Shown: positions 1-64,000 of the stretch, piece after piece
Numbering within the stretch: position 1 is the first letter of the stretch
How the letters are laid out: every line of letters starts with the position of its first letter
From: Scytolyngbya sp. HA4215-MV1
GTDB lineage: Bacteria > Cyanobacteriota > Cyanobacteriia > Leptolyngbyales > Leptolyngbyaceae
Direction of reading: 5' to 3'
DNA length: 64,000 nt
Assembly: GCA_019359045.1 (NCBI GenBank)
Contig: JAHHIA010000013.1
Coordinates: 62,001-126,000 of the forward strand
Notes under the pieces: generated by a model
Databases searched by the model: none
What the model was told of the DNA's origin: nothing
What the model saw: the letters and a program-made list of their open reading frames with translations, nothing else
Made by a program: the position numbers and the translations under genes

Positions 1-405
1 CCGACCGATGTAGTGGTCGCTGATGCCTTCTCTGCCGATGCCAATACCCAAACCGTTAGCATCAACGACATCCCCGATGGCTGGATGGGCTTGGATATTG
101 GTCCCGATTCGGTCAAAGTCTTCCAGGATGCGCTGGCAAGTTGCAAGTCGGTAATCTGGAATGGACCCATGGGCGTGTTTGAGATCGATAAATTTGCTGT
201 GGGAACGGAGGCGATCGCGCACACGCTTGCAGGCTTAACCGCCACTGGAGCCACCACCATCATCGGCGGTGGAGACTCTGTTGCCGCAGTCGAAAAAGTC
301 GGCGTAGCAGACAAGATGAGCCACATTTCCACTGGCGGTGGTGCCAGCCTGGAATTGTTGGAAGGCAAAGAACTGCCCGGTATCGCCGCCCTCAATGATG
401 CCTAA
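1..405 (+). CDS. pgk: Phosphoglycerate kinase, C-terminal part (5' end outside window)
   Basis: Glycolytic and Calvin-cycle enzyme that transfers phosphate between 1,3-bisphosphoglycerate and ADP. The frame is open from base 1, so only the last 134 residues are present. The family signatures are visible: DIGPDSV, the WNGPMGVFE segment, the nucleotide-binding GGGDSVAAV loop, and the [19 protein letters not shown]-terminus. These are the C-domain ATP-binding elements of PGK, so the identification is secure although the N-domain cannot be seen. The gene ends at a TAA and is followed after about 30 bases by a strong hairpin, so it is the last gene of its transcript. Confidence 0.96.
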
Positions 406-435
406 TCTCCAATGATTTTTCGTTAAGCGATCCCC

Positions 436-476
436 ACGACAGCCCCTTTTTTCTTGAAGAAAAAAGGGGCTGTCGT
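436..476 (+). terminator. Hairpin terminator after pgk
   Basis: A perfect 18-bp inverted repeat (436-453 with 459-476) around a 5-base loop. The arm contains ACGACAGCCCC followed by six T, so both strands carry a T-rich arm and it may work in either direction. The T-run lies inside the stem rather than after it. Confidence 0.75.
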
Positions 477-612
477 TTGCGTGGAATTTTTGACTAAGTC
501 CGCAAAGGTTGGTAACAAACCCGAACGCCCTCCCGTAACCGTCGTTGATCGCAGTGAATCCAGAAAAATCGAGTAGCTTAGTGTTGCAATCCCTGATCGC
601 GCCCTGATCCCC

Positions 613-2637
613 ATGACGCATTCAATTTTTTCTCGCAAAGCCTATCTGCCAGTCCTCTTCTCGCTGACTTTGTTCGTCAGCTTGCTGTCGCCGTTGGCAG
701 GGCAGGCGATCGGTAAAAACAGTGCCGCCCTCACTGCGCCATATTTCTCATCTCCTACTCACGCCTCTCTTCTAGCCCAGGCTCAACCAGATACTCCTGA
801 TGCTGATCGCCTGATGCAACAGGCGCTGATTCAACTGAATGAGGAAAGATTTCAAGAAGCGGCGCAGTCCTATGAGCAGGCGATCGCGCTCTATCGCAAT
901 TCCTCGCGAGACGATCGTGCCGAGCAGATTGCAGAAGCCGAGTTAGGGTTCGCGAAAGCCACCTTACTCTTGAAAGACTATCCCAAAGCAGTTTTACTCT
1001 GGGAGAAGCAAGTTGCTCAAGAGCGACCTTCCGTTAGCGCCCTCTCTTTGAGCAACTTGGGGCTGGCCTATTTTTCAGTCGGCAGGTATGCCGAAGCCGA
1101 AACTACCCTGCGAGAGGCGATCGCTCGGTGGGAATGGCTACGAGCTAAGTATGGCGATGGCGACACCGCCAAGATTACCTACTTTGAGCAACATGCCCAC
1201 ACTTACCGACTCTTGCAAAAGGTGCTGGTCGCTCAAAACCGTCCCGAAGCCGCTCTGGAAGTGGCAGAACTCAGCCGTGCCAGAGCCTTAGCAGAACTAT
1301 TGGCACAGAGATCGATCGCCCAATCAGCAAAACCCCTCAACCTCAACCAGATCAAGCAGATTGCCAAAGCCGAGAATTCCACTCTCGTAGAATATTCTTT
1401 GATTGGTTCAGAAGTGCGTGTACTAGGCATTGAGCCGGACGAAGAAACCGATCTTTTTATCTGGGTCATTCCTCCCAACGGCAACATTACCTTTCGTCAG
1501 GTCAAACTACCTACAACCTCGCTGCAACCCTTGTCAGAACTGGTACTCAAAACCCGTGAAGAAGGAATTGGGGTACGTGGCCGCGGGGTGGCAAACCGCA
1601 AAGGGAACACAGTTGATCCACCCCTGCCCGAGCTTAAACAGCTTTACCAATGGCTCATTGAACCAATTCGCGATCGCCTACCCACTGATTCCACCGCCCG
1701 CATCACGTTCATTCCCCAGGGTTCCTTATTTCTCACCCCCTTTGCTGCACTACAAAATCCCGCTGGCACCTACCTCATCCAGGAACACACGCCTCTGGTT
1801 GCCCCTTCTATCCAAGTTCTAGAACTCACCCAACACCTCAATTCCAAAAGCACTGGAGCAGCACCACTCTCCTCAGCGCTAGTCGTTGGCAACCCCACCA
1901 TGCCCAGCCTGCCTCCCGCTCCCGGTGAACCCCCAGAGCCTCTTGCTAGTCTCCCCGGTGCAGAACGAGAAGCCAAAGCGATCGCGACTCTACTCAACAC
2001 CAAACCCTTAATCGGCGCACAAGCAACCAAAGCGGCAGTCATCCAACAATTGCCCCAAAAGCAAATTATTCACCTGGCAACCCATGGTCTGCTGGATCTG
2101 GATTCCAACTTAAACGAGTTTGGGATTCCGCTTGATCCCAATGTTCGCACTGCCCGCCAGGGAGGAGTCTTTATGACCCCTGGAGCGATATTGATTGGCA
2201 AGAATGTGTTTATCAACGGAGTCCCTGCCGAGCAAGCCCTGGCAAGAGAGAAAGTAGTTTTAGTTGATCCCCCCGGTGCGATCGCCCTGGCACCCTCCGG
2301 ACAGGACAATGGCTTCCTGACTACCAAAGAAATTTTACAGATGCAGCTCCAGGCAGATTTGGTAGTACTCAGCGCTTGCGATACCGGACGTGGTCGTGTA
2401 ACCGGGGATGGTGTGGTTGGACTCTCACGTGCCTTCATTGCGGCTGGAGTTCCCAGCGTCATCGTTTCTCTCTGGGCAGTGCCCGACGCTCCTACTTCTT
2501 CCCTAATGGTGGAGTTCTACCAAAATCTAACCCGCATGGATAAAGCCCAAGCCCTTCGGCAAGCCATGCTCACGACCCTCAAACAATATCCCGAAACCAG
2601 AGACTGGGCAGCATTTACGCTAATTGGTGAGCCTTGA
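613..2637 (+). CDS. Secreted TPR-CHAT domain protein (caspase-like protease family)
   Basis: 674 residues. An N-terminal hydrophobic segment (about residues 10-32) ending in GQAIG looks like a Sec signal peptide, so the protein is probably periplasmic. Residues about 60-230 form TPR-like helical repeats (NEERFQEAAQSYEQA, SNLGLAYFSVGRYAEAE). The C-terminal half is a CHAT domain (caspase HetF-associated with TPRs): the catalytic His is in ATHG (H491) and the Cys in LSACDTG (C589), both intact. CHAT enzymes are cysteine peptidases in known cases such as HetF-like and separase-like proteins; the substrate here is unknown. About 60 extra residues separate the His and Cys motifs, including a Gly/Pro-rich stretch. 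It is followed by an exported WD40 protein. Confidence 0.88.
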   Translation: MTHSIFSRKAYLPVLFSLTLFVSLLSPLAGQAIGKNSAALTAPYFSSPTHASLLAQAQPDTPDADRLMQQALIQLNEERFQEAAQSYEQAIALYRNSSRDDRAEQIAEAELGFAKATLLLKDYPKAVLLWEKQVAQERPSVSALSLSNLGLAYFSVGRYAEAETTLREAIARWEWLRAKYGDGDTAKITYFEQHAHTYRLLQKVLVAQNRPEAALEVAELSRARALAELLAQRSIAQSAKPLNLNQIKQIAKAENSTLVEYSLIGSEVRVLGIEPDEETDLFIWVIPPNGNITFRQVKLPTTSLQPLSELVLKTREEGIGVRGRGVANRKGNTVDPPLPELKQLYQWLIEPIRDRLPTDSTARITFIPQGSLFLTPFAALQNPAGTYLIQEHTPLVAPSIQVLELTQHLNSKSTGAAPLSSALVVGNPTMPSLPPAPGEPPEPLASLPGAEREAKAIATLLNTKPLIGAQATKAAVIQQLPQKQIIHLATHGLLDLDSNLNEFGIPLDPNVRTARQGGVFMTPGAILIGKNVFINGVPAEQALAREKVVLVDPPGAIALAPSGQDNGFLTTKEILQMQLQADLVVLSACDTGRGRVTGDGVVGLSRAFIAAGVPSVIVSLWAVPDAPTSSLMVEFYQNLTRMDKAQALRQAMLTTLKQYPETRDWAAFTLIGEP

Positions 2638-2663
2638 GGGAGAAGGAATCAGGAGTCAGGATC

Positions 2664-2735
2664 TGCCTCCTTTACTTTTTGCCCCCTTACCTCTTCACCC
2701 CTTCTTCACCCATTTCCCTCTCTTCCTGATTGCCC
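2664..2735 (+). other. Pyrimidine-rich spacer between CHAT and WD40 genes
   Basis: About 70 bases that are almost entirely C and T on the plus strand, running directly into the WD40 start codon, which therefore has no Shine-Dalgarno sequence. A similar pyrimidine-rich block lies at about 4263-4345 before the peroxiredoxin gene. Function unknown; it may be a decayed repeat family. Confidence 0.5.
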
Positions 2736-3746
2736 ATGCTCGCCTTAGAAGCCAGTTTGGCATTGCTGCTAACTCTATCTGTGCCACTGCTTTCCAGAGA
2801 TCGACCTGCTGTTCAAGCATTGCTCATGTCACCTTACCAGACTGCTCGCGTTTTATCGGGTCATGCCAGAGTTGTCATCAGCCCAGATGGCAAAAAACTG
2901 GTGAGCGTCGAGGACAACACTCTGATTCTCTGGGATTTGCAGACGGGTCAGGTGCTGCATCATCTGGTTGGGCACGCCCGACCTATTTTGGCATTAGCAA
3001 TCAGTCCAGATGGTCGTATAATTGCCAGTGCTGGACATGATAAGAGCATCAAACTTTGGGATTCTAGCACTGGCAACTTGTTGAGGACGTTATCTGGGCA
3101 TACGGCTTGGATAGAAGCGATCGCCTTTAGTCCTGATGGGAAAATGATCTTCAGTGGTGGAGGCGATCGCGCCCTCAAGGTCTGGCAAGTCAGCAGTGGA
3201 ACACTCACTCGAACCCTATATGGGCATACTGATGCCATTAATGCGCTGGCAATCAGTCCAGACGGACAAACCCTGGTCAGTGGCGATTGGGACACGATTA
3301 AACTTTGGCAGTTGAGTTCGGGCAAAGTATTTCACAACTTATCCGAACAAAGCTTTGGGATTAATGCACTGGCAATCAGCCGTGACGGGCAAACTCTAAT
3401 CAGTGGCGCAGGCGACAGTAGCATCTGCCTCTGGCAACTCAGCACAGGCGTATTGCAAGCAAAGTTGTTGAGTCATACCTATGGTGTAACTTCTGTCGTG
3501 GTCAGCCCGGATGGCAAAACTCTCCTCAGCAGCAGCATGGATAACACCATCAAACTCTGGAACTTGCAAACCAGAAAGCTCCAGCAGACACTCTCTCGCC
3601 AACCTAGCATCATTGAATCGATCGCCCTAAACCAAGATGGGACACTCCTGGCAAGCGGCAGTTGGGGTAGCCTCATTAAACTTTGGGATCTCAGAACAGG
3701 CGCAGTAGTTCGAGTGTTTGCGGAGTCGAATTCTAGTTTATTCTGA
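2736..3746 (+). CDS. Exported WD40-repeat (seven-bladed propeller) protein
   Basis: 336 residues from the ATG at 2736; an in-frame TTG six bases earlier is less likely. The first about 20 residues are hydrophobic (LALLLTLSVPLL) and look like a signal peptide or anchor. Seven WD40 units follow, with repeated ISPDG, SGG/SGD and IKLWD/W elements about 40 residues apart, enough for one closed beta-propeller and nothing else. WD40 propellers are protein-binding scaffolds and no catalytic domain is present. It lies 98 bases after the secreted TPR-CHAT gene in the same direction; an interaction between the two in the periplasm is plausible but only inferred. Confidence 0.87.
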   Translation: MLALEASLALLLTLSVPLLSRDRPAVQALLMSPYQTARVLSGHARVVISPDGKKLVSVEDNTLILWDLQTGQVLHHLVGHARPILALAISPDGRIIASAGHDKSIKLWDSSTGNLLRTLSGHTAWIEAIAFSPDGKMIFSGGGDRALKVWQVSSGTLTRTLYGHTDAINALAISPDGQTLVSGDWDTIKLWQLSSGKVFHNLSEQSFGINALAISRDGQTLISGAGDSSICLWQLSTGVLQAKLLSHTYGVTSVVVSPDGKTLLSSSMDNTIKLWNLQTRKLQQTLSRQPSIIESIALNQDGTLLASGSWGSLIKLWDLRTGAVVRVFAESNSSLF

Positions 3747-3770
3747 CAATGCTGGACTCAATCTGCGCCT

Positions 3771-4205
3771 GTGACCTATCGCAATCCTGCTCCGACTGTT
3801 GACATCATTATTGAACTCATCGATCGCCCCCATCGCCCGATCGTTTTGATTGAGCGACTCAATGAACCCTATGGCTGGGCGATCCCCGGTGGTTTTGTGG
3901 ATTATGGCGAATCAGTCGAAACCGCGGCGAAACGAGAAGCACTTGAGGAAACTGGATTAGCGATCGCCCTCATTGAGCAATTCCACGTCTACTCAGCTCC
4001 TAATCGGGACCCACGCCAACACACCATCAGCATCGTCTTTCTCGCTACTGCCAGCGGTGACCCGCAATCCGGGGATGATGCCAAAGGAATTGATATCTTT
4101 GATTTGTGGCAGATTCCCAAAAACTTATGTTTCGATCACGATCGCATCTTGCACGATTACTGGCACTATCGAAACTATGGCATTCGACCCAGATTGTTGG
4201 AATAG
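3771..4205 (+). CDS. Nudix hydrolase (small)
   Basis: 144 residues, GTG start. A complete Nudix box spans about residues 41-63: G41, E47, R55-E56, E59-E60, G62, with the expected spacing, so the metal-binding glutamates are all present. Nudix enzymes hydrolyse nucleoside diphosphates linked to another moiety; the N-terminal VDIIIEL and VLIERL strands fit a compact single-domain fold. The substrate cannot be read from the sequence; ADP-ribose-type or oxidised nucleotide substrates are both possible. It starts 24 bases after the WD40 gene, so it may share its transcript. Confidence 0.88.
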
Positions 4206-4472
4206 GGTACGAGAATGAAGTGAAGGGTAGAGAAGTAAACAGATGAAAGATTGAGCAAGCAAAACTCACTCAGTCTTTCCTCGTCTCTTCGTTTCCCCAT
4301 TTGTGTCTCTTTTCACCCCCTGATCCCGTTTTTCTTCTCAAACTTCTATTACAGCAAGATTAAGAAAGATCGACACTCCGCCCGGAAAACTTGGGTTTCA
4401 TGGCATGATTTTCATTCGTAGGTTGTTTGAAAGATTGTAAGTACTTTGTAAGTAGGTCATAGGACATTAGTT

Positions 4473-5108
4473 ATGGCTCTCCAATTAGGCGATACCGTAC
4501 CCAACTTTACCCAGCAATCCAGTGAGGGCGAAATTGACCTTTACACCTGGGCAGGCGATAGCTGGGTTGTTCTCTTTTCTCATCCCGCAGACTATACCCC
4601 CGTTTGCACCACGGAACTGGGTGAAGTTTCAAAGCTCAAACCCGAATTCGATAAGCGCAACGTGAAAGTCATTGCCCTCAGTGTCGATGATGCCGAATCT
4701 CACCAAGGTTGGATTAGCGACATCAACGAAACTCAAAGCACCACGGTTAACTATCCCATTCTGGCGGATGCGGATAAGAAAGTGTCGGATCTGTATGACA
4801 TGATCCACCCCAACGCAAATGCGAAAGTAACTGTGCGGACTGTGTTTGTGATTGATCCCCAGAAAAAGCTGCGTCTTACCATTACCTATCCACCCAGCAC
4901 GGGTCGCAATTTTGAGGAAATTTTGCGAGTCATTGATTCTTTGCAATTGACGGATAACTACAGCGTAGCCACTCCAGTCAACTGGAAAGATGGTGAAGAT
5001 GTCGTGGTTGTGCCTTCCATCCCGACGGATGAAGCAAAACAGCGCTTCCCCAAAGGGGTGAATGAAATCAAGCCTTATCTGCGCATGACACCTCAACCGA
5101 ATAAATAA
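4473..5108 (+). CDS. 1-Cys peroxiredoxin (Prx6 type)
   Basis: 211 residues, a normal length for the family. Thiol peroxidase that reduces H2O2 and alkyl hydroperoxides. The active-site motif PADYTPVCTTELG gives the peroxidatic Cys45 with Thr42, and the conserved Arg lies in TVRTVFVIDP. There is no second cysteine in the usual resolving position, and the long C-terminal part (VATPVNWKDGEDVVVVPS) is typical of Prx6-type enzymes. It stands alone between two spacers and has its own terminator, so it is probably monocistronic. An antioxidant role in an oxygenic phototroph fits. Confidence 0.95.
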   Translation: MALQLGDTVPNFTQQSSEGEIDLYTWAGDSWVVLFSHPADYTPVCTTELGEVSKLKPEFDKRNVKVIALSVDDAESHQGWISDINETQSTTVNYPILADADKKVSDLYDMIHPNANAKVTVRTVFVIDPQKKLRLTITYPPSTGRNFEEILRVIDSLQLTDNYSVATPVNWKDGEDVVVVPSIPTDEAKQRFPKGVNEIKPYLRMTPQPNK

Positions 5109-5133
5109 AAGGTTGTCGTCGATCGTGTATGTG

Positions 5134-5162
5134 AGGGTGAGCAAAAGCTCACCCTTCGTTTT
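5134..5162 (+). terminator. Rho-independent terminator after peroxiredoxin gene
   Basis: A perfect 9-bp stem AGGGTGAGC / GCTCACCCT around an AAAA loop, followed by CGTTTT. It lies 25 bases after the peroxiredoxin stop codon. Confidence 0.85.
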
Positions 5163-5400
5163 GAGCGGTTGAGGAATCCTGCTCTATTGGCTGCGATCGT
5201 CCCTGATTGCATACTTTGTCCTCTCTGCGATAACTGGCACACTGCTCAGCCTGTTGACAGTGTAGAAAGTCATAAGCTATTGAAAAGGATGGGAAAAGCT
5301 TTAGAGGTTGTTTGAAGAGGTTATCTCAGTTTTTTCAAACCAGTCTATCTGCCTCTTAATACACTTTTAACGATTGATAGTTCACTGATTCTCAGCAGAA

Positions 5401-5940
5401 ATGGTTAAATCCACCGCTTCAGACTCACTAGCAGTCGCCGCTCAACGGGCACAAGAAGCCCGGATCGAAGCAGAACGGATGCATGATGTGTTAATCCTGA
5501 TAGACAATTTATTGAGGCGAGAAGAGGTTACCGCTCGCCTGATTCTGGATTGTCTGTATGAAGTGGGTTCAGTGAACCTCATCAACCAAAAAGTTCGGTC
5601 TCGTCCGGTAAACCGTCTGGCAAAGTGGATCGCCCGTAGCTCTAAGCCCGTTTTTGCCATGATTGCGATTCGCTGGTTCAAAAAAAACTGCCCCCGGTTA
5701 ATTGTCAACTGGCTCCATTCACAAGTGAAGTTTGGCTCAGGCAGTACAGAAGTGGTCGTTTCAGAGGTGCCCCCAACTGAGGTGAACACCTTGCCAGCCA
5801 GTGCTCTACCTGCCTTAGAAGGCAGTAAGCAGGAAATTGTTCGCTTGCAATCCCAGGTGAAAGTTCTCACTGCCACACTGGTAGGGGTAAGCGTAACGCT
5901 GAGTGGCACATTAGTCTGGGTGATGGGTTGGTTAGGTTAA
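5401..5940 (+). CDS. Conserved hypothetical protein with C-terminal membrane helix
   Basis: 179 residues; I do not recognise the family. The N-terminal third is charged and helical (AAQRAQEARIEAERMHD) followed by a Leu-rich region and several Arg/Lys-rich stretches. The last about 25 residues form a strongly hydrophobic segment (LVGVSVTLSGTLVWVMGWLG), preceded by a short heptad-like stretch (EIVRLQSQVKVLT), so the protein looks tail-anchored. The hydrophobic end argues for a real gene rather than a chance frame. It precedes folK by 27 bases in the same direction and may be cotranscribed with it. Confidence 0.65.
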   Translation: MVKSTASDSLAVAAQRAQEARIEAERMHDVLILIDNLLRREEVTARLILDCLYEVGSVNLINQKVRSRPVNRLAKWIARSSKPVFAMIAIRWFKKNCPRLIVNWLHSQVKFGSGSTEVVVSEVPPTEVNTLPASALPALEGSKQEIVRLQSQVKVLTATLVGVSVTLSGTLVWVMGWLG

Positions 5941-5967
5941 CCAGCGATCTATCCCAATACTTACAAT

Positions 5968-6453
5968 ATGAACTCTGTTTTTTGTGCGATCGCCTTGGGA
6001 GGCAACTTGGGCGATCCTAAGACGACGCTGGAATCGGCACTTCAAGTGCTGAGTCAGAAACCGGGGATCACCTTAGTAAAACGGTCACAGCTCTACTTAA
6101 CAAAAGCTGTAGGTCCTCCCCAACCAGATTACGTCAACGCCTGTGCCGTGTTGAGCACGAGTTTGCCTCCCCAGGCTCTGATGGCAACACTTTTGGCGAT
6201 CGAAACTCAATTTGGGCGAGTACGCCGAGAAAAATGGGGGGCGAGAACCCTTGACCTGGATCTATTACTGTTTGATGATGTAATTCTGAACACGTCTGCA
6301 CTGCAAATCCCCCATCCTCGAATGACTGAAAGGGCATTTGTTTTAGCACCTTTGGTAGAGATTGCGCCTGATTGGGTCGAACCAGTTTCCGGAAGAACAG
6401 TCGCAGATCTCGTAAAAACAGTAGACTGCTCGGAAGTTAAAAAAATGGGCTAA
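5968..6453 (+). CDS. folK: 2-amino-4-hydroxy-6-hydroxymethyldihydropteridine pyrophosphokinase
   Basis: 161 residues. Transfers pyrophosphate from ATP to 6-hydroxymethyl-7,8-dihydropterin, the step before dihydropteroate synthase in folate synthesis. Visible family motifs: GGNLGD at residues 11-16, the REKWGARTLDLDLLLFDD block at about 87-104 that holds the metal-binding Asp pair, and HPRMTERAFVL at about 116-126. Length is usual for a stand-alone HPPK. It is followed by a NudF-like gene. The next-step gene folP is in this window too, at 24.8 kb, but not linked. Confidence 0.94.
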   Translation: MNSVFCAIALGGNLGDPKTTLESALQVLSQKPGITLVKRSQLYLTKAVGPPQPDYVNACAVLSTSLPPQALMATLLAIETQFGRVRREKWGARTLDLDLLLFDDVILNTSALQIPHPRMTERAFVLAPLVEIAPDWVEPVSGRTVADLVKTVDCSEVKKMG

Positions 6454-6534
6454 GTCCTGAGTTTTAAGCGAAAACTAACCACGCTTAAAACCTACGCCCT
6501 GAACGCACAATTGAAAACTCAAAAATCTAGATTT

Positions 6535-7083
6535 ATGATATTGGGTCGCGAACCTCCTCAATTGCTTAGAAAGCGTCTATTTTATCAGGGGCGCAAATTT
6601 GGTTTTGAAGTGAGCCGTCTCCGGTTACCCAACAAAAATGAGGGTGAGTGGGAATGCATTCGTCATCCTGGTGGAGCGGTGGTGATTCCCATCACCCCCG
6701 AAGGCAAACTGGTGTTGATTCGTCAATATCGATTCGCTGTGCAGATGCGGTTGCTAGAGTTTCCGGCTGGGACGATTGAGCCAGATGAGTCTCCGGAAGA
6801 AACAGCTCGGCGAGAAATTGAGGAAGAAACGGGGTACCGTGCTCATTCCTGGCAAAAGTTGGGGGAGTTTTTCTTGGCTCCAGGATACTCGGATGAGGTA
6901 ATCTATCCTTTTCTGGCAAGGGATTTGGAACTGTTGGATAATCCCCCAGCTCAGGACGAGGATGAAGATATCGAAACAGTGCTGATGACACCGCAAGAAT
7001 TTGAAACGGCAATTTCAGAGGGCGATCGCATTGATGCAAAGTCAATTTGTAGCTTTGTCCTGGCACGCCCTTTTTTGAAATAG
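6535..7083 (+). CDS. ADP-ribose pyrophosphatase-like Nudix hydrolase (NudF group)
   Basis: 182 residues from the ATG at 6535; an in-frame TTG at 6511 would add eight residues but the MILGREPPQLL start looks like the family N-terminus. The Nudix box starts at G79 with E85, R93-E94, E97-E98 and G100, and the upstream IRQYR segment is typical of ADP-ribose pyrophosphatases. Expected reaction: ADP-ribose to AMP and ribose 5-phosphate. It follows folK by about 80 bases in the same direction, and a clean terminator closes the pair. Confidence 0.88.
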   Translation: MILGREPPQLLRKRLFYQGRKFGFEVSRLRLPNKNEGEWECIRHPGGAVVIPITPEGKLVLIRQYRFAVQMRLLEFPAGTIEPDESPEETARREIEEETGYRAHSWQKLGEFFLAPGYSDEVIYPFLARDLELLDNPPAQDEDEDIETVLMTPQEFETAISEGDRIDAKSICSFVLARPFLK

Positions 7084-7124
7084 CTATCCTCCGCTAAACA
7101 CAAATTTGACTTCATTGATTGTAT

Positions 7125-7156
7125 AGGTGCTGAGAGTTGCTACAGCACCTTTTTTT
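7125..7156 (+). terminator. Rho-independent terminator after Nudix gene
   Basis: Stem AGGTGCTG (7125-7132) with CAGCACCT (7143-7150) around a 10-base loop, followed by a run of seven T. A textbook intrinsic terminator. Confidence 0.87.
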
Positions 7157-7326
7157 GGACATTTTTTTAAACGGCTCAGATGCAATCACCATTGGGGCAA
7201 GCATGGCGATCAAAACACGCTGTTCCACAACAGGGATATTAGACAGATGACTCAGACCTCCGCTAATCTGGATCGCAAGCGATAAAACAGCGATTTTCTC
7301 GCCGTTAAGATAACCAGTGATTTCTT

Positions 7327-8208
7327 ATGAATCCAATCACTCGTGTTGCAGTTGTAGGAGGTACCCACGGAAACGAACTCACCGGCATCTACCTGGTGAA
7401 GAAATTCGAGCAACTGCCGCACTTAATTCGACGATCGAGCTTTGAGAGCATCGCTTTATTGGCAAACCCCAAAGCCTACGAACTCCGAAGACGTTATGTT
7501 GACCTGGATCTCAATCGCTGTTTTCGCCCCCAAGATCTGGAAAACCCTCATCTCACTAGCTATGAAGCCCTTCAGGCAAAGAAAATCTACCAGGATCTCA
7601 CCGCGAATCAGACTGAGCAAATCGGGCTATTGATGGATTTGCACAGTACGACTGCCAATATGGGAATGACCCTCATTCTCAATCATCAACATCCCTTCAA
7701 CCTTCACTTAGCGGCCCACCTGGCGGCTGTCTACCCAGAGGTGAAGTTCTATCGATGGGCACAGGCCGAGCAGGACAGTCCTTTTCTGCGATCGATTTAT
7801 CCCTTGGGGTGTGCGATCGAGGTGGGTCCTGTTGCTCAGGGACTCTTGGATGCGCATCTGTTTCGACAAACTGAAGCCTTGATCCATACCATCCTGGACT
7901 ATGTTGAAGCGTATAATCGGGGGCAACTTTTCCCTACAAAAGAAACGTTGACGGTCTACCAGTGTGTGCAAACGATCGATTACCCCAGAGACGGTTTGGG
8001 AACCATGCAAGCAATGATTCATCCCAACTTGCAATCAAGAGACTACGAACCTCTCTATCCAGGCGATCCCATGTTTTTAACCTTTGAAGGCGAGACGATC
8101 GTCTATGAAGGTGAATCGATACTCTACCCCGTCTTCATTAACGAAGCTGCCTACTACGAAAAAGGCATCGCCATGTGTTTGACCCACAAAGAACTCGTGA
8201 CTCTTTGA
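7327..8208 (+). CDS. Aspartoacylase-family zinc hydrolase
   Basis: 293 residues. Member of the AspA/AstE branch of M14-like carboxypeptidase fold enzymes, which deacylate N-acyl amino acids such as N-acetylaspartate. Zinc ligands are readable: H14 and E17 in GGTHGNE and H106 in MDLHST; the substrate-binding DLNRCF (N63, R64) is also intact. An acid residue for catalysis is expected in AIEVGP, which is present. Length matches the cyanobacterial group annotated as aspartoacylase. The physiological substrate in cyanobacteria is not established by sequence. It converges on the GH100 gene with a 20-base gap. Confidence 0.9.
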   Translation: MNPITRVAVVGGTHGNELTGIYLVKKFEQLPHLIRRSSFESIALLANPKAYELRRRYVDLDLNRCFRPQDLENPHLTSYEALQAKKIYQDLTANQTEQIGLLMDLHSTTANMGMTLILNHQHPFNLHLAAHLAAVYPEVKFYRWAQAEQDSPFLRSIYPLGCAIEVGPVAQGLLDAHLFRQTEALIHTILDYVEAYNRGQLFPTKETLTVYQCVQTIDYPRDGLGTMQAMIHPNLQSRDYEPLYPGDPMFLTFEGETIVYEGESILYPVFINEAAYYEKGIAMCLTHKELVTL

Positions 8209-8228
8209 AATTGGGCTTTAAACATGGG

Positions 8229-9638
8229 CTATCGCAATTCATGGGCAAGACTCATCCACTGTTGCATCTCTGGATCTTCCCCAAAACTAAACAAAGCTAA
8301 ATGTTGAGGATTTTGTAAAATCTCTCTTGCGAGTAAATAACCGGAGATGGTCCAGGTCTGAAACTTGCGGGAGGCTTTGCCCACCAATCGACCATTGCGA
8401 CCATCGTAGTATTCTGGCCACTCATCTTCACTCAATCGTTTTTCGGCAACTTCGAGTGCGCGCCATCCCAATTCGGGTCTACCCGTCTTTTGGGCAGCGG
8501 CAGCAAACAACCAGAGCAACACGGGCCAGTTGCCGCCATTGTGATACGACCAGGGGACGTTTTTCGGATCGCAGCCCGTCAAAATTTTCCATTCCAAATC
8601 TTGCACCGATGGAAAACAGATCTTCAAAGGCATGTAACCCACCAGATCGTGCCAACGCTGTTCAATCAAATCCATAATCGCTTGAGATTCAGTATTGCTT
8701 GCCAACGAACAGATCACCGACATCAGGTTGCCCAAGGAAAAAAAGCGAAAATCCATTTGTGCTGGACCCAAGTTGCCGGCTAAATATCCACCTTTTTCTG
8801 GCATCCACTCGGTGAGCCAATCGGGAATCGAATCCGGGTAAATATTAAATTTATTAATGGCACTTTCACCAAATTCTTCCCCGTGATAGCGATAGATATT
8901 GTTCAGGCGTTTTAAGTCAAGCCAATAATATTCTCGAATATGATGATTCAGCATCATCAGGCGATGATTCACAATCTGAATAAAAACTTCTCCGCGACGA
9001 TTGGGCAACAATAACTCGCGGGCCGATCGTAGAGCAGCATAAAACAATGCTTGAATTTCTAATGGATGCCCATAGACCCCCATCCGACGATCGATCATAA
9101 AAGCCCCATCTGGCACCAGCATGGTGGGATACATATCAAACCGATCTGCCAAACAGAGCTTCAGAATCAAAATAATGCCGTGCTGGAAGTTGGGTTGCTG
9201 TGCCAGTGCCAAATCTCCTGTCGCTTTAACATAAGCCCGAAGCAAAATGAGCCACCACAGACAGGAATCAACCGGGGTAACTCTGCCGATCGCATGTTCG
9301 CCAAAATCTGCGACCAGGTATTGTTTATCTTCCCAGGATTCCATCTTGAAACTGGCAGGCATCAGCCCCTGTCCAGCATTGAAGCAATCCATTTGCTTTT
9401 CGCTGCTTTGCAATGCTAGCGTCTCAATCAAAAAATTACGAACAATCTCAGGCTTCCCTTGAATGAGAAACAGCAATGCCGACGAGACAAAATCTCGCAT
9501 AAAACACTGATCATAATTGAGAGCTTCTGAGTAAGGATCACGGGCTGCCACAGTTCCTACAGGTCGTCCTTGAAAATAAACAATGGAGGCTTCTAATAAA
9601 TCCCATGCCTCTTTGGCAAGATAGCTTTCTGTTTGCAT
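8229..9638 (-). CDS. GH100 alkaline/neutral invertase
   Basis: 469 residues, the usual length of cyanobacterial InvA-type enzymes, which split sucrose into glucose and fructose in the cytosol. The family signatures are clear: [11 protein letters not shown] near residue 49, [15 protein letters not shown] at 111-125, [15 protein letters not shown] with Asp183 in the position of the catalytic acid, and WPEYYDG with Glu409 in the position of the second catalytic residue. No signal peptide. It points toward the aspartoacylase gene and has a 1.4-kb spacer upstream. Sucrose turnover links it to osmolyte and carbon metabolism. Confidence 0.95.
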
Positions 9639-9854
9639 TGCGAACCTGAACCTTTCCCTAAATGGGTGCTGGAAAATCTTGTGTCAATTAGAGGCACGAA
9701 ACAACTGAAACTGCCAGTTTTGGCAGCCAAATTGATTGAGAGAAAGATTCAGAAAGTGTGGAACACAGTCGTTATTCCAGCCAAATTCCTTTCACCTCAA
9801 CCAAACAAGCTCGATCAGGCTTAGCGATGTATAGCCATAGTCATTTAAGTTAGG

Positions 9855-9981
9855 ACAAAGGACTTAGGAGATTTCTAAGAGAAGATTTACCGCTTGGTAA
9901 GGGCGCACAACCGTACGCTCCTACATAAGGTGGTTGATCGTTGGGTAGATTTTTTCCTAGAAATCTCCTTAAGTCCCTTGT
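9855..9981. repeat. MITE-like inverted-repeat element (127 bp)
   Basis: The left arm starts ACAAAGGACTTAGGAGA (9855) and the right arm ends TCTCCTTAAGTCCCTTGT (9981). The arms match over about 27 bases with one indel and few changes, and weaker pairing continues inward to about 9890 and 9944. The centre holds AAGGGCGCACAACCGTACG, resembling GC-rich palindromes dispersed in cyanobacterial genomes. No transposase frame. I see no clear target-site duplication. Confidence 0.65.
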
Positions 9982-10577
9982 TGCCTCCAGACTGTGAAAC
10001 GTCCCAACGATCGTACGACCGCTATATTTGCTTAGACCAAAAATTGCAATGTACGATGATCGTCTGGTTCCGTTTCAAATCGGTGATCGATTCTTGCAAA
10101 AGCTCACATAAATCGGCTTTCTAGAACATCAAAATACATTTGAAACCTTACTAGATAGCTGCAGCGGGAGTAATAGAGCCGTTCCAATCTCACGGATGGC
10201 TCATTCAATGACTGTGGTCAAGTTTGTCAAATAACGACAACTCACTTCTTGCTTGCTGTCTCTACAAGGCTCACAACGGAATCATGATTCACTGACACTG
10301 ATTACAATTGGCATTTTATCAAGCGTTTGGGGTGGAAACTCCCCAAAAACTTCACCTGGTTGGCGTTCCATCTAATCAAAATGGATGGATGCTCCAGGTA
10401 GCCTGAATCTTTTGTGAGCGGGTTAAGCATTACAAGAGAATTCCTGGCGGAGATTCTCTCTAAGTAAATAGAATTTCGATAAACGTAAACTTGAGTTTGT
10501 AGATCCAGCGATAAGCTCTGAAATCAGCAGCGTCTACTGAACACCTGACAACTTGAAATGCACCCTAATAAATCATC

Positions 10578-10661
10578 TTTAGAGAAGTAAGGCATTCATT
10601 CATCGATTTGATGTGCTCCAAGCTGCTCTGGAACGAATGAATTCCGTAACGCTTCTCTAAA
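10578..10661. repeat. 84-bp inverted-repeat element
   Basis: Terminal TTTAGAGAAG (10578-10587) pairs perfectly with CTTCTCTAAA (10652-10661), and internal ATTCATTC (10594-10601) pairs with GAATGAAT (10635-10642). The arms are interrupted by a short bulge, giving a long imperfect hairpin. No T-run follows on either strand in the right place, so a terminator is unlikely; a small non-autonomous element or a structured RNA fits better. Confidence 0.55.
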
Positions 10662-10781
10662 AAACAGCTTAATCGCTTAAAAAGCGAACTGAGGTAAAGT
10701 CTCCGTGAGGGTAAGCCTTGCAGGTGACATAAAACTGTAAAGATTGATTTTAGGCAAATTCATTGTCAAGGGGAATGTCCC

Positions 10782-10955
10782 CTAATCCTTAAAAAAGACT
10801 TTTGCTAAAGCGATCGGAGAAAATCTATGAGAAATGGCTGTTGGGTGGGAGGCGTGAGTTAAGAGTGGTTTTCGGGTGCCCATTGGCATTTGGATCTCCA
10901 CGATCGCACTCAATAGGAAGGTAATCACAGCAGCTTGTAAGAGCTTTCCTAACAT
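10782..10955 (-). CDS. Putative 57-residue membrane protein
   Basis: A short frame beginning MLGKLLQAAVITFLLSAIV, with a hydrophobic N-terminal segment (about residues 5-19) followed by a basic, His-containing tail ending AKVFFKD. The start is preceded by GGGAGGT with a 5-base gap, among the best ribosome binding sites in the window and the main reason for calling it. I do not recognise a family. It ends in TAG next to a GGGGA/TCCCC hairpin (10769-10783). It could also be chance coding in a repeat-rich spacer. Confidence 0.45.
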   Translation of the reverse strand: MLGKLLQAAVITFLLSAIVEIQMPMGTRKPLLTHASHPTAISHRFSPIALAKVFFKD

Positions 10956-11058
10956 AATTAACCTCCCTCAAATAGATTTCTTCTACTGACTAGAATACGC
11001 CCCTCCAATGTAATCAGATTCGCCTGAAGCGTTCATCCAATCAGGTGATAAAAGGAAC

Positions 11059-11574
11059 CTATTTCTCAACCATCTTTTTTGAGGAATGGCGATCTGCTTT
11101 GGCATCGGGCGTGGGTTCTTGCCGAAACGTGGCAATTAGCAAACAAACAATGCCGACATTAATAAAAACATCTGCCAGGTTAAATACGGGAAATTGAATC
11201 CAGCGAAAATCGAGAAAATCGACCACTCGGCCAGCAACGAAACGATCGATACCATTCCCCAAAGCTCCACCCAAAATAAACCCATAACCCGACTGTTCCC
11301 AGCGAGAAAGCGATGGCCCAAACCACGCCAAAATCATTAACCCGATACTCACTGCCAACGACAACCAGCGCAGCCATTCCCCCCCTTCTCTGAATAAGCT
11401 AAAGGCGGCACCTGTATTGGTGACGTAGGTAAAGTGGAAAATTCCTGGAATCACAGGAACCGTCTCTGGGGGCACTGTGAGATCGAAAGTGGTGACGATC
11501 CAAACTTTGGTCAGGCGATCGGCAGCCAGACTAAAAAGGGCAGCCAGCCAGAAGAAGCGATTCTTGAAACTCAT
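11059..11574 (-). CDS. lspA: Lipoprotein signal peptidase (signal peptidase II)
   Basis: 171 residues with four predicted membrane helices. Integral-membrane aspartic protease that removes signal peptides from prolipoproteins after diacylglyceryl transfer. Family motifs are present: NTGAAFSL, GGALGNGIDRF with the first catalytic Asp, VVDFLDF, and FNLADVFINVG with the second catalytic Asp. The C-terminal tail is charged and cytosolic. It lies 127 bases downstream of bioY in the same direction and is probably cotranscribed. Confidence 0.95.
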   Translation of the reverse strand: MSFKNRFFWLAALFSLAADRLTKVWIVTTFDLTVPPETVPVIPGIFHFTYVTNTGAAFSLFREGGEWLRWLSLAVSIGLMILAWFGPSLSRWEQSGYGFILGGALGNGIDRFVAGRVVDFLDFRWIQFPVFNLADVFINVGIVCLLIATFRQEPTPDAKADRHSSKKMVEK

Positions 11575-11701
11575 AGGGATAGCTTATATTTCTTAAACTT
11601 TTAGCTTTAAGCAATGGCAGGTCGCAAAAAATAGTCAGTGGGCACCAAAGCAATTCACCATTTATAAAATCAATGAACGTGGGTTTCCATCAATTCTTTC
11701 C

Positions 11702-12316
11702 CTAGTAAAACATGAGGCGTCGCACGGCAGAGGACAAGACACTCACGCCACACACGATCGCCAATTGCCCGGGCAAAGGTTGGATAGAAAATGTTGTGAT
11801 TGCCTGAAGTAGTGGCAAAGAACCCGTTTCAACCCATTTCAAGCTATGCGAGAGAACCAAATAACTGACCCCTACAGAATGAATTAATAGCAAGCCGCAA
11901 AGACAACTAAAAGCTAAAGATTCTAATCGAGGCCGTGTCTGAAATGCGAGGTGTCCACATAACCAGGCGCCTGGGATAAAGCCCAACAGATAACCAAAAC
12001 TCGGTTCCCTCAAATAATCCAACCCGCCTCCCCTGGCAAAAATCTCAAACCAGGGAGTTAACCCCATTGCCAGGTAAGCAATTTGAGAAAGTGCCCCTGC
12101 ATTTTTTCCACCTACGCAGCTAATCAACAACACTGCCCCTATCTGAGTTGTGACCCCCAAAGGATAAGTTGTAATCCGATGATCACCCCAGTACCAGGGA
12201 GGCAAGATAATCGATGCGGCAAGAAAGTTGCCACCGATCGTGAGCATCAAACCAATGAGTGCCCAGAGCAGTTCGTTAGGCGCGATCATTATCTGCGTGG
12301 ATTTCAGTGCTGGCAT
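11702..12316 (-). CDS. bioY: Biotin transporter S-component, BioY family
   Basis: 204 residues and about six membrane segments. BioY is the substrate-binding subunit of ECF-type biotin uptake systems and can act with or without a shared energy-coupling module. The family signature is clear in NAGALSQIAYLAMGL, GGGLDYL and PSFGYLLGFIPGAWLCG. The start at 12316 is chosen because AGGTGA lies four bases upstream; an ATG at 12352 would add twelve residues without such a site. It is divergent from bioB across a 400-base region, so uptake and synthesis of biotin are encoded side by side. Confidence 0.88.
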   Translation of the reverse strand: MPALKSTQIMIAPNELLWALIGLMLTIGGNFLAASIILPPWYWGDHRITTYPLGVTTQIGAVLLISCVGGKNAGALSQIAYLAMGLTPWFEIFARGGGLDYLREPSFGYLLGFIPGAWLCGHLAFQTRPRLESLAFSCLCGLLLIHSVGVSYLVLSHSLKWVETGSLPLLQAITTFSIQPLPGQLAIVCGVSVLSSAVRRLMFY

Positions 12317-12568
12317 TTTATCACCTGGTTTTGTAGCCCAGCCATGAGCCATCTAAATTACACCTTGACTGGTAATCTGGACTAGAACTCTTTTCTAATT
12401 GAGATTCACCTTTGCCCCTGATGCTCATCTCCATCCCGATTCCTTCAACAAGAGATGAAAACCTGGACCGTTCACATAGAAGCTTTGCCGCTGTCCCAAA
12501 ATCCAAAAGACATTCAAGCCAATTAGTTTATCCTCTTTTTGAGGCTTTGCTTTGAAATATCAATATAG

Positions 12569-12609
12569 AGCTTCAGCACAATACAGCTTCAGCACAATAC
12601 AGCTTCAGC
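12569..12609. repeat. 16-bp tandem repeat in the bioY-bioB spacer
   Basis: AGCTTCAGCACAATAC occurs twice in tandem (12569-12584, 12585-12600) and a third, partial copy AGCTTCAGC follows. It lies about 110 bases upstream of the bioB ATG in the divergent spacer 12317-12720, where I see no other gene. It may be simple slippage or bear on transcription of bioB. Confidence 0.75.
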
Positions 12610-12720
12610 CTCTCCCCAATTTTCCAAAAACCTTTGAGAACTTTGAGCAGCGAACTTTTATTGAATCCCTTGGTTCTTAATCCCTTTTATTCTGCTAAGT
12701 TACTGTCCGTACTGAAACCC

Positions 12721-13671
12721 ATGTCTACTCTCATCGATCGCATTACCCAGATTTACACCCAACCGCTCCCAGATCTTCTCTTTCAGGCGCAACAAATTCA
12801 TCGGCAGCATCACGATCCCCATGCTGTACAAATGTGTACCCTCAGCAACATTAAAACGGGTGGCTGTCCGGAAGATTGTGCCTACTGTTCTCAGAGTGTG
12901 CACAACCAGACGGATGTCTCACCCGAACCGTTGATGAGTGTTGAAACGGTTGTAGCTGAGGCAAAAGCCGCAAAGGCTGGAGGCGCGACCCGTTTTTGTA
13001 TGGGAGCCGCGTGGCGTGAGGTCAAAGATGGACCTCAGTTCGATCGCATTCTAGAAATTGTGCGTCAGGTTGCCGAGCTAGAGATCGAAGTTTGTTGCAC
13101 TTTGGGAATGCTGAAACCCCATCAAGCACAACGGCTCAAAGCAGCGGGCTTAACGGCTTACAATCACAATCTAGATACCTCCCCCAATTATTACGACAAA
13201 ATCATCTCTACCCGCACTTATCAAGATCGTCTTGAAACCATTCAGGCAGTCAGTGCTGCCGGAATCTCAGTCTGCTGTGGCGGCATTTTGGGTATGGGAG
13301 AAACGATCCAAGATCGATTGGAACTGCTCGAAGCTCTTTCACACCTTGAGCCTCAGCCGGAATCTATCCCAATTAATTGTCTGGTACCAGTAGCAGGGAC
13401 TCCTTTAGAAAAAACAGCTCCAGTTGAACCTTTGGAACTGGTGCGGATGGTTGCCACCACTCGGATTCTGTTTCCCAAAGCCATGGTTCGTCTTTCGGCG
13501 GGGCGTATGGAGATGAGTGACGAATTGCAAACCCTATGTTTACTGGCAGGAGCCAACTCTATCTTTACGGGAGCCAAGCTCTTAACGACCCCCAACCCAG
13601 CGCGATCGCACGACGAACAATTGCTCGATCAGCTGGGTATGGTCCCTAAACCACTTCGAGAACGGGTCTAA
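12721..13671 (+). CDS. bioB: Biotin synthase
   Basis: 316 residues from the ATG at 12721; the frame continues upstream to a TTG at 12634 but the family starts near MSTLIDRITQ. Radical SAM enzyme that inserts sulfur into dethiobiotin. The [4Fe-4S] motif CxxxCxxC is at C49, C53, C56 (GGCPEDCAYCSQS). The second-cluster residues are in EVCCTLGM and SVCCGGILGMGE, with the Arg in RLSAGR. The C-terminus GANSIFTGAKLLTTPNP is typical. Gene order bioY / bioB divergent supports a biotin locus; no other bio genes are nearby. Confidence 0.96.
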   Translation: MSTLIDRITQIYTQPLPDLLFQAQQIHRQHHDPHAVQMCTLSNIKTGGCPEDCAYCSQSVHNQTDVSPEPLMSVETVVAEAKAAKAGGATRFCMGAAWREVKDGPQFDRILEIVRQVAELEIEVCCTLGMLKPHQAQRLKAAGLTAYNHNLDTSPNYYDKIISTRTYQDRLETIQAVSAAGISVCCGGILGMGETIQDRLELLEALSHLEPQPESIPINCLVPVAGTPLEKTAPVEPLELVRMVATTRILFPKAMVRLSAGRMEMSDELQTLCLLAGANSIFTGAKLLTTPNPARSHDEQLLDQLGMVPKPLRERV

Positions 13672-13788
13672 ATTCAGAAAATGGCTCAAACCAAAGGTGT
13701 CTCTACCAATTGATATCTCTCAGGAAGCGTGCTTTCTCGGGAGTTCGGTTGTTACAATGCTTTACATGACCCTTCCATCGCCTAACCC

Positions 13789-15864
13789 ATGAGCGCAAAG
13801 ACTCTGCCTGCTGACGCAATTCGTTCTTCTGGTCGTCAAGCTTTTGATTCCACGCCTGCACCAAAAGGAGCTGTAAGGGGTGGCGAAAGCCCGACCTCAG
13901 CAAGGGCGAGTGAAATTGCCGTACCACCAGCAGATAAGCGGCTGAAGTCTGCTCACGTTTTGGAATCAGAGTTGGGAATTGAAACTCCTTGTTATGATCC
14001 CGAAGCGATCGCTACCTACTACCGCGATCGCTCCTTTCAGGTTTGGGCAAGGATCTTCAAAATCTTCTTTCCCTTTGCCTCTTTTATGGTGAGTTTATGG
14101 TGGGATCGCAAAACTGGCTCCATCGATCGCAACCAAAAACGGCGGGCAATCAAGCTACGAGAAATGTTGACTCGCCTGGGACCCGCCTTTATCAAAATTG
14201 GGCAAGCGCTCTCCACTCGTCCAGACCTGGTTCCTTCGCTCTATCTGGACGAGCTATCCCTGCTGCAAGACCAGCTCCCAGCTTTTCCTAACGAAGTTGC
14301 CTTTCAATTTATTGAAGAAGAACTGGGAGCACACCCGGACGAAATCTATGCAGAACTGACCGACGATCCGATCGCAGCCGCTTCCCTAGGACAGGTCTAC
14401 CGAGGTCGGCTTAAGACAGGAGAAGAAGTTGCAGTCAAGGTTCAACGTCCCGATCTGGCTCAAAACATCGCTTTGGATATGTATATCCTGCGGCAACTGT
14501 CGGCTTTGGCAATGAGAAACCTCAAGCAAATTCGCAGTGACCTCGTTGGTATCATGGATGAGTTTGCCGCTCGCATTTTTGAGGAAATGGATTACAACCA
14601 TGAAGGGCAAAATGCGGAGCGGTTCTCTCGCCTGTATGGTCACATTCAAGACATCTACGTTCCTCGCATCTACTGGGAATATACCGGACGTCGGGTTCTA
14701 ACCATGGAGTGGATCAATGGGACGAAGCTCACCCAGCCAGAGACTATTCGCGCTCAAGGGGTCGATGCCAGTTACCTCATTGATGTAGGCGTCCAGTGTT
14801 CGTTGCGGCAACTTTTGGAATACGGCTTTTTTCATGCCGATCCCCATCCTGGCAACCTCCTGGCAACCCCAGATGGGAAACTGGCTTATTTAGATTTTGG
14901 CATGATGAGTGAAGTCAAGCCTTATCAGCGCTACGGCTTGATTGAGGCAGTCGTTCACATGGTCAATCGTGATTTTGCTGGGTTAGCCAATGACTACGTC
15001 AAGCTAGAATTTCTCACACCTGATACTGATTTGACGCCGATTGTCCCAGCATTAGCCAATGTGTTTGGCAATGCACTTGGGGCAAGTGTTGCAGAACTTA
15101 ACTTTAAGAGCATTACTGATCAACTTTCAGCTTTGATGTACGAATATCCCTTTCGCGTGCCAGCCTACTATGCCCTCATCATTCGATCACTGGTCACCCT
15201 GGAAGGGATTGCAATCAATGTTGATCCCAACTTCAAAGTGCTGAGTAAGGCTTATCCTTACATTGCGAAGCGACTGCTCACCGATCCCTCCCCAGAACTC
15301 CGGACTTCTTTGCGAGATCTCTTATTCAAAGACGGGAATTTCCGCTGGAATCGCTTGGAAAATCTGCTTCGCAACGCCAAAGACAGCCAAGACTACGAGC
15401 TAAATCAAGTCCTAGAGCAAACTTTAGAGTTCTTATTGTCCGAACGGGGCGAACTGATTCGACTTAATCTAGTCAATGAAGTTGTGAAAGGGCTAGATCT
15501 GCTAGGACAAAATGCTCTTGGCAGCTTAACCTATAGCCTGCAAGAGTGGATAGGTGTTGCTGCCGTGAATCCGCCCACCCCTTCCCCAGAAAAACAAAAG
15601 AACTTAGAGCATATTCAAGGAATTTGGCAAATTCTGCAGGAAACTCGTGGCTTTGACCCGATTCAACTAGCAACCTTGTTGCCCCGCTATCTTTTCAAGC
15701 CCGAAACTCAGGACATGGGACAGCGAATCGTTGGCGGTTTGGCACAACGAGCAATTTCTCGGTTTATCCGTGAGTTTCTGATGCAGGACGAAGCCGAAAT
15801 CCATTCCTTGACTGATCGAACAACGGACCGCACCTCCCAACTTCTACCTGTTTCGCAACGTTAA
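13789..15864 (+). CDS. ABC1/AarF/UbiB atypical kinase
   Basis: 691 residues. ABC1K proteins are protein-kinase-like ATPases tied to quinone, tocopherol and lipid metabolism in cyanobacteria, plastids and mitochondria. Motifs: the family-specific KIGQ at 136-139 (FIKIGQALSTRPDL), the AAAS nucleotide loop at 196-199, the VAVKVQRP lysine near 217, HADPHPGN catalytic loop and LDFGMM metal-binding motif. An N-terminal extension of about 65 residues is Ser/Pro-rich and low complexity. A C-terminal hydrophobic or helical region follows the kinase fold. It follows bioB by about 120 bases. Target is unknown; a prenylquinone role is family knowledge, not visible here. Confidence 0.93.
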   Translation: MSAKTLPADAIRSSGRQAFDSTPAPKGAVRGGESPTSARASEIAVPPADKRLKSAHVLESELGIETPCYDPEAIATYYRDRSFQVWARIFKIFFPFASFMVSLWWDRKTGSIDRNQKRRAIKLREMLTRLGPAFIKIGQALSTRPDLVPSLYLDELSLLQDQLPAFPNEVAFQFIEEELGAHPDEIYAELTDDPIAAASLGQVYRGRLKTGEEVAVKVQRPDLAQNIALDMYILRQLSALAMRNLKQIRSDLVGIMDEFAARIFEEMDYNHEGQNAERFSRLYGHIQDIYVPRIYWEYTGRRVLTMEWINGTKLTQPETIRAQGVDASYLIDVGVQCSLRQLLEYGFFHADPHPGNLLATPDGKLAYLDFGMMSEVKPYQRYGLIEAVVHMVNRDFAGLANDYVKLEFLTPDTDLTPIVPALANVFGNALGASVAELNFKSITDQLSALMYEYPFRVPAYYALIIRSLVTLEGIAINVDPNFKVLSKAYPYIAKRLLTDPSPELRTSLRDLLFKDGNFRWNRLENLLRNAKDSQDYELNQVLEQTLEFLLSERGELIRLNLVNEVVKGLDLLGQNALGSLTYSLQEWIGVAAVNPPTPSPEKQKNLEHIQGIWQILQETRGFDPIQLATLLPRYLFKPETQDMGQRIVGGLAQRAISRFIREFLMQDEAEIHSLTDRTTDRTSQLLPVSQR

Positions 15865-15898
15865 GGGATCTGTGGATTAATAGTTTACCAAGCAGTCA

Positions 15899-15952
15899 GG
15901 TTTTGACTGCGCTCAACCTCCAGTTATCGCGAATTGAGCGTAGCCGAAATCC
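15899..15952. repeat. REP-like inverted repeat
   Basis: About 20-base arms: GGTTTTGACTGCGCTCAAC and ATTGAGCGTAGCCGAAATCC, with a core TGCGCTCAA / TTGAGCGTA pairing (15908-15916 with 15934-15942). Fragments of a similar sequence recur at 16032-16076 (CTTCGGCTACGCC, CTGAGCGAAGTTGAAGG). Such TTCGACT-GCGCTCA palindromes are dispersed in many bacterial genomes. The spacer 15865-16221 holds no gene. Confidence 0.6.
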
Positions 15953-16023
15953 AAACCGCTGGTATTTTATTTTCATGTAAGTCCCCAAGCTCCATTTTCT
16001 TTCCATATTTCCAATAGTTACCC

Positions 16024-16053
16024 GCTGGCTTCGGCTACGCCCAGCCAGCTTTT
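16024..16053 (+). terminator. Possible terminator downstream of ABC1 kinase gene
   Basis: GCTGGC (16024-16029) pairs with GCCAGC (16044-16049), followed by TTTT. It is short and embedded in REP-like sequence about 160 bases after the ABC1 stop codon, so assignment is tentative. Confidence 0.45.
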
Positions 16054-16134
16054 GCCCTGAGCGAAGTTGAAGGGAAATGGCAGAGGGTAAAATCTTCTCT
16101 GGAAATCTGCTAAACGCTCAAGTGTTCGTTCCAT

Positions 16135-16169
16135 AAAAAAGCTGGGTTAAACGATTGTCTAACCCAACT
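16135..16169 (-). terminator. Rho-independent terminator of sigF
   Basis: On the minus strand a 10-bp stem AGTTGGGTTA / TAACCCAGCT (one wobble pair) is followed by a run of T. It lies about 50 bases after the sigF stop codon. Confidence 0.85.
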
Positions 16170-16221
16170 AAAAACTATTTTGATCTTATGAAAGGCGAAC
16201 GAACCTGCTAATTGAGGGTTT

Positions 16222-17007
16222 TTAGGGATCAGTTTGCAAAGTCTGGGGTTGGAGGAAAGTCATCATCTGCTGAACTCCGCGTTGAATGCGCCGAGTAACT
16301 GTCATGGGGCTAACCCCAATTCTTTCTGCAACTTCTTTACGAGATAAGTCATGGAGGAAAACAAACTCGATCGCCTTGCGAGTTTTTTCTTCTAACTGGC
16401 TCAGTGCCCTTTGCAACTGCTGCCGATCTTCTTCCAAATTTTGTAAAGCTTGATAGTGAGCGTCGGGCAAGGTGTCTCCCAAGGTCATGGGAGAATCAAT
16501 CTGTTGACAAACAGTGGCATCCAGACTCAGGGGCGAACGGTTTTTGGTTGCCAGTTTACTCTCACGCCATTCGTAAACAGATACACCCAGTTGCTCAGCA
16601 ATTTCGTTATCGGTTGGCTGGCGACCATAGGCTTCTGCCAGCATTTCTCGAACTTTTTGCCCTTCCTTGTTGAGTTGTTGCCAGCGTCGGGGAATCTTAA
16701 CAGTACCGCCCCGATCTCGTAGAAAATGCAGCATCTCACCCCGAATGTAGGGAACCGCAAACGAACTAAAAGCACATCCTTGACTGGGATCAAACCGTTC
16801 AATTGCTCGGATCAAGCCAAGATAACCAATTTGTTCTAAGTCTTCATAAGGTTCAGCACATTGATGGCTGACCCGATGAGCAATCTTTCTCACCAAGCCT
16901 GCATTGAGCTGCACCAGTTGATTCCGGATCTTGACAGAGGGTTTTTGGTGATAGGAAATCAGCAGTTCCATACCACGAGAGCGAAGGGAAGGTTGGGTAG
17001 CCATCAT
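16222..17007 (-). CDS. sigF: RNA polymerase sigma factor, SigF type (group 3)
   Basis: 261 residues from the ATG at 17007, chosen because AAAGGT lies nine bases upstream and the family begins close to PSLRSRGMELL; upstream in-frame ATGs at 17040 and 17025 are possible. Region 2 (NAGLVRKIAH, YEDLEQIGYLGLIRAIERFDPSQGCAFSSFA), region 3 and the region 4 helix-turn-helix (SRKEVAERIGVSPMTVTRRIQRG) are all present. The sequence matches cyanobacterial SigF, which in Synechocystis controls motility and surface structures. The gene is divergent from a BI-1 family gene and has its own terminator. Confidence 0.87.
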   Translation of the reverse strand: MMATQPSLRSRGMELLISYHQKPSVKIRNQLVQLNAGLVRKIAHRVSHQCAEPYEDLEQIGYLGLIRAIERFDPSQGCAFSSFAVPYIRGEMLHFLRDRGGTVKIPRRWQQLNKEGQKVREMLAEAYGRQPTDNEIAEQLGVSVYEWRESKLATKNRSPLSLDATVCQQIDSPMTLGDTLPDAHYQALQNLEEDRQQLQRALSQLEEKTRKAIEFVFLHDLSRKEVAERIGVSPMTVTRRIQRGVQQMMTFLQPQTLQTDP

Positions 17008-17092
17008 CGTACAGGTACCTTTCATCAGATTTGAATTCATTTTCTGTAGAGACAGCCTTCAAAACCATCGTCGTTTCACGGTACTCATGAAA

Positions 17093-17110
17093 AGTCCTCC
17101 CAGGAGGACT
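17093..17110. promoter_or_regulatory. Palindrome upstream of sigF
   Basis: AGTCCTCC / GGAGGACT separated by CA, a perfect 18-base palindrome about 85 bases before the sigF start and 180 bases before the BI-1 start. A second near-palindrome, CCCAAA-A-TTTGGG, lies at 17210-17222. Either could be an operator in this divergent spacer; nothing links them to a known regulator. Confidence 0.45.
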
Positions 17111-17288
17111 CGGCAGAAACACGTAAGGCTGCCTGAGACTTTCCAGGCTACATGGACGCTTCCCCATGCCCAGAGCGAGATTGATTCTTGCGTAGAATAC
17201 TGGTTCAATCCCAAAATTTGGGTCAAAATAGGCGTATGCAGCAGCCGTACCTGCTGGTGTTGATGTGTCTATTTGGGAGGAAGCCCCT

Positions 17289-18017
17289 GTGAGTAATACC
17301 AGTAACTTCCGTGTCGCCATACGGGATGCCAGAAGTCAGACATTGGTTGGACCAAACGTCATTGCCAATGCTCTACCCTATGTGGGGGGCGGGCTAATTT
17401 TGACTGCTCTGGCAACCTTTGGCGGATTGAATGTTTTAGCCAACAATCCCAGTTTGTTTTTCCCGACTTTTTGGGTTGCCTTTGTTGCTGAGCTAATTCT
17501 CTTTTTTGTTGCTTCCAATGTGGCATCGAAGGGCAACAATGGGGTTGCTTTACCCTTACTTGCAACTTATAGCTTGCTGTCAGGCTATACGCTGACTGGG
17601 CTGGTAGCCATGGCGCTGGGAACTCAAGGCGTAGGCTTTGCAGGAGTTGGTTTTGCTGCGCTGGGCTGCGGGATCACTTTTATTGTTGCTCGCCAGGTCG
17701 GTTCCAATCTGTCTGAACAAGATGGCATGGCGCTGAGTAAAACGATCGGTTTAGGGCTGATTGCTTTCCTGATTGTGATTGTGGGACAGTTTGTGCTGGC
17801 TCTGTTGGGTATCCATACACCCACCTGGATGGAGATCGCTATTTCTGGTGTCGGGGTATTTCTGTTTGCCGGAGCCGCTGTGGTCGATTTCTTCGTCCTA
17901 CCACGCACCTATCAGGATGACCAGTATCTTTCGGCTGCTTTGTCGATGTACTTGACCTACATCAATCTGTTTATTTTTATTCTACGCCTGCTCATTGCGA
18001 TTAATAGTCGCGATTAG
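17289..18017 (+). CDS. Bax inhibitor-1 (BI-1/YccA) family membrane protein
   Basis: 242 residues from a GTG at 17289, chosen because GGGAGG lies eight bases upstream; an in-frame GTG at 17265 is a poorer start. About seven hydrophobic segments cover residues 28 to the end. The family pattern is seen in GVALPLLATYSLLSGYTLTGL and in the C-terminal AALSMYLTYINLFIFILRLL. BI-1 family members are membrane proteins proposed to act as pH-sensitive calcium leak channels in bacteria; the role here is unknown. Monocistronic by appearance, with a hairpin after the stop codon. Confidence 0.88.
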   Translation: MSNTSNFRVAIRDARSQTLVGPNVIANALPYVGGGLILTALATFGGLNVLANNPSLFFPTFWVAFVAELILFFVASNVASKGNNGVALPLLATYSLLSGYTLTGLVAMALGTQGVGFAGVGFAALGCGITFIVARQVGSNLSEQDGMALSKTIGLGLIAFLIVIVGQFVLALLGIHTPTWMEIAISGVGVFLFAGAAVVDFFVLPRTYQDDQYLSAALSMYLTYINLFIFILRLLIAINSRD

Positions 18018-18035
18018 GATGGGATTTCACCGGTT

Positions 18036-18087
18036 GGGTCATTCGTAGGACTTGCCCACATAGCCCTATGAATGACCCGATCGTTTT
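18036..18087 (+). terminator. Terminator hairpin after BI-1 gene
   Basis: A 14-bp stem with one wobble pair, GGGTCATTCGTAGG (18036-18049) with CCTATGAATGACCC (18065-18078), followed by GATCGTTTT. The U-tract is short and displaced by five bases, so it may be weak or attenuating before prfB. Confidence 0.65.
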
Positions 18088-18132
18088 GAAATGTTTTGTC
18101 AATAGCTTGTTAATTAAAGATCAATAGATTCT

Positions 18133-19246
18133 ATGGATGTTTTAGAGATTAAGCGCGAGGTCGAAGTGTTATCTGATCGCCTGGGTAAAACCCAGGACTA
18201 TCTTTGACGTACCTGCATTAACTGCCAGAATTCAAGATTTAGAGCAGGTTGCAGCCCAACCACAATTTTGGGACGACCAGGCAAGCGCTCAGCAGACTCT
18301 ACAAGAACTGAATGACCTAAAGGCTCATCTGGAGCAATTTGAACAGTGGCGATCTCATCTGGAGGATGCGAAGGCAGTATTGGAATTGCTGGAGTTGGAG
18401 GCAGATGAAAGCTTGCTTCAAGAAGCGGAAAACAATCTGACTTTACTGAACCAGGAATTGGGTCAATGGGAGCTGGAACGTTTATTGTCTGGCACCTATG
18501 ACCAAAAAGGTGCAGTTCTCACAATTAACGCTGGAGCAGGTGGCACAGACGCGCAAGACTGGGCTGAAATGCTATTACGGATGTACACTCGCTGGGCAGA
18601 AGCACATCGCTATAAAGTGCACCTAGCAGAACTTTCAGAGGGAGATGAAGCTGGGATCAAATCTGTCACCCTGGAAGTGGATGGCCGTTACGCCTATGGT
18701 TATCTAAAAGCAGAAAAAGGTACTCACCGATTAGTTCGGTTTTCCCCTTTCAACGCGAATGGCAAACGGCAAACGAGTTTTGCTGGGGTGGAAGTGATGC
18801 CTTTGATTGACAATTCGGTGCAGTTAGAGATTCCGGAGAAAGATCTGGAGATAACTACTTCTCGAGCAGGTGGCAAAGGCGGGCAGAACGTCAATAAAGT
18901 GGAAACAGCCGTAAGGATTGTCCATATTCCAACCGGCTTGATGGTGCGTTGTACCCAAGAGCGATCGCAACTCCAAAACAAAGAGAAAGCGCTTGCGATT
19001 TTGAAGGCAAAACTTTTGATCGTTGCTCAAGAGCAGCGGGCTAAGGAAATTGCGGATATTCGGGGCGATATTGTGGAAGCAGCCTGGGGAAATCAGATCC
19101 GTAACTATTTCTTCCATCCCAACCAGATCGTCAAAGATTTGCGAACTGGGGTCGAGACGACTGATATCAACGAAGTCATGAATGGCGGGCTTGATCCATT
19201 CATTCAGGCGTATTTGCGGCAAGAAAATCAATTGGTGGAAGTATAA
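18133..19246 (+). CDS. prfB: Peptide chain release factor 2, with programmed +1 frameshift
   Basis: 370 residues if the ribosome shifts +1. The gene starts at the ATG at 18133, reads 24 codons to an in-frame TGA at 18205-18207, then continues in the +1 frame from GAC at 18206. RF2 hydrolyses peptidyl-tRNA at UAA and UGA. The tripeptide SPF (about residues 204-206) that reads UGA/UAA marks it as RF2 rather than RF1, and the catalytic GGQ is at about 249-251 ([14 protein letters not shown]). Without the shift only a 24-residue peptide would be made. It heads a run of same-direction genes with DUF3285, ybeY and dgkA. Confidence 0.95.
18194..18208 (+). promoter_or_regulatory. prfB +1 recoding site
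   Basis: CTTTGAC (18202-18208) with AGG at 18194-18196 acting as the internal Shine-Dalgarno-like stimulator. This is the conserved RF2 autoregulatory slip site: low RF2 slows UGA decoding and favours slippage of the CUU-reading tRNA to UUU. The AGG is spaced five bases from CTT, one or two more than the AGGGGGTATCTTTGAC arrangement of E. coli. Confidence 0.93.
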
Positions 19247-19469
19247 AAATATTGCAAATATCAAGTTCGCTCAGAGAATTTACAGGGACTTTTTAATTAA
19301 ACTCAGCATCAGTTGCTAGATTAATAAGGGCTTTTGTGTTCATTATCCTTTTGAGGTTTAGGAGTGTGCGATTTCGTAGTTGATGTTGTGAATCGCGATC
19401 AGCAAGCCGTCGTCCTGCTTGGCAACCTTAAAATCGTTATGATTTGGACAGTCATTTCCTAATTTAGCC

Positions 19470-19679
19470 ATGAATCAAATGCCATCGCCTGAGACTTCGG
19501 AAGAAAGGATTTCTGAAGTGATGACACCGAATCCTGTTGCAACTGAACCTCAACCTAGCTACGTCAAATTAGCGATGCGAAATATGGTGCGAAAGCGCGG
19601 TACATCTCTCAAGCATTTTGCTCTGACGACGCTCGGACTGCTGTCGATTTTGGTTGGGCTCGCTTATTTGACTCGTTAA
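19470..19679 (+). CDS. DUF3285 small membrane protein
   Basis: 69 residues. The C-terminal part, SYVKLAMRNMVRKRGTSLKHF followed by a hydrophobic helix LTTLGLLSILVGLAYLTR, is characteristic of a small cyanobacterial family known only as DUF3285. One membrane helix with a strongly basic cytosolic flank. It sits between prfB and ybeY, six bases before the latter, so translational coupling is likely. Function unknown. Confidence 0.85.
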   Translation: MNQMPSPETSEERISEVMTPNPVATEPQPSYVKLAMRNMVRKRGTSLKHFALTTLGLLSILVGLAYLTR

Positions 19680-19685
19680 GCTTCT

Positions 19686-20219
19686 ATGAATAGCCTGAAT
19701 CCTAATACATGCTTACAAGTTGAGATTTGTGTTCAGGATTGTTTTGAGGAGATGGGTCGTTGCTCGATTTCTCCTGAAATCTGGGAAAGCTGGTTTTATC
19801 AATGGCTAGAATTGCATCGTGCTGAGCTACCAGTTGCTTCCGGTTACGAGCTAAGCCTACGCTTGACCGATGATCCCGAAATTCAATCGCTCAATACGCA
19901 GTATCGCCATCAAGATCGTCCTACGGATGTTCTCGCTTTTGCGGCTCTGGAAGTAGATGCTCCAAAGCTTTCTTCTCAGACGAGCTTGTTACCCCTTTAT
20001 TTGGGTGACATTGTTATCTCGGTAGATACTGCCGAAAGGCAGGCGCAGCAACAGGGACATTCCTTACAAACTGAACTTGCCTGGTTGTCGTCTCACGGGT
20101 TGTTGCATCTCTTGGGGTGGGATCATCCGGATGATGAGAGCTTGGTCTGCATGTTAAATCAGCAAGAAACTTTGCTAAAAGCGATTGGACTGACAATAAA
20201 CGGGGAAACTCCCTCTTGA
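19686..20219 (+). CDS. ybeY: Endoribonuclease YbeY (rRNA maturation factor)
   Basis: 177 residues. Metal-dependent RNase that takes part in 16S rRNA 3' end maturation and ribosome quality control. The zinc motif HGxLHLxGxDH is intact (HGLLHLLGWDH) followed by DDE, and the upstream LNTQYRHQDRPTDVLAF block is typical. An N-terminal extension of about 30 residues precedes the core, as in other cyanobacterial members. It is flanked by DUF3285 and dgkA, a neighbourhood common for ybeY, where dgkA often follows. Confidence 0.94.
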   Translation: MNSLNPNTCLQVEICVQDCFEEMGRCSISPEIWESWFYQWLELHRAELPVASGYELSLRLTDDPEIQSLNTQYRHQDRPTDVLAFAALEVDAPKLSSQTSLLPLYLGDIVISVDTAERQAQQQGHSLQTELAWLSSHGLLHLLGWDHPDDESLVCMLNQQETLLKAIGLTINGETPS

Positions 20220-20348
20220 GCCTGTGCGTTACACCCTGTAATATTGTCCACTAACTGCATCCCTCCGAAAAGGAAGCGCTTTTGCCTGAAGTTTAAGTTA
20301 GCCGAATCGTCGCAACTTTGCTTTATCCCTCTCTTTTTTATCAGTGTT

Positions 20349-20840
20349 ATGCCTCCGGATCTCTCTACTCAGACTCCTCCCACTCGGGCAAATAGCAACA
20401 AGGTAATTAAACTTGTCCAGCCAAATCGCGACCTCTCCTGGCAGGTTGCTCCCAGTTTGGTGATTAGCTTTCAATATGCCTGGAATGGACTCAGCTACGC
20501 TTTTCAAACTCAGCGAAATTTTAGAATTCATATTGGGGTCGGTGCTCTCGCACTTGGGTTGGGCTTTTTTTTGGGATTGACTTCGATCGAGATGGCGGTA
20601 ATTGGGTTGACCATTGGAGCAGTGCTGGCTATGGAATTACTCAATACTGCGATTGAGTCAGTGGTTGACTTAACAGTCAAACAGGCATATCACGACTTGG
20701 CAAAAATTGCGAAAGACTGTGCTGCTGGTGCAGTATTGGTTTCATCGATGGCAGCAGTTTTAGTGGCAGGGTCACTGTTATTGCCCAAACTCTGGATATT
20801 GCTACAACCTACGCTTCAGGGATTTACGAATAGAGTGTAG
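20349..20840 (+). CDS. dgkA: Diacylglycerol kinase-type (undecaprenol/DAG kinase) membrane protein
   Basis: 163 residues from the ATG at 20349; the frame extends upstream to a TTG but without family similarity. Small integral-membrane kinase with three helices, phosphorylating diacylglycerol or undecaprenol. Family motifs: [22 protein letters not shown], the catalytic [13 protein letters not shown], and the KDCAAGAVL segment. The N-terminal about 40 residues are a Pro/Thr-rich cytosolic extension. It directly follows ybeY as in many bacteria. Confidence 0.9.
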
Positions 20841-20880
20841 GGTAAGAGTGTCGGGTTTGCAGAAGAAGGAGCGAATTCGG

Positions 20881-21486
20881 TTGATTCTTGTTATTGATAA
20901 TTACGACAGCTTTACCTATAACCTGGTTCAGTATTTAGGAGAGTTGGGTTTAGAGTTTCCGGTAGCATCAGAAATTCAAGTTTATCGCAACGATCAAATT
21001 TCTCTGGAACAAATTCAGCAGCTTCATCCAGACGGAATTGTGATTTCTCCGGGACCTGGTCGTCCTGTAGATGCAGGCATTTCTACTGGCCTGATCCGAG
21101 AGTTGGGGGCAAGGCTACCAATTTTAGGCGTTTGTTTAGGACATCAAAGTATTGGGCAGGTTTTTGGGGGAGATGTGGTATCTGCCCCAACTTTAATGCA
21201 TGGCAAAACTTCTCAAGTTCACCATACTGGCTCCGGAGTTTTTCAAGGTCTTGAAAATCCGTTTACCGCAACCCGCTATCATAGTTTGGTGATTGATCGG
21301 CAAACTTGCCCACCAGAGTTAGAGATCACTGCCTGGGTGGAAGATGGCACGATTATGGGAGTGCGGCATCGAGAGTATCCTCATATTGAAGGTGTACAGT
21401 TTCATCCAGAAAGTGTGTTAACTCATTCGGGCAAGCAATTGCTGAGGAACTTCCTGATAGCAATCAACCGTCATAAGCGTTGTTAG
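20881..21486 (+). CDS. Anthranilate/aminodeoxychorismate synthase glutamine amidotransferase component
   Basis: 201 residues from a TTG at 20881 ([22 protein letters not shown], the exact family start), with AAGGAG nine bases upstream; a GTG at 20848 is the alternative. Class I glutamine amidotransferase that feeds ammonia to TrpE or PabB. The nucleophile Cys is in GVCLGHQ, the catalytic His and Glu in FHPES, and the oxyanion motif SPGPGRP is intact. TrpG and PabA cannot be told apart by sequence alone, and no trpE or pabB lies nearby. It starts 40 bases after dgkA. Confidence 0.92.
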
Positions 21487-21656
21487 CAAACATCTCCTAG
21501 CGTTTGGCGGTGGATAATTTGCTGGCGGTGCTGAGTGAAGAGTAGAAAGTGATGGATAGGTCGATCGCACTGATCCCCTAGCCAAAGGCGAACTGCTACG
21601 GGTGATTTGCAAACAGCAATTTGCTGATAGCTCATGATGTGAGAGTGAGGAGATCG

Positions 21657-22430
21657 ATGAAACGGCGACAGTTAATGCGCTACGCACGGGTGAGTTTACT
21701 GGCAGCAATGGGAATGGGATTTGCTGCCGAATTGCATCCTTCTCAGGCTCAGACTGGGAATTCTTTGACAGTTCGTTGGTTGGGGCACACAGCTTTTCTG
21801 TTTAGCGGCAGTGGACAAAAAATCTTGACCAACCCCTTTCGCAAGATTGGTTGCACCGCTAAATACCGTGCGCCAAAAGTGAATGCCAACCTGGTGATGA
21901 TCAGTAGTCAACTGTTGGATGAGGGGGTTGTGGAAGGACTGCCCGGTGATCCCAAATTACTCTATGCTCCTGGCGTTTATCAGGTGGGTGGATTACAAAT
22001 TCAGGGCATCAGTACAGATCACGATCGCGTCGGCGGACGACGATTTGGTAAGAATGTAGTTTGGAGTTGGACGCAAGCAGGCATTAAGATCTTGCATTTG
22101 GGTGGTTTAGCTGCACCCATTACATTAGAGCAAAAGATTTTGATGGGACGCCCTGATCTGTTACTGCTGCCAGTAGGGGGTGGCTCTAAAGCCTACAGCC
22201 CTCAAGAAGCCAAACAAGCGATTCAAGTATTAAGTCCAAAGTTAATTGTTCCGACGCAGTTTCGTACTCAGGCAGCAGATGCAGCAACTTGCGATATTGT
22301 GGCACTGGATGAATTTTTACAATTGATGGCAGGGACGCCAGTCAACCAATTATCGAATGATTCGTTTTCGTTGAAACCAAGTGACTTGCCAGCTACTCCA
22401 ACCATTCTAGTGCCGAGCTATAAATTTTGA
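21657..22430 (+). CDS. Exported MBL-fold (UlaG-like) protein with altered metal site
   Basis: 257 residues from the ATG at 21657. The N-terminus MKRRQLMRYARVSLLAAMG followed by a cleavage-like AQA resembles a Tat signal, so the protein is probably periplasmic. The body has metallo-beta-lactamase-fold features: VRWLGHTAFLFSG at the start, then PDLLLLPVGGG and SPKLIVPTQF near the end. Where active members have HxHxDH, this one has VMISSQLLDEG, so the zinc ligands appear lost. Function unknown, perhaps non-catalytic. It follows the glutamine amidotransferase gene by 170 bases. Confidence 0.75.
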   Translation: MKRRQLMRYARVSLLAAMGMGFAAELHPSQAQTGNSLTVRWLGHTAFLFSGSGQKILTNPFRKIGCTAKYRAPKVNANLVMISSQLLDEGVVEGLPGDPKLLYAPGVYQVGGLQIQGISTDHDRVGGRRFGKNVVWSWTQAGIKILHLGGLAAPITLEQKILMGRPDLLLLPVGGGSKAYSPQEAKQAIQVLSPKLIVPTQFRTQAADAATCDIVALDEFLQLMAGTPVNQLSNDSFSLKPSDLPATPTILVPSYKF

Positions 22431-22486
22431 TTTCTCAGCAAATTGATGCAACTTTAGCAGATCGCAGCTGGATAGGAAATCAAACG

Positions 22487-22520
22487 GCATCTTGCCCAAG
22501 ATGTGAGCGGGACGCTTACA
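22487..22520. repeat. Dispersed-repeat-like double hairpin
   Basis: Two adjacent small palindromes: ATCTTG-CC-CAAGAT (22489-22502) and TGTGAGCG-GGA-CGCTTACA (22502-22520, one wobble). The combination GGCATCTTGCCCAAGATG plus GAGCGGGACGCTTACA resembles short repeats scattered in filamentous cyanobacterial genomes. It lies 60 bases after the MBL gene. Confidence 0.55.
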
Positions 22521-22619
22521 CAATAGGTTTGAATTGGAAAATTCTTGAATAGAACTCTCTTAAGATCTGGAAATCTAAATTCAGGGCAAGAAATTTATGT
22601 CAAATCACAGTTGAGCCAC

Positions 22620-22754
22620 AATACTTCTCGGTTGGTTCTCATCTAGTTGATGAAGCTATCTAGGTTTTAAGCCTGAGAGTCGGTTGCCTCTAAAGGATGC
22701 AGTCCTGTGGTATTGCTTCGTCCTCTCGTAAAAAACCTGACTCCGAGAAGTATT
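22620..22754. ncRNA. Candidate structured RNA or small inverted-repeat element
   Basis: AATACTTCTCGG (22620-22631) pairs perfectly with CCGAGAAGTATT (22743-22754) across 111 bases. Inside lie further nested pairings: AGGTTTT (22662) with AAAACCT (22732), GAGAG (22675) with CTCTC (22723), and a hairpin AGGA-TGCAG-TCCT (22694-22706). The whole folds as a rod on either strand. It sits between two convergent genes (spacer 22431-22769). It could be a small RNA, a long bidirectional terminator or a MITE; I cannot choose. Confidence 0.45.
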
Positions 22755-22769
22755 CGTTTCTGGATAAGT

Positions 22770-23903
22770 CTAGCTACCCATGCCAGGTAAAAAGCTCGTA
22801 CTTAGGCGTTTAATTGCCTGATTTGCAACGTCGGCATAGCGCAGTTCGCCACACAAGATTTGACCGACACGATAAGTAGCAGAAGGACGTTTTACTGCAA
22901 CTTTATATGCAATTCCAGGAACCCGATAAAACATGCTGGCTAGACGCTGTGCCCATACCATATCTGAACCCCATTCTTCGTTGATGATTTGGGTATAACG
23001 TGGTAATGCTGCCAGATCGCCTGAGAGGGCAAGGTCGATCGCATCTGCTGCTTTACATCCACTGAAGAGTGCTGGGCGCATCCCTTCTCCACTGAGTGGG
23101 TCAACGATGCAGGCAGCTTCTCCTGCCAAAACAGCGTGCTGTGTGTGCAGAGTCTGATCTCCTTCCCAGAGGCACAAAGGATGCCCGTGTTGTTGACTAG
23201 TCTTGAGCTCGATTCCGAACTGAGCGGCATATTCGGCTAAGGTATCCTTCAAATCGTGGGGATCACCTCCTCGAAAAGTACCAATTCCGATCGAATGCCC
23301 ATCTGCTTTTGGAAAATTCCAAATATAGCCATTCTTGACCATACCGAATTCCAGGTGGGCAATCTGTCCGTTTTGCAAGTGAACAGGTGTTTCGGCTTCT
23401 AGCGCACCACCCATCCGAAATTTACGTTCTTTGAATCCCAGCCATTTTGCGATCGGGCCTTTAGCTCCATCAGCAGCGATGAGGTAGCGTCCGGTCAAGG
23501 AACCATTTGTAGTGTTGACCTGCCAGCGATCGCTACTGAATTCTATGCCCGTAACTTCCGTATTATCTTTAAGTACTGCGCCTTGTTTTTCTGCCTGCTG
23601 CACTAGGAAATGATCAAACACATCCCGCCGCACCATCCACATGGGTTCTCGGGTTTTGAGCACTGCATCAACCGGGTCACCCATTTTCCAGGTATAGCGG
23701 ATGGTATTTATTTTGAGGGAAATTGCCGGAGAAAAATCAAAATCAAACCATTCGGCAACTTGAGGGGACAATCCGCCACCACAGGGTTTATACCGAGGCA
23801 ACGGTTCTTTCTCTAGAAGCAGGACAGACCGTCCCCGCTTCGCCAGATGGTAGGCGGCAGCTCCGCCAGCCGGGCCTGCGCCGACAATGATGCAGTCATA
23901 CAT
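22770..23903 (-). CDS. Geranylgeranyl reductase family FAD-dependent oxidoreductase
   Basis: 377 residues from the ATG at 23903; the frame runs further upstream but MYDCIIVGAGPAGGAAAYHL is the family start. FAD-binding GAGPAGG near residue 9, the KPCGGGLSP segment, and the GEAACIVDPLSGEGM FAD-binding end are typical. Members reduce the geranylgeranyl chain of chlorophyll or phytyl diphosphate precursors (ChlP), or archaeal-type lipids; which substrate is used cannot be read here. It would supply phytyl groups to the tocopherol pathway encoded at 30-31.8 kb if it is ChlP-like, but genomes often hold several paralogues and this one is shorter and more divergent than typical ChlP. Confidence 0.85.
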   Translation of the reverse strand: MYDCIIVGAGPAGGAAAYHLAKRGRSVLLLEKEPLPRYKPCGGGLSPQVAEWFDFDFSPAISLKINTIRYTWKMGDPVDAVLKTREPMWMVRRDVFDHFLVQQAEKQGAVLKDNTEVTGIEFSSDRWQVNTTNGSLTGRYLIAADGAKGPIAKWLGFKERKFRMGGALEAETPVHLQNGQIAHLEFGMVKNGYIWNFPKADGHSIGIGTFRGGDPHDLKDTLAEYAAQFGIELKTSQQHGHPLCLWEGDQTLHTQHAVLAGEAACIVDPLSGEGMRPALFSGCKAADAIDLALSGDLAALPRYTQIINEEWGSDMVWAQRLASMFYRVPGIAYKVAVKRPSATYRVGQILCGELRYADVANQAIKRLSTSFLPGMGS

Positions 23904-24336
23904 ATTGTGAAATCTTACTCCTGAGACACCATAATTCCCTGCCCTATTCTTCCCTATCTCATGGGAAGGAGTTATTTCCGAGCAAATCTGCACAAAAGAA
24001 TTTGAGCAACTTCCCCCTTTGTAGAGGGATGACGTAGATAGCGTCAAGAGGGGCTAATTTATTGAGCCTCATGAAAGGAATTATTGGCAAAAGGTGGAGA
24101 CTGTACCCTTGCTGAAGACACTATCCCTGATTCCCGCCTGAATTGTGGTGGCATTGCGCCATAAAGCAGCGCTTTCGATAGAGAAGCAAGTGTATTTTCG
24201 GTACTGCTGCTGCTTTATCTCTTCCTGATTCATTATGAATTCACCAGTTTCACGGAATGCGAAGCTTCCGTGCAGATTCTAGAATGATGCATGAAAGTTT
24301 TATGAAGTTGGTTTATTACATTTTGGTATCTACCTA
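23904..24336. other. Divergent spacer with a hairpin
   Basis: 433 bases without a convincing gene between the reductase gene and a small hypothetical gene. It contains the perfect hairpin CACGGAA-TGCGAAGC-TTCCGTG (24251-24272) and the palindrome ATTCTAGAAT just after it, both 60-85 bases before the downstream start codon, a position suited to control of that gene. Confidence 0.5.
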
Positions 24337-24570
24337 ATGATTGAGGCTGGAACAATGTGGGAAATTTGTGTGCGTTACGGAAACGGAGATGAGCAGGTTT
24401 TGAAGACTTATCGGAGTCGTGAGGTGGCATTAAGGCAAATTGATGCGCTTTATGCTCATGGCTATCCCTTGCATGTTGCCTACATTGTCCGATCGGCAAA
24501 ATCTTTGGAGTGTTCTAAAACGGGTTATAGCTCTGATCAAGGATGGAGTCGCCTAGAGCTTGCCTACTGA
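24337..24570 (+). CDS. Small conserved hypothetical protein (77 aa)
   Basis: 77 residues, or 71 if the ATG at 24355 is used, which gives MWEICVRYGNGDEQVLKTY. The sequence has alternating strands and a helix (YRSREVALRQIDALYAHGYPLHVAYIVR), suggesting a compact alpha/beta fold; two cysteines are present. I do not recognise a named domain. A strong terminator about 80 bases after the stop codon supports an independent transcript, which argues for a real gene. Confidence 0.65.
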   Translation: MIEAGTMWEICVRYGNGDEQVLKTYRSREVALRQIDALYAHGYPLHVAYIVRSAKSLECSKTGYSSDQGWSRLELAY

Positions 24571-24648
24571 GGTGATTACTGATTTCGCAGAAATTGGCAC
24601 TATTTTGTTTAAATATCGCTGTAGTTTTATGTGTCTGCTTGAATTAGG

Positions 24649-24688
24649 AAAATAATGTTGTGAGTCCACAGCTCACAATATTATTTTT
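24649..24688 (+). terminator. Rho-independent terminator after small hypothetical gene
   Basis: Stem AATAATGTTGTGAG (24651-24664) with CTCACAATATTATT (24672-24685), one wobble, loop TCCACAG, running into TTTTT. The A-rich left flank also allows it to work on the other strand. Confidence 0.85.
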
Positions 24689-24763
24689 GATAGATGACTT
24701 GTGCGAGATTTACTACATACGAGATTTTCTCCATTTTTGCTGATTTGGGAAGAGTATCGCAGC

Positions 24764-24811
24764 GCTAGATAATAAATTGCTAGATAATCGATTTTTAGAA
24801 TCTAGCAATTT
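24764..24811 (+). promoter_or_regulatory. Direct plus inverted repeat before folP
   Basis: GCTAGATAAT occurs twice (24764-24773 and 24779-24788), and AAATTGCTAGAT (24774-24785) pairs perfectly with ATCTAGCAATTT (24800-24811). The right arm ends 14 bases before the folP ATG. It could be an operator, or an RNA hairpin acting near the ribosome binding site. Confidence 0.6.
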
Positions 24812-24825
24812 GTGTATTTTCGCTT

Positions 24826-25698
24826 ATGAAAGTAGCTTCTCAGTTGACCTCGTTGCCATTGCTCCCACCATGGAAACTGCGAGAGCAGACATTTGTCTGG
24901 GGGACGCGCACTTTTATGATGGGGATTTTGAATGTTACACCTGATAGTTTTAGTGATGGCGGTCAGTTTCAAACGATCGCAACGGCACTTTGTCAAGCAA
25001 AGCATTTAGTTGACTCTGGGGCAGACATTTTAGATATTGGTGGGCAGTCAACCCGTCCGCAGGCAATGCAAATTCCCTTACAAGAGGAATTAGAGCGGGT
25101 GGTGCCCGTAATCCAAGCTGTGCGACAGGAATTAGATATTCCAATTTCAGTAGATACGACTCGTGCAGTAGTGGCAAAGGCTGCGATCGCTGCTGGGGCA
25201 GATCTGGTGAATGATATTTCAGGGGCAACCTTTGACTCTGAAATGTTGGCGACTGTGGCAGTATTGCAAGTCCCGATCGTGTTAATGCACCTACGGGGCA
25301 CCCCCCAAACCATGCAACAACTCACCGATTATCAGGACTTAATCGGTGAGATTTACCAATTTCTGGAAACCCAAATTGCAGCCGCGATCGCGGCTGGCAT
25401 TCCAAAAACGCAAATCGCGATCGATCCCGGCATTGGGTTTGCCAAAAACTATGAACAAAACCTAGAAATTTTGCGTCGGTTGCCCACCTTGCGAACCTTG
25501 GGTTGTCCCATCTTAGTAGGACCCTCACGCAAAAGCTTTATCGGGCAAGTCTTGAACCAACCTGATCCACAACAACGAGTTTGGGGAACCGCAGCAGCGT
25601 GCTGCGCTGCTATTGCATCTGGGGCAGACATTCTTCGAGTCCACGATTTACCTCAAATGCATGACGTTGGTCGGGTTGCAGATGTGTTCTGGCGCTAA
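24826..25698 (+). CDS. folP: Dihydropteroate synthase
   Basis: 290 residues. Joins p-aminobenzoate to hydroxymethyl-dihydropterin diphosphate to make dihydropteroate, the target step of sulfonamides. Motifs: MGILNVTPDSFSDGG near residue 32, DSGADILDIGGQSTRP, DLVNDISGATFD, VLMHLRGTPQTMQ, and the C-terminal LVGPSRKSFIG with the substrate Lys and GADILRVHD. Length is normal. An unusual repeat precedes the start. Its stop codon overlaps by four bases with the stop of the convergent slipin gene. Confidence 0.96.
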   Translation: MKVASQLTSLPLLPPWKLREQTFVWGTRTFMMGILNVTPDSFSDGGQFQTIATALCQAKHLVDSGADILDIGGQSTRPQAMQIPLQEELERVVPVIQAVRQELDIPISVDTTRAVVAKAAIAAGADLVNDISGATFDSEMLATVAVLQVPIVLMHLRGTPQTMQQLTDYQDLIGEIYQFLETQIAAAIAAGIPKTQIAIDPGIGFAKNYEQNLEILRRLPTLRTLGCPILVGPSRKSFIGQVLNQPDPQQRVWGTAAACCAAIASGADILRVHDLPQMHDVGRVADVFWR

Positions 25699-26546
25699 TT
25701 GGGATTTGCCCCGTTGCCATCACCATGAGGAGAAGGTTCGACATGCAGCAGATCGCTAATTGCCTCAGTTAAATGGCTGGGATTCATAAAGACGACTTTC
25801 GAGTTTTGGCTTTCTCCAATCTTGAAGCTGGCGTCTACATACTTTTGGGCAATCAGATATTGCAGCACATCTTTAGGATTTTGGTGCCCTTGCAAGGCTC
25901 TGGAAATGAGTTCGATCGCTGCCACGGTGCCATTGGCTTCAGCGATCGCGGCTTGTCTTTTACCTTCTGCTTCTTTAATCGCTGCTTGCTTTTTACTCTC
26001 AGCAGCACGTTCTGCCTCTAGAGATTTTCGTAAATCTTCGTCTTTGACCGTAATGTTCTGGATTTCCACCCGTGTTACCTTAACTCCCCAAGTGGCTGTC
26101 GCTTCGTCTAACTGCTGGAGTAGGGCATGGTTAATTTCATTTCGAGAAGCATACGTGTTGGCTAGTTCAATACCACCAATTTCAGAACGAAGGGCAGTCA
26201 AAACTAGGTTTTCTAGTGCTTCGTAAATGTTATCCACAGCGTAGTGAGTTCGCTCTAGCTCCAGGATGCGCCAGAAGGTCACCGCATCTACTTTGAGGGC
26301 AACATTGTCTTTGGTAATGGCTTCCTGCTCTTTCGTATCCAGCACTTGCTCTTTGAGGGTGTCTTCCACGACCACTGAATCGATCAATGGCACAATAAAA
26401 TTCAGTCCGGGACTCAGTTTACGGTTAAACTTGCCCAGGCGTTCGACCAACGCTTCATTCCCCTGATTAATAATTTTTGTCGAGCCAACCGTATAGCCGA
26501 GCGCAACTAATACTAGCGCAGCCAGGGGACCAAGCAATGAGTCCAT
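25695..26546 (-). CDS. SPFH-domain protein (slipin/paraslipin, stomatin-like)
   Basis: 283 residues. One N-terminal membrane helix (LAALVLVALGYTVG) and then a band-7/SPFH domain (QGNEALVERLGKFNRKLSPGLNFIVPLIDSV, KDNVALKVDAVTFWRI), followed by a long charged coiled coil (AERAAESKKQAAIKEAEGKRQAA). Stomatin-like proteins form ring oligomers at membranes and often work with NfeD proteases, but no nfeD gene is adjacent. The C-terminus is a short GN-rich tail. It converges tightly with folP. Confidence 0.9.
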   Translation of the reverse strand: MDSLLGPLAALVLVALGYTVGSTKIINQGNEALVERLGKFNRKLSPGLNFIVPLIDSVVVEDTLKEQVLDTKEQEAITKDNVALKVDAVTFWRILELERTHYAVDNIYEALENLVLTALRSEIGGIELANTYASRNEINHALLQQLDEATATWGVKVTRVEIQNITVKDEDLRKSLEAERAAESKKQAAIKEAEGKRQAAIAEANGTVAAIELISRALQGHQNPKDVLQYLIAQKYVDASFKIGESQNSKVVFMNPSHLTEAISDLLHVEPSPHGDGNGANPN

Positions 26547-27034
26547 AAATGTGCACTCCCAAATAAACAGACGAGCAGATAATCAACAGATAGCATCAGT
26601 TTAGCTGCGCTTCTGAGTTGCGATCCAAAATTATTGAGAATTTGAGCGATTGCAAACCGAAAATTTGAACGATCGAATCTGGACATTCTGAATCGGTTGG
26701 GCTTCGAGTTATATTTCTTAACTCTTGTCTTCTGCCGACTCACGGTAGATTTTATTGGCGATTGTGCGATAGTGGGTAGTTTTGTTCTACTTTGGGGCAA
26801 TACCCCATTTTGTTGAGGTTCTGAACGATCGAATTGCTACTTTTGAGGCAAAAAAGATTCTTTACAATCGAAAACATAAAATTTACATTAGGTGCATTAT
26901 TAATTTGGAAGAAGTTTAGGATGAGTGGTGAGAATCAAAGCTCGCTCAGTGCAGATAGGAGAAATTTTGGAAAGGCGCGATTTTCAGTCACCTTTTAGGT
27001 TTGACCCATTCATTTAATATTTCAGGAAGGTCAA
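26547..27034. other. Divergent spacer
   Basis: 488 bases between the slipin and RodZ-like starts. The only structure I see is a weak hairpin TGGGG-CAATA-CCCCA (26793-26807) followed by TTTTG. The 95-codon minus-strand frame at 26513-26800 has no hydrophobic core, motif or ribosome binding site and overlaps the slipin start. The promoters of both flanking genes must lie here. Confidence 0.55.
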
Positions 27035-27931
27035 GTGAGTCGTTTGGATTTTACTCAAGCAGAGCAACTTAAAGAAATTGGAGCTTACCTGGGGCAAGTT
27101 AGGCTACAGCAAGCAATTTCGCTGGAAGAAGTTGCTACTCGAACCTTTATTCCACTTCGTCTTCTCAAGGCTCTGGAAGCAGGGCAGGCAGATCCATTGC
27201 CTGAGCCTGTCTTCATTCAGGGATTTATTCGTCGTTATGCAGATTTGTTGGGTTTGGATGGGGCTGCGCTGTCGAAAGCTTTTCCAGCAAATCCGCTACC
27301 CGTTATCGTCGAACCTGATTCGCCTGAAGGCATGACAGTAACCGAGAGGGAACGTCCAGCAGTTGATATTCCCTTTTTCAAGATTTTTTTGATGGTACTG
27401 GCAGCAGCGGTATTGGGGGTGGCTGTTTACTTCATCAGTTCGTTGCGAAGTCAACCCAGAGTGGCCGACAGGGAGCCATCCAATTCCTCGGAGAAGGTGG
27501 ATGCAGGCAATGCTCAGGATTCACCTCCATTAGTTCAATCTTCCGAGAAACCTACCTCGGTCATTAATGCAGAACCTCGACCTTCAGTCAGTCCTTCGGT
27601 TCTAAAAACGGCGAGCACGCCTTCACCAACACCTGTCAGTACTCCAACCGATGCACCCATTCAAGTGGCGATGGAAATCACTTCACCTTCTTGGGTAGAA
27701 GTAACCGTTGATGGTAAGTCAGAATTTGTTGGAAAGCTCGAGAAAGGTGCCCAAAAAACTTGGACTGCGAAGCAAAAGGTGGTGGTTTTTACAGGCAACG
27801 CGGGTGGGGTAAAGGTTGCTTTTAATCAGGGTGCACCTGAGGTGATGGGTAAGTCAGGGACACTTGCTGAAAAGACTTTTAGCTTAGAAAAGCCTGAAGC
27901 GGAGAAACCTGAAGCTGGGAACGGCAATTAA
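27035..27931 (+). CDS. RodZ-like HTH / membrane / DUF4115 protein
   Basis: 298 residues, GTG start with GGAAGG just upstream. N-terminal helix-turn-helix of the HTH_25 type (LGQVRLQQAISLEEVATRTFIPLRLLKALEAG) that includes LPEPVFIQGFIRRYADLLGLD, a membrane helix at about 112-132, a Ser/Pro/Thr-rich linker, and a C-terminal DUF4115 beta domain (PSWVEVTVDGKSEF). This order is that of RodZ, which links MreB to the cell wall synthesis machinery and sets cell shape. In cyanobacteria the role is inferred from the architecture. Confidence 0.86.
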   Translation: MSRLDFTQAEQLKEIGAYLGQVRLQQAISLEEVATRTFIPLRLLKALEAGQADPLPEPVFIQGFIRRYADLLGLDGAALSKAFPANPLPVIVEPDSPEGMTVTERERPAVDIPFFKIFLMVLAAAVLGVAVYFISSLRSQPRVADREPSNSSEKVDAGNAQDSPPLVQSSEKPTSVINAEPRPSVSPSVLKTASTPSPTPVSTPTDAPIQVAMEITSPSWVEVTVDGKSEFVGKLEKGAQKTWTAKQKVVVFTGNAGGVKVAFNQGAPEVMGKSGTLAEKTFSLEKPEAEKPEAGNGN

Positions 27932-27948
27932 GAAAGGTGGGTTTGGCG

Positions 27949-28746
27949 CTAACTGCGCTGGACGGTTGCAACAATCCGATCGAGGCAGTTGGGACGGTAA
28001 AGTCCGGCTGGATATTGATCAATATGTTGAAAGATAGCAACGGGGGGGACGACCCGACAGGTAAAAAATTCGACAGCCGCTTTACCATCCGAAAAAATTC
28101 TGACTTTGGGAGAAAGGTCGGCAGGAACCTCGCCACGCCAATTCCAGGTCACCTGTGGGGGAGTTTCCTGGATAATGCGATGGTGCGTCCAATCGCAATG
28201 TCTTCCCAGTGCGCCAAATTCTTGCAGCTCTCGCAAAAGGATCGAAGCAATCACAAAAGAAGGGGCTGAGCGATCGCCCTCAATTGCCTCCATGAAATTT
28301 TCGAGTGCACCTTCGGGGTGGGGTGGGTAGTCGTAGTCACCACTGTTTGCCAAAGCTTTTTCGAGATTTGCAGTGGTACTGAGAGGTTCTGGCAATGCCC
28401 AAATGGCACCCATTCCATCTTCCTTAAATCGATGCAGATAGCTGACTAATCGCAAATTAGATTTCAGCTGCACACCCGGTAATTTAGTGATGGCTGCACC
28501 CGGATTGCTGGAACTCAGAAACCATTGCCCCTCTGTATTGGGAACATGGGAGGTTTCTTCTGGCAGTGTACCAATATTAAATAATCCTCCTAAATCAGCT
28601 AAGGACTCTGGTTCGGGAGGTTCGTCTGTCTCATTAAACGATATCCAAGTCTTCGGGTGATTCTCCGAATCTGGAAGTGCCAGGATAGTTTTGATGTATT
28701 TTCTAACTTTTTGAATCGCGTCAAAAGAAACTTTCTGAATTGACAT
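27949..28746 (-). CDS. Conserved hypothetical protein (265 aa)
   Basis: I do not recognise the family. The start is placed at the ATG at 28746; a GTG lies nine bases further upstream. The protein is soluble, without signal or membrane segment, and mixed alpha/beta with a Trp/Pro-rich centre (GAIWALPEPLS, WNWRGEVPADLSPKVRIF). The last part, KAAVEFFTCRVVPPVAIFQHIDQYPAGLYRPNCLDRIVATVQRS, looks like a folded domain, with well-spaced hydrophobic residues. It converges with the RodZ-like gene with only 17 bases between stops. Confidence 0.7.
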   Translation of the reverse strand: MSIQKVSFDAIQKVRKYIKTILALPDSENHPKTWISFNETDEPPEPESLADLGGLFNIGTLPEETSHVPNTEGQWFLSSSNPGAAITKLPGVQLKSNLRLVSYLHRFKEDGMGAIWALPEPLSTTANLEKALANSGDYDYPPHPEGALENFMEAIEGDRSAPSFVIASILLRELQEFGALGRHCDWTHHRIIQETPPQVTWNWRGEVPADLSPKVRIFSDGKAAVEFFTCRVVPPVAIFQHIDQYPAGLYRPNCLDRIVATVQRS

Positions 28747-29331
28747 TAACAACACTCAGTGTTTTAAGAAGGAAAAGCATTAACCATTAGGAATGTGTTC
28801 TGGATAAAAAGTGACTTGTACATATGCAGAAAAACATTAACCGACTTTTGTCAATCTGTAATCAAGAGTAAAAAATTTTATTTGTTGACTCATTGCAGAA
28901 AACCAGAAGAAAAAGAAGACATCTGAGGGGCAATATCACCCGTGCCGATAACAACGAGCGAATTTGGACTGCAATAGGAGAACAGAACGTCAACTTATGA
29001 TATTTCGACTGGAAAACCTTATGTCACATCCAGGTAGAGAAAAGGTTTACCAAAGACAATCTCAGGATTGGGATCTGAGGCTATGTCACCAGCATGACAT
29101 GTTTCTTGAAGGCAAGTGGAATCAAACTTAAACACTAGTTAAGTGCAATTGATTCACTCAGCAATCAAAACAGCGGATTCCCTCTCTCAATTTTGCAAGC
29201 TTATATCGATATTTCCGGAGAAGCTTGCAAAATTGGACTAAAGTTGAAATTTATCTTGAAAATAAAAATTTATCTAGTCAGGTTAAAAACTAATTTTAAC
29301 GCGTGGGATTGATGATGGAAGTGCAGAAACG
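28747..29331. other. Spacer with strong hairpins, no gene seen
   Basis: 585 AT-rich bases. Besides the 15-bp inverted repeat listed separately it holds CTCAG/CTGAG (29061-29079) and ATGTCA-CCAGCA-TGACAT (29083-29100) hairpins in succession. No frame of useful length has a ribosome binding site. Confidence 0.55.
29188..29235. repeat. Perfect 15-bp inverted repeat with 18-base loop
   Basis: CAATTTTGCAAGCTT (29188-29202) and AAGCTTGCAAAATTG (29221-29235). No T-run follows the hairpin on either strand, so it is not a normal terminator. It could be the fold of a small RNA, a protein-binding site or an end of a decayed element. Confidence 0.7.
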
Positions 29332-29550
29332 CTACCAACGACCGCCGTCTCCGCCCCCATCACTGCCCCCGCCTCCAAAGTTTCCGCCACCTCCATCTCC
29401 AGAGTTTCCACTACTTCCGCCTGGATCAAATCCTATTTCTGATAGAGAAAGATAGGGAATTAGCTCCTCAAACTCTTGATGATAATCACAACAGCGACAT
29501 TGTTCTTTGACGTAACGCTTGCCAGGTATCTGGGGCAGAGGTTCTTGCAA
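29332..29550 (-). CDS. Uncertain Cys- and Gly-rich small protein
   Basis: A 72-residue frame that could only start at TTG (29550). It has a Cys cluster (EQCRCCDYHQEFEELIPYL) and a very Gly-rich C-terminus ending GGGDGGRW. The low-complexity tail gives the codon bias, so coding is not proven. It may be the remnant of a longer gene, since the frame upstream is closed by a stop after ten codons. No family recognised. Confidence 0.3.
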   Translation of the reverse strand: MQEPLPQIPGKRYVKEQCRCCDYHQEFEELIPYLSLSEIGFDPGGSSGNSGDGGGGNFGGGGSDGGGDGGRW

Positions 29551-29674
29551 CAGTTCTCTGTGGGAATTATGGAATGGGATTTACCTTGCCTACGAAGAAG
29601 TGTCCCACGCTCCGATCTGGAATCTGGATTTTGTTGAATGGAGCCAGGAGGATTTTGAAAACCATGCCAGTTTT

Positions 29675-29932
29675 TTACTTTTCCAGGCGGACCGCATACC
29701 ACTGAAAATATTGTCCTGGACCCAAATCCAATTCACAGGCAGTATCCAAAAGGTATTGTGCCTGTTCAGCGATCGCCGAAATTTTTTGTAAATCTCTGGG
29801 CAAGTCGGACTGCAAAGGTTCCAAAACTTCCGTCAGTTTTTGTAGCATTTCTTCTGCCGTCAAAAATTGTTCTGGCTGATTGGGTTCTAGTAGTACAAAG
29901 GTGTTGTGCTCGTAAAAGCGGGGATCTGACAT
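29675..29932 (-). CDS. CRR7-family protein (chlororespiratory reduction 7)
   Basis: 85 residues. The pattern LLEPNQPEQFLTAEEMLQKL, then LPRDLQKISAIAEQAQYLLDTACELDLGPGQYFQWYAVRLEK, matches the CRR7 domain found in cyanobacteria and plants. In Arabidopsis CRR7 is needed for assembly of the chloroplast NDH complex (NDH-1, cyclic electron flow); in cyanobacteria the role is inferred. Full-length for the domain. It lies 66 bases downstream of the homogentisate phytyltransferase gene in the same direction and may share its transcript. Confidence 0.78.
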   Translation of the reverse strand: MSDPRFYEHNTFVLLEPNQPEQFLTAEEMLQKLTEVLEPLQSDLPRDLQKISAIAEQAQYLLDTACELDLGPGQYFQWYAVRLEK

Positions 29933-29998
29933 GGGAATAGGCGATAGGGTGGGAAAGGTTGTCGGAAAAGGGAAAGAGGTCAGCAGGCGATCGGCTTT

Positions 29999-30967
29999 TT
30001 AGACTCTACCGCCTAGCAGGCAAGCGATCGGGAATAGCAAATATTCCAGAAAAAACAGTTTCCAAATGAATTGATAAAAGTCAGCGATCGCGGTTTGGCT
30101 TTGCAAATTGACTCGCAGGCTGCGTAACCCCAAAACACCGAGCAATAACAGATGAGTCGTGACTAAAAAAGGAAGGTTGACAGCGGGAGACAGCCAGATA
30201 CTCGCCAGCCCCATACCCAAGTAGCAACTGGTTAATACCCATCGGGAGAGATTAAAAACGGCTTGCTGTCCCAGTGTCAAAGTGAGCGTGGTGATGTTGT
30301 ATTGCCGATCGCCCTCAGTGTCAGGCATGTCTTTGAAAATGGCGATTGCAAACGTAAACACTAGAATAAACGCGGTCAATGCCCAAACCTGCGGCAGGAT
30401 GGGCAAACCGTTATGAAAATGGAGAAACAGTCCCAAATTGACGATCGCCCCTCGCACCGTGAAAATGCAGAGCGATGCCCACAACGGAAAGCGCTTCAAG
30501 CGAATGGGAGGAAGCGAATAGGCCGTGCCAATCATGAGACTGATCCCCACCGTGGCTAGCAAAAATTTCCCTTGCCAGAAGGCGATGAGGAGTGCCAGCG
30601 CTCCCGTTATTGCCACGATCGTCCAGGCCTGATGTTTAGAAAATTCACCCGATGCCAGCGGTAAATGGGGTTTATTGATTCGGTCGATCGCGACATCCTC
30701 AATCTGATTTAGCCCCACAATGTAAACATTGCCGCAGAGACAGGCGAACAGCGTCGGGATCAGGCATGAAAAGGAAGGGCTTGCCAAAGAACGAGTCTCT
30801 GCTAAGGCAATCAAAAAGACGCCAGTCACACTCAAACTAGTGCCGATGATGGTGTGGGGCCGCGAGAATTTCCAGAAAGCAGATAGCCAAGGGAAAAGGT
30901 GCCCCCATGCACGGATTCGATCGGGGGAACCGGATGCCGCAGAGGTTTTTGATGAAAGGCGGCTCAT
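29999..30967 (-). CDS. hpt: Homogentisate phytyltransferase
   Basis: 322 residues from the ATG at 30967, which overlaps the stop of the upstream methyltransferase gene as ATGA; an ATG at 30985 would add six residues. Membrane prenyltransferase of the UbiA superfamily with about eight helices, joining homogentisate and phytyl diphosphate in tocopherol synthesis. Both Asp-rich motifs are visible: NQIEDVAIDRINKPHLP and KDMPDTEGDR. The sequence matches cyanobacterial HPT (Synechocystis slr1736 type). The coupled gamma-TMT gene upstream supports a vitamin E operon. Confidence 0.95.
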   Translation of the reverse strand: MSRLSSKTSAASGSPDRIRAWGHLFPWLSAFWKFSRPHTIIGTSLSVTGVFLIALAETRSLASPSFSCLIPTLFACLCGNVYIVGLNQIEDVAIDRINKPHLPLASGEFSKHQAWTIVAITGALALLIAFWQGKFLLATVGISLMIGTAYSLPPIRLKRFPLWASLCIFTVRGAIVNLGLFLHFHNGLPILPQVWALTAFILVFTFAIAIFKDMPDTEGDRQYNITTLTLTLGQQAVFNLSRWVLTSCYLGMGLASIWLSPAVNLPFLVTTHLLLLGVLGLRSLRVNLQSQTAIADFYQFIWKLFFLEYLLFPIACLLGGRV

Positions 30968-31824
30968 TCGTATTTCCTCCCACACAACACACCGAACCGG
31001 ATTAACCCTTGCTGATAGCCGCGTCGCATCAGATTGAGGGAAAGGGCTGCCTGGATCGTTGTCCAGCCCGATCGCAGGAGTCCAACGATCGCAAGCGGGT
31101 TAAAAGCAGAGTCAATGACCACATCCCAAAAGGGAGCAACCGCAGTAGACCAATCAGCAGTGCGAATATTTTTTAGAGGTAGATCTTTGGCAATTTGCTC
31201 GTATTCTGGCAAAGAGATGACATAGGGTAGGCAGTAGACCCGATAGATGTCTGCCAGATGCCGTTGTTCATCTTCTGTCAAAGGCTGGAGATGGGTAGGG
31301 CGATGACACCAGGTTGCCATAATGAAGGTACCTCCAGGTTTGAGGACTCGGCAACATTCTTGCAAAAACTGGGCTTTGTCGGGCATATGTTCACCGCTTT
31401 CTAAAGACCAGACCAGATCAAAAGATCCATCGGCAAAGGGCATTGCCAGCGCATTGGCAACCTGAAAGCTGGCGTTGGGTAAGGTGGAGTTTGCCATGCC
31501 AAAGGTGGTTGCCCGCTCAGTTGCGCGATTTGCCTGAACGGGGCTTAGGGTAATGCCGATCGCGGTTGCGCCAAATTTTTGTGCCAAATACAGCGAACTG
31601 CCCCCGATGCCGCAGCCCACATCCAAAATTTGCTCAGCCTGTTGCACTTCTGCCCAGTGAAGTAATTCTTCAATCAAGTCAATTTGAGCTTGTCGTCGGT
31701 CTTTGCGTTCAGTGCCCTCTGCGCCATAGTAGCCATGGTGCATGTGTTCGCCCCAGACCTTTTCCCATAAATCGGAAGAGGCATCATAAAATTGCTGAAT
31801 TTGTTGGTACAGCGTTGAAGTCAT
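30964..31824 (-). CDS. Gamma-tocopherol C-methyltransferase
   Basis: 286 residues from the ATG at 31824; an ATG at 31836 is possible. SAM-dependent methyltransferase that turns gamma- into alpha-tocopherol. SAM motif I is ILDVGCGIGGSS (about residues 66-77); PFADGSFDLVWSLESGEHM and LKPGGTFIMATWCHR are motifs II and III. The N-terminus YQQIQQFYDASSDLWEKVWGEHMHHGYY is typical of the tocopherol methyltransferase group. The stop codon overlaps the start of hpt, so the two tocopherol genes are translationally coupled. Confidence 0.92.
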   Translation of the reverse strand: MTSTLYQQIQQFYDASSDLWEKVWGEHMHHGYYGAEGTERKDRRQAQIDLIEELLHWAEVQQAEQILDVGCGIGGSSLYLAQKFGATAIGITLSPVQANRATERATTFGMANSTLPNASFQVANALAMPFADGSFDLVWSLESGEHMPDKAQFLQECCRVLKPGGTFIMATWCHRPTHLQPLTEDEQRHLADIYRVYCLPYVISLPEYEQIAKDLPLKNIRTADWSTAVAPFWDVVIDSAFNPLAIVGLLRSGWTTIQAALSLNLMRRGYQQGLIRFGVLCGRKYE

Positions 31825-31920
31825 CAAAATTCCCATGATTACGCTTGCGAATCTTTCAGAATTGTAAAGGTGGAGTCCTGCGTAGGGACTTCTTCCTTGG
31901 GGGCATTTTTATCACTCTGT

Positions 31921-31946
31921 GATCGTAGAATTTCGTAATTACGATC
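31921..31946. promoter_or_regulatory. Inverted repeat upstream of ktrB
   Basis: GATCGTA (31921-31927) and TACGATC (31940-31946) flank a second palindrome CGTAATTACG (31934-31943). It lies 38 bases before the ktrB start in the spacer shared with the divergent tocopherol genes. Operator-like; the regulator is unknown. Confidence 0.45.
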
Positions 31947-31983
31947 GCATAATACTGATCAGCTTCCTTACTTTTCTGCTCTC

Positions 31984-33324
31984 ATGACCGTTTCTCGTTC
32001 GATTTGTCTAGGCTTTTTGGCTGTGATTGCCGTGGGTACACTCCTTCTCATGTTGCCACTTTCAACGACTGAGCAGGGTTGGGACTGGAATACTGTGATT
32101 GTGGCTTTATTTACTGCAACTTCGGCTGTCTGTGTAACGGGACATGCGGTTGTAGACACAGGGACTTATTTTTCTGGGCCAGGCCAATTTTTTATTGTGG
32201 CGCTGGTTCAGATAGGGGGGTTAGGCTATATGACGGCTACTACATTTTTATTGCTGCTGTTGGGACGCAAGTTTAAGCTCCGGGATAAGATTGCAGTTCA
32301 GCAAGCCCTCGATCGCGGGGAAATGCAGGGAGCCAAACAGGTGATTCGTTCGATTATTGCAACCACCTTAATCTTTGAAATTACAGGAATTTTTTTATTG
32401 CTGGTCGTGTTTGTTCCAGATTATGGTTGGGGGCATGGGTTGTGGTTGTCCATATTTCACAGTGTAAGTGCCTGGAATAATGCTGGATTTAGCCTATTTC
32501 CTAAAAACTTGATCGGCTATCAATCTTCTTTATTGCTGAATCTAGTCATTACGGGACTGATTGTCTTAGGTGGAATTGGTTATGAGGTCATTTTCGAGCT
32601 TTATCTGTGGTCTCGCGATCGCCTGTTTAAGTTCCCAGAGCGCGTTTGCTTTTCTCTCAATTTCAAAGTGGCAGTGAGTACGACCCTGATGTTGTTAGGC
32701 ATCGGGACACTTGCCTTCTTTTTTGTGGAGCTGCCAAATCCCCATACCTTAGGATCAATGGACATGGGAACCCGTTGGCTAGCTGCCTGGTTTCAAGCAG
32801 TAACTCCGCGAACGGCAGGGTTTAACACGATCGAAATCGGTAAAATGACCACTGCGGGTCTGTTTATTACAATCGCCCTGATGTTTATTGGGGGGAGTCC
32901 GGGGGGGACCGCTGGGGGGATAAAAACCACCACGTTGCGCGTATTGACCAGTTGTACAAAAACCATTTTGCAAGGGAAAGAAGAGGTTCATCTGTACGAA
33001 CGCGAAGTCCCCATCTCTCTAATTCTGAAAGCTGTTGGAGTGTTGGTAGGGTCTTTTGCCACAGTAATTATCATGACCATCTTGATTTCCCTATCCGATC
33101 GACACTTCGACTTCATTCGTCTCTTATTTGAAGTGGTCTCGGCGTTCGGTACTGTAGGGCTTTCTACCGGCATTACAGCAGAACTGAGTTTGTTTGCAAA
33201 ACTGGTTCTAGTAGTCACGATGTACATCGGTCGGGTTGGGGTTCTCTTGCTAATGGCGAGTATTTTGGGCGATCCTAAACCGAGTTCCGTTCGCTACCCA
33301 GAAGAAAATCTCTTGGTCGGCTGA
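31984..33324 (+). CDS. ktrB: Potassium uptake channel subunit KtrB (Trk/Ktr family)
   Basis: 446 residues, integral membrane. Forms the K+ (Na+-dependent) translocating pore of the Ktr system. The four pore-loop repeats of the SKT superfamily are visible: ATSAVCVTG, HSVSAWNNAGFS, QAVTPRTAGFNT and VVSAFGTVGLSTG, each with the selectivity-filter glycine. A regulatory partner ktrA lies 315 bases downstream. The segment IGGSPGGTAGGIK, coded by three G-runs (32890-32919), is in the flexible intramembrane loop typical of KtrB. Confidence 0.93.
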   Translation: MTVSRSICLGFLAVIAVGTLLLMLPLSTTEQGWDWNTVIVALFTATSAVCVTGHAVVDTGTYFSGPGQFFIVALVQIGGLGYMTATTFLLLLLGRKFKLRDKIAVQQALDRGEMQGAKQVIRSIIATTLIFEITGIFLLLVVFVPDYGWGHGLWLSIFHSVSAWNNAGFSLFPKNLIGYQSSLLLNLVITGLIVLGGIGYEVIFELYLWSRDRLFKFPERVCFSLNFKVAVSTTLMLLGIGTLAFFFVELPNPHTLGSMDMGTRWLAAWFQAVTPRTAGFNTIEIGKMTTAGLFITIALMFIGGSPGGTAGGIKTTTLRVLTSCTKTILQGKEEVHLYEREVPISLILKAVGVLVGSFATVIIMTILISLSDRHFDFIRLLFEVVSAFGTVGLSTGITAELSLFAKLVLVVTMYIGRVGVLLLMASILGDPKPSSVRYPEENLLVG

Positions 33325-33639
33325 ATGGAGGGGCAGGGTTGTTGATACGCTAAGAGGATAGTTTAAAAGTCCTTTTGCAAGTAGCAACAGACACGATCCT
33401 CTTAAATCCTCCTATCTCCTGCGACGAGACCTCGCCAAACAATAGCGGGACTTTGAGGCTGATTCCCCCTTTTTTTCTAGCGCAGCGGTGCGCTAGCATC
33501 AGGATTTTGGGAATTGCTGAGTGCTCAACATCACAGCGAACACTGTTTCAAACAATCTCTAAGAAAATCCTGAGAAATCTGGTATCAAGGCAGGTGCCAT
33601 TCATCCGTAGAACTTTAATAACAAGCCCGGAGTTAATGT
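33325..33639. other. Spacer between ktrB and ktrA
   Basis: 315 bases. It contains a perfect hairpin CTAGCGCA-GCGG-TGCGCTAG (33477-33496), preceded by a run of seven T rather than followed by one. A 94-codon frame at 33375-33659 overlaps the ktrA start and has no recognisable features. ktrA has GGAG seven bases before its GTG. Confidence 0.5.
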
Positions 33640-34335
33640 GTGAATTTGTCGTCTCTTAGTTTCTTTCGTAGCTTACGGCAAGACAATAAGCATTTTGCAG
33701 TGATTGGTTTGGGGCGTTTTGGGCGAGCCGTATGTGCCACCCTGCACCAAATGGGATACGAGGTGATGGGAGTTGACTCAGATGATAAAAGAGTTGCCCA
33801 GGCTTTGACAGATAATATTGCCGTGCGGGCAGTTCAACTCGACTCGACCGAACCCGCATCACTCCGAGAGGCAGGGATTTTTGAGATGGATACGGTGATT
33901 GTAGCGATCGGCAACTATGTTGAGGAAAGCGTCATTACCACCCTTAATTTGAAAGAAGCTGGGGTCTCTCATGTCGTTGCCAAAGCCTCTTCCCAAATTC
34001 ATGAAAAGCTATTGCGAAAAGTAGGGGCAGACCATGTGGTATTTCCAGAACATGAAATGGGATGCACCTTAGCACGAACGTTGACCCGACCGAACATTTT
34101 GGAACGGTTTGAACTAGATCCGGACAACAGCATTGTGGAAGTATTGGTGCCTGAAGAATTTCATGGCAAAACGATTGCAGAACTGAAACTGCGCTCCAAC
34201 TATGGGCTGAACCTGTTGGCAGTGAGCCAGGATGGCAGGTTTGAAATCAATCCCACTGCCGGAAGACCGTTACAAAAAGGCTCTGTAATGGTGGTGATTG
34301 GTTGTAATAAAAATATTGATCGCCTACCGATTTAG
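33640..34335 (+). CDS. ktrA: Ktr potassium transport regulatory subunit (RCK / TrkA-N)
   Basis: 231 residues, GTG start with GGAG seven bases upstream. Cytosolic RCK protein that binds nucleotides and gates KtrB. The N-terminal Rossmann domain has the dinucleotide motif GLGRFGRAV and the acid D in VMGVDSDD; the C-terminal TrkA-C domain follows from about residue 140 (VEVLVPEEFHGKTIAEL). Length is normal. It is in the same direction as ktrB but separated by a 315-base spacer, so it may have its own promoter. Confidence 0.92.
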   Translation: MNLSSLSFFRSLRQDNKHFAVIGLGRFGRAVCATLHQMGYEVMGVDSDDKRVAQALTDNIAVRAVQLDSTEPASLREAGIFEMDTVIVAIGNYVEESVITTLNLKEAGVSHVVAKASSQIHEKLLRKVGADHVVFPEHEMGCTLARTLTRPNILERFELDPDNSIVEVLVPEEFHGKTIAELKLRSNYGLNLLAVSQDGRFEINPTAGRPLQKGSVMVVIGCNKNIDRLPI

Positions 34336-34407
34336 GAAAAGGTTTGAGTGTTTTGATATTGGGCATCTCCTGGATTTCTAGAATTGCCCTTGTTTCAATG
34401 CGTTGAA

Positions 34408-36144
34408 TTATTGAGGTGATTTTGCAAGAATCACAATGCGATTATCGACCCAGTCAATTTCACGTGGGTAGAGCCATAGGGGTGAGGCAGCAGAACTGCG
34501 ATCGAAGGCAATTTTATAAGAGGTAGACTGTTGTAATAGAGAATTGAAAAACTGTTGCATCGTGGGATAGAGCTGCTGTTTCAGCGCGTCTTTAGTGAAC
34601 CGCTCGTAATAGAGAGAACCTATGGCAACATAATCTGGATTGCGTTGTTGTAATTGCTCGATCGTATACCATTGCAAGTTTTCTTTTTCTTGTGCTTCAG
34701 TTCCTTCTTTTAAGGTCACCATGGACAACATCCAGGGATCATCTTTGAAGATTTCTAAAAATAATTTCCTACGTCCGGATATATTGGGCATTCGCACATC
34801 TTTAACGTTGACACCAGATATCTCACTCCAGCCCACCGTATAAGGCGTAGACTCAATCAGGCTCTTGGCAGGAACAGTAGCTTTAAACCAATCTCGCGAA
34901 GCCATGCGAGAGTCTTCCAGAAAACGACTACCGACATGAAAACTCGCGATCGAATTATAGACAACTAGTAAGGTTAAACCAGTCACTAAGAGCGTTTGTT
35001 TTTTCTCCAATTTTTGCCACAGAGCACCTGAAATCATCATCCAAAAGGGAACGATCGGCATAACAAATCGCACTTCTAAACGGGGAAAATCACCAAATTT
35101 GTAGTAGTACAACAAAAAGGCTGATAGCAATAACAAAATCCCTTTTTTGGTATTTTCACTCGTTATATCTTTGGCAGTAAGAAGGAAGTAGAAAGAGAAC
35201 AAAAAGGCAATTCCAAAAATAATAGAAACAGGAAAGCCAATAATTTCTGGAAAAAGGGCAAAAAATTTGAGGTAGCTATGAGTGGTAGCAGGTGTGCCAT
35301 CGTATACCGGAGTCACTTTGTAGTTGTACCAAAACCAGGCAATAAATTTTTGAAAAGTGATAATGGCAAACGGATTTCCGAATAGGAAGCCGACCACAAT
35401 CATGGCTAATCCCAGAATCAGCTTTTTGCTCAAAATTGCGGCACGCCAGGTTGCCCACGATCGCGGTTTCTCGATGAGTAAATGAGCTGCCAAGATTGCG
35501 ATCCCCAGTCCTAATCCGTTGTACTTAGTTGCAGTAGCAAGTCCGGTAAAAAAACCAGCCAAAAGATAGCTGCGAATATTACCTTGTAAAGCAATACTTT
35601 GAGCAAAAAAGAACGCAATCAACATGCAAAACACCAAGGGGGTATCAGCCGTTAAATAATGCGCTTCGACAATGAACCCAGCGCTGGTGGCGTAAACCAG
35701 CGCCACGATGCGGGCAGAAAATCGTCCAAAAAAGCGATCGGTAATCCGAAAGACTAGGGCGATCGATCCCAAAAACATGAGAATGACTAAAAACCTGGAC
35801 CAGAGCAACCTGGTCATTTGTAAATCGGGTACGGTGCCCGAAAATTTCTGAATAACTTTCTCTAAAATTTGAAAAGGATAAACGGATAAGAAATAGTGAA
35901 AATAAGTTACAAGCGGAGGTTTCTGAAAATTCGTCGGTTCAAAGGGCAAAGCTCCTCGTCGGAAGAGATTACGGAAAGCCATCTGATCCGGGTTCCACTC
36001 TTCTGACCAACCCCAGTAAATGCCATGTAGAACGAAGACAAATCCCAGAATCAGGGCGATCGCAAGAAAGATATCAATTTTGTTTAGTTTGAATTGACTC
36101 AAGATGCCGTTTGGAAACGGTTTAGACTCTGTTGTGCCCGTCAT
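34408..36144 (-). CDS. GT-C (GT39/GT83-like) membrane glycosyltransferase
   Basis: 578 residues with about 10-12 membrane segments. Belongs to the ArnT/PMT superfamily of lipid-linked sugar transferases. The first extramembrane loop holds EWNPDQMAF, with an acidic residue in the catalytic position, and the following FEPTNFQKPPLVTYFHYFL segment is typical. The C-terminal about 150 residues form a soluble domain ending WVDNRIVILAKSP. Acceptor and donor cannot be deduced. It has no same-direction neighbour, and is flanked by ktrA (convergent) and a divergent phosphatase gene. Confidence 0.8.
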   Translation of the reverse strand: MTGTTESKPFPNGILSQFKLNKIDIFLAIALILGFVFVLHGIYWGWSEEWNPDQMAFRNLFRRGALPFEPTNFQKPPLVTYFHYFLSVYPFQILEKVIQKFSGTVPDLQMTRLLWSRFLVILMFLGSIALVFRITDRFFGRFSARIVALVYATSAGFIVEAHYLTADTPLVFCMLIAFFFAQSIALQGNIRSYLLAGFFTGLATATKYNGLGLGIAILAAHLLIEKPRSWATWRAAILSKKLILGLAMIVVGFLFGNPFAIITFQKFIAWFWYNYKVTPVYDGTPATTHSYLKFFALFPEIIGFPVSIIFGIAFLFSFYFLLTAKDITSENTKKGILLLLSAFLLYYYKFGDFPRLEVRFVMPIVPFWMMISGALWQKLEKKQTLLVTGLTLLVVYNSIASFHVGSRFLEDSRMASRDWFKATVPAKSLIESTPYTVGWSEISGVNVKDVRMPNISGRRKLFLEIFKDDPWMLSMVTLKEGTEAQEKENLQWYTIEQLQQRNPDYVAIGSLYYERFTKDALKQQLYPTMQQFFNSLLQQSTSYKIAFDRSSAASPLWLYPREIDWVDNRIVILAKSPQ

Positions 36145-36432
36145 ACGATTGCGTTGGGAATGGGTTAAGCAGTCAGTTCACGCATCTGGCGATCGCCATT
36201 CAACCTAGCATAATCACCTAACCGGAACTGAAATTGCAGTCTGAGATTTCATGCAAACTTCAAGCCCAATCGGTACTTTACCGGATTCGGTCTGTGAATC
36301 TTTGCAATAATAAGCCTTGGCTGTGAGCAATTATAAAGCGGTTTAATTCGTATCCTGCGATGTCAAATCGTTGTCCTAAAGAAAAAATGGCTGTGGTCTA
36401 CTAATCAAACGATTCTTGGCAGGACGCGACCC

Positions 36433-37071
36433 ATGAGCTTATCGCTATATTTTCTACGCCACGGAGAAACCATTTACAGCCGCAGTGGTGGGTTTTGTGG
36501 GGAACTGGACCCCGAACTCACGCCATGTGGGCATCAAATGGCAGAGGCTTTTGCTGCCACCTATAGCACGCAGCCTTGGACTGCGGTGTTTGCTAGTCCA
36601 ATGCAACGAACGATCGCCACTGCCACGCCTTTATGCCAAGCAATTGGCATGGAAATGCAACTGCGAGATGGCTTAAAGGAAATTAACTATGGTGCATGGG
36701 AGGGACAGACCCAAGAATTTGTGAAACAGCATTATCTTGACGAATACATTCGTTGGATGACGGAGCCTGCCTGGAATGCTCCCACAGGCGGTGAAACCGC
36801 GGTTCAGATTGCCAGTCGATCGGCGTTGGTCATTGCAGAAATTGAGCAAAAATACACCAGTGGCAATGTTCTGGTGGTATCCCATAAGGCAACGATTCGG
36901 ATTATGCTCTGTAGCTTGTTAGGCATTGATTTGGGACGCTATCGCGATCGCATCAATGCCCTAGCAGGCTCCGTGAGTATCGTCAAGTTTGGCGAACATG
37001 GTCCCTTGTTGGAAGTTTTGGGCGATCGTCACTACATGGGCGACTCCTTACGCAATTTGCCAGGAACATAG
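36433..37071 (+). CDS. Histidine phosphatase superfamily protein
   Basis: 212 residues. The catalytic LRHGE is at residues 8-12 (FLRHGETIYSR), the second conserved block is ASPMQRTIATA with its Arg, and the proton donor Glu region is EINYGAWEG; the second catalytic His is in VVSHKATIRIM. This is the co-factor-independent phosphoglycerate mutase-like branch (CobC, GpmB and sugar phosphatases). The physiological substrate is not evident. It stands alone between two spacers. Confidence 0.88.
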   Translation: MSLSLYFLRHGETIYSRSGGFCGELDPELTPCGHQMAEAFAATYSTQPWTAVFASPMQRTIATATPLCQAIGMEMQLRDGLKEINYGAWEGQTQEFVKQHYLDEYIRWMTEPAWNAPTGGETAVQIASRSALVIAEIEQKYTSGNVLVVSHKATIRIMLCSLLGIDLGRYRDRINALAGSVSIVKFGEHGPLLEVLGDRHYMGDSLRNLPGT

Positions 37072-37473
37072 AGCGAGAAAAGAAGTGAAACACAATTCAG
37101 CGGCGCTGCAAAAATCGATTACGCTAAAAAATCCTTTGTAAAAAAATCTGTTGTAACTGACATTACCCCAACCATGACGCAAAGCACTGCAAACTAGCTT
37201 TTTCGGATGAAAAATGATTTCTTTTCGTGGTTCAAGAAACTTCAAGCTTTGCCCTGCAAGTCATGCGCAGTTTTTCTGCACGTCTGCACCGTCTCAAAAC
37301 GTCGAATCTCAGTTGAAAAAATAGAGACAAAAAAGGAGGAGATAGATTACCGCAGGAATGCTCCTCCAGCATTTCTCTCTCCTCATTTCCTCCAACGGAG
37401 GAATCAATTTGCTCCAATTGCCGATCAATAGGCAATTGATTTTTACAAACCAGAGCCTGATACAAACAATGGT
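37072..37473. other. Spacer with psaK terminator, no gene
   Basis: 402 bases between convergent genes. It includes the psaK terminator and a plus-strand hairpin CAATTGCC-GATCAATA-GGCAATTG (37415-37438) followed by ATTTTT. The 74-codon frame at 37207-37431 shows no motif and overlaps both hairpins. Confidence 0.55.
37329..37367 (-). terminator. Rho-independent terminator of psaK
   Basis: On the minus strand GGAGGAG (37367-37361) pairs with CTCCTCC (37341-37335) and is followed by six T. It lies about 105 bases after the psaK stop codon. Confidence 0.75.
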
Positions 37474-37734
37474 CTAGAGAGCGCCAATGTTAGAAAGTCC
37501 TAAAATGGCACCCGCTCCCAAAATGTGACCAAAACTGGCTGCTCCCAGTAAACCGGGTAAGCCAAAACCACCAAACAGTTCGGGGGAAGGCAGAGCAGGG
37601 TCTGCATTGGGGATTTTAACGGTGTATTTCGCGAACGCGATTGCGATGATGTTGGAAATAATCATCACAATCGCGACTGTGGGGCTCCAATCAGAGGCTC
37701 TGGCAGCCACAGCCAGTAAGGGTGAAGTCAACAA
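37474..37734 (-). CDS. psaK: Photosystem I subunit X (PsaK)
   Basis: 86 residues. Two-helix peripheral subunit of photosystem I near PsaA, binding chlorophyll and helping state transitions. Both helices and the glycine-rich C-terminus are plain: SPTVAIVMIISNIIAIAFAKY and FGGFGLPGLLGAASFGHILGAG. No ATG is available; the start is a TTG at 37734, eight bases after AGGAG. The short leader before DWSP is removed or short in other PsaK proteins. Monocistronic by position, with its own terminator. Confidence 0.93.
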   Translation of the reverse strand: MLTSPLLAVAARASDWSPTVAIVMIISNIIAIAFAKYTVKIPNADPALPSPELFGGFGLPGLLGAASFGHILGAGAILGLSNIGAL

Positions 37735-38031
37735 TTGAGTTTCTCCTTTGACTTATTAACGCTTGATAGCTTAGTGAGAATTCTTACCAAAAAAAATGAG
37801 TCCACAGGTTGATCCTGCATTAATAGTTAACATTTGCATGTCTGAGTAGTTTGAACATCTAAAAATCTAGTTCACCTAAGTAGGTAGCCCTAATTAATTG
37901 GAAGAAAGGGGTTTGGGGCTGCGCCCCCAGGCAAGAGGTTTTAACCCCCTCCACCCCCAAACACATCTTCAATAATTTAATTTAGCCCCGCTACTTATTC
38001 TGATAGGAATTTCTGATAGGAATTGCAAGTG
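37735..38031. other. Divergent psaK-ackA spacer with tandem 13-mer
   Basis: About 300 bases. TTCTGATAGGAAT is duplicated in tandem (37998-38010, 38011-38023) directly before the ackA start, giving two GGA Shine-Dalgarno-like cores. Further up, GGGGCTGCGCCCC (37916-37928) is a short palindrome within a G/C-rich patch (37908-37968) whose ends GTTTGGGG and CCCCCAAAC are complementary. The psaK promoter must also lie here. Confidence 0.55.
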
Positions 38032-39261
38032 ATGAAAATTCTGGTACTAAATGCTGGATCGAGTAGCCAAAAAAGCTGCTTGTACGAGTTGGGGGATAGT
38101 TTACCTGAGACGGCTCCACCTCCTCTGTGGGAAGCCCAGATCGACTGGAGCTATCAGGCTGGCAAAGCCGAATTGCAGGTCAAGACAGTCCAGGGACAGC
38201 GCATGGAAGCGACGTTGACACCAGCATCCCGCTCTGAAATGACGGTACAACTATTGCAGACGCTCTGGCAGGGCACGACCCAAGTTATTGAGCAGCCTAA
38301 CGAAATTGATCTGGTCGGACATCGAGTGGTCCACGGCGGGCAAGCTTATCAGCAAAGTACAATCATTACTCCAGACGTAAAAGCTGCGATCGCCCAACTA
38401 GCGGATTTTGCGCCCATCCACAATCCAGTGAATTTAGAAGGCATTGAGGCGATCGAGCAAATTTTAGGAACTGTGCCTCAAGTCGCAGTTTTTGATACCG
38501 CTTTCCATGCCCAAATGCCCGCAGCAGCTACCGTTTATCCGGTGCCTTATGACTGGCTGGAACAGGGAATTCGTCGCTATGGCTTCCATGGCATCAGCCA
38601 TCAGTATTGTGCCTACCGCGCAGCCCAGCTCTTGGGGCAAGATTTGCAAAATTTGCGCCTCATCACCTGTCACTTGGGCAATGGTTGTTCCCTGGCTGCC
38701 ATCCGTCAAGGGCAAAGTATCGATACCACCATGGGATTTACGCCTCTGGAAGGATTAATGATGGGAAATCGATCGGGTTCGATTGATCCGGGTATTTTGA
38801 TTCACCTGTTGCGACAGGGCGAACTCACAGTTGATCAGATCGACGATCGATTGAACCGTCACTCTGGACTGTTGGGTATCTCTGGCGTTTCTAACGATGT
38901 GCGGCAAATTGAGTCGGCGATCGCTGCCGGGAATGCACGTGCCCAACTCGCGCTCGATGTTTACATTCATCGTTTGCGATCGTACATAGGAGCGATGCTT
39001 GCCAGCCTGGGTGGACTTGATGTGCTGGTCTTTACAGGGGGTGTGGGGGAAAATGCGGCGACAATTCGCGCGGCTGCTTGTGAACCCTTCGCCTTTTTGG
39101 GACTTCACCTTGATTTCGCCAAAAATTCTGTCCATCCTATCGATCAAGACATTGCGACTCCAGATTCAACCGTGCGGGTACTGGTCATTCATACCCAAGA
39201 AGATTGGACGATCGCTGGCGAAAGTTGGCAACTCTTTCAGAGTCAGTACCATCAGCGGTGA
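38032..39261 (+). CDS. ackA: Acetate kinase
   Basis: 409 residues from the ATG at 38032. Interconverts acetyl phosphate plus ADP and acetate plus ATP. Signatures: MKILVLNAGSSSQKSCLYEL at the start, VGHRVVHGG, FDTAFHAQMP, YGFHGISHQY, HLGNGCS, TMGFTPLEGLMMG and VFTGGVGENA. All belong to the ASKHA-fold acetate/propionate kinase family. Length is normal. No pta gene is adjacent. It is divergent from psaK. Confidence 0.95.
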   Translation: MKILVLNAGSSSQKSCLYELGDSLPETAPPPLWEAQIDWSYQAGKAELQVKTVQGQRMEATLTPASRSEMTVQLLQTLWQGTTQVIEQPNEIDLVGHRVVHGGQAYQQSTIITPDVKAAIAQLADFAPIHNPVNLEGIEAIEQILGTVPQVAVFDTAFHAQMPAAATVYPVPYDWLEQGIRRYGFHGISHQYCAYRAAQLLGQDLQNLRLITCHLGNGCSLAAIRQGQSIDTTMGFTPLEGLMMGNRSGSIDPGILIHLLRQGELTVDQIDDRLNRHSGLLGISGVSNDVRQIESAIAAGNARAQLALDVYIHRLRSYIGAMLASLGGLDVLVFTGGVGENAATIRAAACEPFAFLGLHLDFAKNSVHPIDQDIATPDSTVRVLVIHTQEDWTIAGESWQLFQSQYHQR

Positions 39262-39473
39262 TCAATTCTTCCAGGCTTATCTATCCAGGCTTTCACCCGC
39301 TTTAATCCAAATGAATGATATAGGAACTGTGATTTCAGCCAGGTGAGAGATGAACTTTTGATAGAAATCCCGCTTTCGAGAATTGGTTAAGAGGAGATTA
39401 AGGTACTCTGGAAGTTTACAGTGTACCTCAATGGAAATCTGGACCCAACCCCATCGTGTTAGGAGGTAGAAGA

Positions 39474-39713
39474 GTGAACCGTGATATGCATGATTTTCTA
39501 TATCCCCGTGCTCGCTACCAGGGACCGTTCAAGCCAGAGCATTTAGTTTTTAATGCCAACTTGCAAGAATTTGCCCAGCGCGTCGGTTACATTTCTAACC
39601 TGCAAACCGCGGGCAAAATTTCTCCAGAGGAGTCTTATCAGCAAATCAAGTCTCTATGGAAACAAGTTAAAAAAAGTAAAAAGCTGCTCGAAATTGGTAA
39701 CGAGAACAGGTAA
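39474..39713 (+). CDS. Small conserved cyanobacterial protein (DUF7219-like)
   Basis: 79 residues from the GTG at 39474, chosen because the ideal AGGAGGT lies six bases upstream; an earlier GTG at 39456 would overlap that site. The sequence DFLYPRARYQGPFKPEHLVFNANLQEFAQRV and the basic C-terminal helix KSLWKQVKKSKKLL are typical of a small soluble cyanobacterial family of unknown function; the DUF7219 assignment is from memory and less sure than the existence of the gene. Confidence 0.78.
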   Translation: MNRDMHDFLYPRARYQGPFKPEHLVFNANLQEFAQRVGYISNLQTAGKISPEESYQQIKSLWKQVKKSKKLLEIGNENR

Positions 39714-39802
39714 AGTCGCAACCCTTTATAAAATTCTTCAGTTTTGCCAGCGATCGCTGATTTTCTCCTACAATTCATGCCAGTTCCGTGGAGATACCCA
39801 CT

Positions 39803-40648
39803 GTGAGATCACTCGTTCGTTTGGGACTGGCACTGCTCATCATGCTGTTTGGTGTAGTGAGCTATTGTAGCAACACGGTCGATAATCCGATTACTGGAGA
39901 AAAACAACGGGTGCAGCTTTCAGCCAAGCAGGAAGTTGCGCTGGGTTTACAAGCCCGACAGAAGATGGCAGCCCAATATGGGGGGCTATATCCCGACAAC
40001 ACATTGCAACAGTATATTGATCAAGTGGGTGGGCAGCTTGTCCAGCACTCTTCCGTCTCGCAATCGCCCTATCCTTTCGAGTTTCATCTGCTGCGCGATC
40101 CCCAAACAATTAATGCTTTTGCCCTGCCTGGAGGTCAGGTGTTCGTTACTGCTGGCTTACTTCGGCAACTTTCTTCCGAAGCGCAATTAGCAGGTGTATT
40201 GGGGCATGAAATCGGTCATGTGGTTGCCCGCCATGGCGCAGAACACTTGGCAAAGCAACAACTCGGTACTGCGATCGTCACCGCGGTGGGTGTTGCAGCT
40301 AGTAATGATGATGATGGGGGACGACGAGCCGCTGTGCTAGCTCAAGCTGTCAATCAACTCGTAAGTCTTCGCTATGGACGCGAAGACGAATTGGAGAGCG
40401 ATCGCCTGGGCTTCCGCTTTATGACAGAAGCCGACTACGACCCCAGAGGCATTTTGGAATTAATGAAAATCTTAGGAGCATCCCGACAAGGCGGCGCCCC
40501 CCCGGAATTTTTTAGTACCCATCCGAATCCGGCTAATCGACTTGCCTTGCTCCAGGAAATGATTCAGAAAGCTTATCCCAATGGGGTGCCCAGTAATCTG
40601 AAAGATGGGCGGGAGCAGTTCGCACAGGTCGTCAATGGTCGATTTTAA
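39803..40648 (+). CDS. M48 family metalloprotease, exported
   Basis: 281 residues from the GTG at 39803, with GGAG nine bases upstream; a GTG at 39788 would add five residues. An N-terminal hydrophobic segment ends in SYC (Cys22), which may be a poor lipobox, so the enzyme is exported or lipid-anchored. The zinc motif HEIGH is at 135-139, and the third ligand Glu is in ELESDRLGF, both intact. Related to LoiP/BepA-type periplasmic proteases that act on misfolded outer membrane proteins. It stands between a small conserved gene and a channel gene. Confidence 0.88.
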   Translation: MRSLVRLGLALLIMLFGVVSYCSNTVDNPITGEKQRVQLSAKQEVALGLQARQKMAAQYGGLYPDNTLQQYIDQVGGQLVQHSSVSQSPYPFEFHLLRDPQTINAFALPGGQVFVTAGLLRQLSSEAQLAGVLGHEIGHVVARHGAEHLAKQQLGTAIVTAVGVAASNDDDGGRRAAVLAQAVNQLVSLRYGREDELESDRLGFRFMTEADYDPRGILELMKILGASRQGGAPPEFFSTHPNPANRLALLQEMIQKAYPNGVPSNLKDGREQFAQVVNGRF

Positions 40649-40820
40649 AGGACAGGGACAAAGAAGTGATGGCGGAATGGGTGCAGAAGAGAGATCAAGT
40701 TTAATAGTTCAAAGCCGTTGACCTAGACCTCAGTGGGGGATGTTGCTCGCTTGCTGTTGATTACCAATATCCATTGATTTCCCCTCTGAATTCGATCGCT
40801 GACTGCTCATTACAAATCCT

Positions 40821-41909
40821 GTGAATACTTCTAGCACGCTGAAGTCGCAATTTGCGATCGAACAACAATATCAACGCATTCGCAAAGAATTAGTTGGTGG
40901 CGCACTTTCATTAGGAGCAGTTTTTTTCTTGGGCACGACCTGGTATCACGTGATTGAAGGTTGGCGCTGGATAGATGCTGCTTATATGACCGTCATTACC
41001 CTGGCAACCGTGGGTTTCTTGGAGGTTCACGAACTGGGCGATCGGGGGCGTTTATTTACCATTACTCTGATTTTGTTGGGGGTGGTGAGTATTGGTTATA
41101 TTGTCAATCGGTTTACCGAAGCCCTGATTCAGGGATACTTTCAGGCAGGTATTCGGCAACAGCAACAACAACGATTGATGGAATCTCTCTCTGAACACTA
41201 CATCATCTGTGGCTTTGGGCGTATGGGCCGTCAAACTGCTCTGGAGTTTAAGTCGGAAGGCGTGCCGTTTGTAGTCAGCGATTCTGACCTTGAACCCATC
41301 CAGTTTGCCCAACAATTGGGCTATCCCTGTTTGCAAGGGGATGCCACCCTCGATGGCACCTTACTACGACTGGGAGTAGAGCGGGCAACTTGCATCATTG
41401 CAGCCTTGCCCTCTGATGCTGAAAACCTCTATACCGTGCTCTCCGCTAAGACGTTGAATCCGGCGATCCGGGCAATTTCGCGTGCCAGTAATGAAGAAGC
41501 CGTGCAAAAACTCCAACGGGCTGGAGCGGATGCGGTGATTTCGCCTTACATTACTGGAGGAAAACGCATGGCAGCAGCGGCTTTGCGTCCCCAGGTGATG
41601 GATTTTGTGGATGGCATTCTTTCCGGATCTGACCGTACTTTCTATATGGAAGAGTTTGAAATTGATACCCATAACTGTCCACATATTGGGGAGTCTTTGC
41701 GAGAAGCCCGATTGCGATCGCGATCGGGGGCTTTAGTTCTGGCTATTCGTAGAACCAACGGACAACTCATTAGCGGTCCAACCGCAGATTCACACTTGCT
41801 ATCGGGGGATCACCTGATCTGTATGGGCACCGCCGAACAACTCCAACGGCTCAACCAAATTCTCTGTCCGATGCGTACCGATGCGCCTCGTCCGCCCCGC
41901 CAAGGTTAG
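40821..41909 (+). CDS. Two-helix potassium channel-like protein with RCK domains
   Basis: 362 residues, GTG start. Two membrane helices (about 25-44 and 78-97) flank a pore loop, followed by a TrkA-N/RCK Rossmann domain (YIICGFGRMGRQTALEF at about 127) and a TrkA-C domain near the end. The layout is that of MthK-like channels gated by ligand binding to RCK rings. The filter reads TVGFLE (63-68) where K+ channels have TVGYGD or TVGFGD, so the second filter Gly is Leu. Ion selectivity is therefore uncertain. Confidence 0.85.
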   Translation: MNTSSTLKSQFAIEQQYQRIRKELVGGALSLGAVFFLGTTWYHVIEGWRWIDAAYMTVITLATVGFLEVHELGDRGRLFTITLILLGVVSIGYIVNRFTEALIQGYFQAGIRQQQQQRLMESLSEHYIICGFGRMGRQTALEFKSEGVPFVVSDSDLEPIQFAQQLGYPCLQGDATLDGTLLRLGVERATCIIAALPSDAENLYTVLSAKTLNPAIRAISRASNEEAVQKLQRAGADAVISPYITGGKRMAAAALRPQVMDFVDGILSGSDRTFYMEEFEIDTHNCPHIGESLREARLRSRSGALVLAIRRTNGQLISGPTADSHLLSGDHLICMGTAEQLQRLNQILCPMRTDAPRPPRQG

Positions 41910-42101
41910 TTCATGATGACTGTTCCGAACTCCTGCTCCTGTCCATCCTTAACATGGGTGATACTGAGTCGCTTTGTCAGTCAGATTGTTAAGAAATCCT
42001 TGCTTTTCCTTTCGATGGAGGTGTAATCCCTTCAAAAGTTGCTGAGAAAGCGACGAAGGACTATCGTAAAGTTATATGAAATCGTTTTCAGAATACGCAC
42101 C

Positions 42102-43673
42102 ATGACCAGCCGGATTCTGTATGTTCGCCTTCCCTGTAATCCCATCTTTCCGATCGGGGTTGTGTATTTAGCCGATCATGTTCACAAGCTTTTCCCTCAG
42201 GTAGAGCAGCGGATTTTTGATCTGGGCACCGTACCGCCGTTAGATTTTGCCGCGGCACTCGATGCTTGCATTGATGAGTTCAAGCCAACCTTGACGGTAT
42301 TTTCTTGGCGAGACATTCAGATTTATGCTCCGGTGGGGGGGCGAGGGGGCAATCCGCTGCAATATACGTTTGAGTTTTTTTACGCCTCGAATCTGCTCAC
42401 CAAACTGCGGGGTGCCTTCGGCTTGGTTCGTATTGCCGCTAGCTATTATGGAGAACTTTGGCGCAACTTAGGCTTAATTAAACGTGGGGCAAAACGCGCT
42501 AAGAAATATCACGCCAAAGCGCGAGTAATTGTGGGTGGAGGAGCGGTAAGCGTCTTTTATGAGCAGTTGAACAAAAGTTTGCCGCAAGGGACGATCGTTT
42601 CAGTGGGTGAAGGTGAAGCGCTCCTCGAGAAATTTTTGAGAGGACAAGCCTTTGATGATGAGCGATGTTATGTGGTTGGTGAAACTTCGCCGCGCGATCA
42701 CATGGTCAATGAGGTGCCCACCCCGATCGAGAAAACCGCTTGCAACTACGACTATGTTCAGTCTATCTGGCATGACTTTGACTATTATCTACAGGCTCAA
42801 GATTTTTACGTCGGCGTCCAAACCAAACGTGGCTGTCCCCATAACTGTTGCTACTGCGTCTATACGGTGATCGAAGGTAAACAGGTACGGATTAACCCTG
42901 CGGATGAGGTGGTAGCAGAGATGCGCCAACTGTACGATCGCGGTATTCGCAACTTCTGGTTTACCGACGCCCAGCTCATTCCCGCCCGGAAATACATGGA
43001 TAGTGTTGCGGACTTGCTTCAGAGAATTCTGGTAGCAGGCATGACGGACATTCACTGGGCAGCCTACATTCGAGCCGATAATCTGACCCCTCAGCTGTGC
43101 GATCTGATGGTCAAAACGGGAATGAATTATTTTGAGATTGGTATTACCAGTGGCTCTCAGGAACTCGTCCGCAAAATGCGGATGGGCTATAACCTGAGAA
43201 CTGTGTTGGAAAACTGTCGGGATTTGAAAGCAGCGGGTTTCAATGATCTGGTTTCTGTGAATTACTCCTTTAATGTAATTGACGAAACGGTGGAAACTAT
43301 TCGCCAGACGATCGCCTATCACCGCGAACTGGAGAAAATCTTTGGAGCAGACAAAGTAGAGCCAGCTATCTTTTTTATTGGCTTGCAACCCCACACGCAC
43401 CTGGAGGAATATGCCTTCAAACATGGCATTTTGCGTCCGGGCTACGATCCTATGAACATTAAGCCCTGGACAGTGCGTAAGTTGCTATGGAATCCAGAAC
43501 CTTTGGGATCTTTTTTCGGTGAAGTCTGCTTGCAAGCCTGGCAGCAAAATCCCCATGATTTTGGTCGAGAAGTGATGACAATTTTGGAAGCCAGATTGGG
43601 ACAGGCTGACTTGGAATCAGCGCTTACTGCTCCGATCTCGCCTGAGAAAAAAATCCCTGCTTTATCGTTCTAG
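42102..43673 (+). CDS. Radical SAM protein (PSII high-light acclimation family)
   Basis: 523 residues from the ATG at 42102; the frame extends upstream without family similarity. N-terminal cobalamin-binding-like Rossmann domain (IFPIGVVYLADHV, VIVGGGAVSVFY) and a radical SAM core with CxxxCxxC at C245, C249, C252 (KRGCPHNCCYC). It resembles the cyanobacterial family named for photosystem II high-light acclimation; the reaction is unknown. It ends 49 bases before the DICT protein gene in the same direction, so the two are probably cotranscribed. Confidence 0.82.
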   Translation: MTSRILYVRLPCNPIFPIGVVYLADHVHKLFPQVEQRIFDLGTVPPLDFAAALDACIDEFKPTLTVFSWRDIQIYAPVGGRGGNPLQYTFEFFYASNLLTKLRGAFGLVRIAASYYGELWRNLGLIKRGAKRAKKYHAKARVIVGGGAVSVFYEQLNKSLPQGTIVSVGEGEALLEKFLRGQAFDDERCYVVGETSPRDHMVNEVPTPIEKTACNYDYVQSIWHDFDYYLQAQDFYVGVQTKRGCPHNCCYCVYTVIEGKQVRINPADEVVAEMRQLYDRGIRNFWFTDAQLIPARKYMDSVADLLQRILVAGMTDIHWAAYIRADNLTPQLCDLMVKTGMNYFEIGITSGSQELVRKMRMGYNLRTVLENCRDLKAAGFNDLVSVNYSFNVIDETVETIRQTIAYHRELEKIFGADKVEPAIFFIGLQPHTHLEEYAFKHGILRPGYDPMNIKPWTVRKLLWNPEPLGSFFGEVCLQAWQQNPHDFGREVMTILEARLGQADLESALTAPISPEKKIPALSF

Positions 43674-43722
43674 CTTGCTTTTAAAACCCGCTTAGCCCTT
43701 TAATTCGTACTTTAAGAAAATC

Positions 43723-45165
43723 ATGTTGGAAGGTTCGATTTTACAAACGCTGGGTCAGTCACACCAACCCGGGCAACCCGGCAAAAGACCGCTCAACTTC
43801 GGGGTCTACTACAAAAATACATTGGTGGCACTGTGTCATGCCCTAGAAGATGCGGTTTTGTCTTCTAGCAGTTCTCCTCTGATGGTTACTGCCTTTCAGC
43901 GGGGCAAGTGGTACTTACAGGAAGCAGAACGCTATGCAGAAATTGCCCAATGTGCTCGTCAGATTGTGATTTTGGCATCGCCGGATACGGGCTTTGTCGA
44001 ACATCCAACCAGCCAAATGCCAAATGTTAGTTTGGTTGGGCTTGAACCTGGTGATCCAGTTGCCCAGGAGTGGCATTTGATGATTTTGTCACCCAGTTAT
44101 GCGGCAATGGTGTTATGTCAAGAGTTGTCTGCGGCAGACTACGGCACACAGAAATTACCCACCGAAGATCGGGAACGCAAATTCTACGGGTTCTGGACCT
44201 TTGAGGCAAACCTGGTGCAAGAAACGATGGAACTGGCGATCGCCCATGTGGGTCGCTATGACCCTGAACTGCAAGCCCAGTTGACCGAACAACTCCAAGC
44301 GATCGCGACCGAGGCACAGACGGCAGTACAAGACGAGCTAGGACCAGTTGTGACCCGCGTGATCGATTATCTCCAGCATAGCCAACAGGATCTCAACCTA
44401 CCTTTGCGATCTCAGCGTGCAGTTTCTCTCGGTCAGCCTATCCTGGATAACAACTTGGTTTCTAATGAAATTCAGGCATGTCTTCGCATGGCACAGTTGA
44501 CCGACCAGGCAGATACGCTTAACCCCAATGCTGCAGCGGAAGTGGCAGCGCTGACAGAAGCTATTAGCCAGTTGCTTGATTTACCTGTCTGGCAAGTGAA
44601 CCGCCTGCGTCTGGCGGGGCTGTTACATCGTTTGGCTCCCTTGCAACGCGATGAAAGCCGACTGAGCGCCGGTGTCGCACGCTATTCTGATACAGACACA
44701 GATGAACCTCCCAGTTGCCCACTGGTGCCGGGCGCGCAAGTGTTGCGAACCATGTCCCGCTTACGGGCGATCGCGACTATCATTACGCATCAGACAGAAT
44801 GGTGGAATGGGAGTGGACAGCCCGCAGGTTTGGCTGGGGATGAAATTCCATTAGAGTCAAGAATATTAGGTTTGGTGGTTGCCTTCCAGCAAAACGTGAC
44901 GCAATGCCGTGTCGTCGAAGGTAAACCCATTGATGTGGCTTTAACCGAAGCCCTGAGCGTTTGTCAGACCCAGCAAGGGGTTCACTGGGACCCAAAACTT
45001 GTTGATACTCTAGAACTGCTGGTAAATGGCTTGTGTCAGGGGTTGAGTTTACCAGCCGGTTCGCCCAAAATTGCGGCGGGGATGTGGTTACTAGATTCTC
45101 ATTGTGAAGAAGATTTACTAGGTTTTTATACCGAAAAAAGTGGGGTAACCATTAATCGACCCTGA
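43723..45165 (+). CDS. DICT-domain protein with degenerate HD-GYP-like C-terminus
   Basis: 480 residues, soluble. N-terminal DICT sensory domain (about 25-165: ALEDAVLSSSSSPLMVTAFQR, RYAEIAQCARQIVILA, KFYGFWTFEANLV), a type common in cyanobacterial light/c-di-GMP proteins. Residues about 285-435 follow the HD-GYP layout (RLAGLLHRL, HQTEWWNGSGQPAGLAGDEIPLESRILGLVVAFQ), but the metal and signature positions differ: HH is HQ (356-357), DG is NG (362-363), GYP is GQP (365-367), DAFD is VAFQ. It is thus probably a c-di-GMP or second messenger receptor or inactive enzyme, not an active phosphodiesterase. Cotranscription with the radical SAM gene is likely. Confidence 0.8.
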   Translation: MLEGSILQTLGQSHQPGQPGKRPLNFGVYYKNTLVALCHALEDAVLSSSSSPLMVTAFQRGKWYLQEAERYAEIAQCARQIVILASPDTGFVEHPTSQMPNVSLVGLEPGDPVAQEWHLMILSPSYAAMVLCQELSAADYGTQKLPTEDRERKFYGFWTFEANLVQETMELAIAHVGRYDPELQAQLTEQLQAIATEAQTAVQDELGPVVTRVIDYLQHSQQDLNLPLRSQRAVSLGQPILDNNLVSNEIQACLRMAQLTDQADTLNPNAAAEVAALTEAISQLLDLPVWQVNRLRLAGLLHRLAPLQRDESRLSAGVARYSDTDTDEPPSCPLVPGAQVLRTMSRLRAIATIITHQTEWWNGSGQPAGLAGDEIPLESRILGLVVAFQQNVTQCRVVEGKPIDVALTEALSVCQTQQGVHWDPKLVDTLELLVNGLCQGLSLPAGSPKIAAGMWLLDSHCEEDLLGFYTEKSGVTINRP

Positions 45166-45392
45166 TTTCTGGCGAGTCGGAATGGATTCTCTCGATCGCC
45201 TCCCCCCAAAATGCGTCTTCTCAGCAATGGTTACTTCAAGAATTGGACTGTTTAAACATTGGACTTTCGGCGATGGAGGACAGACAATTGATTGAAAGAC
45301 ATTAACCCCTTGAATCGATAGACTGTGACGCTTACATTTAGCGTCTAAAATCACTCCTCTGAACTTTCGTAAAAGACCGACTCCCAAAACTG

Positions 45393-46112
45393 ATGGACAT
45401 TGCCGCAATACGTTCAGGAAAGCTCAAGCATCTTGCAGGGGCAGATTTGGAAGACGAAGATTTCTCCAATCTTTCCCTACAAGGCGCAAATTTTTCAGGT
45501 GCTCGACTGACTGGAGCCGATTTTACCGGCGCTAATTTGTGTGGTGCTTGTTTTGATGGGGCAAAGCTCATTAGCTGCCGTTTAGTCGGTGTCGATTTGC
45601 GGGCGAGTTTAATAGGCGCAAATTTGATGCAGGCTGACTTGACCGAAGCCGATCTGCGTGGCAGCAACTTGCGTGGGGCAAATTTGATGCGATCGACCCT
45701 GACGCGTGCCACCTTTGCCGGAGCCTTTCTCAGTGGTGCCAATTTAATGGGAGTCAATTTACAAGGTGTTGATCTGCGGGGGGCGGATCTGCGGGGGGCA
45801 AATCTCAGTAATGCCAATTTGCAAGGGGCGGATTTGCGCCAGGCAGACTTGCAAGGTGCACTCTTGAGTGAAGCCAATCTGGAAGAAGCCGACTTGCAAG
45901 GAGCCAATCTGGCAGGGGCAAACCTCACGGGTGCCAATCTCCTCTGTGCTGATTTGGACGATGCAAATTTAGAAGGGATTACTCTGGCAGGCACCTGTTT
46001 AACGGGGACTTCTCTAGCACCCTTAACAACCCCTCTGGATCTCAAAATTCCTTTAAAAATGGCTGAGGTCGATCGGGCTTCACTCCCCGATGCGTCCTCT
46101 GAGATCGGATAA
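45393..46112 (+). CDS. Pentapeptide-repeat protein
   Basis: 239 residues, nearly all made of A(D/N)LXX repeats, about 35 in tandem (GADLRGANLSNANLQGADLRQ style), starting after a short N-terminal cap from MDIAAIRSGKLKHLAG. These fold into a right-handed quadrilateral beta-helix. Cyanobacteria hold many such proteins; some bind DNA gyrase, most have no known role. No signal peptide or extra domain. It converges with the CPBP protease gene. The long Arg/Lys-rich frame on the opposite strand is a codon shadow. Confidence 0.93.
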   Translation: MDIAAIRSGKLKHLAGADLEDEDFSNLSLQGANFSGARLTGADFTGANLCGACFDGAKLISCRLVGVDLRASLIGANLMQADLTEADLRGSNLRGANLMRSTLTRATFAGAFLSGANLMGVNLQGVDLRGADLRGANLSNANLQGADLRQADLQGALLSEANLEEADLQGANLAGANLTGANLLCADLDDANLEGITLAGTCLTGTSLAPLTTPLDLKIPLKMAEVDRASLPDASSEIG

Positions 46113-46164
46113 AAAACTAATCTGCTCAGGTTTGTATTACAGCCGTTTTAATTTGTCCGCATCT

Positions 46165-47046
46165 CTATGGCTTGGCATATTGCCGCATCAAGAGCGCAAT
46201 CGTTCCCATAAATAGCAATCCCGTGACGCTGGATAAAGGGTTTTTATCAATACCCGTTAACCACTCCGGCACTCGCTGGGTGTACTGCACCAACTGGCCG
46301 ACATCGATAACGTAGTAAACCCAGACCAATCCAGCGTGCAAACCGATCGGCAGTCCCAAAAGTCCGCGTTTGGGATGCCTGGGATGGTGGCTCGATCGCT
46401 TTGCCCAGACCATTGCTATGCCAAAAAGTAATAAGGTAGGCAGAGCAAACACCATGCGGAGAGCGTCCTCCAGCGGTTTAATCAGATGCATTAGCGCAAA
46501 AATGCTGCTATTTAACCAAAGGACGCTCTGGGATGAATAATCTCGCTGCAGCTCATCTAATAGCCAACCGCGAAAGAGTAGCTCTTCTACAAAGCCAATC
46601 AGCAACGCCATCAGCAACCCTTCGAGCAGGATGCGGGGTAAGGGCAGGGTCGGAGATTTCCACACCAGCCAGCCCAATGTCTCCTGTAATCCGAACAAAG
46701 CCACCAGGCTGCATGAGCTAAACCCCAGTCCTAAGAGCAAATTTTGTCCATTCTGCCAGGTACACCGCAATCCATAGCTTTGCAGCAAGCCCGATTCGCA
46801 GTAAACATATCGCCCCCAAATTTGCACTAAGACGATAAATTCGATGTAGAGCAGTGCCATCGTCACAATGCTGACCAGGTTGCGATAGCTGACTAACCCG
46901 TAAATTGGTGCAGCCAGCGGTGCCCAGATCAGCAGCAGAGCCATTGCAAACGCAGCAATTCGCAGCGGTGCAGGACAACGTCTGAGAACAGAAAATTGTT
47001 GAACGTTCAAGTCGGTTAAATCACGAACAGAGATTGCAGTGAACAA
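46165..47046 (-). CDS. CPBP family intramembrane metalloprotease
   Basis: 293 residues, about eight membrane segments. A TTG at 47046 is the only start near the upstream gene; no ATG occurs before residue 36. Catalytic motif EExxxR is E154-E155-R159 (EELLFRG), with FALMH (H187) and GLHAG as further metal-ligand motifs. CAAX-like proteases cleave membrane substrates; substrates in cyanobacteria are unknown. It starts 14 bases after the clpS stop, so the two genes form an operon. Confidence 0.85.
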   Translation of the reverse strand: MFTAISVRDLTDLNVQQFSVLRRCPAPLRIAAFAMALLLIWAPLAAPIYGLVSYRNLVSIVTMALLYIEFIVLVQIWGRYVYCESGLLQSYGLRCTWQNGQNLLLGLGFSSCSLVALFGLQETLGWLVWKSPTLPLPRILLEGLLMALLIGFVEELLFRGWLLDELQRDYSSQSVLWLNSSIFALMHLIKPLEDALRMVFALPTLLLFGIAMVWAKRSSHHPRHPKRGLLGLPIGLHAGLVWVYYVIDVGQLVQYTQRVPEWLTGIDKNPLSSVTGLLFMGTIALLMRQYAKP

Positions 47047-47060
47047 GCAACAGGTCAGCC

Positions 47061-47342
47061 TTATTCATCAGGCTCGATCGTGCTAGACAAACCATGCGTT
47101 TTTAGCGTTTCACAATAAAACTCAGCATGTTCTTGAGCACAAGTGATGACGAGCGCCAATCCATTGGTGTGGGCTTCCATCATAATGTTGACTGCCTGCG
47201 GTTGGGTCAAGCTAGGCACAGTCGTCATCAACACCTGAACCACATATTCCATTGGATTGTAATCATCGTTATGCAGCAAAACCCGATAACGCGGGGCTAA
47301 CTTACGTGTGGTTGAACGCTGTTCGATAGTTTCGACAGACAC
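47061..47342 (-). CDS. clpS: ClpS, adaptor of the Clp protease
   Basis: 93 residues, full length. Delivers N-degron substrates to ClpAP/ClpCP. The family core is intact: YRVLLHNDDYNPMEYVVQVL with the Asp pair that binds the alpha-amino group, NIMMEAHTNGLALV and AEFYCETLKTHGL with the ClpA/ClpC contacts. Cyanobacteria have ClpS1 and ClpS2; which one this is cannot be told. It is followed by a CPBP protease and preceded by four spaced TCTGGAC repeats. Confidence 0.95.
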   Translation of the reverse strand: MSVETIEQRSTTRKLAPRYRVLLHNDDYNPMEYVVQVLMTTVPSLTQPQAVNIMMEAHTNGLALVITCAQEHAEFYCETLKTHGLSSTIEPDE

Positions 47343-47404
47343 AGCTATATCCTCTTCATAAACAGCTAGTGACTCTCAACAGGGTTAAGAGACCCATTGA
47401 ATCG

Positions 47405-47456
47405 TCTGGACGTTTAACAGTCTGGACGTTGAATAATCTGGACTCGTTGTCTGGAC
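47405..47456. repeat. Four TCTGGAC direct repeats upstream of clpS
   Basis: TCTGGAC at 47405, 47421, 47437 and 47450. The first three are exactly 16 bases apart and share flanks (GTCTGGACGTT twice); the fourth follows after 13. They lie 62-114 bases before the clpS start, on the promoter side, in the spacer 47343-47676 that has no gene. Iteron-like array or slippage product. Confidence 0.75.
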
Positions 47457-47676
47457 AAAAGTCTACAGGATTCTTCAGGCACAAGTCAGACCTATCAGTG
47501 CCGATTTATTGCCCTGATTCAAACAAATTGCAGTGAGGTCAGAAAATTTCGAGCTTGACTTCACAATGCTTAATATCTTATCTCACCAGAGTCTGGTTTT
47601 ACCATTTTCTTATGCGCTCGATCGAGATTAGCAAAGACAAACCGATACAATCAGAAGGGATATCTTGCACTAACAG

Positions 47677-48099
47677 ATGAGCTTTTCATCCTCCCTCTTT
47701 CCTGTGAATTGGGCGAATCAGTTTAAACCGACCGAAATTGTTTGTTTGGATAACCACGATCTACAGTTGTACGCAGAAGTGATTCAAGTCGTGGTAGAAC
47801 GCCAAACTTGCTGGGTACGTCCGTTATTTTTGGTGGCTTCTAGTGCAGCAGATGGCATATCCACCGAAGGCGAGAGTTCAAAGGTCGAAACGCGAACCTT
47901 TTACGACTTGCGTCAAGGTGCCGATTTGCTTTTGCCCACTGTTCTTTTTCGCTCCGCTCTAGATACGGAAGTGGTGCCGTTACTGAGCCAACTGCCTCAT
48001 AAAATTTCTGCTAGAGAGTCTGAAGCAGGACGGCAGGCACATCAGCAGCTTCGCCAGTTAGTCTGTCAGATTTGCAAAATCCATCCCGATCTTTTTTAG
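47677..48099 (+). CDS. Conserved hypothetical protein (140 aa)
   Basis: No family recognised. Soluble, mixed alpha/beta, with two Trp-containing strands (VNWANQF, CWVRPLFLVAS) and a helical C-terminus (RQAHQQLRQLVCQICKIHPDLF). Two Cys in the final helix. Its stop codon overlaps that of the convergent aminotransferase gene by four bases. ATG start; no strong ribosome binding site. Confidence 0.68.
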   Translation: MSFSSSLFPVNWANQFKPTEIVCLDNHDLQLYAEVIQVVVERQTCWVRPLFLVASSAADGISTEGESSKVETRTFYDLRQGADLLLPTVLFRSALDTEVVPLLSQLPHKISARESEAGRQAHQQLRQLVCQICKIHPDLF

Positions 48100-49268
48100 C
48101 AGTAGCGAATTCCAGCCTCTGCCATACGTTGAATAGCGGCTTTCATGCGATCGTTCGACACAGTTAAAGCAATGCGAAAGAATCCTTCTCCCGATGATCC
48201 GTAGCCATTGCCGGGAGGCACGATGATGCCACATTTTTCTAACAACAGAGTGGCAAACTCCAGAGATGTGTAACCGGGGGGAACAGGTGTCCAAACATAA
48301 AGGGTGGCTTTGGGGGCTGCCATTTGCCAGCCCAGTGATCGCAACCCCTCTACGATCGTATCGCGTCGCTGTTGGTAAATAGCGGTCAGCTTTTGCAGTT
48401 CTGTCTCTGGGGTGGTGAAACCCGCGATCGCGGCTCTTTGGACTGCCTTAAACACGCCAGAGTCCACGTTTGACTTTACCTGTGCCAAACCTTGTACTCC
48501 ATGGGCATTACCAACCACAAAGCCAATGCGCCAACCCGTCATATTGTAGGACTTGGACAAACTGTGAAATTCGATTGCAACATCCAGGGCACCCGGTATT
48601 TGTAAAATGCTGGGCGGCTTATAGCCGTCATAGCCAATTTCTGCGTAGGCATGATCGTGACAGAGCAAAATTTCGTAATGGCGACAATATTCCACGAGTT
48701 CTGCAAAAAAATCCAACGGTGCCACGGCTCCGGTTGGGTTGCTAGGATAGTTAACCCATAACAGTTTGGCTTGTTGGGCAATGGTTTCAGGAATGGCACT
48801 GAGGTCGGGCAAAAAGTGGCGCTTTGCCAGAAGGGGCATGGGATAAGGTTCTCCCCCTGCAAAAATGGTAGACGATCGATAAACCGGATACCCTGGATCA
48901 GGGATCAACACAAAGTCACCATTTTCGACAAATGCCAAAAAAATATTGTGGATCGCTTCTTTGGAGCCGATCGAAGAGATAACCTGGGTATCGGGATTCA
49001 GTCCTGTGACACCAAAACGTCGCTCCATCCATTGCACTGCTGCCTGCCGAAAGGCTGGTATTCCCTGGTAAGGAGGATAGGTGTGGTTGGCTGGATCGGC
49101 TATAGCGGTGTGCATCGCAGCAACCACAGGCGCCAGGGTAGGCTGATCGGGGTCTCCAACCCCCAAGTTAATCACATCGACGCCTTGGGCAACAAGTTCA
49201 CAGCGCTTTCGTTCAATGCTGGCAAACAGGTAAGGTGGAATTTTTTCGAGACGTTTGGCAAATTGCAT
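48096..49268 (-). CDS. LL-diaminopimelate aminotransferase-type PLP enzyme
   Basis: 390 residues. Fold type I aminotransferase. The PLP-binding Lys lies in SLSKSYNMTGWRIGF, the Asn/Asp of the PLP ring in NYPSNPTGAV and LCHDHAYAEIGYDG, and the phosphate Arg in the C-terminal EGFFRIALT. Sequence and length fit the DapL group of cyanobacteria, which makes LL-diaminopimelate directly from tetrahydrodipicolinate for lysine and peptidoglycan. A related aromatic or aspartate aminotransferase cannot be excluded. Divergent from a phosphatase gene. Confidence 0.85.
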   Translation of the reverse strand: MQFAKRLEKIPPYLFASIERKRCELVAQGVDVINLGVGDPDQPTLAPVVAAMHTAIADPANHTYPPYQGIPAFRQAAVQWMERRFGVTGLNPDTQVISSIGSKEAIHNIFLAFVENGDFVLIPDPGYPVYRSSTIFAGGEPYPMPLLAKRHFLPDLSAIPETIAQQAKLLWVNYPSNPTGAVAPLDFFAELVEYCRHYEILLCHDHAYAEIGYDGYKPPSILQIPGALDVAIEFHSLSKSYNMTGWRIGFVVGNAHGVQGLAQVKSNVDSGVFKAVQRAAIAGFTTPETELQKLTAIYQQRRDTIVEGLRSLGWQMAAPKATLYVWTPVPPGYTSLEFATLLLEKCGIIVPPGNGYGSSGEGFFRIALTVSNDRMKAAIQRMAEAGIRYC

Positions 49269-49416
49269 GGCGATCGGCAGAACCCCATTCGGGTGGAAAT
49301 CATGAGGACAGTTTACCCCTAAGGGCGTAGGCTAAATTCCCGATCTGATTGCCGTTCCGTGGTTTTTATCGCATACTTGCCCCATACTTTTACTCTGCAA
49401 TGATTTTGCGCTCAGC

Positions 49417-50151
49417 ATGAAGTTACTGTTCATCCGCCACGCTCAATCTACCGGTAATCAGGAAAAACGTATGCAGGGTCACGGGGAGTTTGAATTATCG
49501 GATCATGGCAGAGTGCAAGCAGAACGACTGGCGCAGGCACTCTTGGCAGAAGCATGGTGGCCCTCCCATGTTTACAGTAGTCCCCTCAAACGAGCAGCCC
49601 AAACTACAGAAATTTTGATAACCCATTTTCTGGCAACGCCCTTACCTGCGGCGGTGAGTGACTTGATTGATGGGGCTGCCGATTCCCCCATCCCGATCTC
49701 CGAAAGTGATGCTCAAAAAATTACTGTCCAGTATGCCGATGAACTCAAAGAGTTCCAAAATGGGATTTTTCAAGGGCTGACCTGGGCAGAGGCTAAAGTT
49801 CGCTATCCTGATTTATGCAATGTGCTGGAGGCATCTCCAGACTGGATTCAAATTCCAGCAGCAGAGTCTTTACAATCGGCACGCGATCGCGCCCGCCAGT
49901 TTATCCATACCCTGATTGAGCGCCATCACAATACCGATCGCATTTGGATCGTGACCCATAGCTGGATTTTGCAACACCTGATTGCAGAATTGATGGAATG
50001 CCAGCGTTCCTGGCGTTTACGGGCACGCAATACCGCATTATTTGAATTTTGGCTCGATCGAGATCGCTGGTATCAAACTAACTCAAACTACTTCAATACA
50101 GACCTCTGGCAAGTGCGGCGATTCAACGATTGTCGCCATTTAACTGAATGA
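49417..50151 (+). CDS. Histidine phosphatase family protein (second copy)
   Basis: 244 residues. Catalytic IRHAQSTGNQEKRMQGH, so the motif is RHA rather than the more common RHG, with YSSPLKRAAQTTEI, FQGLTWAEAK for the acid region and WIVTHSWILQHLI for the second His. An insertion of about 60 residues between the RHA block and the acid region (about 80-120) differs from the paralogue at 36.4 kb. Substrate unknown. Confidence 0.82.
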   Translation: MKLLFIRHAQSTGNQEKRMQGHGEFELSDHGRVQAERLAQALLAEAWWPSHVYSSPLKRAAQTTEILITHFLATPLPAAVSDLIDGAADSPIPISESDAQKITVQYADELKEFQNGIFQGLTWAEAKVRYPDLCNVLEASPDWIQIPAAESLQSARDRARQFIHTLIERHHNTDRIWIVTHSWILQHLIAELMECQRSWRLRARNTALFEFWLDRDRWYQTNSNYFNTDLWQVRRFNDCRHLTE

Positions 50152-50497
50152 GATCTCAAAAAGGAGCGTTTGAACTCTGGTTCTTAGGCTTTGGATCTGA
50201 GACTTTGGACTATGCTGCCCCCCTCACAGAAGAGATCTGGGACGAGTATGAGCTAACTCCAACCGGGACAGAAAACGATTGTCAGCAAAAAATGTGGAAC
50301 ATTTTTTATGCTAAAAACGCGCCACTTTTCACACTTTGCGACATAATTTCTGTTGAATCAACAACAATTTAGTTTAATCTTTAGGTTCACAGCGATGCTG
50401 CCATGTCTCAAGTATCGTAATTAGGCATCGGTCTTGTAACGATCGTAAAAAGTTAGCGTTTCAGATCATTCAATTGTTTTCAATTGTTTAAGAAGCA
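50152..50497. other. Spacer with tandem 10-mer, no convincing gene
   Basis: 346 bases. TTCAATTGTT is repeated in tandem (50469-50478, 50479-50488) just before the next ATG. A 74-codon frame that overlaps the phosphatase stop as ATGA (50148-50372) shows no motif or conserved pattern, and I do not call it. Confidence 0.5.
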
Positions 50498-51388
50498 ATG
50501 GTGAATCCAGCAAACGACATTGCCAGACAGGCTCGCGAAGGCAGCGTCGCGGCAATCATCCAGGTGCTGAATGACAAGCTTGCCGATTCTGGCGTCCGCA
50601 CCCGCGCCATGCTGGCAGAGGGTGTTTTGCAACTGCTGTGCGAAGCGCCAGAAGCAGAGCAGCTTGAACAAACATCCATGGTCGATCGCATTCGGAAGAT
50701 TTTAGAGACACTGGCTCCACGTAATATTCGTCGAGTCAAGATTAATAGCCGCATTGTGCGGGAGCAACAACTGCTTTGGCTAGAAGAAATTAGCCGTGAT
50801 CCAGAAAATCAGTTGCTCTGGTCCGAAGAAATTACCCTAGCAAAACCTAGTTTTTTGCAGCGACTCCAAGCGGACCTGGCTTACCGTAAAAAATATCCTA
50901 ATAAAGAATTACGTCCTCAAATAAGCACTGGACGATCGTCCCGTCGGAGTAAATTCTTTTGGCTTGGGATGATGGGAGGAGCCAGCCTCAGTCTAGTGCT
51001 TTTGGCAGCGGGTTGGATGTTTCGAGAACTGTGGTTAGATTCTGGCAAAGACAATTTATCGGTGCCTCAATCGACCCACGCGGGCGATCGTTCACCCTCA
51101 ACCCAAGTTAGCCCCAAAGCTTCCCCCTCACCTATCCGGGTTCCTTCAGTTCCTTCTTCTGATCCCTTTGTTACCGCAGTCAGAATTGCTGAACAAACCG
51201 CAACGACAGGACAAAACGCCAAAACTTCGGCTGAATGGCTTGCCCTCGCAGCCGAATGGCAAAAGGCTTCAGACCTGATGAATTCAGTGTCAGCTAACGA
51301 CAAGCGCTATGCCACTGCCCAAGACCGGGCTGCCCGCTATCGTCAAAACAGTGAAGCGGCTTTGCAAGAAGCTCAAGCTAGACGCTAA
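50498..51388 (+). CDS. Conserved hypothetical membrane-anchored protein
   Basis: 296 residues. N-terminal globular helical part (residues 1-130, NDIARQAREGSVAAIIQVLND), a basic stretch (RSSRRSKFFW), one membrane helix at about 153-172 (GGASLSLVLLAAGWMF), a Pro/Ser-rich linker and a C-terminal helical domain (EWLALAAEWQKASDLMNSV) that probably lies outside the cytosol. The layout is like other cyanobacterial proteins of unknown function in which a cytosolic domain and a short periplasmic helical domain are joined. No gene symbol. Confidence 0.7.
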   Translation: MVNPANDIARQAREGSVAAIIQVLNDKLADSGVRTRAMLAEGVLQLLCEAPEAEQLEQTSMVDRIRKILETLAPRNIRRVKINSRIVREQQLLWLEEISRDPENQLLWSEEITLAKPSFLQRLQADLAYRKKYPNKELRPQISTGRSSRRSKFFWLGMMGGASLSLVLLAAGWMFRELWLDSGKDNLSVPQSTHAGDRSPSTQVSPKASPSPIRVPSVPSSDPFVTAVRIAEQTATTGQNAKTSAEWLALAAEWQKASDLMNSVSANDKRYATAQDRAARYRQNSEAALQEAQARR

Positions 51389-51521
51389 AACTGAGAGATA
51401 CAGAATGATAGGAATTAGCTCGTCCTATTTCTTAAAGGATGTAGAACATAACGCACCGAAGTCATGGTTCATCTCAGTTTCATGTCCATCTATTGGCTCA
51501 GATTCTAACGCTTGAGAGATT

Positions 51522-53237
51522 CTACTCAATACTGACCCCGCGAAATGTCTTCGCTTTCGATCGAGCCGCTAACGGTGCTTCTTGAGCTGCTCGCTCCTGT
51601 TGGTGATGGGGCTGAAAATATTTTTGCCAGAGCGCGGGAGCGTTAAGGGTTTCTCCACCATGTTTGGTCAAGCGTTGCCGTACTTTGCACAAGACAGGCG
51701 TATTTACACAGGCACCCGCTACAATAATTTGCCCCTTGGTTAACGCGGGTAGCTCTTTGAGCAAATCTCTTCCAGCCGCTTCCACCCCATATTTCAAGCT
51801 CTCTTGATCCACTGGATTCACAATCCGCATGATGAACTGGCTCATACACTGAGACAGTACATCCGAGTCCAATTTGCCAGGGCGTTGGGTGATCAGCCCG
51901 ACCCCTAAACCAAACTTGCGCCCCTCGCTCAAAATCGTTCGCAACACTGCTTTGCAGCGGGAAGGCTCATGGGCTGGGGCGAATCGGTGTGCTTCTTCCA
52001 ATAAAATAAATACCGGAAAGGGAAGATAATTTTCATCCTCTGGAGAAATCAGCTCTTTTTGGGTATTCATGCGGGCATGGTTTGCCTGTCGTAACACCGC
52101 TGCACAAATCACCTGCTGCTCTTCCTGGCTCACTTCGTTCATTTGCAACACGGTGACCTGCCCAGGGCAAAACAGATCTTTGGGGGCGCAGTGTTCAAAG
52201 GCATGGAAATAGGGAGATCGCGCCAGTTTTTCCAACTTCCACTCTAATGCTGGAGCCGATGAACCTGCTTTTTCGTTCCCCTCATCATCAGTTTGTTTGT
52301 CCGCTTCATATACAGCAGCGATTAAATCTTGCACATCCCAGCGATAATCCCCTCGCTTGTGGCGTTTGATTAAGGCATAAGCTTTGTTCAAAATGGATTG
52401 CTGACGATCGCTCATTTCTGGCAATAGCGTCAAAATATCAGCATAATCCAATGAGGAAACCCGAATTCGTACATGCTCCGGCGTGAGTACTTTAACTTCA
52501 GGAGCATAGCCATCTTCCGTCTGAAACGCGGGATGCCCCCGCATCTCCGCCAGCGTGCCATATTCACCGTGGGGGTCAAAAATCAACACTGCCGCTCGAT
52601 TGTGGGGTAACAACAGTTCTTCTACAAGTACCCCAGCGGTATAAGACTTGCCCGACCCCGTCCCTGCCAAGATTGCCATATGAGTGCTGACCAACTCTTT
52701 CACATCCAGAGCGATCGGCACTTCCGCTTCCTCTCGCAACAACAGAGAACCAATATGAGCCGCACCAATTTCCCCTGGTTGGCGACGGTTCAAGATCTGC
52801 TTCAACATTTGATCGTCAGCCAAACAAACTTTCGCCCCAGGATCAGGGGTTTTGCGTGGGTTCATGAATCCCAGATTCGGGTCAAAATAGCCGATAACAT
52901 CTACGGTGACTTCGTAGATTTCTGGTTTGGCGTATGTAAATCCAACTAGCGCTGCGATCGTCTCTGGGCTAATTTCAGTATCCGCAAAAATACGATCAGG
53001 CAAATGATCAATTAATCGCCGAGCTGTAATCTTGCCAAGAATCGGCAATATCCCACGAGACATTTGGCGCTCAGCTAAAGTACTCTTTACTTCGTAGTAG
53101 ACAAACTCACCAATCTTGACATACTGGTTATCCGCAGTGATAAACACATACTGGTTTCCCTCATCACCAGGACCTTTCACTGTGCCAATCACCTGGGTAG
53201 AGGGCAAATGGGGCAAAACAGGAGAAACGGAAGTCAT
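51522..53237 (-). CDS. HerA-like ATPase (DUF87 / FtsK-HerA family)
   Basis: 571 residues from the ATG at 53237; the longer frame has no family similarity upstream. Walker A AGTGSGKS at 191-198, the following DPHGEY motif, Walker B in FILLEEAHRFAP, and the HerA-type sensor region LITQRPGKLDSDVLSQC are intact. HerA hexamers translocate along DNA with the nuclease NurA in archaea, and many bacterial homologues belong to defence or repair modules; here no NurA, SIR2 or other nuclease gene is adjacent, so the function is open. Confidence 0.85.
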   Translation of the reverse strand: MTSVSPVLPHLPSTQVIGTVKGPGDEGNQYVFITADNQYVKIGEFVYYEVKSTLAERQMSRGILPILGKITARRLIDHLPDRIFADTEISPETIAALVGFTYAKPEIYEVTVDVIGYFDPNLGFMNPRKTPDPGAKVCLADDQMLKQILNRRQPGEIGAAHIGSLLLREEAEVPIALDVKELVSTHMAILAGTGSGKSYTAGVLVEELLLPHNRAAVLIFDPHGEYGTLAEMRGHPAFQTEDGYAPEVKVLTPEHVRIRVSSLDYADILTLLPEMSDRQQSILNKAYALIKRHKRGDYRWDVQDLIAAVYEADKQTDDEGNEKAGSSAPALEWKLEKLARSPYFHAFEHCAPKDLFCPGQVTVLQMNEVSQEEQQVICAAVLRQANHARMNTQKELISPEDENYLPFPVFILLEEAHRFAPAHEPSRCKAVLRTILSEGRKFGLGVGLITQRPGKLDSDVLSQCMSQFIMRIVNPVDQESLKYGVEAAGRDLLKELPALTKGQIIVAGACVNTPVLCKVRQRLTKHGGETLNAPALWQKYFQPHHQQERAAQEAPLAARSKAKTFRGVSIE

Positions 53238-53739
53238 ACAAATAGTCCAGCTTTCCCAGCAGAGATGAGGTCCTGGATACAGGGTACACGGTAGGCTGTA
53301 ATATCGCCATGTTTCCCCGCTTGAAAATTCCCCCAAAATTGAAGCATTGAAGAATGAGCACAAACTCCACTTTAGGCAGAAAGACGCAAGTCGTGTTCCA
53401 GAACTATCAACAACTTATCTAGAACAGGAACAGAATTTTAATAAATCCTGACCTGACCAAAATCTATTTCAATCCTTGAACCGTAGGGAGATCACGGATA
53501 CATCAAGAATCTTGTACCGTGTAAGGTTGTAATAGATAAACCCAGTTTATAGAAGAATCCAGCCCACCCAAAAATTATCTCAATTCTTCAGGTGGATTCC
53601 GCGAAAAATTTCCTTAACTTGGGAATCCTTAGCGTGTTTTGGGAATGCTTGAGGTCAGAAGTTCCTGATGTCAGAATTCGAAATTACAAATTGCAAGCTA
53701 CAAGCCAAAAATCACAGTTGAAACATGTAAATCGGGGTT
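53238..53739. other. Divergent spacer between HerA-like and histidine kinase genes
   Basis: 502 bases. It contains an imperfect hairpin CACGG-TACA-CAAGA / TCTTG-TA-CCGTG (53493-53521). A 68-codon frame at 53592-53798 overlaps the kinase start in another frame and shows no family features. Both promoters must be here. Confidence 0.5.
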
Positions 53740-55833
53740 TTGCAATTGCTCACAAATCGATGCCAAAAACAGTGGAAGGAGGACGGTGGTACATCTGAGT
53801 ACCTAACCATAGACGAATTAGCGATCGCACCTTCTATTAGGGCGCAATACCCCTTTTGTAAATTTATTAAGGTGAAAAATCACTCGGCACTATCCCAATG
53901 GCAGCAGGAAAACGGCTTCTATCTGTGGCAACGGATTGTCCAAATTGCTCTAGATGGTTCTGATTCAAAAAACAGGCTTCTTCGCATTGCATCAACATTA
54001 GGCAAAGCCTTCTATGCAGACTCTTGCCTGATCACGATCGGACATACTTACCTCACAACGCCTCAGTCAGCTTGCTGGACGAGTGCCCGTAAGCCTCTGC
54101 TGGTTGAGGATGACGCCTTACTCCTCAAGCATCCAACGATCGATGCCGTCTTGCGATCTTCGGCTTTCGTGAAGGTTTGTGATGCTCAGGCTGAGTTAGG
54201 TCATACATGGAACTTTGAACGAGTAAGAGCAATCATGGGGACATCGCTTCAATTGCAGGATCAGACCGATGGTTCATTGATATTACTGAAATCGGAACCT
54301 CACACCTGGACAGATTTTGAATGTGCAGGACTACAAGCCATATCGGATCAAGTGTCTGTGGCAGTCACTCAGTTTTACTGGCAGCAACAGCAACGCCAGT
54401 CCCACTATCAAGGAGTGGTTAATCAGCTTACAATGGCGATTCGCAACTCGGTTGGGTTAAACCAAATCCTGAAGCAGGCAATCGATGGCACAGCACAGGC
54501 ACTCCAAGTCGATCGTGGGATGATTCTACGGCTGAAATATTGGGACCCCCTCTTCAATCGACATACATCCCCTGAAACAATCCCGACCGCCAAAGCAACG
54601 ATTGTCTACAAATGGACGGGTGAAGAAAGTTCCGAAGTGGTTGAATTATCGGACGAAGAGACTGATCCTGCCCAATCAACCGCTCATGCCCTCGATCAGA
54701 CATTCTGGCTTGCCGACTGTTCCCTATGCCAGCAGGTTTTTCTAGATTCTGCTAAGCCAATTGTGATTACAGAACCGAAAGATTTATTAGCCTATGGAGC
54801 GCTCTCAGCAGTTGCCCCAGTGTTTGAAATGGATGTCATGTCTGCATTACTTCTGGTACCTTTGCAAAGCCAGCATAGTATTTTGGGCTTCCTTGTTTTT
54901 CAACATCGACAAACCCGATCGTGGCAACCTGAAGAGCAAGAACTGGTTGATCTCGTAGGTGCCCAGATCAGCACTGCTATCATTCAGTCAGAAACTTTAC
55001 GACAAGTGCAAGCTCTGGTTGATAAACGCACTGCCCAACTCAAACAAAGCCTTGAATTGCAAGCAAAGCTCTACGAAAAAACCCGCCAGCAAATTGACCA
55101 ACTCCGTCATCTCAATCAGCTCAAAGATGACTTTATTGATACCGTCAGTCACGAGTTGAGAACACCACTGACCAGTATGATGTTGGCAATTCGGATGCTA
55201 CGCGAAAGTGGACTATCCTCTCAGAAAAGTGCCCAATATCTCGATATTCTAGAACAGCAGTGTGCTCAGGAAACCAGTTTGGTCAACGATCTGCTGGCAT
55301 TACAAGAGCTGGAGTCACGCCACGTTTCCATGCAATTGCAATCCGTCGATCTGAAAGCGCTGATTCAAGAACTCGCCCAAGTCTTCCAACAACGCTGGGC
55401 AGAAAAAGGATTGACTCTAGATATTTCCTGTCCTGCTGAACCTTTCTTCATTCAAACCGATCTCAATAGCCTCAGAAGTATCCTGCAAGAACTCTTAACC
55501 AATGCAGGCAAGTATTCTGAACCCAACACGGTGGTGCAACTTCAGGCAAACCGACAGGAAAAAACTGGAAATTTTATTGAAATGAGTTTAACCAATATAG
55601 GACGAGGGATCTCGCCTCAAGAACTGCCCCATATTTTTGAGAAGTTTCGTCGCGGGCAGGGCGCAACCCAAAGTGCCATCCAGGGCACGGGATTGGGGTT
55701 GGCACTGGTGAAAAGCTTGGTGCAGAATTTGAATGGGACGATTGGTGTCACTAGCAATCAATCCAAAGAAATACAAGGGTATGAAACCTGTTTCACGCTG
55801 ACTTTGCCGCAATGTCCAGATACTCCTCGATAA
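53740..55833 (+). CDS. GAF-domain sensor histidine kinase
   Basis: 697 residues. Start uncertain: only TTG codons (53740, 53746) exist before residue 200. Two GAF-like domains (about 70-210 and 225-410), then a short coiled coil and a HisKA domain with the phosphorylated His in SHELRTPL (His471), then HATPase_c with N, G1 and G2 boxes (ELLTNAGKYSE, IFEKFRRGQGA, GTGLGLALVKSLV). No membrane helix, so soluble. The second GAF has two Cys nearby (WLADCSLCQQVF), not the canonical phytochrome Cys, so bilin binding is uncertain. No response regulator is adjacent. Confidence 0.87.
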   Translation: MQLLTNRCQKQWKEDGGTSEYLTIDELAIAPSIRAQYPFCKFIKVKNHSALSQWQQENGFYLWQRIVQIALDGSDSKNRLLRIASTLGKAFYADSCLITIGHTYLTTPQSACWTSARKPLLVEDDALLLKHPTIDAVLRSSAFVKVCDAQAELGHTWNFERVRAIMGTSLQLQDQTDGSLILLKSEPHTWTDFECAGLQAISDQVSVAVTQFYWQQQQRQSHYQGVVNQLTMAIRNSVGLNQILKQAIDGTAQALQVDRGMILRLKYWDPLFNRHTSPETIPTAKATIVYKWTGEESSEVVELSDEETDPAQSTAHALDQTFWLADCSLCQQVFLDSAKPIVITEPKDLLAYGALSAVAPVFEMDVMSALLLVPLQSQHSILGFLVFQHRQTRSWQPEEQELVDLVGAQISTAIIQSETLRQVQALVDKRTAQLKQSLELQAKLYEKTRQQIDQLRHLNQLKDDFIDTVSHELRTPLTSMMLAIRMLRESGLSSQKSAQYLDILEQQCAQETSLVNDLLALQELESRHVSMQLQSVDLKALIQELAQVFQQRWAEKGLTLDISCPAEPFFIQTDLNSLRSILQELLTNAGKYSEPNTVVQLQANRQEKTGNFIEMSLTNIGRGISPQELPHIFEKFRRGQGATQSAIQGTGLGLALVKSLVQNLNGTIGVTSNQSKEIQGYETCFTLTLPQCPDTPR

Positions 55834-55945
55834 AGAGCAAGGGCGAGAATCGTGAGTTTGAGCGATTTTTTGTAGAACTTAGTAACGGCTTTGCTTGCAC
55901 AAAGCAAACCCCTGGTAAAATCTTGGTCTGGATAAAGGTTGAGTT

Positions 55946-56548
55946 ATGACAAACGTCCAAAAACTCGATTCAAAAACACCTTCGCTCGAGATCGATGCGG
56001 ATATGGTTGATCTGGAAGAGGGCGATGGTGTTGCGATCGATCCAGAACTGCTCCAAGAAGTCGAGGTGACGACTCAGCAGCTAGAAGGGCGGCAGCGACA
56101 AATTGATGCCAAAATCCAGATCCCCCATCCTGTTGAACCCATTTGGAACGTATTAACTGACTACGAAGCCCTAGCAGACTTTATTCCTAACCTGGCGAAG
56201 AGTGAGCGATTAACGTGTCCAGAGGGTGGCATTCGCCTGGAACAAGTTGGGACACAACGGGTGCTCCGCTTCAATTTTTCAGCCCGTGTCGTTTTGGATA
56301 TGGAGGAGCGATTTCCAGAAGAGATTCGCTTTAATATGGTTGAGGGAGATTTCAAGGCATTCTCAGGTTGCTGGTGTCTGCAACCTCTGGCATCAGATGA
56401 TTCCTGCCTTACCAACCTTTGTTATACCGTGGTGATTTTGCCTAAACGGTTCATGCCGATTTCGATGATTGAACGTCGTTTACAAAAAGATATGGCAGTG
56501 AATTTATTAGCAATTCGGCAACGCGTCTCAGAGATCGCAGACTGCTAA
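55946..56548 (+). CDS. SRPBCC (cyclase/dehydrase-type, START-like) protein
   Basis: 200 residues. An acidic N-terminal 40 residues (ADMVDLEEGDGVAIDPE) precede a ligand-binding helix-grip fold: IQIPHPVEPIWNVLTDYEALADFIPNL, then strands VLRFNFSARVVLDMEE and GDFKAFSGCWCLQPL, and a C-terminal long helix (MIERRLQKDMAVNLLAIRQRV). The family includes polyketide cyclases, coenzyme Q-binding Coq10-like proteins and others, so a hydrophobic ligand is likely. Similar proteins in cyanobacteria and plastids are thylakoid-associated. Confidence 0.83.
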   Translation: MTNVQKLDSKTPSLEIDADMVDLEEGDGVAIDPELLQEVEVTTQQLEGRQRQIDAKIQIPHPVEPIWNVLTDYEALADFIPNLAKSERLTCPEGGIRLEQVGTQRVLRFNFSARVVLDMEERFPEEIRFNMVEGDFKAFSGCWCLQPLASDDSCLTNLCYTVVILPKRFMPISMIERRLQKDMAVNLLAIRQRVSEIADC

Positions 56549-56644
56549 CAACAAGGTTTTGTCTGAATCGATGATAAAAAAGTGATTCCCTAACCTGATC
56601 AAGGCTAATTCGAGTCCTATCGACAATAAGCTGGGAGAAAGATT

Positions 56645-56881
56645 ATGAGTCTCGAAGATAAAATCAAAGCGACTGCCAAGGAGATTGAAGGCAAGCTGGA
56701 ATCAGCAGCAGGGAGCCTCACAGGTGATCAGCAAATGAAAGTATCGGGAGAAGCGAAACAAGTTCAAGCGGCGGGGATGAATGCAGCTGCAGAGATCAAG
56801 GACAAAGCGCAAGACCTGGTCGGTGAGTTGAAGAACAAGGCAAAAGATGTCCTGGATCAGGCAAGAAAGAAGTTGGACTAG
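56645..56881 (+). CDS. CsbD-like stress protein
   Basis: 78 residues of Lys/Glu/Ala-rich helix, EDKIKATAKEIEGKLESAAGSLTGD then QDLVGELKNKAKDVLDQARKKLD. The pattern is typical of the CsbD family of small general stress proteins, mostly unfolded in solution; their role is unknown. GGAG nine bases before the ATG. A terminator follows about 130 bases after the stop codon. Confidence 0.9.
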   Translation: MSLEDKIKATAKEIEGKLESAAGSLTGDQQMKVSGEAKQVQAAGMNAAAEIKDKAQDLVGELKNKAKDVLDQARKKLD

Positions 56882-57012
56882 AAAGTACCCTGGTGCTCTG
56901 GAGCTGAGGAATGAACTTACAGCAGTCTTCAGACGAGACAGTCACAGTTATCGGGGATGGGTGAATGAGTATGGCTCATACCAGTAAACATGGCTGTAAA
57001 TCATGAAGAATG

Positions 57013-57048
57013 ACGGGATGAGGAGAATTTTCCCACATCCCGTTTTTT
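57013..57048 (+). terminator. Rho-independent terminator
   Basis: ACGGGATG (57013-57020) with CATCCCGT (57036-57043) followed by TTTTTT, after the csbD-like gene. As the downstream gene is convergent it may serve only the plus strand. Confidence 0.85.
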
Positions 57049-57107
57049 AATTGATATGCTGTGCCAATGGAGAATTAGACAAGAGCGGAGAAATGGAGGC
57101 AGCCTGG

Positions 57108-57866
57108 TTACGCCTGTTGCTGGGAGGTGTGCAGAAGTTGGGTGAGGTTGGCGATCGTCGCAATTAGCTCTTCTGGCTCAACGGGCTTTGATAAACGCAT
57201 CTGAAATCCTGATCGCAAAACTTTGCGGTGTTCGGTTGTGAGGGTTGGCGGAGTTAGGGCGATCGCCACCCACGGATTTTCTGCTTTTCCCCCTGCGGTC
57301 TGAATTTGCTGAATCAAGCGGTAACCCATTTGATGGGGCAGTTCTGCATCGACGAGTAAAACTGCTGGTTGAACTTGATGCAATAACAGCATTGCCTGAC
57401 TGATATCCGTAGCCACACGGACTCTTGCCTGGCGAGACTGCAAAACTGTCTGTAGAGATTGCTGCAAACCGGTGTCCTGAGTCAACAACAGAACTGGCAA
57501 ACCTTGAAGGCTCAAAAAACTCTGCTGAAATGCAGGTAAGCGCTGTTTGCCCCACTCGCACATCAGTTCGACAATCGGTCGCAAGGTTTCGCCCATCGGT
57601 GTGAGTGAGTACTCAACCCGTGGGGGCGATTCTTTGTAGATGGTGCGATCGAGCAGTCCATCAGCTTGGAGTTCGCGCAATTGTTGAGTCAGCACTTTGG
57701 ACGTGATTCCCGAAATCAATTGTTTCAGTTCACTAAAGCTTCTGCGATCGTACCTGAGCCACCAGAGGATTACCCCTTTCCATTTGCCCCCAATCACCTC
57801 GATCGTGACTTCTATGGGGCAACCATATCGGCGGGATGGGGATGTCATCTTGTTATCAGTATCCAT
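57108..57866 (-). CDS. HxlR winged helix regulator fused to a receiver-like domain
   Basis: 252 residues from the ATG at 57866 (a GTG at 57905 and an ATG at 57848 are possible). Residues about 10-105: HxlR domain (YGCPIEVTIEVIGGKWKGVILWWL, RSFSELKQLISGITSKVLTQQLREL), including the N-terminal Cys that senses redox state in YodB/HypR relatives. Residues about 120-250: response-regulator-like fold (LPVLLLTQDTG, VLLVDAELPHQMGY with Asp173, MRLSKPVEPEEL with Lys227). The Asp/Lys pair suggests possible phosphorylation, but only one Asp remains in the acidic cluster. Divergent from the SMP-30 gene set. Confidence 0.82.
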   Translation of the reverse strand: MDTDNKMTSPSRRYGCPIEVTIEVIGGKWKGVILWWLRYDRRSFSELKQLISGITSKVLTQQLRELQADGLLDRTIYKESPPRVEYSLTPMGETLRPIVELMCEWGKQRLPAFQQSFLSLQGLPVLLLTQDTGLQQSLQTVLQSRQARVRVATDISQAMLLLHQVQPAVLLVDAELPHQMGYRLIQQIQTAGGKAENPWVAIALTPPTLTTEHRKVLRSGFQMRLSKPVEPEELIATIANLTQLLHTSQQQA

Positions 57867-57868
57867 TT

Positions 57869-57885
57869 GGTAACGATTGTCTACC
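57869..57885. promoter_or_regulatory. Inverted repeat between HxlR-REC and SMP-30 genes
   Basis: GGTA-ACGATTGTC-TACC lies directly at the start of the regulator and 38 bases before the SMP-30 start. HxlR regulators usually bind such short palindromes in the divergent promoter. A plausible autoregulatory site, unproven. Confidence 0.35.
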
Positions 57886-57922
57886 TGTGATATTTCTACT
57901 GGCACAACCGAGGAATAACCGC

Positions 57923-58840
57923 ATGTCTAGCTTGCCTCCTTTATTTGCAAATGTGCCAGTGGAACAGGTGCCAATTCGGCTGATTGCCGAGTTTCCACCC
58001 AACACGTTTTTGGAAAGTATTGCGATCGATCCCAGCAATACTCTATTCGTAACCAGCCATTTTGAGGGTAAGGTTTTTCGGATTGCGCCAGATGGCAAGT
58101 CAGAGATTTATGCGGCGATCGCTGGAAAAGCAACCGGACTGGTTCTGACACCCGAGGGTAACCTACTCCTGACTGGATGGGATGAGCAGAATGTTTGTAC
58201 AGTGTTTCAGATCACGACGGATGGTACGGTCAGTATCCTAGTACAGATACCAGACGCGATTTTTCTCAATGGCATCACCCCTCTGACAGCAACCTCCTAC
58301 CTAATTGCAGATTCTTATCGGGGGGCAATTTGGCAATTGGAGGTAATAGAGCCGAAAGTCAGCGTCTGGTTAGAGCATTCTTTGTTGGCAAGATCGAGTC
58401 CGGACAAAGAATTACCCGCTGTCAACGGACTCAAACGGTGGGGGAAATCATTATATGCTTCCAACACTGAAAAACAACTTGTGATTAGAATTCCGATCTC
58501 AGACGATTTTCAGCCTGGTGAGCCGGACATTTTTATTTCTCGGGTAAATCTGGATGACTTTGCGTTCGATCTCGATGGCAATCTCTATGGCACTACTCAC
58601 GTTTTTAATAGTGTGGTGAAAATCTCGCCAGAGGGACAAGTGACTATCCTGGCGCAGGCAGAAGCGGGCATGGTGGGCAGTACGGCGCTAGCATTTGGGC
58701 AGGCAGTAGACGATCGTACCGGAGTCTATGTCGTGACTAATGGTGGCATGTCATTGCCATTACCCAGTGGGCTTGAAGCCGCCAAAGTGGTGCGGTTAGA
58801 AGTGGGTGTAGCGGGTTTACCACTAATTGTGAAGAATTGA
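57923..58840 (+). CDS. SMP-30/gluconolactonase-like beta-propeller protein
   Basis: 305 residues from the ATG at 57923 with AGGA upstream. Six-bladed propeller family with repeated IDPSNTLFVTS, APDGK, TPEGNLLLTG, SPEGQVT elements. SMP-30 family members hydrolyse sugar lactones or serve as calcium-dependent esterases; the metal-binding Glu and Asp positions cannot be assigned safely here. No signal peptide seen. First gene of a set of three with the ABM-domain gene only 8 bases further on. Confidence 0.82.
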   Translation: MSSLPPLFANVPVEQVPIRLIAEFPPNTFLESIAIDPSNTLFVTSHFEGKVFRIAPDGKSEIYAAIAGKATGLVLTPEGNLLLTGWDEQNVCTVFQITTDGTVSILVQIPDAIFLNGITPLTATSYLIADSYRGAIWQLEVIEPKVSVWLEHSLLARSSPDKELPAVNGLKRWGKSLYASNTEKQLVIRIPISDDFQPGEPDIFISRVNLDDFAFDLDGNLYGTTHVFNSVVKISPEGQVTILAQAEAGMVGSTALAFGQAVDDRTGVYVVTNGGMSLPLPSGLEAAKVVRLEVGVAGLPLIVKN

Positions 58841-58848
58841 GGTCACCG

Positions 58849-59412
58849 ATGGCATTCTCCAACGATGAAGATTTGCCCGTTACAGTGGATGTGATGCAAC
58901 GGGTTAAACCGGGCTGTGAAGCAGAATTTGAGGAAGTTCTGTCAAATTTGATTGCTACTGCCAAAACCTTTGAAGGGTATTTGGGCGCAAATGTTTTTCG
59001 ATCGCAAGAAGCAGGCAATTCAGCCTATCGGATTGTGTTTAAGTTCGATCGTCTCAGCCACTTGCATCGCTGGGAAAATTCACCCATCCGGCAGCAGTGG
59101 CTGGCTCGTGCGGAACGATTAACCGTTGGGACAAGAACTTTTCATGTCGTGACTGGGTTGGAAACCTGGTTTACGCTGGTGACTCAACAGGCGATCTTAC
59201 CACCGCCGCGTTACAAGATGGTCATTGTAACCTTTCTGGCAATTTTCCCGGTCTTAAATCTATTGAATTGGGCACTGCGACCGTTGCTCGGCGATTTGCC
59301 TGGGTTGCTGCGTAGTTTTGTGGTCACACTGCTACTGATGCTGATTTCTACCTATGTGGTGATGCCTCGACTGACTCGGTTATTGGCTAGATGGCTGTAC
59401 CCCAAAGCATAG
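58849..59412 (+). CDS. ABM-domain (antibiotic biosynthesis monooxygenase-like) membrane protein
   Basis: 187 residues from the ATG at 58849 (GAGGT five bases upstream). N-terminal dimeric alpha/beta barrel domain of the ABM type (VTVDVMQRVKPGCEAEFEEVLSNLI, GYLGANVFRSQEAGNSAYRIVFKF), then two membrane helices (VIVTFLAIFPVLNLLNW, LLRSFVVTLLLMLISTYVV). ABM domains occur in quinol monooxygenases and heme degraders; in membrane-bound versions the role is unknown. The gene lies 8 bases after the SMP-30 stop codon. Confidence 0.82.
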   Translation: MAFSNDEDLPVTVDVMQRVKPGCEAEFEEVLSNLIATAKTFEGYLGANVFRSQEAGNSAYRIVFKFDRLSHLHRWENSPIRQQWLARAERLTVGTRTFHVVTGLETWFTLVTQQAILPPPRYKMVIVTFLAIFPVLNLLNWALRPLLGDLPGLLRSFVVTLLLMLISTYVVMPRLTRLLARWLYPKA

Positions 59413-59515
59413 TGGTGAAGCACTTGGGATATCGAAATTTCAATCAGAATATTGATGTATCGCTATTTTGTTTGAAATCGGTATCATTGATAGGGTTTCG
59501 AATGCGTATGAATTC

Positions 59516-60691
59516 ATGGAGCAAGACTTTCGAGCACTAGCAACTCAATACAAACAGGCGCTTCTGGAAGATGTTTTGCCCTTCTGGCAAAAGCACTCGA
59601 TCGACTGGGAACAGGGCGGCTATTTCACCTGTCTTGATCGGGCTGGCAACATCTTCGACACCGACAAATTTATCTGGTTGCAAAACCGTCAGGTATGGAT
59701 TTTCTCCATGCTTTACACCCAATTGGAAAGGCGCGAAGACTGGCTCAAAATTGCCGCTAACGGCGCCAACTTTTTGGCACAGCATGGCAGAGATGTGGAG
59801 GGCAACTGGTACTTTGCTTTGACCCGCGACGGTCAACCGCTGGTGCAACCCTACAACATCTTTTCCGACTGCTTTGCGGCGATGGCGTTTAGTAAGTATG
59901 CGCTGGCATCGGGCGAAGATTGGGCGAAGGAGGTCGCGCTCCAAGCTTATCAAAATGTGTTGCGTCGAAAAGACAACCCCAAAGGCAAATACACCAAAGC
60001 TTATCCCGGCACACGGGCGTTGAAATCTCTAGCAGTGCCGATGATTCTTGCGAATCTATCTTTGGAGATGAACTGGCTGTTGCCGGGTGAGCAACTAGAG
60101 CAAATTTTGGATGCAACGGTGCAGGAAGTGATGACCGATTTTCTCGATCCAGCGCGAGGGTTGATGTACGAGGCGGTTGCTTCCGATGGTTCCCTTGTAG
60201 ATTGTTTTGATGGACGATTGATCAATCCGGGGCACGGTATTGAGGCGATGTGGTTCATTATGGAGATTGCCGATCTCTACCAAGACCCTGCAACTATCCA
60301 GCAAGCAGTAGACGTGGTACTCAATATTCTTGACTTTGCCTGGGATCAGGAATATGGCGGTTTATTCTACTTTATGGATGCGGACGGGCACCCCCCCCAA
60401 CAATTGGAATGGGATCAAAAACTCTGGTGGGTGCATTTAGAATCGTTAGTGGCGCTGGCGCTGGGCTATCGACTGACTGGGCGGCAGGCGTGTTGGGATT
60501 GGTACCAGAAGTTGCATGAGTACGCCTGGTCACATTTTACCGATCCAGACTATGGAGAATGGTTTGGTTACCTAAATCGGCGAGGTGAGGTCTTGTTAAA
60601 TCTCAAAGGCGGTAAATGGAAAGGCTGTTTTCATGTACCGCGGGCGCTCTTTCTTTGCTGGCGAGAATTCGCTGCATTGAGTGGAGAATAA
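59516..60691 (+). CDS. AGE-family (N-acylglucosamine 2-epimerase) enzyme
   Basis: 391 residues from the ATG at 59516; TTG at 59468 is an alternative start. (Alpha/alpha)6-barrel epimerase; in cyanobacteria the AGE homologue epimerises N-acetylglucosamine and N-acetylmannosamine. The catalytic histidines are in [10 protein letters not shown] and CFHVPR, and [14 protein letters not shown] with its Arg is present. An eight-base C-run (60391-60398) codes for part of HPPQ. It follows the ABM gene by about 100 bases. Confidence 0.9.
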
Positions 60692-60783
60692 ATTTTTATT
60701 TTTTTAACATTTGTGCTGCTTTTCTAGGAATCTACCCCAAGTTCTGGGTAGCCTGAAGAATATCGCGTTCCTCCCCACCGCTT

Positions 60784-61056
60784 ATGCATGTCGCCCAGAG
60801 TCGATTCAAACGCAGCGACTATCTTTCGAGAAAGGCAGATTACCAGAACTGGCACAGACGGCAGAGTAAACAACATATTTTGCGATCGCAACTCGGTTTT
60901 AACGATCCCGCTCCTTCGCGCCCAAAACCCTGTCAGGGGTGTATGCATTACCACGGTTCCTCTTACGGACACAACCGCATTATTTTGATTTGTGGGTTTC
61001 ATCCCTATGGTTGGCAAGGGGGGAAGATTTGTCCAGATTGGGCCGCAGGTGAGTGA
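60784..61056 (+). CDS. Small Cys-rich conserved protein
   Basis: 90 residues. The N-terminal part is basic and low in hydrophobics; the C-terminal half has CQGCMHYHGSSYGHNRIIL then CGFHPYGW and CPDWAAGE, a four-Cys, multi-His pattern that suggests a zinc or other metal site. I recall similar CxGCxHYHG...CPDW proteins in cyanobacteria but no name. Opposite-strand frames here lack any motif. It converges with the cadherin-repeat gene. Confidence 0.65.
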   Translation: MHVAQSRFKRSDYLSRKADYQNWHRRQSKQHILRSQLGFNDPAPSRPKPCQGCMHYHGSSYGHNRIILICGFHPYGWQGGKICPDWAAGE

Positions 61057-61096
61057 TGAGTTGAGGCACAAAATTAATACCCTTAACATTTCTCTA

Positions 61097-61122
61097 TCGG
61101 GACGCAAGGCTTTGCGTCCCGA
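61097..61122. terminator. Hairpin between convergent genes
   Basis: TCGGGACGCAA (61097-61107) with TTGCGTCCCGA (61112-61122), loop GGCT. A perfect 11-bp stem without a T-run, placed between the Cys-rich gene (plus) and the cadherin-repeat gene (minus); it may terminate both, or it may be a REP element. Confidence 0.5.
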
Positions 61123-61172
61123 CTTTGCATTCCGACCCTGAATCAATTCCCGATCGGATTCAAACCAGGTTC

Positions 61173-64000
61173 CTAAATAAACGAGAAGAAGAAGAAGTTG
61201 CTCGACAAGGTTCCTCCAACCCCACCATCAGAAACCGTAAATTTGAAGAAATCATTCCCCAATGGAGTAGTGATGAGTTCGTAACTGATGAGACCCTGGT
61301 CAATGTCTTGCTGAGTAAAGGTACTCCCAGTAGCCAGAGCAACCCCTGCCTTCTTCAGTACCCCATAGGTTGGAGCCTGGTTGATCGTGTAGGTGACTTG
61401 AACTGGAGTGTTGTCCACATCGCTGTATTGCAACACGTTGTTGTTGATAGCAACGGGGGCAAAGAGCACCGCAGGAATGGTCAGTTCCTGGTTAGCAACC
61501 AACAGGGGTGCATCGTTCACTGGATTAATGGTGATGGAGAAGGTGCGGTTGTTGAGCGGTGGTGTAGTGCCATCAGTAACGTTGAACCGGAAGAAATCGC
61601 TGATGTTTTCGTCGCCATTGTGGACGTAGGTAATCCGACCCAGGCTGATATCTTCCTGGGTAAAGGTATCGTTAATCGCCAGAGCAACACCGTTCTTCTT
61701 CAAGATGCCATTGGCAGGTAAAACCGTTAAGGTATAGACGATCGCCGAAGCGGGCGTATCCGGATCGGTGACCTTCAAGAAGCTATCACTAATGTTGAGT
61801 GCGCCCCCTTCATCAATGATTAACGGGATGTTGGTTGTCAGCACAGGTGGGTCGGGCTGAGGTGTGACATTGATAGTGAAGGCAGTCGTGCCAATGTTGC
61901 CCCCTGATCCGTCGGTCAGGGTAAAGGTAAAGTTGTCGATCGTGGTCTCGCTACCATTATGGAAGTAGGAGAGACGTCCTGCATCAATATCTGCCTGGGT
62001 AAAGGTACTGCCGTTTGTCAAAGTCGTGGTACCCAACCGCAAACTGCCATTGAGCGGTCCACGGGTCAGGGTGTAGACCAGTTGTGCCGTAGTGTTGTCG
62101 GGATCAATCGCTTTCAAGAACGCTGAGGTAATGGAAATATTGCCGTTCTCGTTGACCGTGACGGGGAGATTGAGCAGGGTAGGCACATCGTTTACTGGAG
62201 AAACGGTGATGCTAAAAGGTGTGGCGGGAATACTGCTCCCGGCAGAATCACTAACGGTGAAGACAAAGCCATCGCTGGTATTTTCGCCACCCAGATGCAG
62301 ATAGTTTATTAATCCGGCATCAATGTCTGCCTGGGTAAAGGTATCGCCTGAGTTGAGAATGGTCGTTCCGCGCCGCAAACTGCCATTGCTGGGAGCGGAT
62401 TGTAAGGTGTAGGTAATTTGACCAGGGGCATCTTCCGCATCAGTGACTTTCAGGAGACTACCCGTAATCTTGAGCGATTTTCCTTCAACAACAAACAGGG
62501 GATTGTTGTTAACTAAAAGGGGCGGATCATTGTCTGGGGCGACGACGATCGCGATCGTATCCAGGTCGCTCTTCGCTCCGCCACTGCCCGTATTGCCCTG
62601 ATCATTGACATTGATGCTCAGTGTATCGTTACCAAAGAAGTTAAGCACGCCTCGGTATGTCAGGTTATTCAGTGCGGTATTAATATCCGTCAGGTTACCG
62701 GTGAAGGTGAGCACGCTATCGTCGGTGCCATCTCCAGCCGTGAAAGTTAAACCATTAATCGAACTGAGAGTAATCACCCCATGGGTGACTGAAAGGGTAA
62801 CTTTCACCGCACTCAGCCCAGCATCCACATCGGCAATGCTGATACCGCCAATGATTAGGTCAAGGTCTTCCAGGATATTTTGCGGTCCGGCGGGGACAGT
62901 GATAATTGGGGCATCATTGGTAGGAGTTACCGTGACAGCGATCGTCTTGGTATCGCTGAGAGGACCGCCCACGCCTGTATTGCCCTGGTCATCGATCGCC
63001 AGGGTAATCGTATCGGCTCCATTGAAATCTTGATTGCCCCGATAGCGCAAGTTGGTCAAGGCAGCCTTAATATTCGCCAACGTGCCCGTAAAGGTCATGC
63101 TGCCATCTGCCGTGCCATCGCCCACGGTAAAGGTGAGACCTGTTAGCGCGCTCAGTGTCAAAACACCGTTTGCCGCAGACAGGGTGACGACAAGTTGCCC
63201 GGCAGCTGAATCCACATCATTGACATTAATGCCACTAATCACCAAATCTGTGTCTTCTGCCACGGTCTTGGCGCCTGGCACCGTAATCACAGGTGCGTCA
63301 TCCACCGCGTTGATGGTGATGTTGAGGGTATCGCTGTCAGTCTTGGCTCCGCCCGCTCCAGTGCTGCCCAGATCGCTCACACTCAAATTTAGGGTATCTG
63401 TGCCATTAAAGTTGGCATCGCCGCGATAGGTGAGGTCGTTGAGAGCCGTGTTGATGTTTGCCAGCGTGCCCGTGAAGGTCATACTCTTGCTGCCATTGCT
63501 GCCAGCCGTGAAGGTCAGCCCGGTGACGGAACTGAGGTTAATGAGGCCCTGGGCAACGGACAAGCTGACCCGCAGCGTACCAGAAAGGGCATCGATATCG
63601 GTAATGCTAATGCCGCTAAGGATGGCGATCGCATCCTCATCGACCGTAACTCCGCCAGTGGGCACCACGATCGCCGGAGCATCATTCACGGCGGTGACAT
63701 TGACATTAATTGTTTTGCTGGTGGAAAGGGGTGCTCCGCCTGTGTTGCCCTGATCATCCACACTGAGATTGATGATATCTGCGCCATTAAAGTCCAGATT
63801 GCCTTGATAGGTCAGTCCTGCGAGAGCTGCTTGAATATCACTCAAACTCCCTGTGAAAGTCATACTGCTATCGCTGGTGCCGTCCCCAGTGGTAAAGGTC
63901 AAGCCAGTCAGTGAACTGAGGGTGAGTTGTCCATTGGCAGCCGTTAGGGTAACCAGCAGTTGCCCACTGCCTGCATCAATGTCAGCGAGGGTGATGCCTG
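61173..64000 (-). CDS. Large cadherin/CSPG-repeat surface protein, C-terminal part (5' end outside window)
   Basis: At least 940 residues, running off the right edge of the window. From the N-terminal side there are about three complete and one partial cadherin-like repeats (DEDAIAILSGISITDIDALSGTL, GLTFTAGDGTDDSVLTFTGNLTD), then four CSPG/NG2-like repeats (TFTQADIDAGLINYLH, DTFTQEDISLGRITYVH, STFTQQDIDQGLISYEL). VNDAP and TFTQxDI motifs recur. Such proteins are secreted adhesins, often exported by type I systems. The end is unusual: NFFFFSFI followed by a stop, with no recognised C-terminal export or sorting domain. Confidence 0.85.
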   Translation of the reverse strand, partial: GITLADIDAGSGQLLVTLTAANGQLTLSSLTGLTFTTGDGTSDSSMTFTGSLSDIQAALAGLTYQGNLDFNGADIINLSVDDQGNTGGAPLSTSKTINVNVTAVNDAPAIVVPTGGVTVDEDAIAILSGISITDIDALSGTLRVSLSVAQGLINLSSVTGLTFTAGSNGSKSMTFTGTLANINTALNDLTYRGDANFNGTDTLNLSVSDLGSTGAGGAKTDSDTLNITINAVDDAPVITVPGAKTVAEDTDLVISGINVNDVDSAAGQLVVTLSAANGVLTLSALTGLTFTVGDGTADGSMTFTGTLANIKAALTNLRYRGNQDFNGADTITLAIDDQGNTGVGGPLSDTKTIAVTVTPTNDAPIITVPAGPQNILEDLDLIIGGISIADVDAGLSAVKVTLSVTHGVITLSSINGLTFTAGDGTDDSVLTFTGNLTDINTALNNLTYRGVLNFFGNDTLSINVNDQGNTGSGGAKSDLDTIAIVVAPDNDPPLLVNNNPLFVVEGKSLKITGSLLKVTDAEDAPGQITYTLQSAPSNGSLRRGTTILNSGDTFTQADIDAGLINYLHLGGENTSDGFVFTVSDSAGSSIPATPFSITVSPVNDVPTLLNLPVTVNENGNISITSAFLKAIDPDNTTAQLVYTLTRGPLNGSLRLGTTTLTNGSTFTQADIDAGRLSYFHNGSETTIDNFTFTLTDGSGGNIGTTAFTINVTPQPDPPVLTTNIPLIIDEGGALNISDSFLKVTDPDTPASAIVYTLTVLPANGILKKNGVALAINDTFTQEDISLGRITYVHNGDENISDFFRFNVTDGTTPPLNNRTFSITINPVNDAPLLVANQELTIPAVLFAPVAINNNVLQYSDVDNTPVQVTYTINQAPTYGVLKKAGVALATGSTFTQQDIDQGLISYELITTPLGNDFFKFTVSDGGVGGTLSSNFFFFSFI

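Follow-up and report, generated by a model that had tools for sequence, protein, structure and literature searches.

An HxlR-receiver fusion of cyanobacteria facing SGL and ABM genes: a candidate autoregulatory electrophile switch with a pseudo-receiver

The MarR/DUF24 thiol regulators YodB, CatR, HypR, QsrR and HxlR combine a winged-helix domain with a conserved N-terminal cysteine, have a short palindromic site at the regulator, and control targets of the detoxification type, among which are azoreductase, nitroreductase and hxlAB. In HypR, CatR and others it is the N-terminal cysteine that does the sensing (PMC6943732; PMC7835342). The fusion protein that we describe in this paper shares the winged helix and the cysteine with these regulators, and its family offers a candidate site and candidate targets of similar kinds. 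Unlike them, it carries an extra C-terminal pseudo-receiver, and its candidate targets are SGL, ABM, SDR, aldehyde dehydrogenase and DJ-1-SGL proteins.

The placement of a DNA-binding domain ahead of a receiver is known from archaea: Halobacteria have an HxlR-REC-HalX architecture, and LtrR and FilR1 show the same order (PMC5847659). The cyanobacterial fusions differ from these in having neither HalX nor DUF1724, and in the mostly degenerate state of their receivers. Another comparison is provided by RitR of streptococci (PMC5965902), a pseudo-receiver protein for which thiol switching, not phosphorylation, has been proposed, as we propose for the fusion. RitR, however, has a receiver lacking the Asp and a redox cysteine in its linker, whereas the fusion keeps the Asp and has its candidate sensing cysteine in the HxlR part; and RitR, by origin a decayed response regulator, has the usual order of receiver followed by OmpR-type DNA-binding domain, whereas in the fusion the HxlR domain comes first. 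Pseudo-receivers are also found in the redox-related cyanobacterial regulators CikA and KaiA (PMC12632262), a class to which the fusion may be compared. A review of 2025 (PMC12632262) calls the switching of bacterial pseudo-receivers a mystery.

The locus lies in Scytolyngbya sp. HA4215-MV1 (GCA_019359045.1), contig JAHHIA010000013.1, 62,001-126,000. We refer to this whole stretch of 64,000 nucleotides as the window, and all positions below are window positions. The regulator gene contains the following features.

57108..57866, minus strand: HxlR-receiver fusion regulator, 252 aa from ATG 57866, with an alternative start at ATG 57848 (Pfam; 27 further fusions)
57534..57797, minus strand: HxlR winged-helix domain, residues 24-111 (Pfam; structure relatives)
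57153..57482, minus strand: C-terminal domain classed as a pseudo-receiver, residues 129-238 (Pfam; structure model; structure matches; 28-protein residue comparison)
57819-57821, minus strand: codon of Cys16, motif YGCP, just N-terminal of the HxlR domain
57348-57350, minus strand: codon of Asp173, motif LLVDAELP, the receiver acceptor position

The initial annotation had described an HxlR domain fused to a receiver, and the single open frame at 57108-57866 indeed encodes PF01638 HxlR (7.9e-31; 106.2 bits against a Pfam cut-off of 20.8, which places the domain in the HxlR/DUF24 family) followed by PF00072 Response_reg (1.6e-11; 45 bits, above the Pfam cut-off). A GTG at 57905 is less likely as the start than ATG 57866 or ATG 57848. 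A scan of one genome per species yielded 11 further fusions, all cyanobacterial and 42-50% identical to the window protein, and searching 390 genomes of the class with a profile raised the total to 28 distinct proteins with the window's own included. The same two-domain frame in 27 other proteins excludes an artefact of frame or assembly. All 28 are cyanobacterial, where the search beyond cyanobacteria used patterns from the window protein only. The genome of the window has no second full-length copy, its other matches being separate HxlR genes or separate receivers, and in the open-access literature searched we found no paper on a bacterial HxlR-receiver fusion. The protein belongs to a known kind of regulator, of which it is a genuine cyanobacterial variant, and its receiver was probably gained within cyanobacteria, most simply in a single event.

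Since the receiver is what sets these proteins apart from the known thiol regulators, its fold and its residues deserve attention. In the predicted structure the C-terminal domain shows the (beta-alpha)5 order of a receiver, D173 lying where strand 3 ends, and its best structure matches are receivers; for the HxlR part the full-length model has low confidence (mean pLDDT 65), and it was used for the receiver only. Asp173 and the Lys of LSKP are both present, as had been noted. The further statement that one residue of the acidic pair survives does not hold: the pair by position is Thr-Gln (LLLTQD), neither of them acidic, and the Asp that had been counted lies one residue further on. Across the family the Asp is kept in 27 of 28 fusions, the T/S in 9 and the K in 18 (the window protein has both Thr and Lys), while both members of the pair are acidic in L010 only, whose protein has all five residues. 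If a pseudo-receiver is defined by the loss of at least one of the five residues DD, D, T and K (PMC12632262), then 27 of the 28 proteins qualify, including the window protein, which is without DD and whose C-terminal domain we accordingly class, by its residues, as a pseudo-receiver. The domain is variable, with a mean column identity of 40%, and we identified no conserved pocket in it. By a simple counting method, with dS saturated in distant pairs, dN/dS is 0.15-0.57 for the receiver against 0.06-0.12 for the HxlR domain, so that the receiver is under purifying selection, weaker than that on HxlR. Because of this selection and the Asp kept in 27 of 28, the receiver is not mere debris.

The solved relatives of the HxlR domain include YybR/HypR (4a5m, 5.8e-30) and HxlR (7bze, 1.4e-29), as well as 5hs7 and 4hqe. 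The N-terminal cysteine reported for the window protein is present as Cys16, and it is kept in 27 of the 28 fusions (Ser in L203); Cys103 is likewise kept in 27. The residues C16-P17-I18 lack the Lys that lies two residues past the cysteine in B. subtilis HxlR and forms the methylene bridge there: Lys13 of HxlR corresponds to Ile18, and none of 12 aligned fusions has a Lys at this position. Formaldehyde sensing in the style of HxlR is unlikely for the window protein, because the bridging Lys is replaced by Ile18, and we reject that Cys-Lys mechanism.

The genes on the other side of the regulator have the layout given in the initial annotation, an SGL gene in divergent orientation, an ABM gene 8 bases on, and an AGE gene after them.

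57923..58840, plus strand: gene for an SGL (SMP-30-like) enzyme of six-bladed-propeller type, 305 aa; divergent, candidate target
58849..59412, plus strand: ABM-domain protein, 187 aa, C-terminal part with two hydrophobic segments; gene 2 of the candidate operon
59516..60691, plus strand: N-acyl-D-glucosamine 2-epimerase (AGE; NF052547, 667 bits against a cut-off of 600); downstream, outside the conserved unit

The name SMP-30 fits the first of these loosely. In the window protein SGL scores 24.3 bits, just below the Pfam cut-off of 26.3, with 48.0 bits in the relative at L196; the family is nonetheless very close to the solved structure 2p4o, which its profile matches at 1.3e-163. The second protein matches the ABM profile above its cut-off (PF03992, 3.9e-09, 37.0 bits against 23.1), and ABM follows SGL in many genomes.

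That these genes form a module with the regulator was borne out in part. The idea came through both of its refuting checks: the fusion occurs in other genomes too, and the neighbours come back at other loci. SGL is divergent at 12 of the 28 fusion loci (the window, L011, L014, L019, L190, L192, L193, L196, L197, L199, L200 and L204), with ABM at 8 of these 12 and often a short-chain dehydrogenase as well. AGE occurs at no other fusion locus, and we treat it as an incidental neighbour. Divergent SDRs are found at L009, L012, L013 and L015-L018; other partners are an alpha/beta hydrolase (L009, L019, L196), an aldehyde dehydrogenase (L193, L198, L199, L202), a Zn-alcohol dehydrogenase (L201) and NmrA (L205), and at L192 and L196 SGL is fused to a DJ-1/PfpI domain. 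Altogether 23 of the 26 fusion loci with upstream sequence face SGL/ABM or an enzyme of dehydrogenase, hydrolase or NmrA type, the exceptions being L191, which faces an AraC-type gene, and L194 and L203, which face a porin. Judged from their families, these neighbours would make up a kit against reactive carbonyls and electrophiles.

The SGL-ABM pair also occurs without HxlR in many other cyanobacteria, often under a divergent LysR gene; thus the enzymes look like a more widespread unit whose regulators have been exchanged. In the SDR-SGL-ABM operons of Nostocales, for example, the SGL and ABM families and their order are those of the window, with a divergent LysR gene in place of the HxlR-receiver gene. 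In the LysR-linked loci tested we found no AGTTACC operator, unlike at the fusion loci.

That operator was found by comparing upstream regions across the family, where AGTTACCAAATGGATACT recurs at the start of the regulator gene.

57858..57875, minus strand: candidate operator CGTTACCAAATGGATACT, consensus AGTTACC-AAAT-GGATACT, overlapping ATG 57866 (family conservation)

The element is an 18-bp imperfect palindrome, AGTwwCC / GGwwACT, with a 4-bp centre, and at most loci its best copy in a stretch of 260 bp shows no more than 4 mismatches; matches are poor at three fusion loci, L194, L195 and L203. Coding does not account for this conservation, because the ATG inside the element is out of frame or unusable as a start at at least eight loci (e.g. 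L022, L190, L193, L196, L197, L200, L201 and L207). At L206 the element is intact with a transposase gene between it and the HxlR gene. The binding site proposed before, the GGTA-N9-TACC dyad at 57869-57885, is confined to the window among 16 upstream regions, and we replace it by 57858-57875 as a newly found candidate operator. The window holds an exact 16-mer of the element, and 57858-57875 is the sole full pattern match in the 6.6-Mb genome, in keeping with a regulator that serves a single locus. We rejected a broader regulon for this genome, where matches at up to 2 mismatches number 114 against 118 in a reversed-pattern control. A scan of the intergenic space between regulator and SGL found no consensus sigma-70 promoter, and in Firmicutes relatives the operator was not found. 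SGL-ABM loci without an adjacent HxlR gene have no convincing copy; the matches near SGL genes at L212 and L228 stand at the 4-mismatch limit, and we judge them weak.

A further comparison is offered by the Pseudanabaenaceae, whose HxlR proteins have no receiver. In a tree of 46 HxlR domains, six receiver-less proteins of Pseudanabaenaceae type form one group (support 100/99). A single clade of all fusions is rejected (AU p 0.0057, an optimistic value, since the group was picked in the light of the first tree), while a clade of the fusions together with the Pseudanabaenaceae-type group is not (p 0.139). The nesting rests on 108 columns. On this basis we reject the Pseudanabaenaceae as an ancestral receiver-free state; their position inside the fusions implies that the receiver was lost, and one gain followed by one loss would be the simplest reading of the tree. 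Downstream of the HxlR genes of Pseudanabaenaceae we found no convincing remnant of a receiver. Within the receiver-less group L020, L022, L206 and L207 keep SGL-ABM, and L020, L022 and L207 have the operator immediately ahead of the HxlR gene; L021 and L023 have neither operator nor SGL-ABM. Since several receiver-less members keep the enzymes and the operator, the receiver seems dispensable both for binding DNA and for choosing targets.

On this evidence we consider it somewhat better than an even chance that the fusion is an autoregulatory thiol-based electrophile switch of the HxlR/DUF24 kind, with an accessory receiver domain that is largely independent of phosphorylation. A local one-component regulator would bind the 18-bp pseudo-palindrome at the start of the gene that encodes it, and would thereby control both itself and the divergent SGL-ABM promoter some 50 bases away. 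Cys16, perhaps together with Cys103, would be modified or oxidised by a reactive carbonyl, a quinone or a similar electrophile; the change would alter DNA binding and lead to more of the enzymes that remove the compound. The receiver would have decayed to a pseudo-receiver serving as an accessory module for dimerisation or interaction. The sequence is compatible with either a repressor or an activator. Our preference goes to a thiol switch that responds to a reactive carbonyl or a quinone, because the cysteine is kept in 27 of 28 proteins and the neighbours are dehydrogenases, DJ-1-SGL, hydrolase and ABM; the redox- or quinone-responsive pathway suggested in the initial annotation gains likewise from a near-invariant Cys16 beside partners typical of aldehyde and quinone detoxification.

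It is important to weigh this scheme against others that the same observations might support. The protein could instead be a functional response regulator with its domains in reversed order: a histidine kinase would phosphorylate Asp173 and so control dimerisation and DNA binding of the HxlR part. The Asp in 27 of 28 proteins, the Thr and Lys retained in the window protein, the full residue set of L010 and the wing-helix-receiver order of LtrR and FilR1 (PMC5847659) are all consistent with such a role, as is a GAF-HisKA-HATPase kinase gene without a receiver of its own at 53740-55833, 1.3 kb away. That kinase, however, has no recurrent counterpart at the other fusion loci and was rejected as a conserved partner, and the hybrid kinases at L190 and L013 differ in architecture. 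Moreover, the acidic pair, which holds Mg, is incomplete in 27 of 28 proteins, Thr and Lys are lost in many, and the Pseudanabaenaceae manage without a receiver, all of which makes a phosphorylation-driven regulator unlikely. Some phosphorylation of the receiver is conceivable given the Asp kept in 27 of 28, and according to a review (PMC12632262) it may survive changes at DD, T or K.

The cyanobacterial host, the selection on the receiver domain, and partners of ABM and NmrA/alcohol-dehydrogenase type, which fit quinone chemistry, would also suit a pseudo-receiver that acts as a ligand sensor combined with the HxlR thiol switch, sensing for example quinones, which bind the pseudo-receivers of CikA and KaiA (PMC12632262). 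Against this, neither CikA nor KaiA is among the best 60 PDB profile matches of the receiver, which are ordinary receivers such as PleD and PhoB, so that we reject a common origin with those pseudo-receivers; the variability of the domain and its lack of an identified pocket also argue against a ligand site, and we regard the idea as quite improbable. The same low standing applies to its extension, one protein with two redox inputs, covalent at Cys16 and reversible at the pseudo-receiver, the latter given up by the Pseudanabaenaceae. Finally, the regulator might control only itself; the divergent enzymes would then owe their place to chance or to shared promoter space, and would be controlled otherwise. 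The element is indeed fixed at the regulator start while its distance to the divergent gene varies; yet the divergent arrangement persists across families, its slot is taken by enzymes of related types, and in the window the SGL start lies only some 50 bases from the element, so that we hold self-control alone to be very unlikely.

With the thiol switch as the preferred reading, the family amounts to a natural experiment on pseudo-receivers: one member has all five receiver residues, many show graded decay, and one lineage has apparently lost the domain, while several of its members keep the operator and the enzymes. Because that lineage apparently dropped the receiver and kept the rest, the family is suited to asking what crippled receivers still do, and the candidate operator and target genes would give a direct readout of the receiver's role. 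The proposal would also give cyanobacteria a small electrophile-response module, and would supply a regulatory context for the propeller 2p4o, so far a solved ‘hypothetical protein’. Related elements occur at solo HxlR genes as well: AGTTACCAAAAAGATACT, a close variant, lies upstream of pirin-linked solo HxlR genes, and at two other solo HxlR genes, which adjoin ABM, the sequence is ACTTACT-TTTT-AGTAAGT or closely similar, with equal spacing.

At two of the fusion loci that carry a divergent SMP-30-like propeller gene (SGL), a DJ-1/PfpI domain is followed by an SGL propeller within a single protein (L192:9457-11145 and L196:5071-6648). This fusion provides a second, independent-looking tie between the SGL propeller family and carbonyl chemistry. 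At L207, a receiver-less locus of the Pseudanabaenaceae type, an extended gene run lies behind the solo HxlR gene (L207:8467-12749) and comprises SnoaL, SDR fragments, an F420-type oxidoreductase, a muconolactone-isomerase-like gene, an alcohol dehydrogenase, SGL and ABM; this content suggests aromatic or polyketide-like chemistry.

The candidate operator is found intact at L206, another receiver-less locus, where it is followed by a transposase gene and then by the HxlR gene (L206:7359-8810 for this arrangement), so that the regulator is parted from the site it is proposed to bind. At six further loci (L151, L152, L154, L078, L081 and L082), a solo HxlR gene with a divergent pirin/quercetinase-like gene carries an operator variant that is nearly identical, AGTTACCAAAAAGATACT. 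These pirin-linked genes look like a sister regulon.

The genome to which the window belongs has a second SGL gene (L138, G000:C6:9362-10262) that consists of two open frames, with a break around residue 176-202, and a relative's SGL gene (L229, G589:C1:2818870-2819842) is broken similarly. The split may reflect a frameshift, an insertion or a true two-gene form.

Also of note in the window:

53740-55833, + strand: histidine kinase (GAF-HisKA-HATPase), 1.3 kb away from the regulator gene, that carries no receiver itself
61173-63902, - strand: long open frame of repetitive sequence, in which adhesin-like repeat units recur, extending to the window's edge
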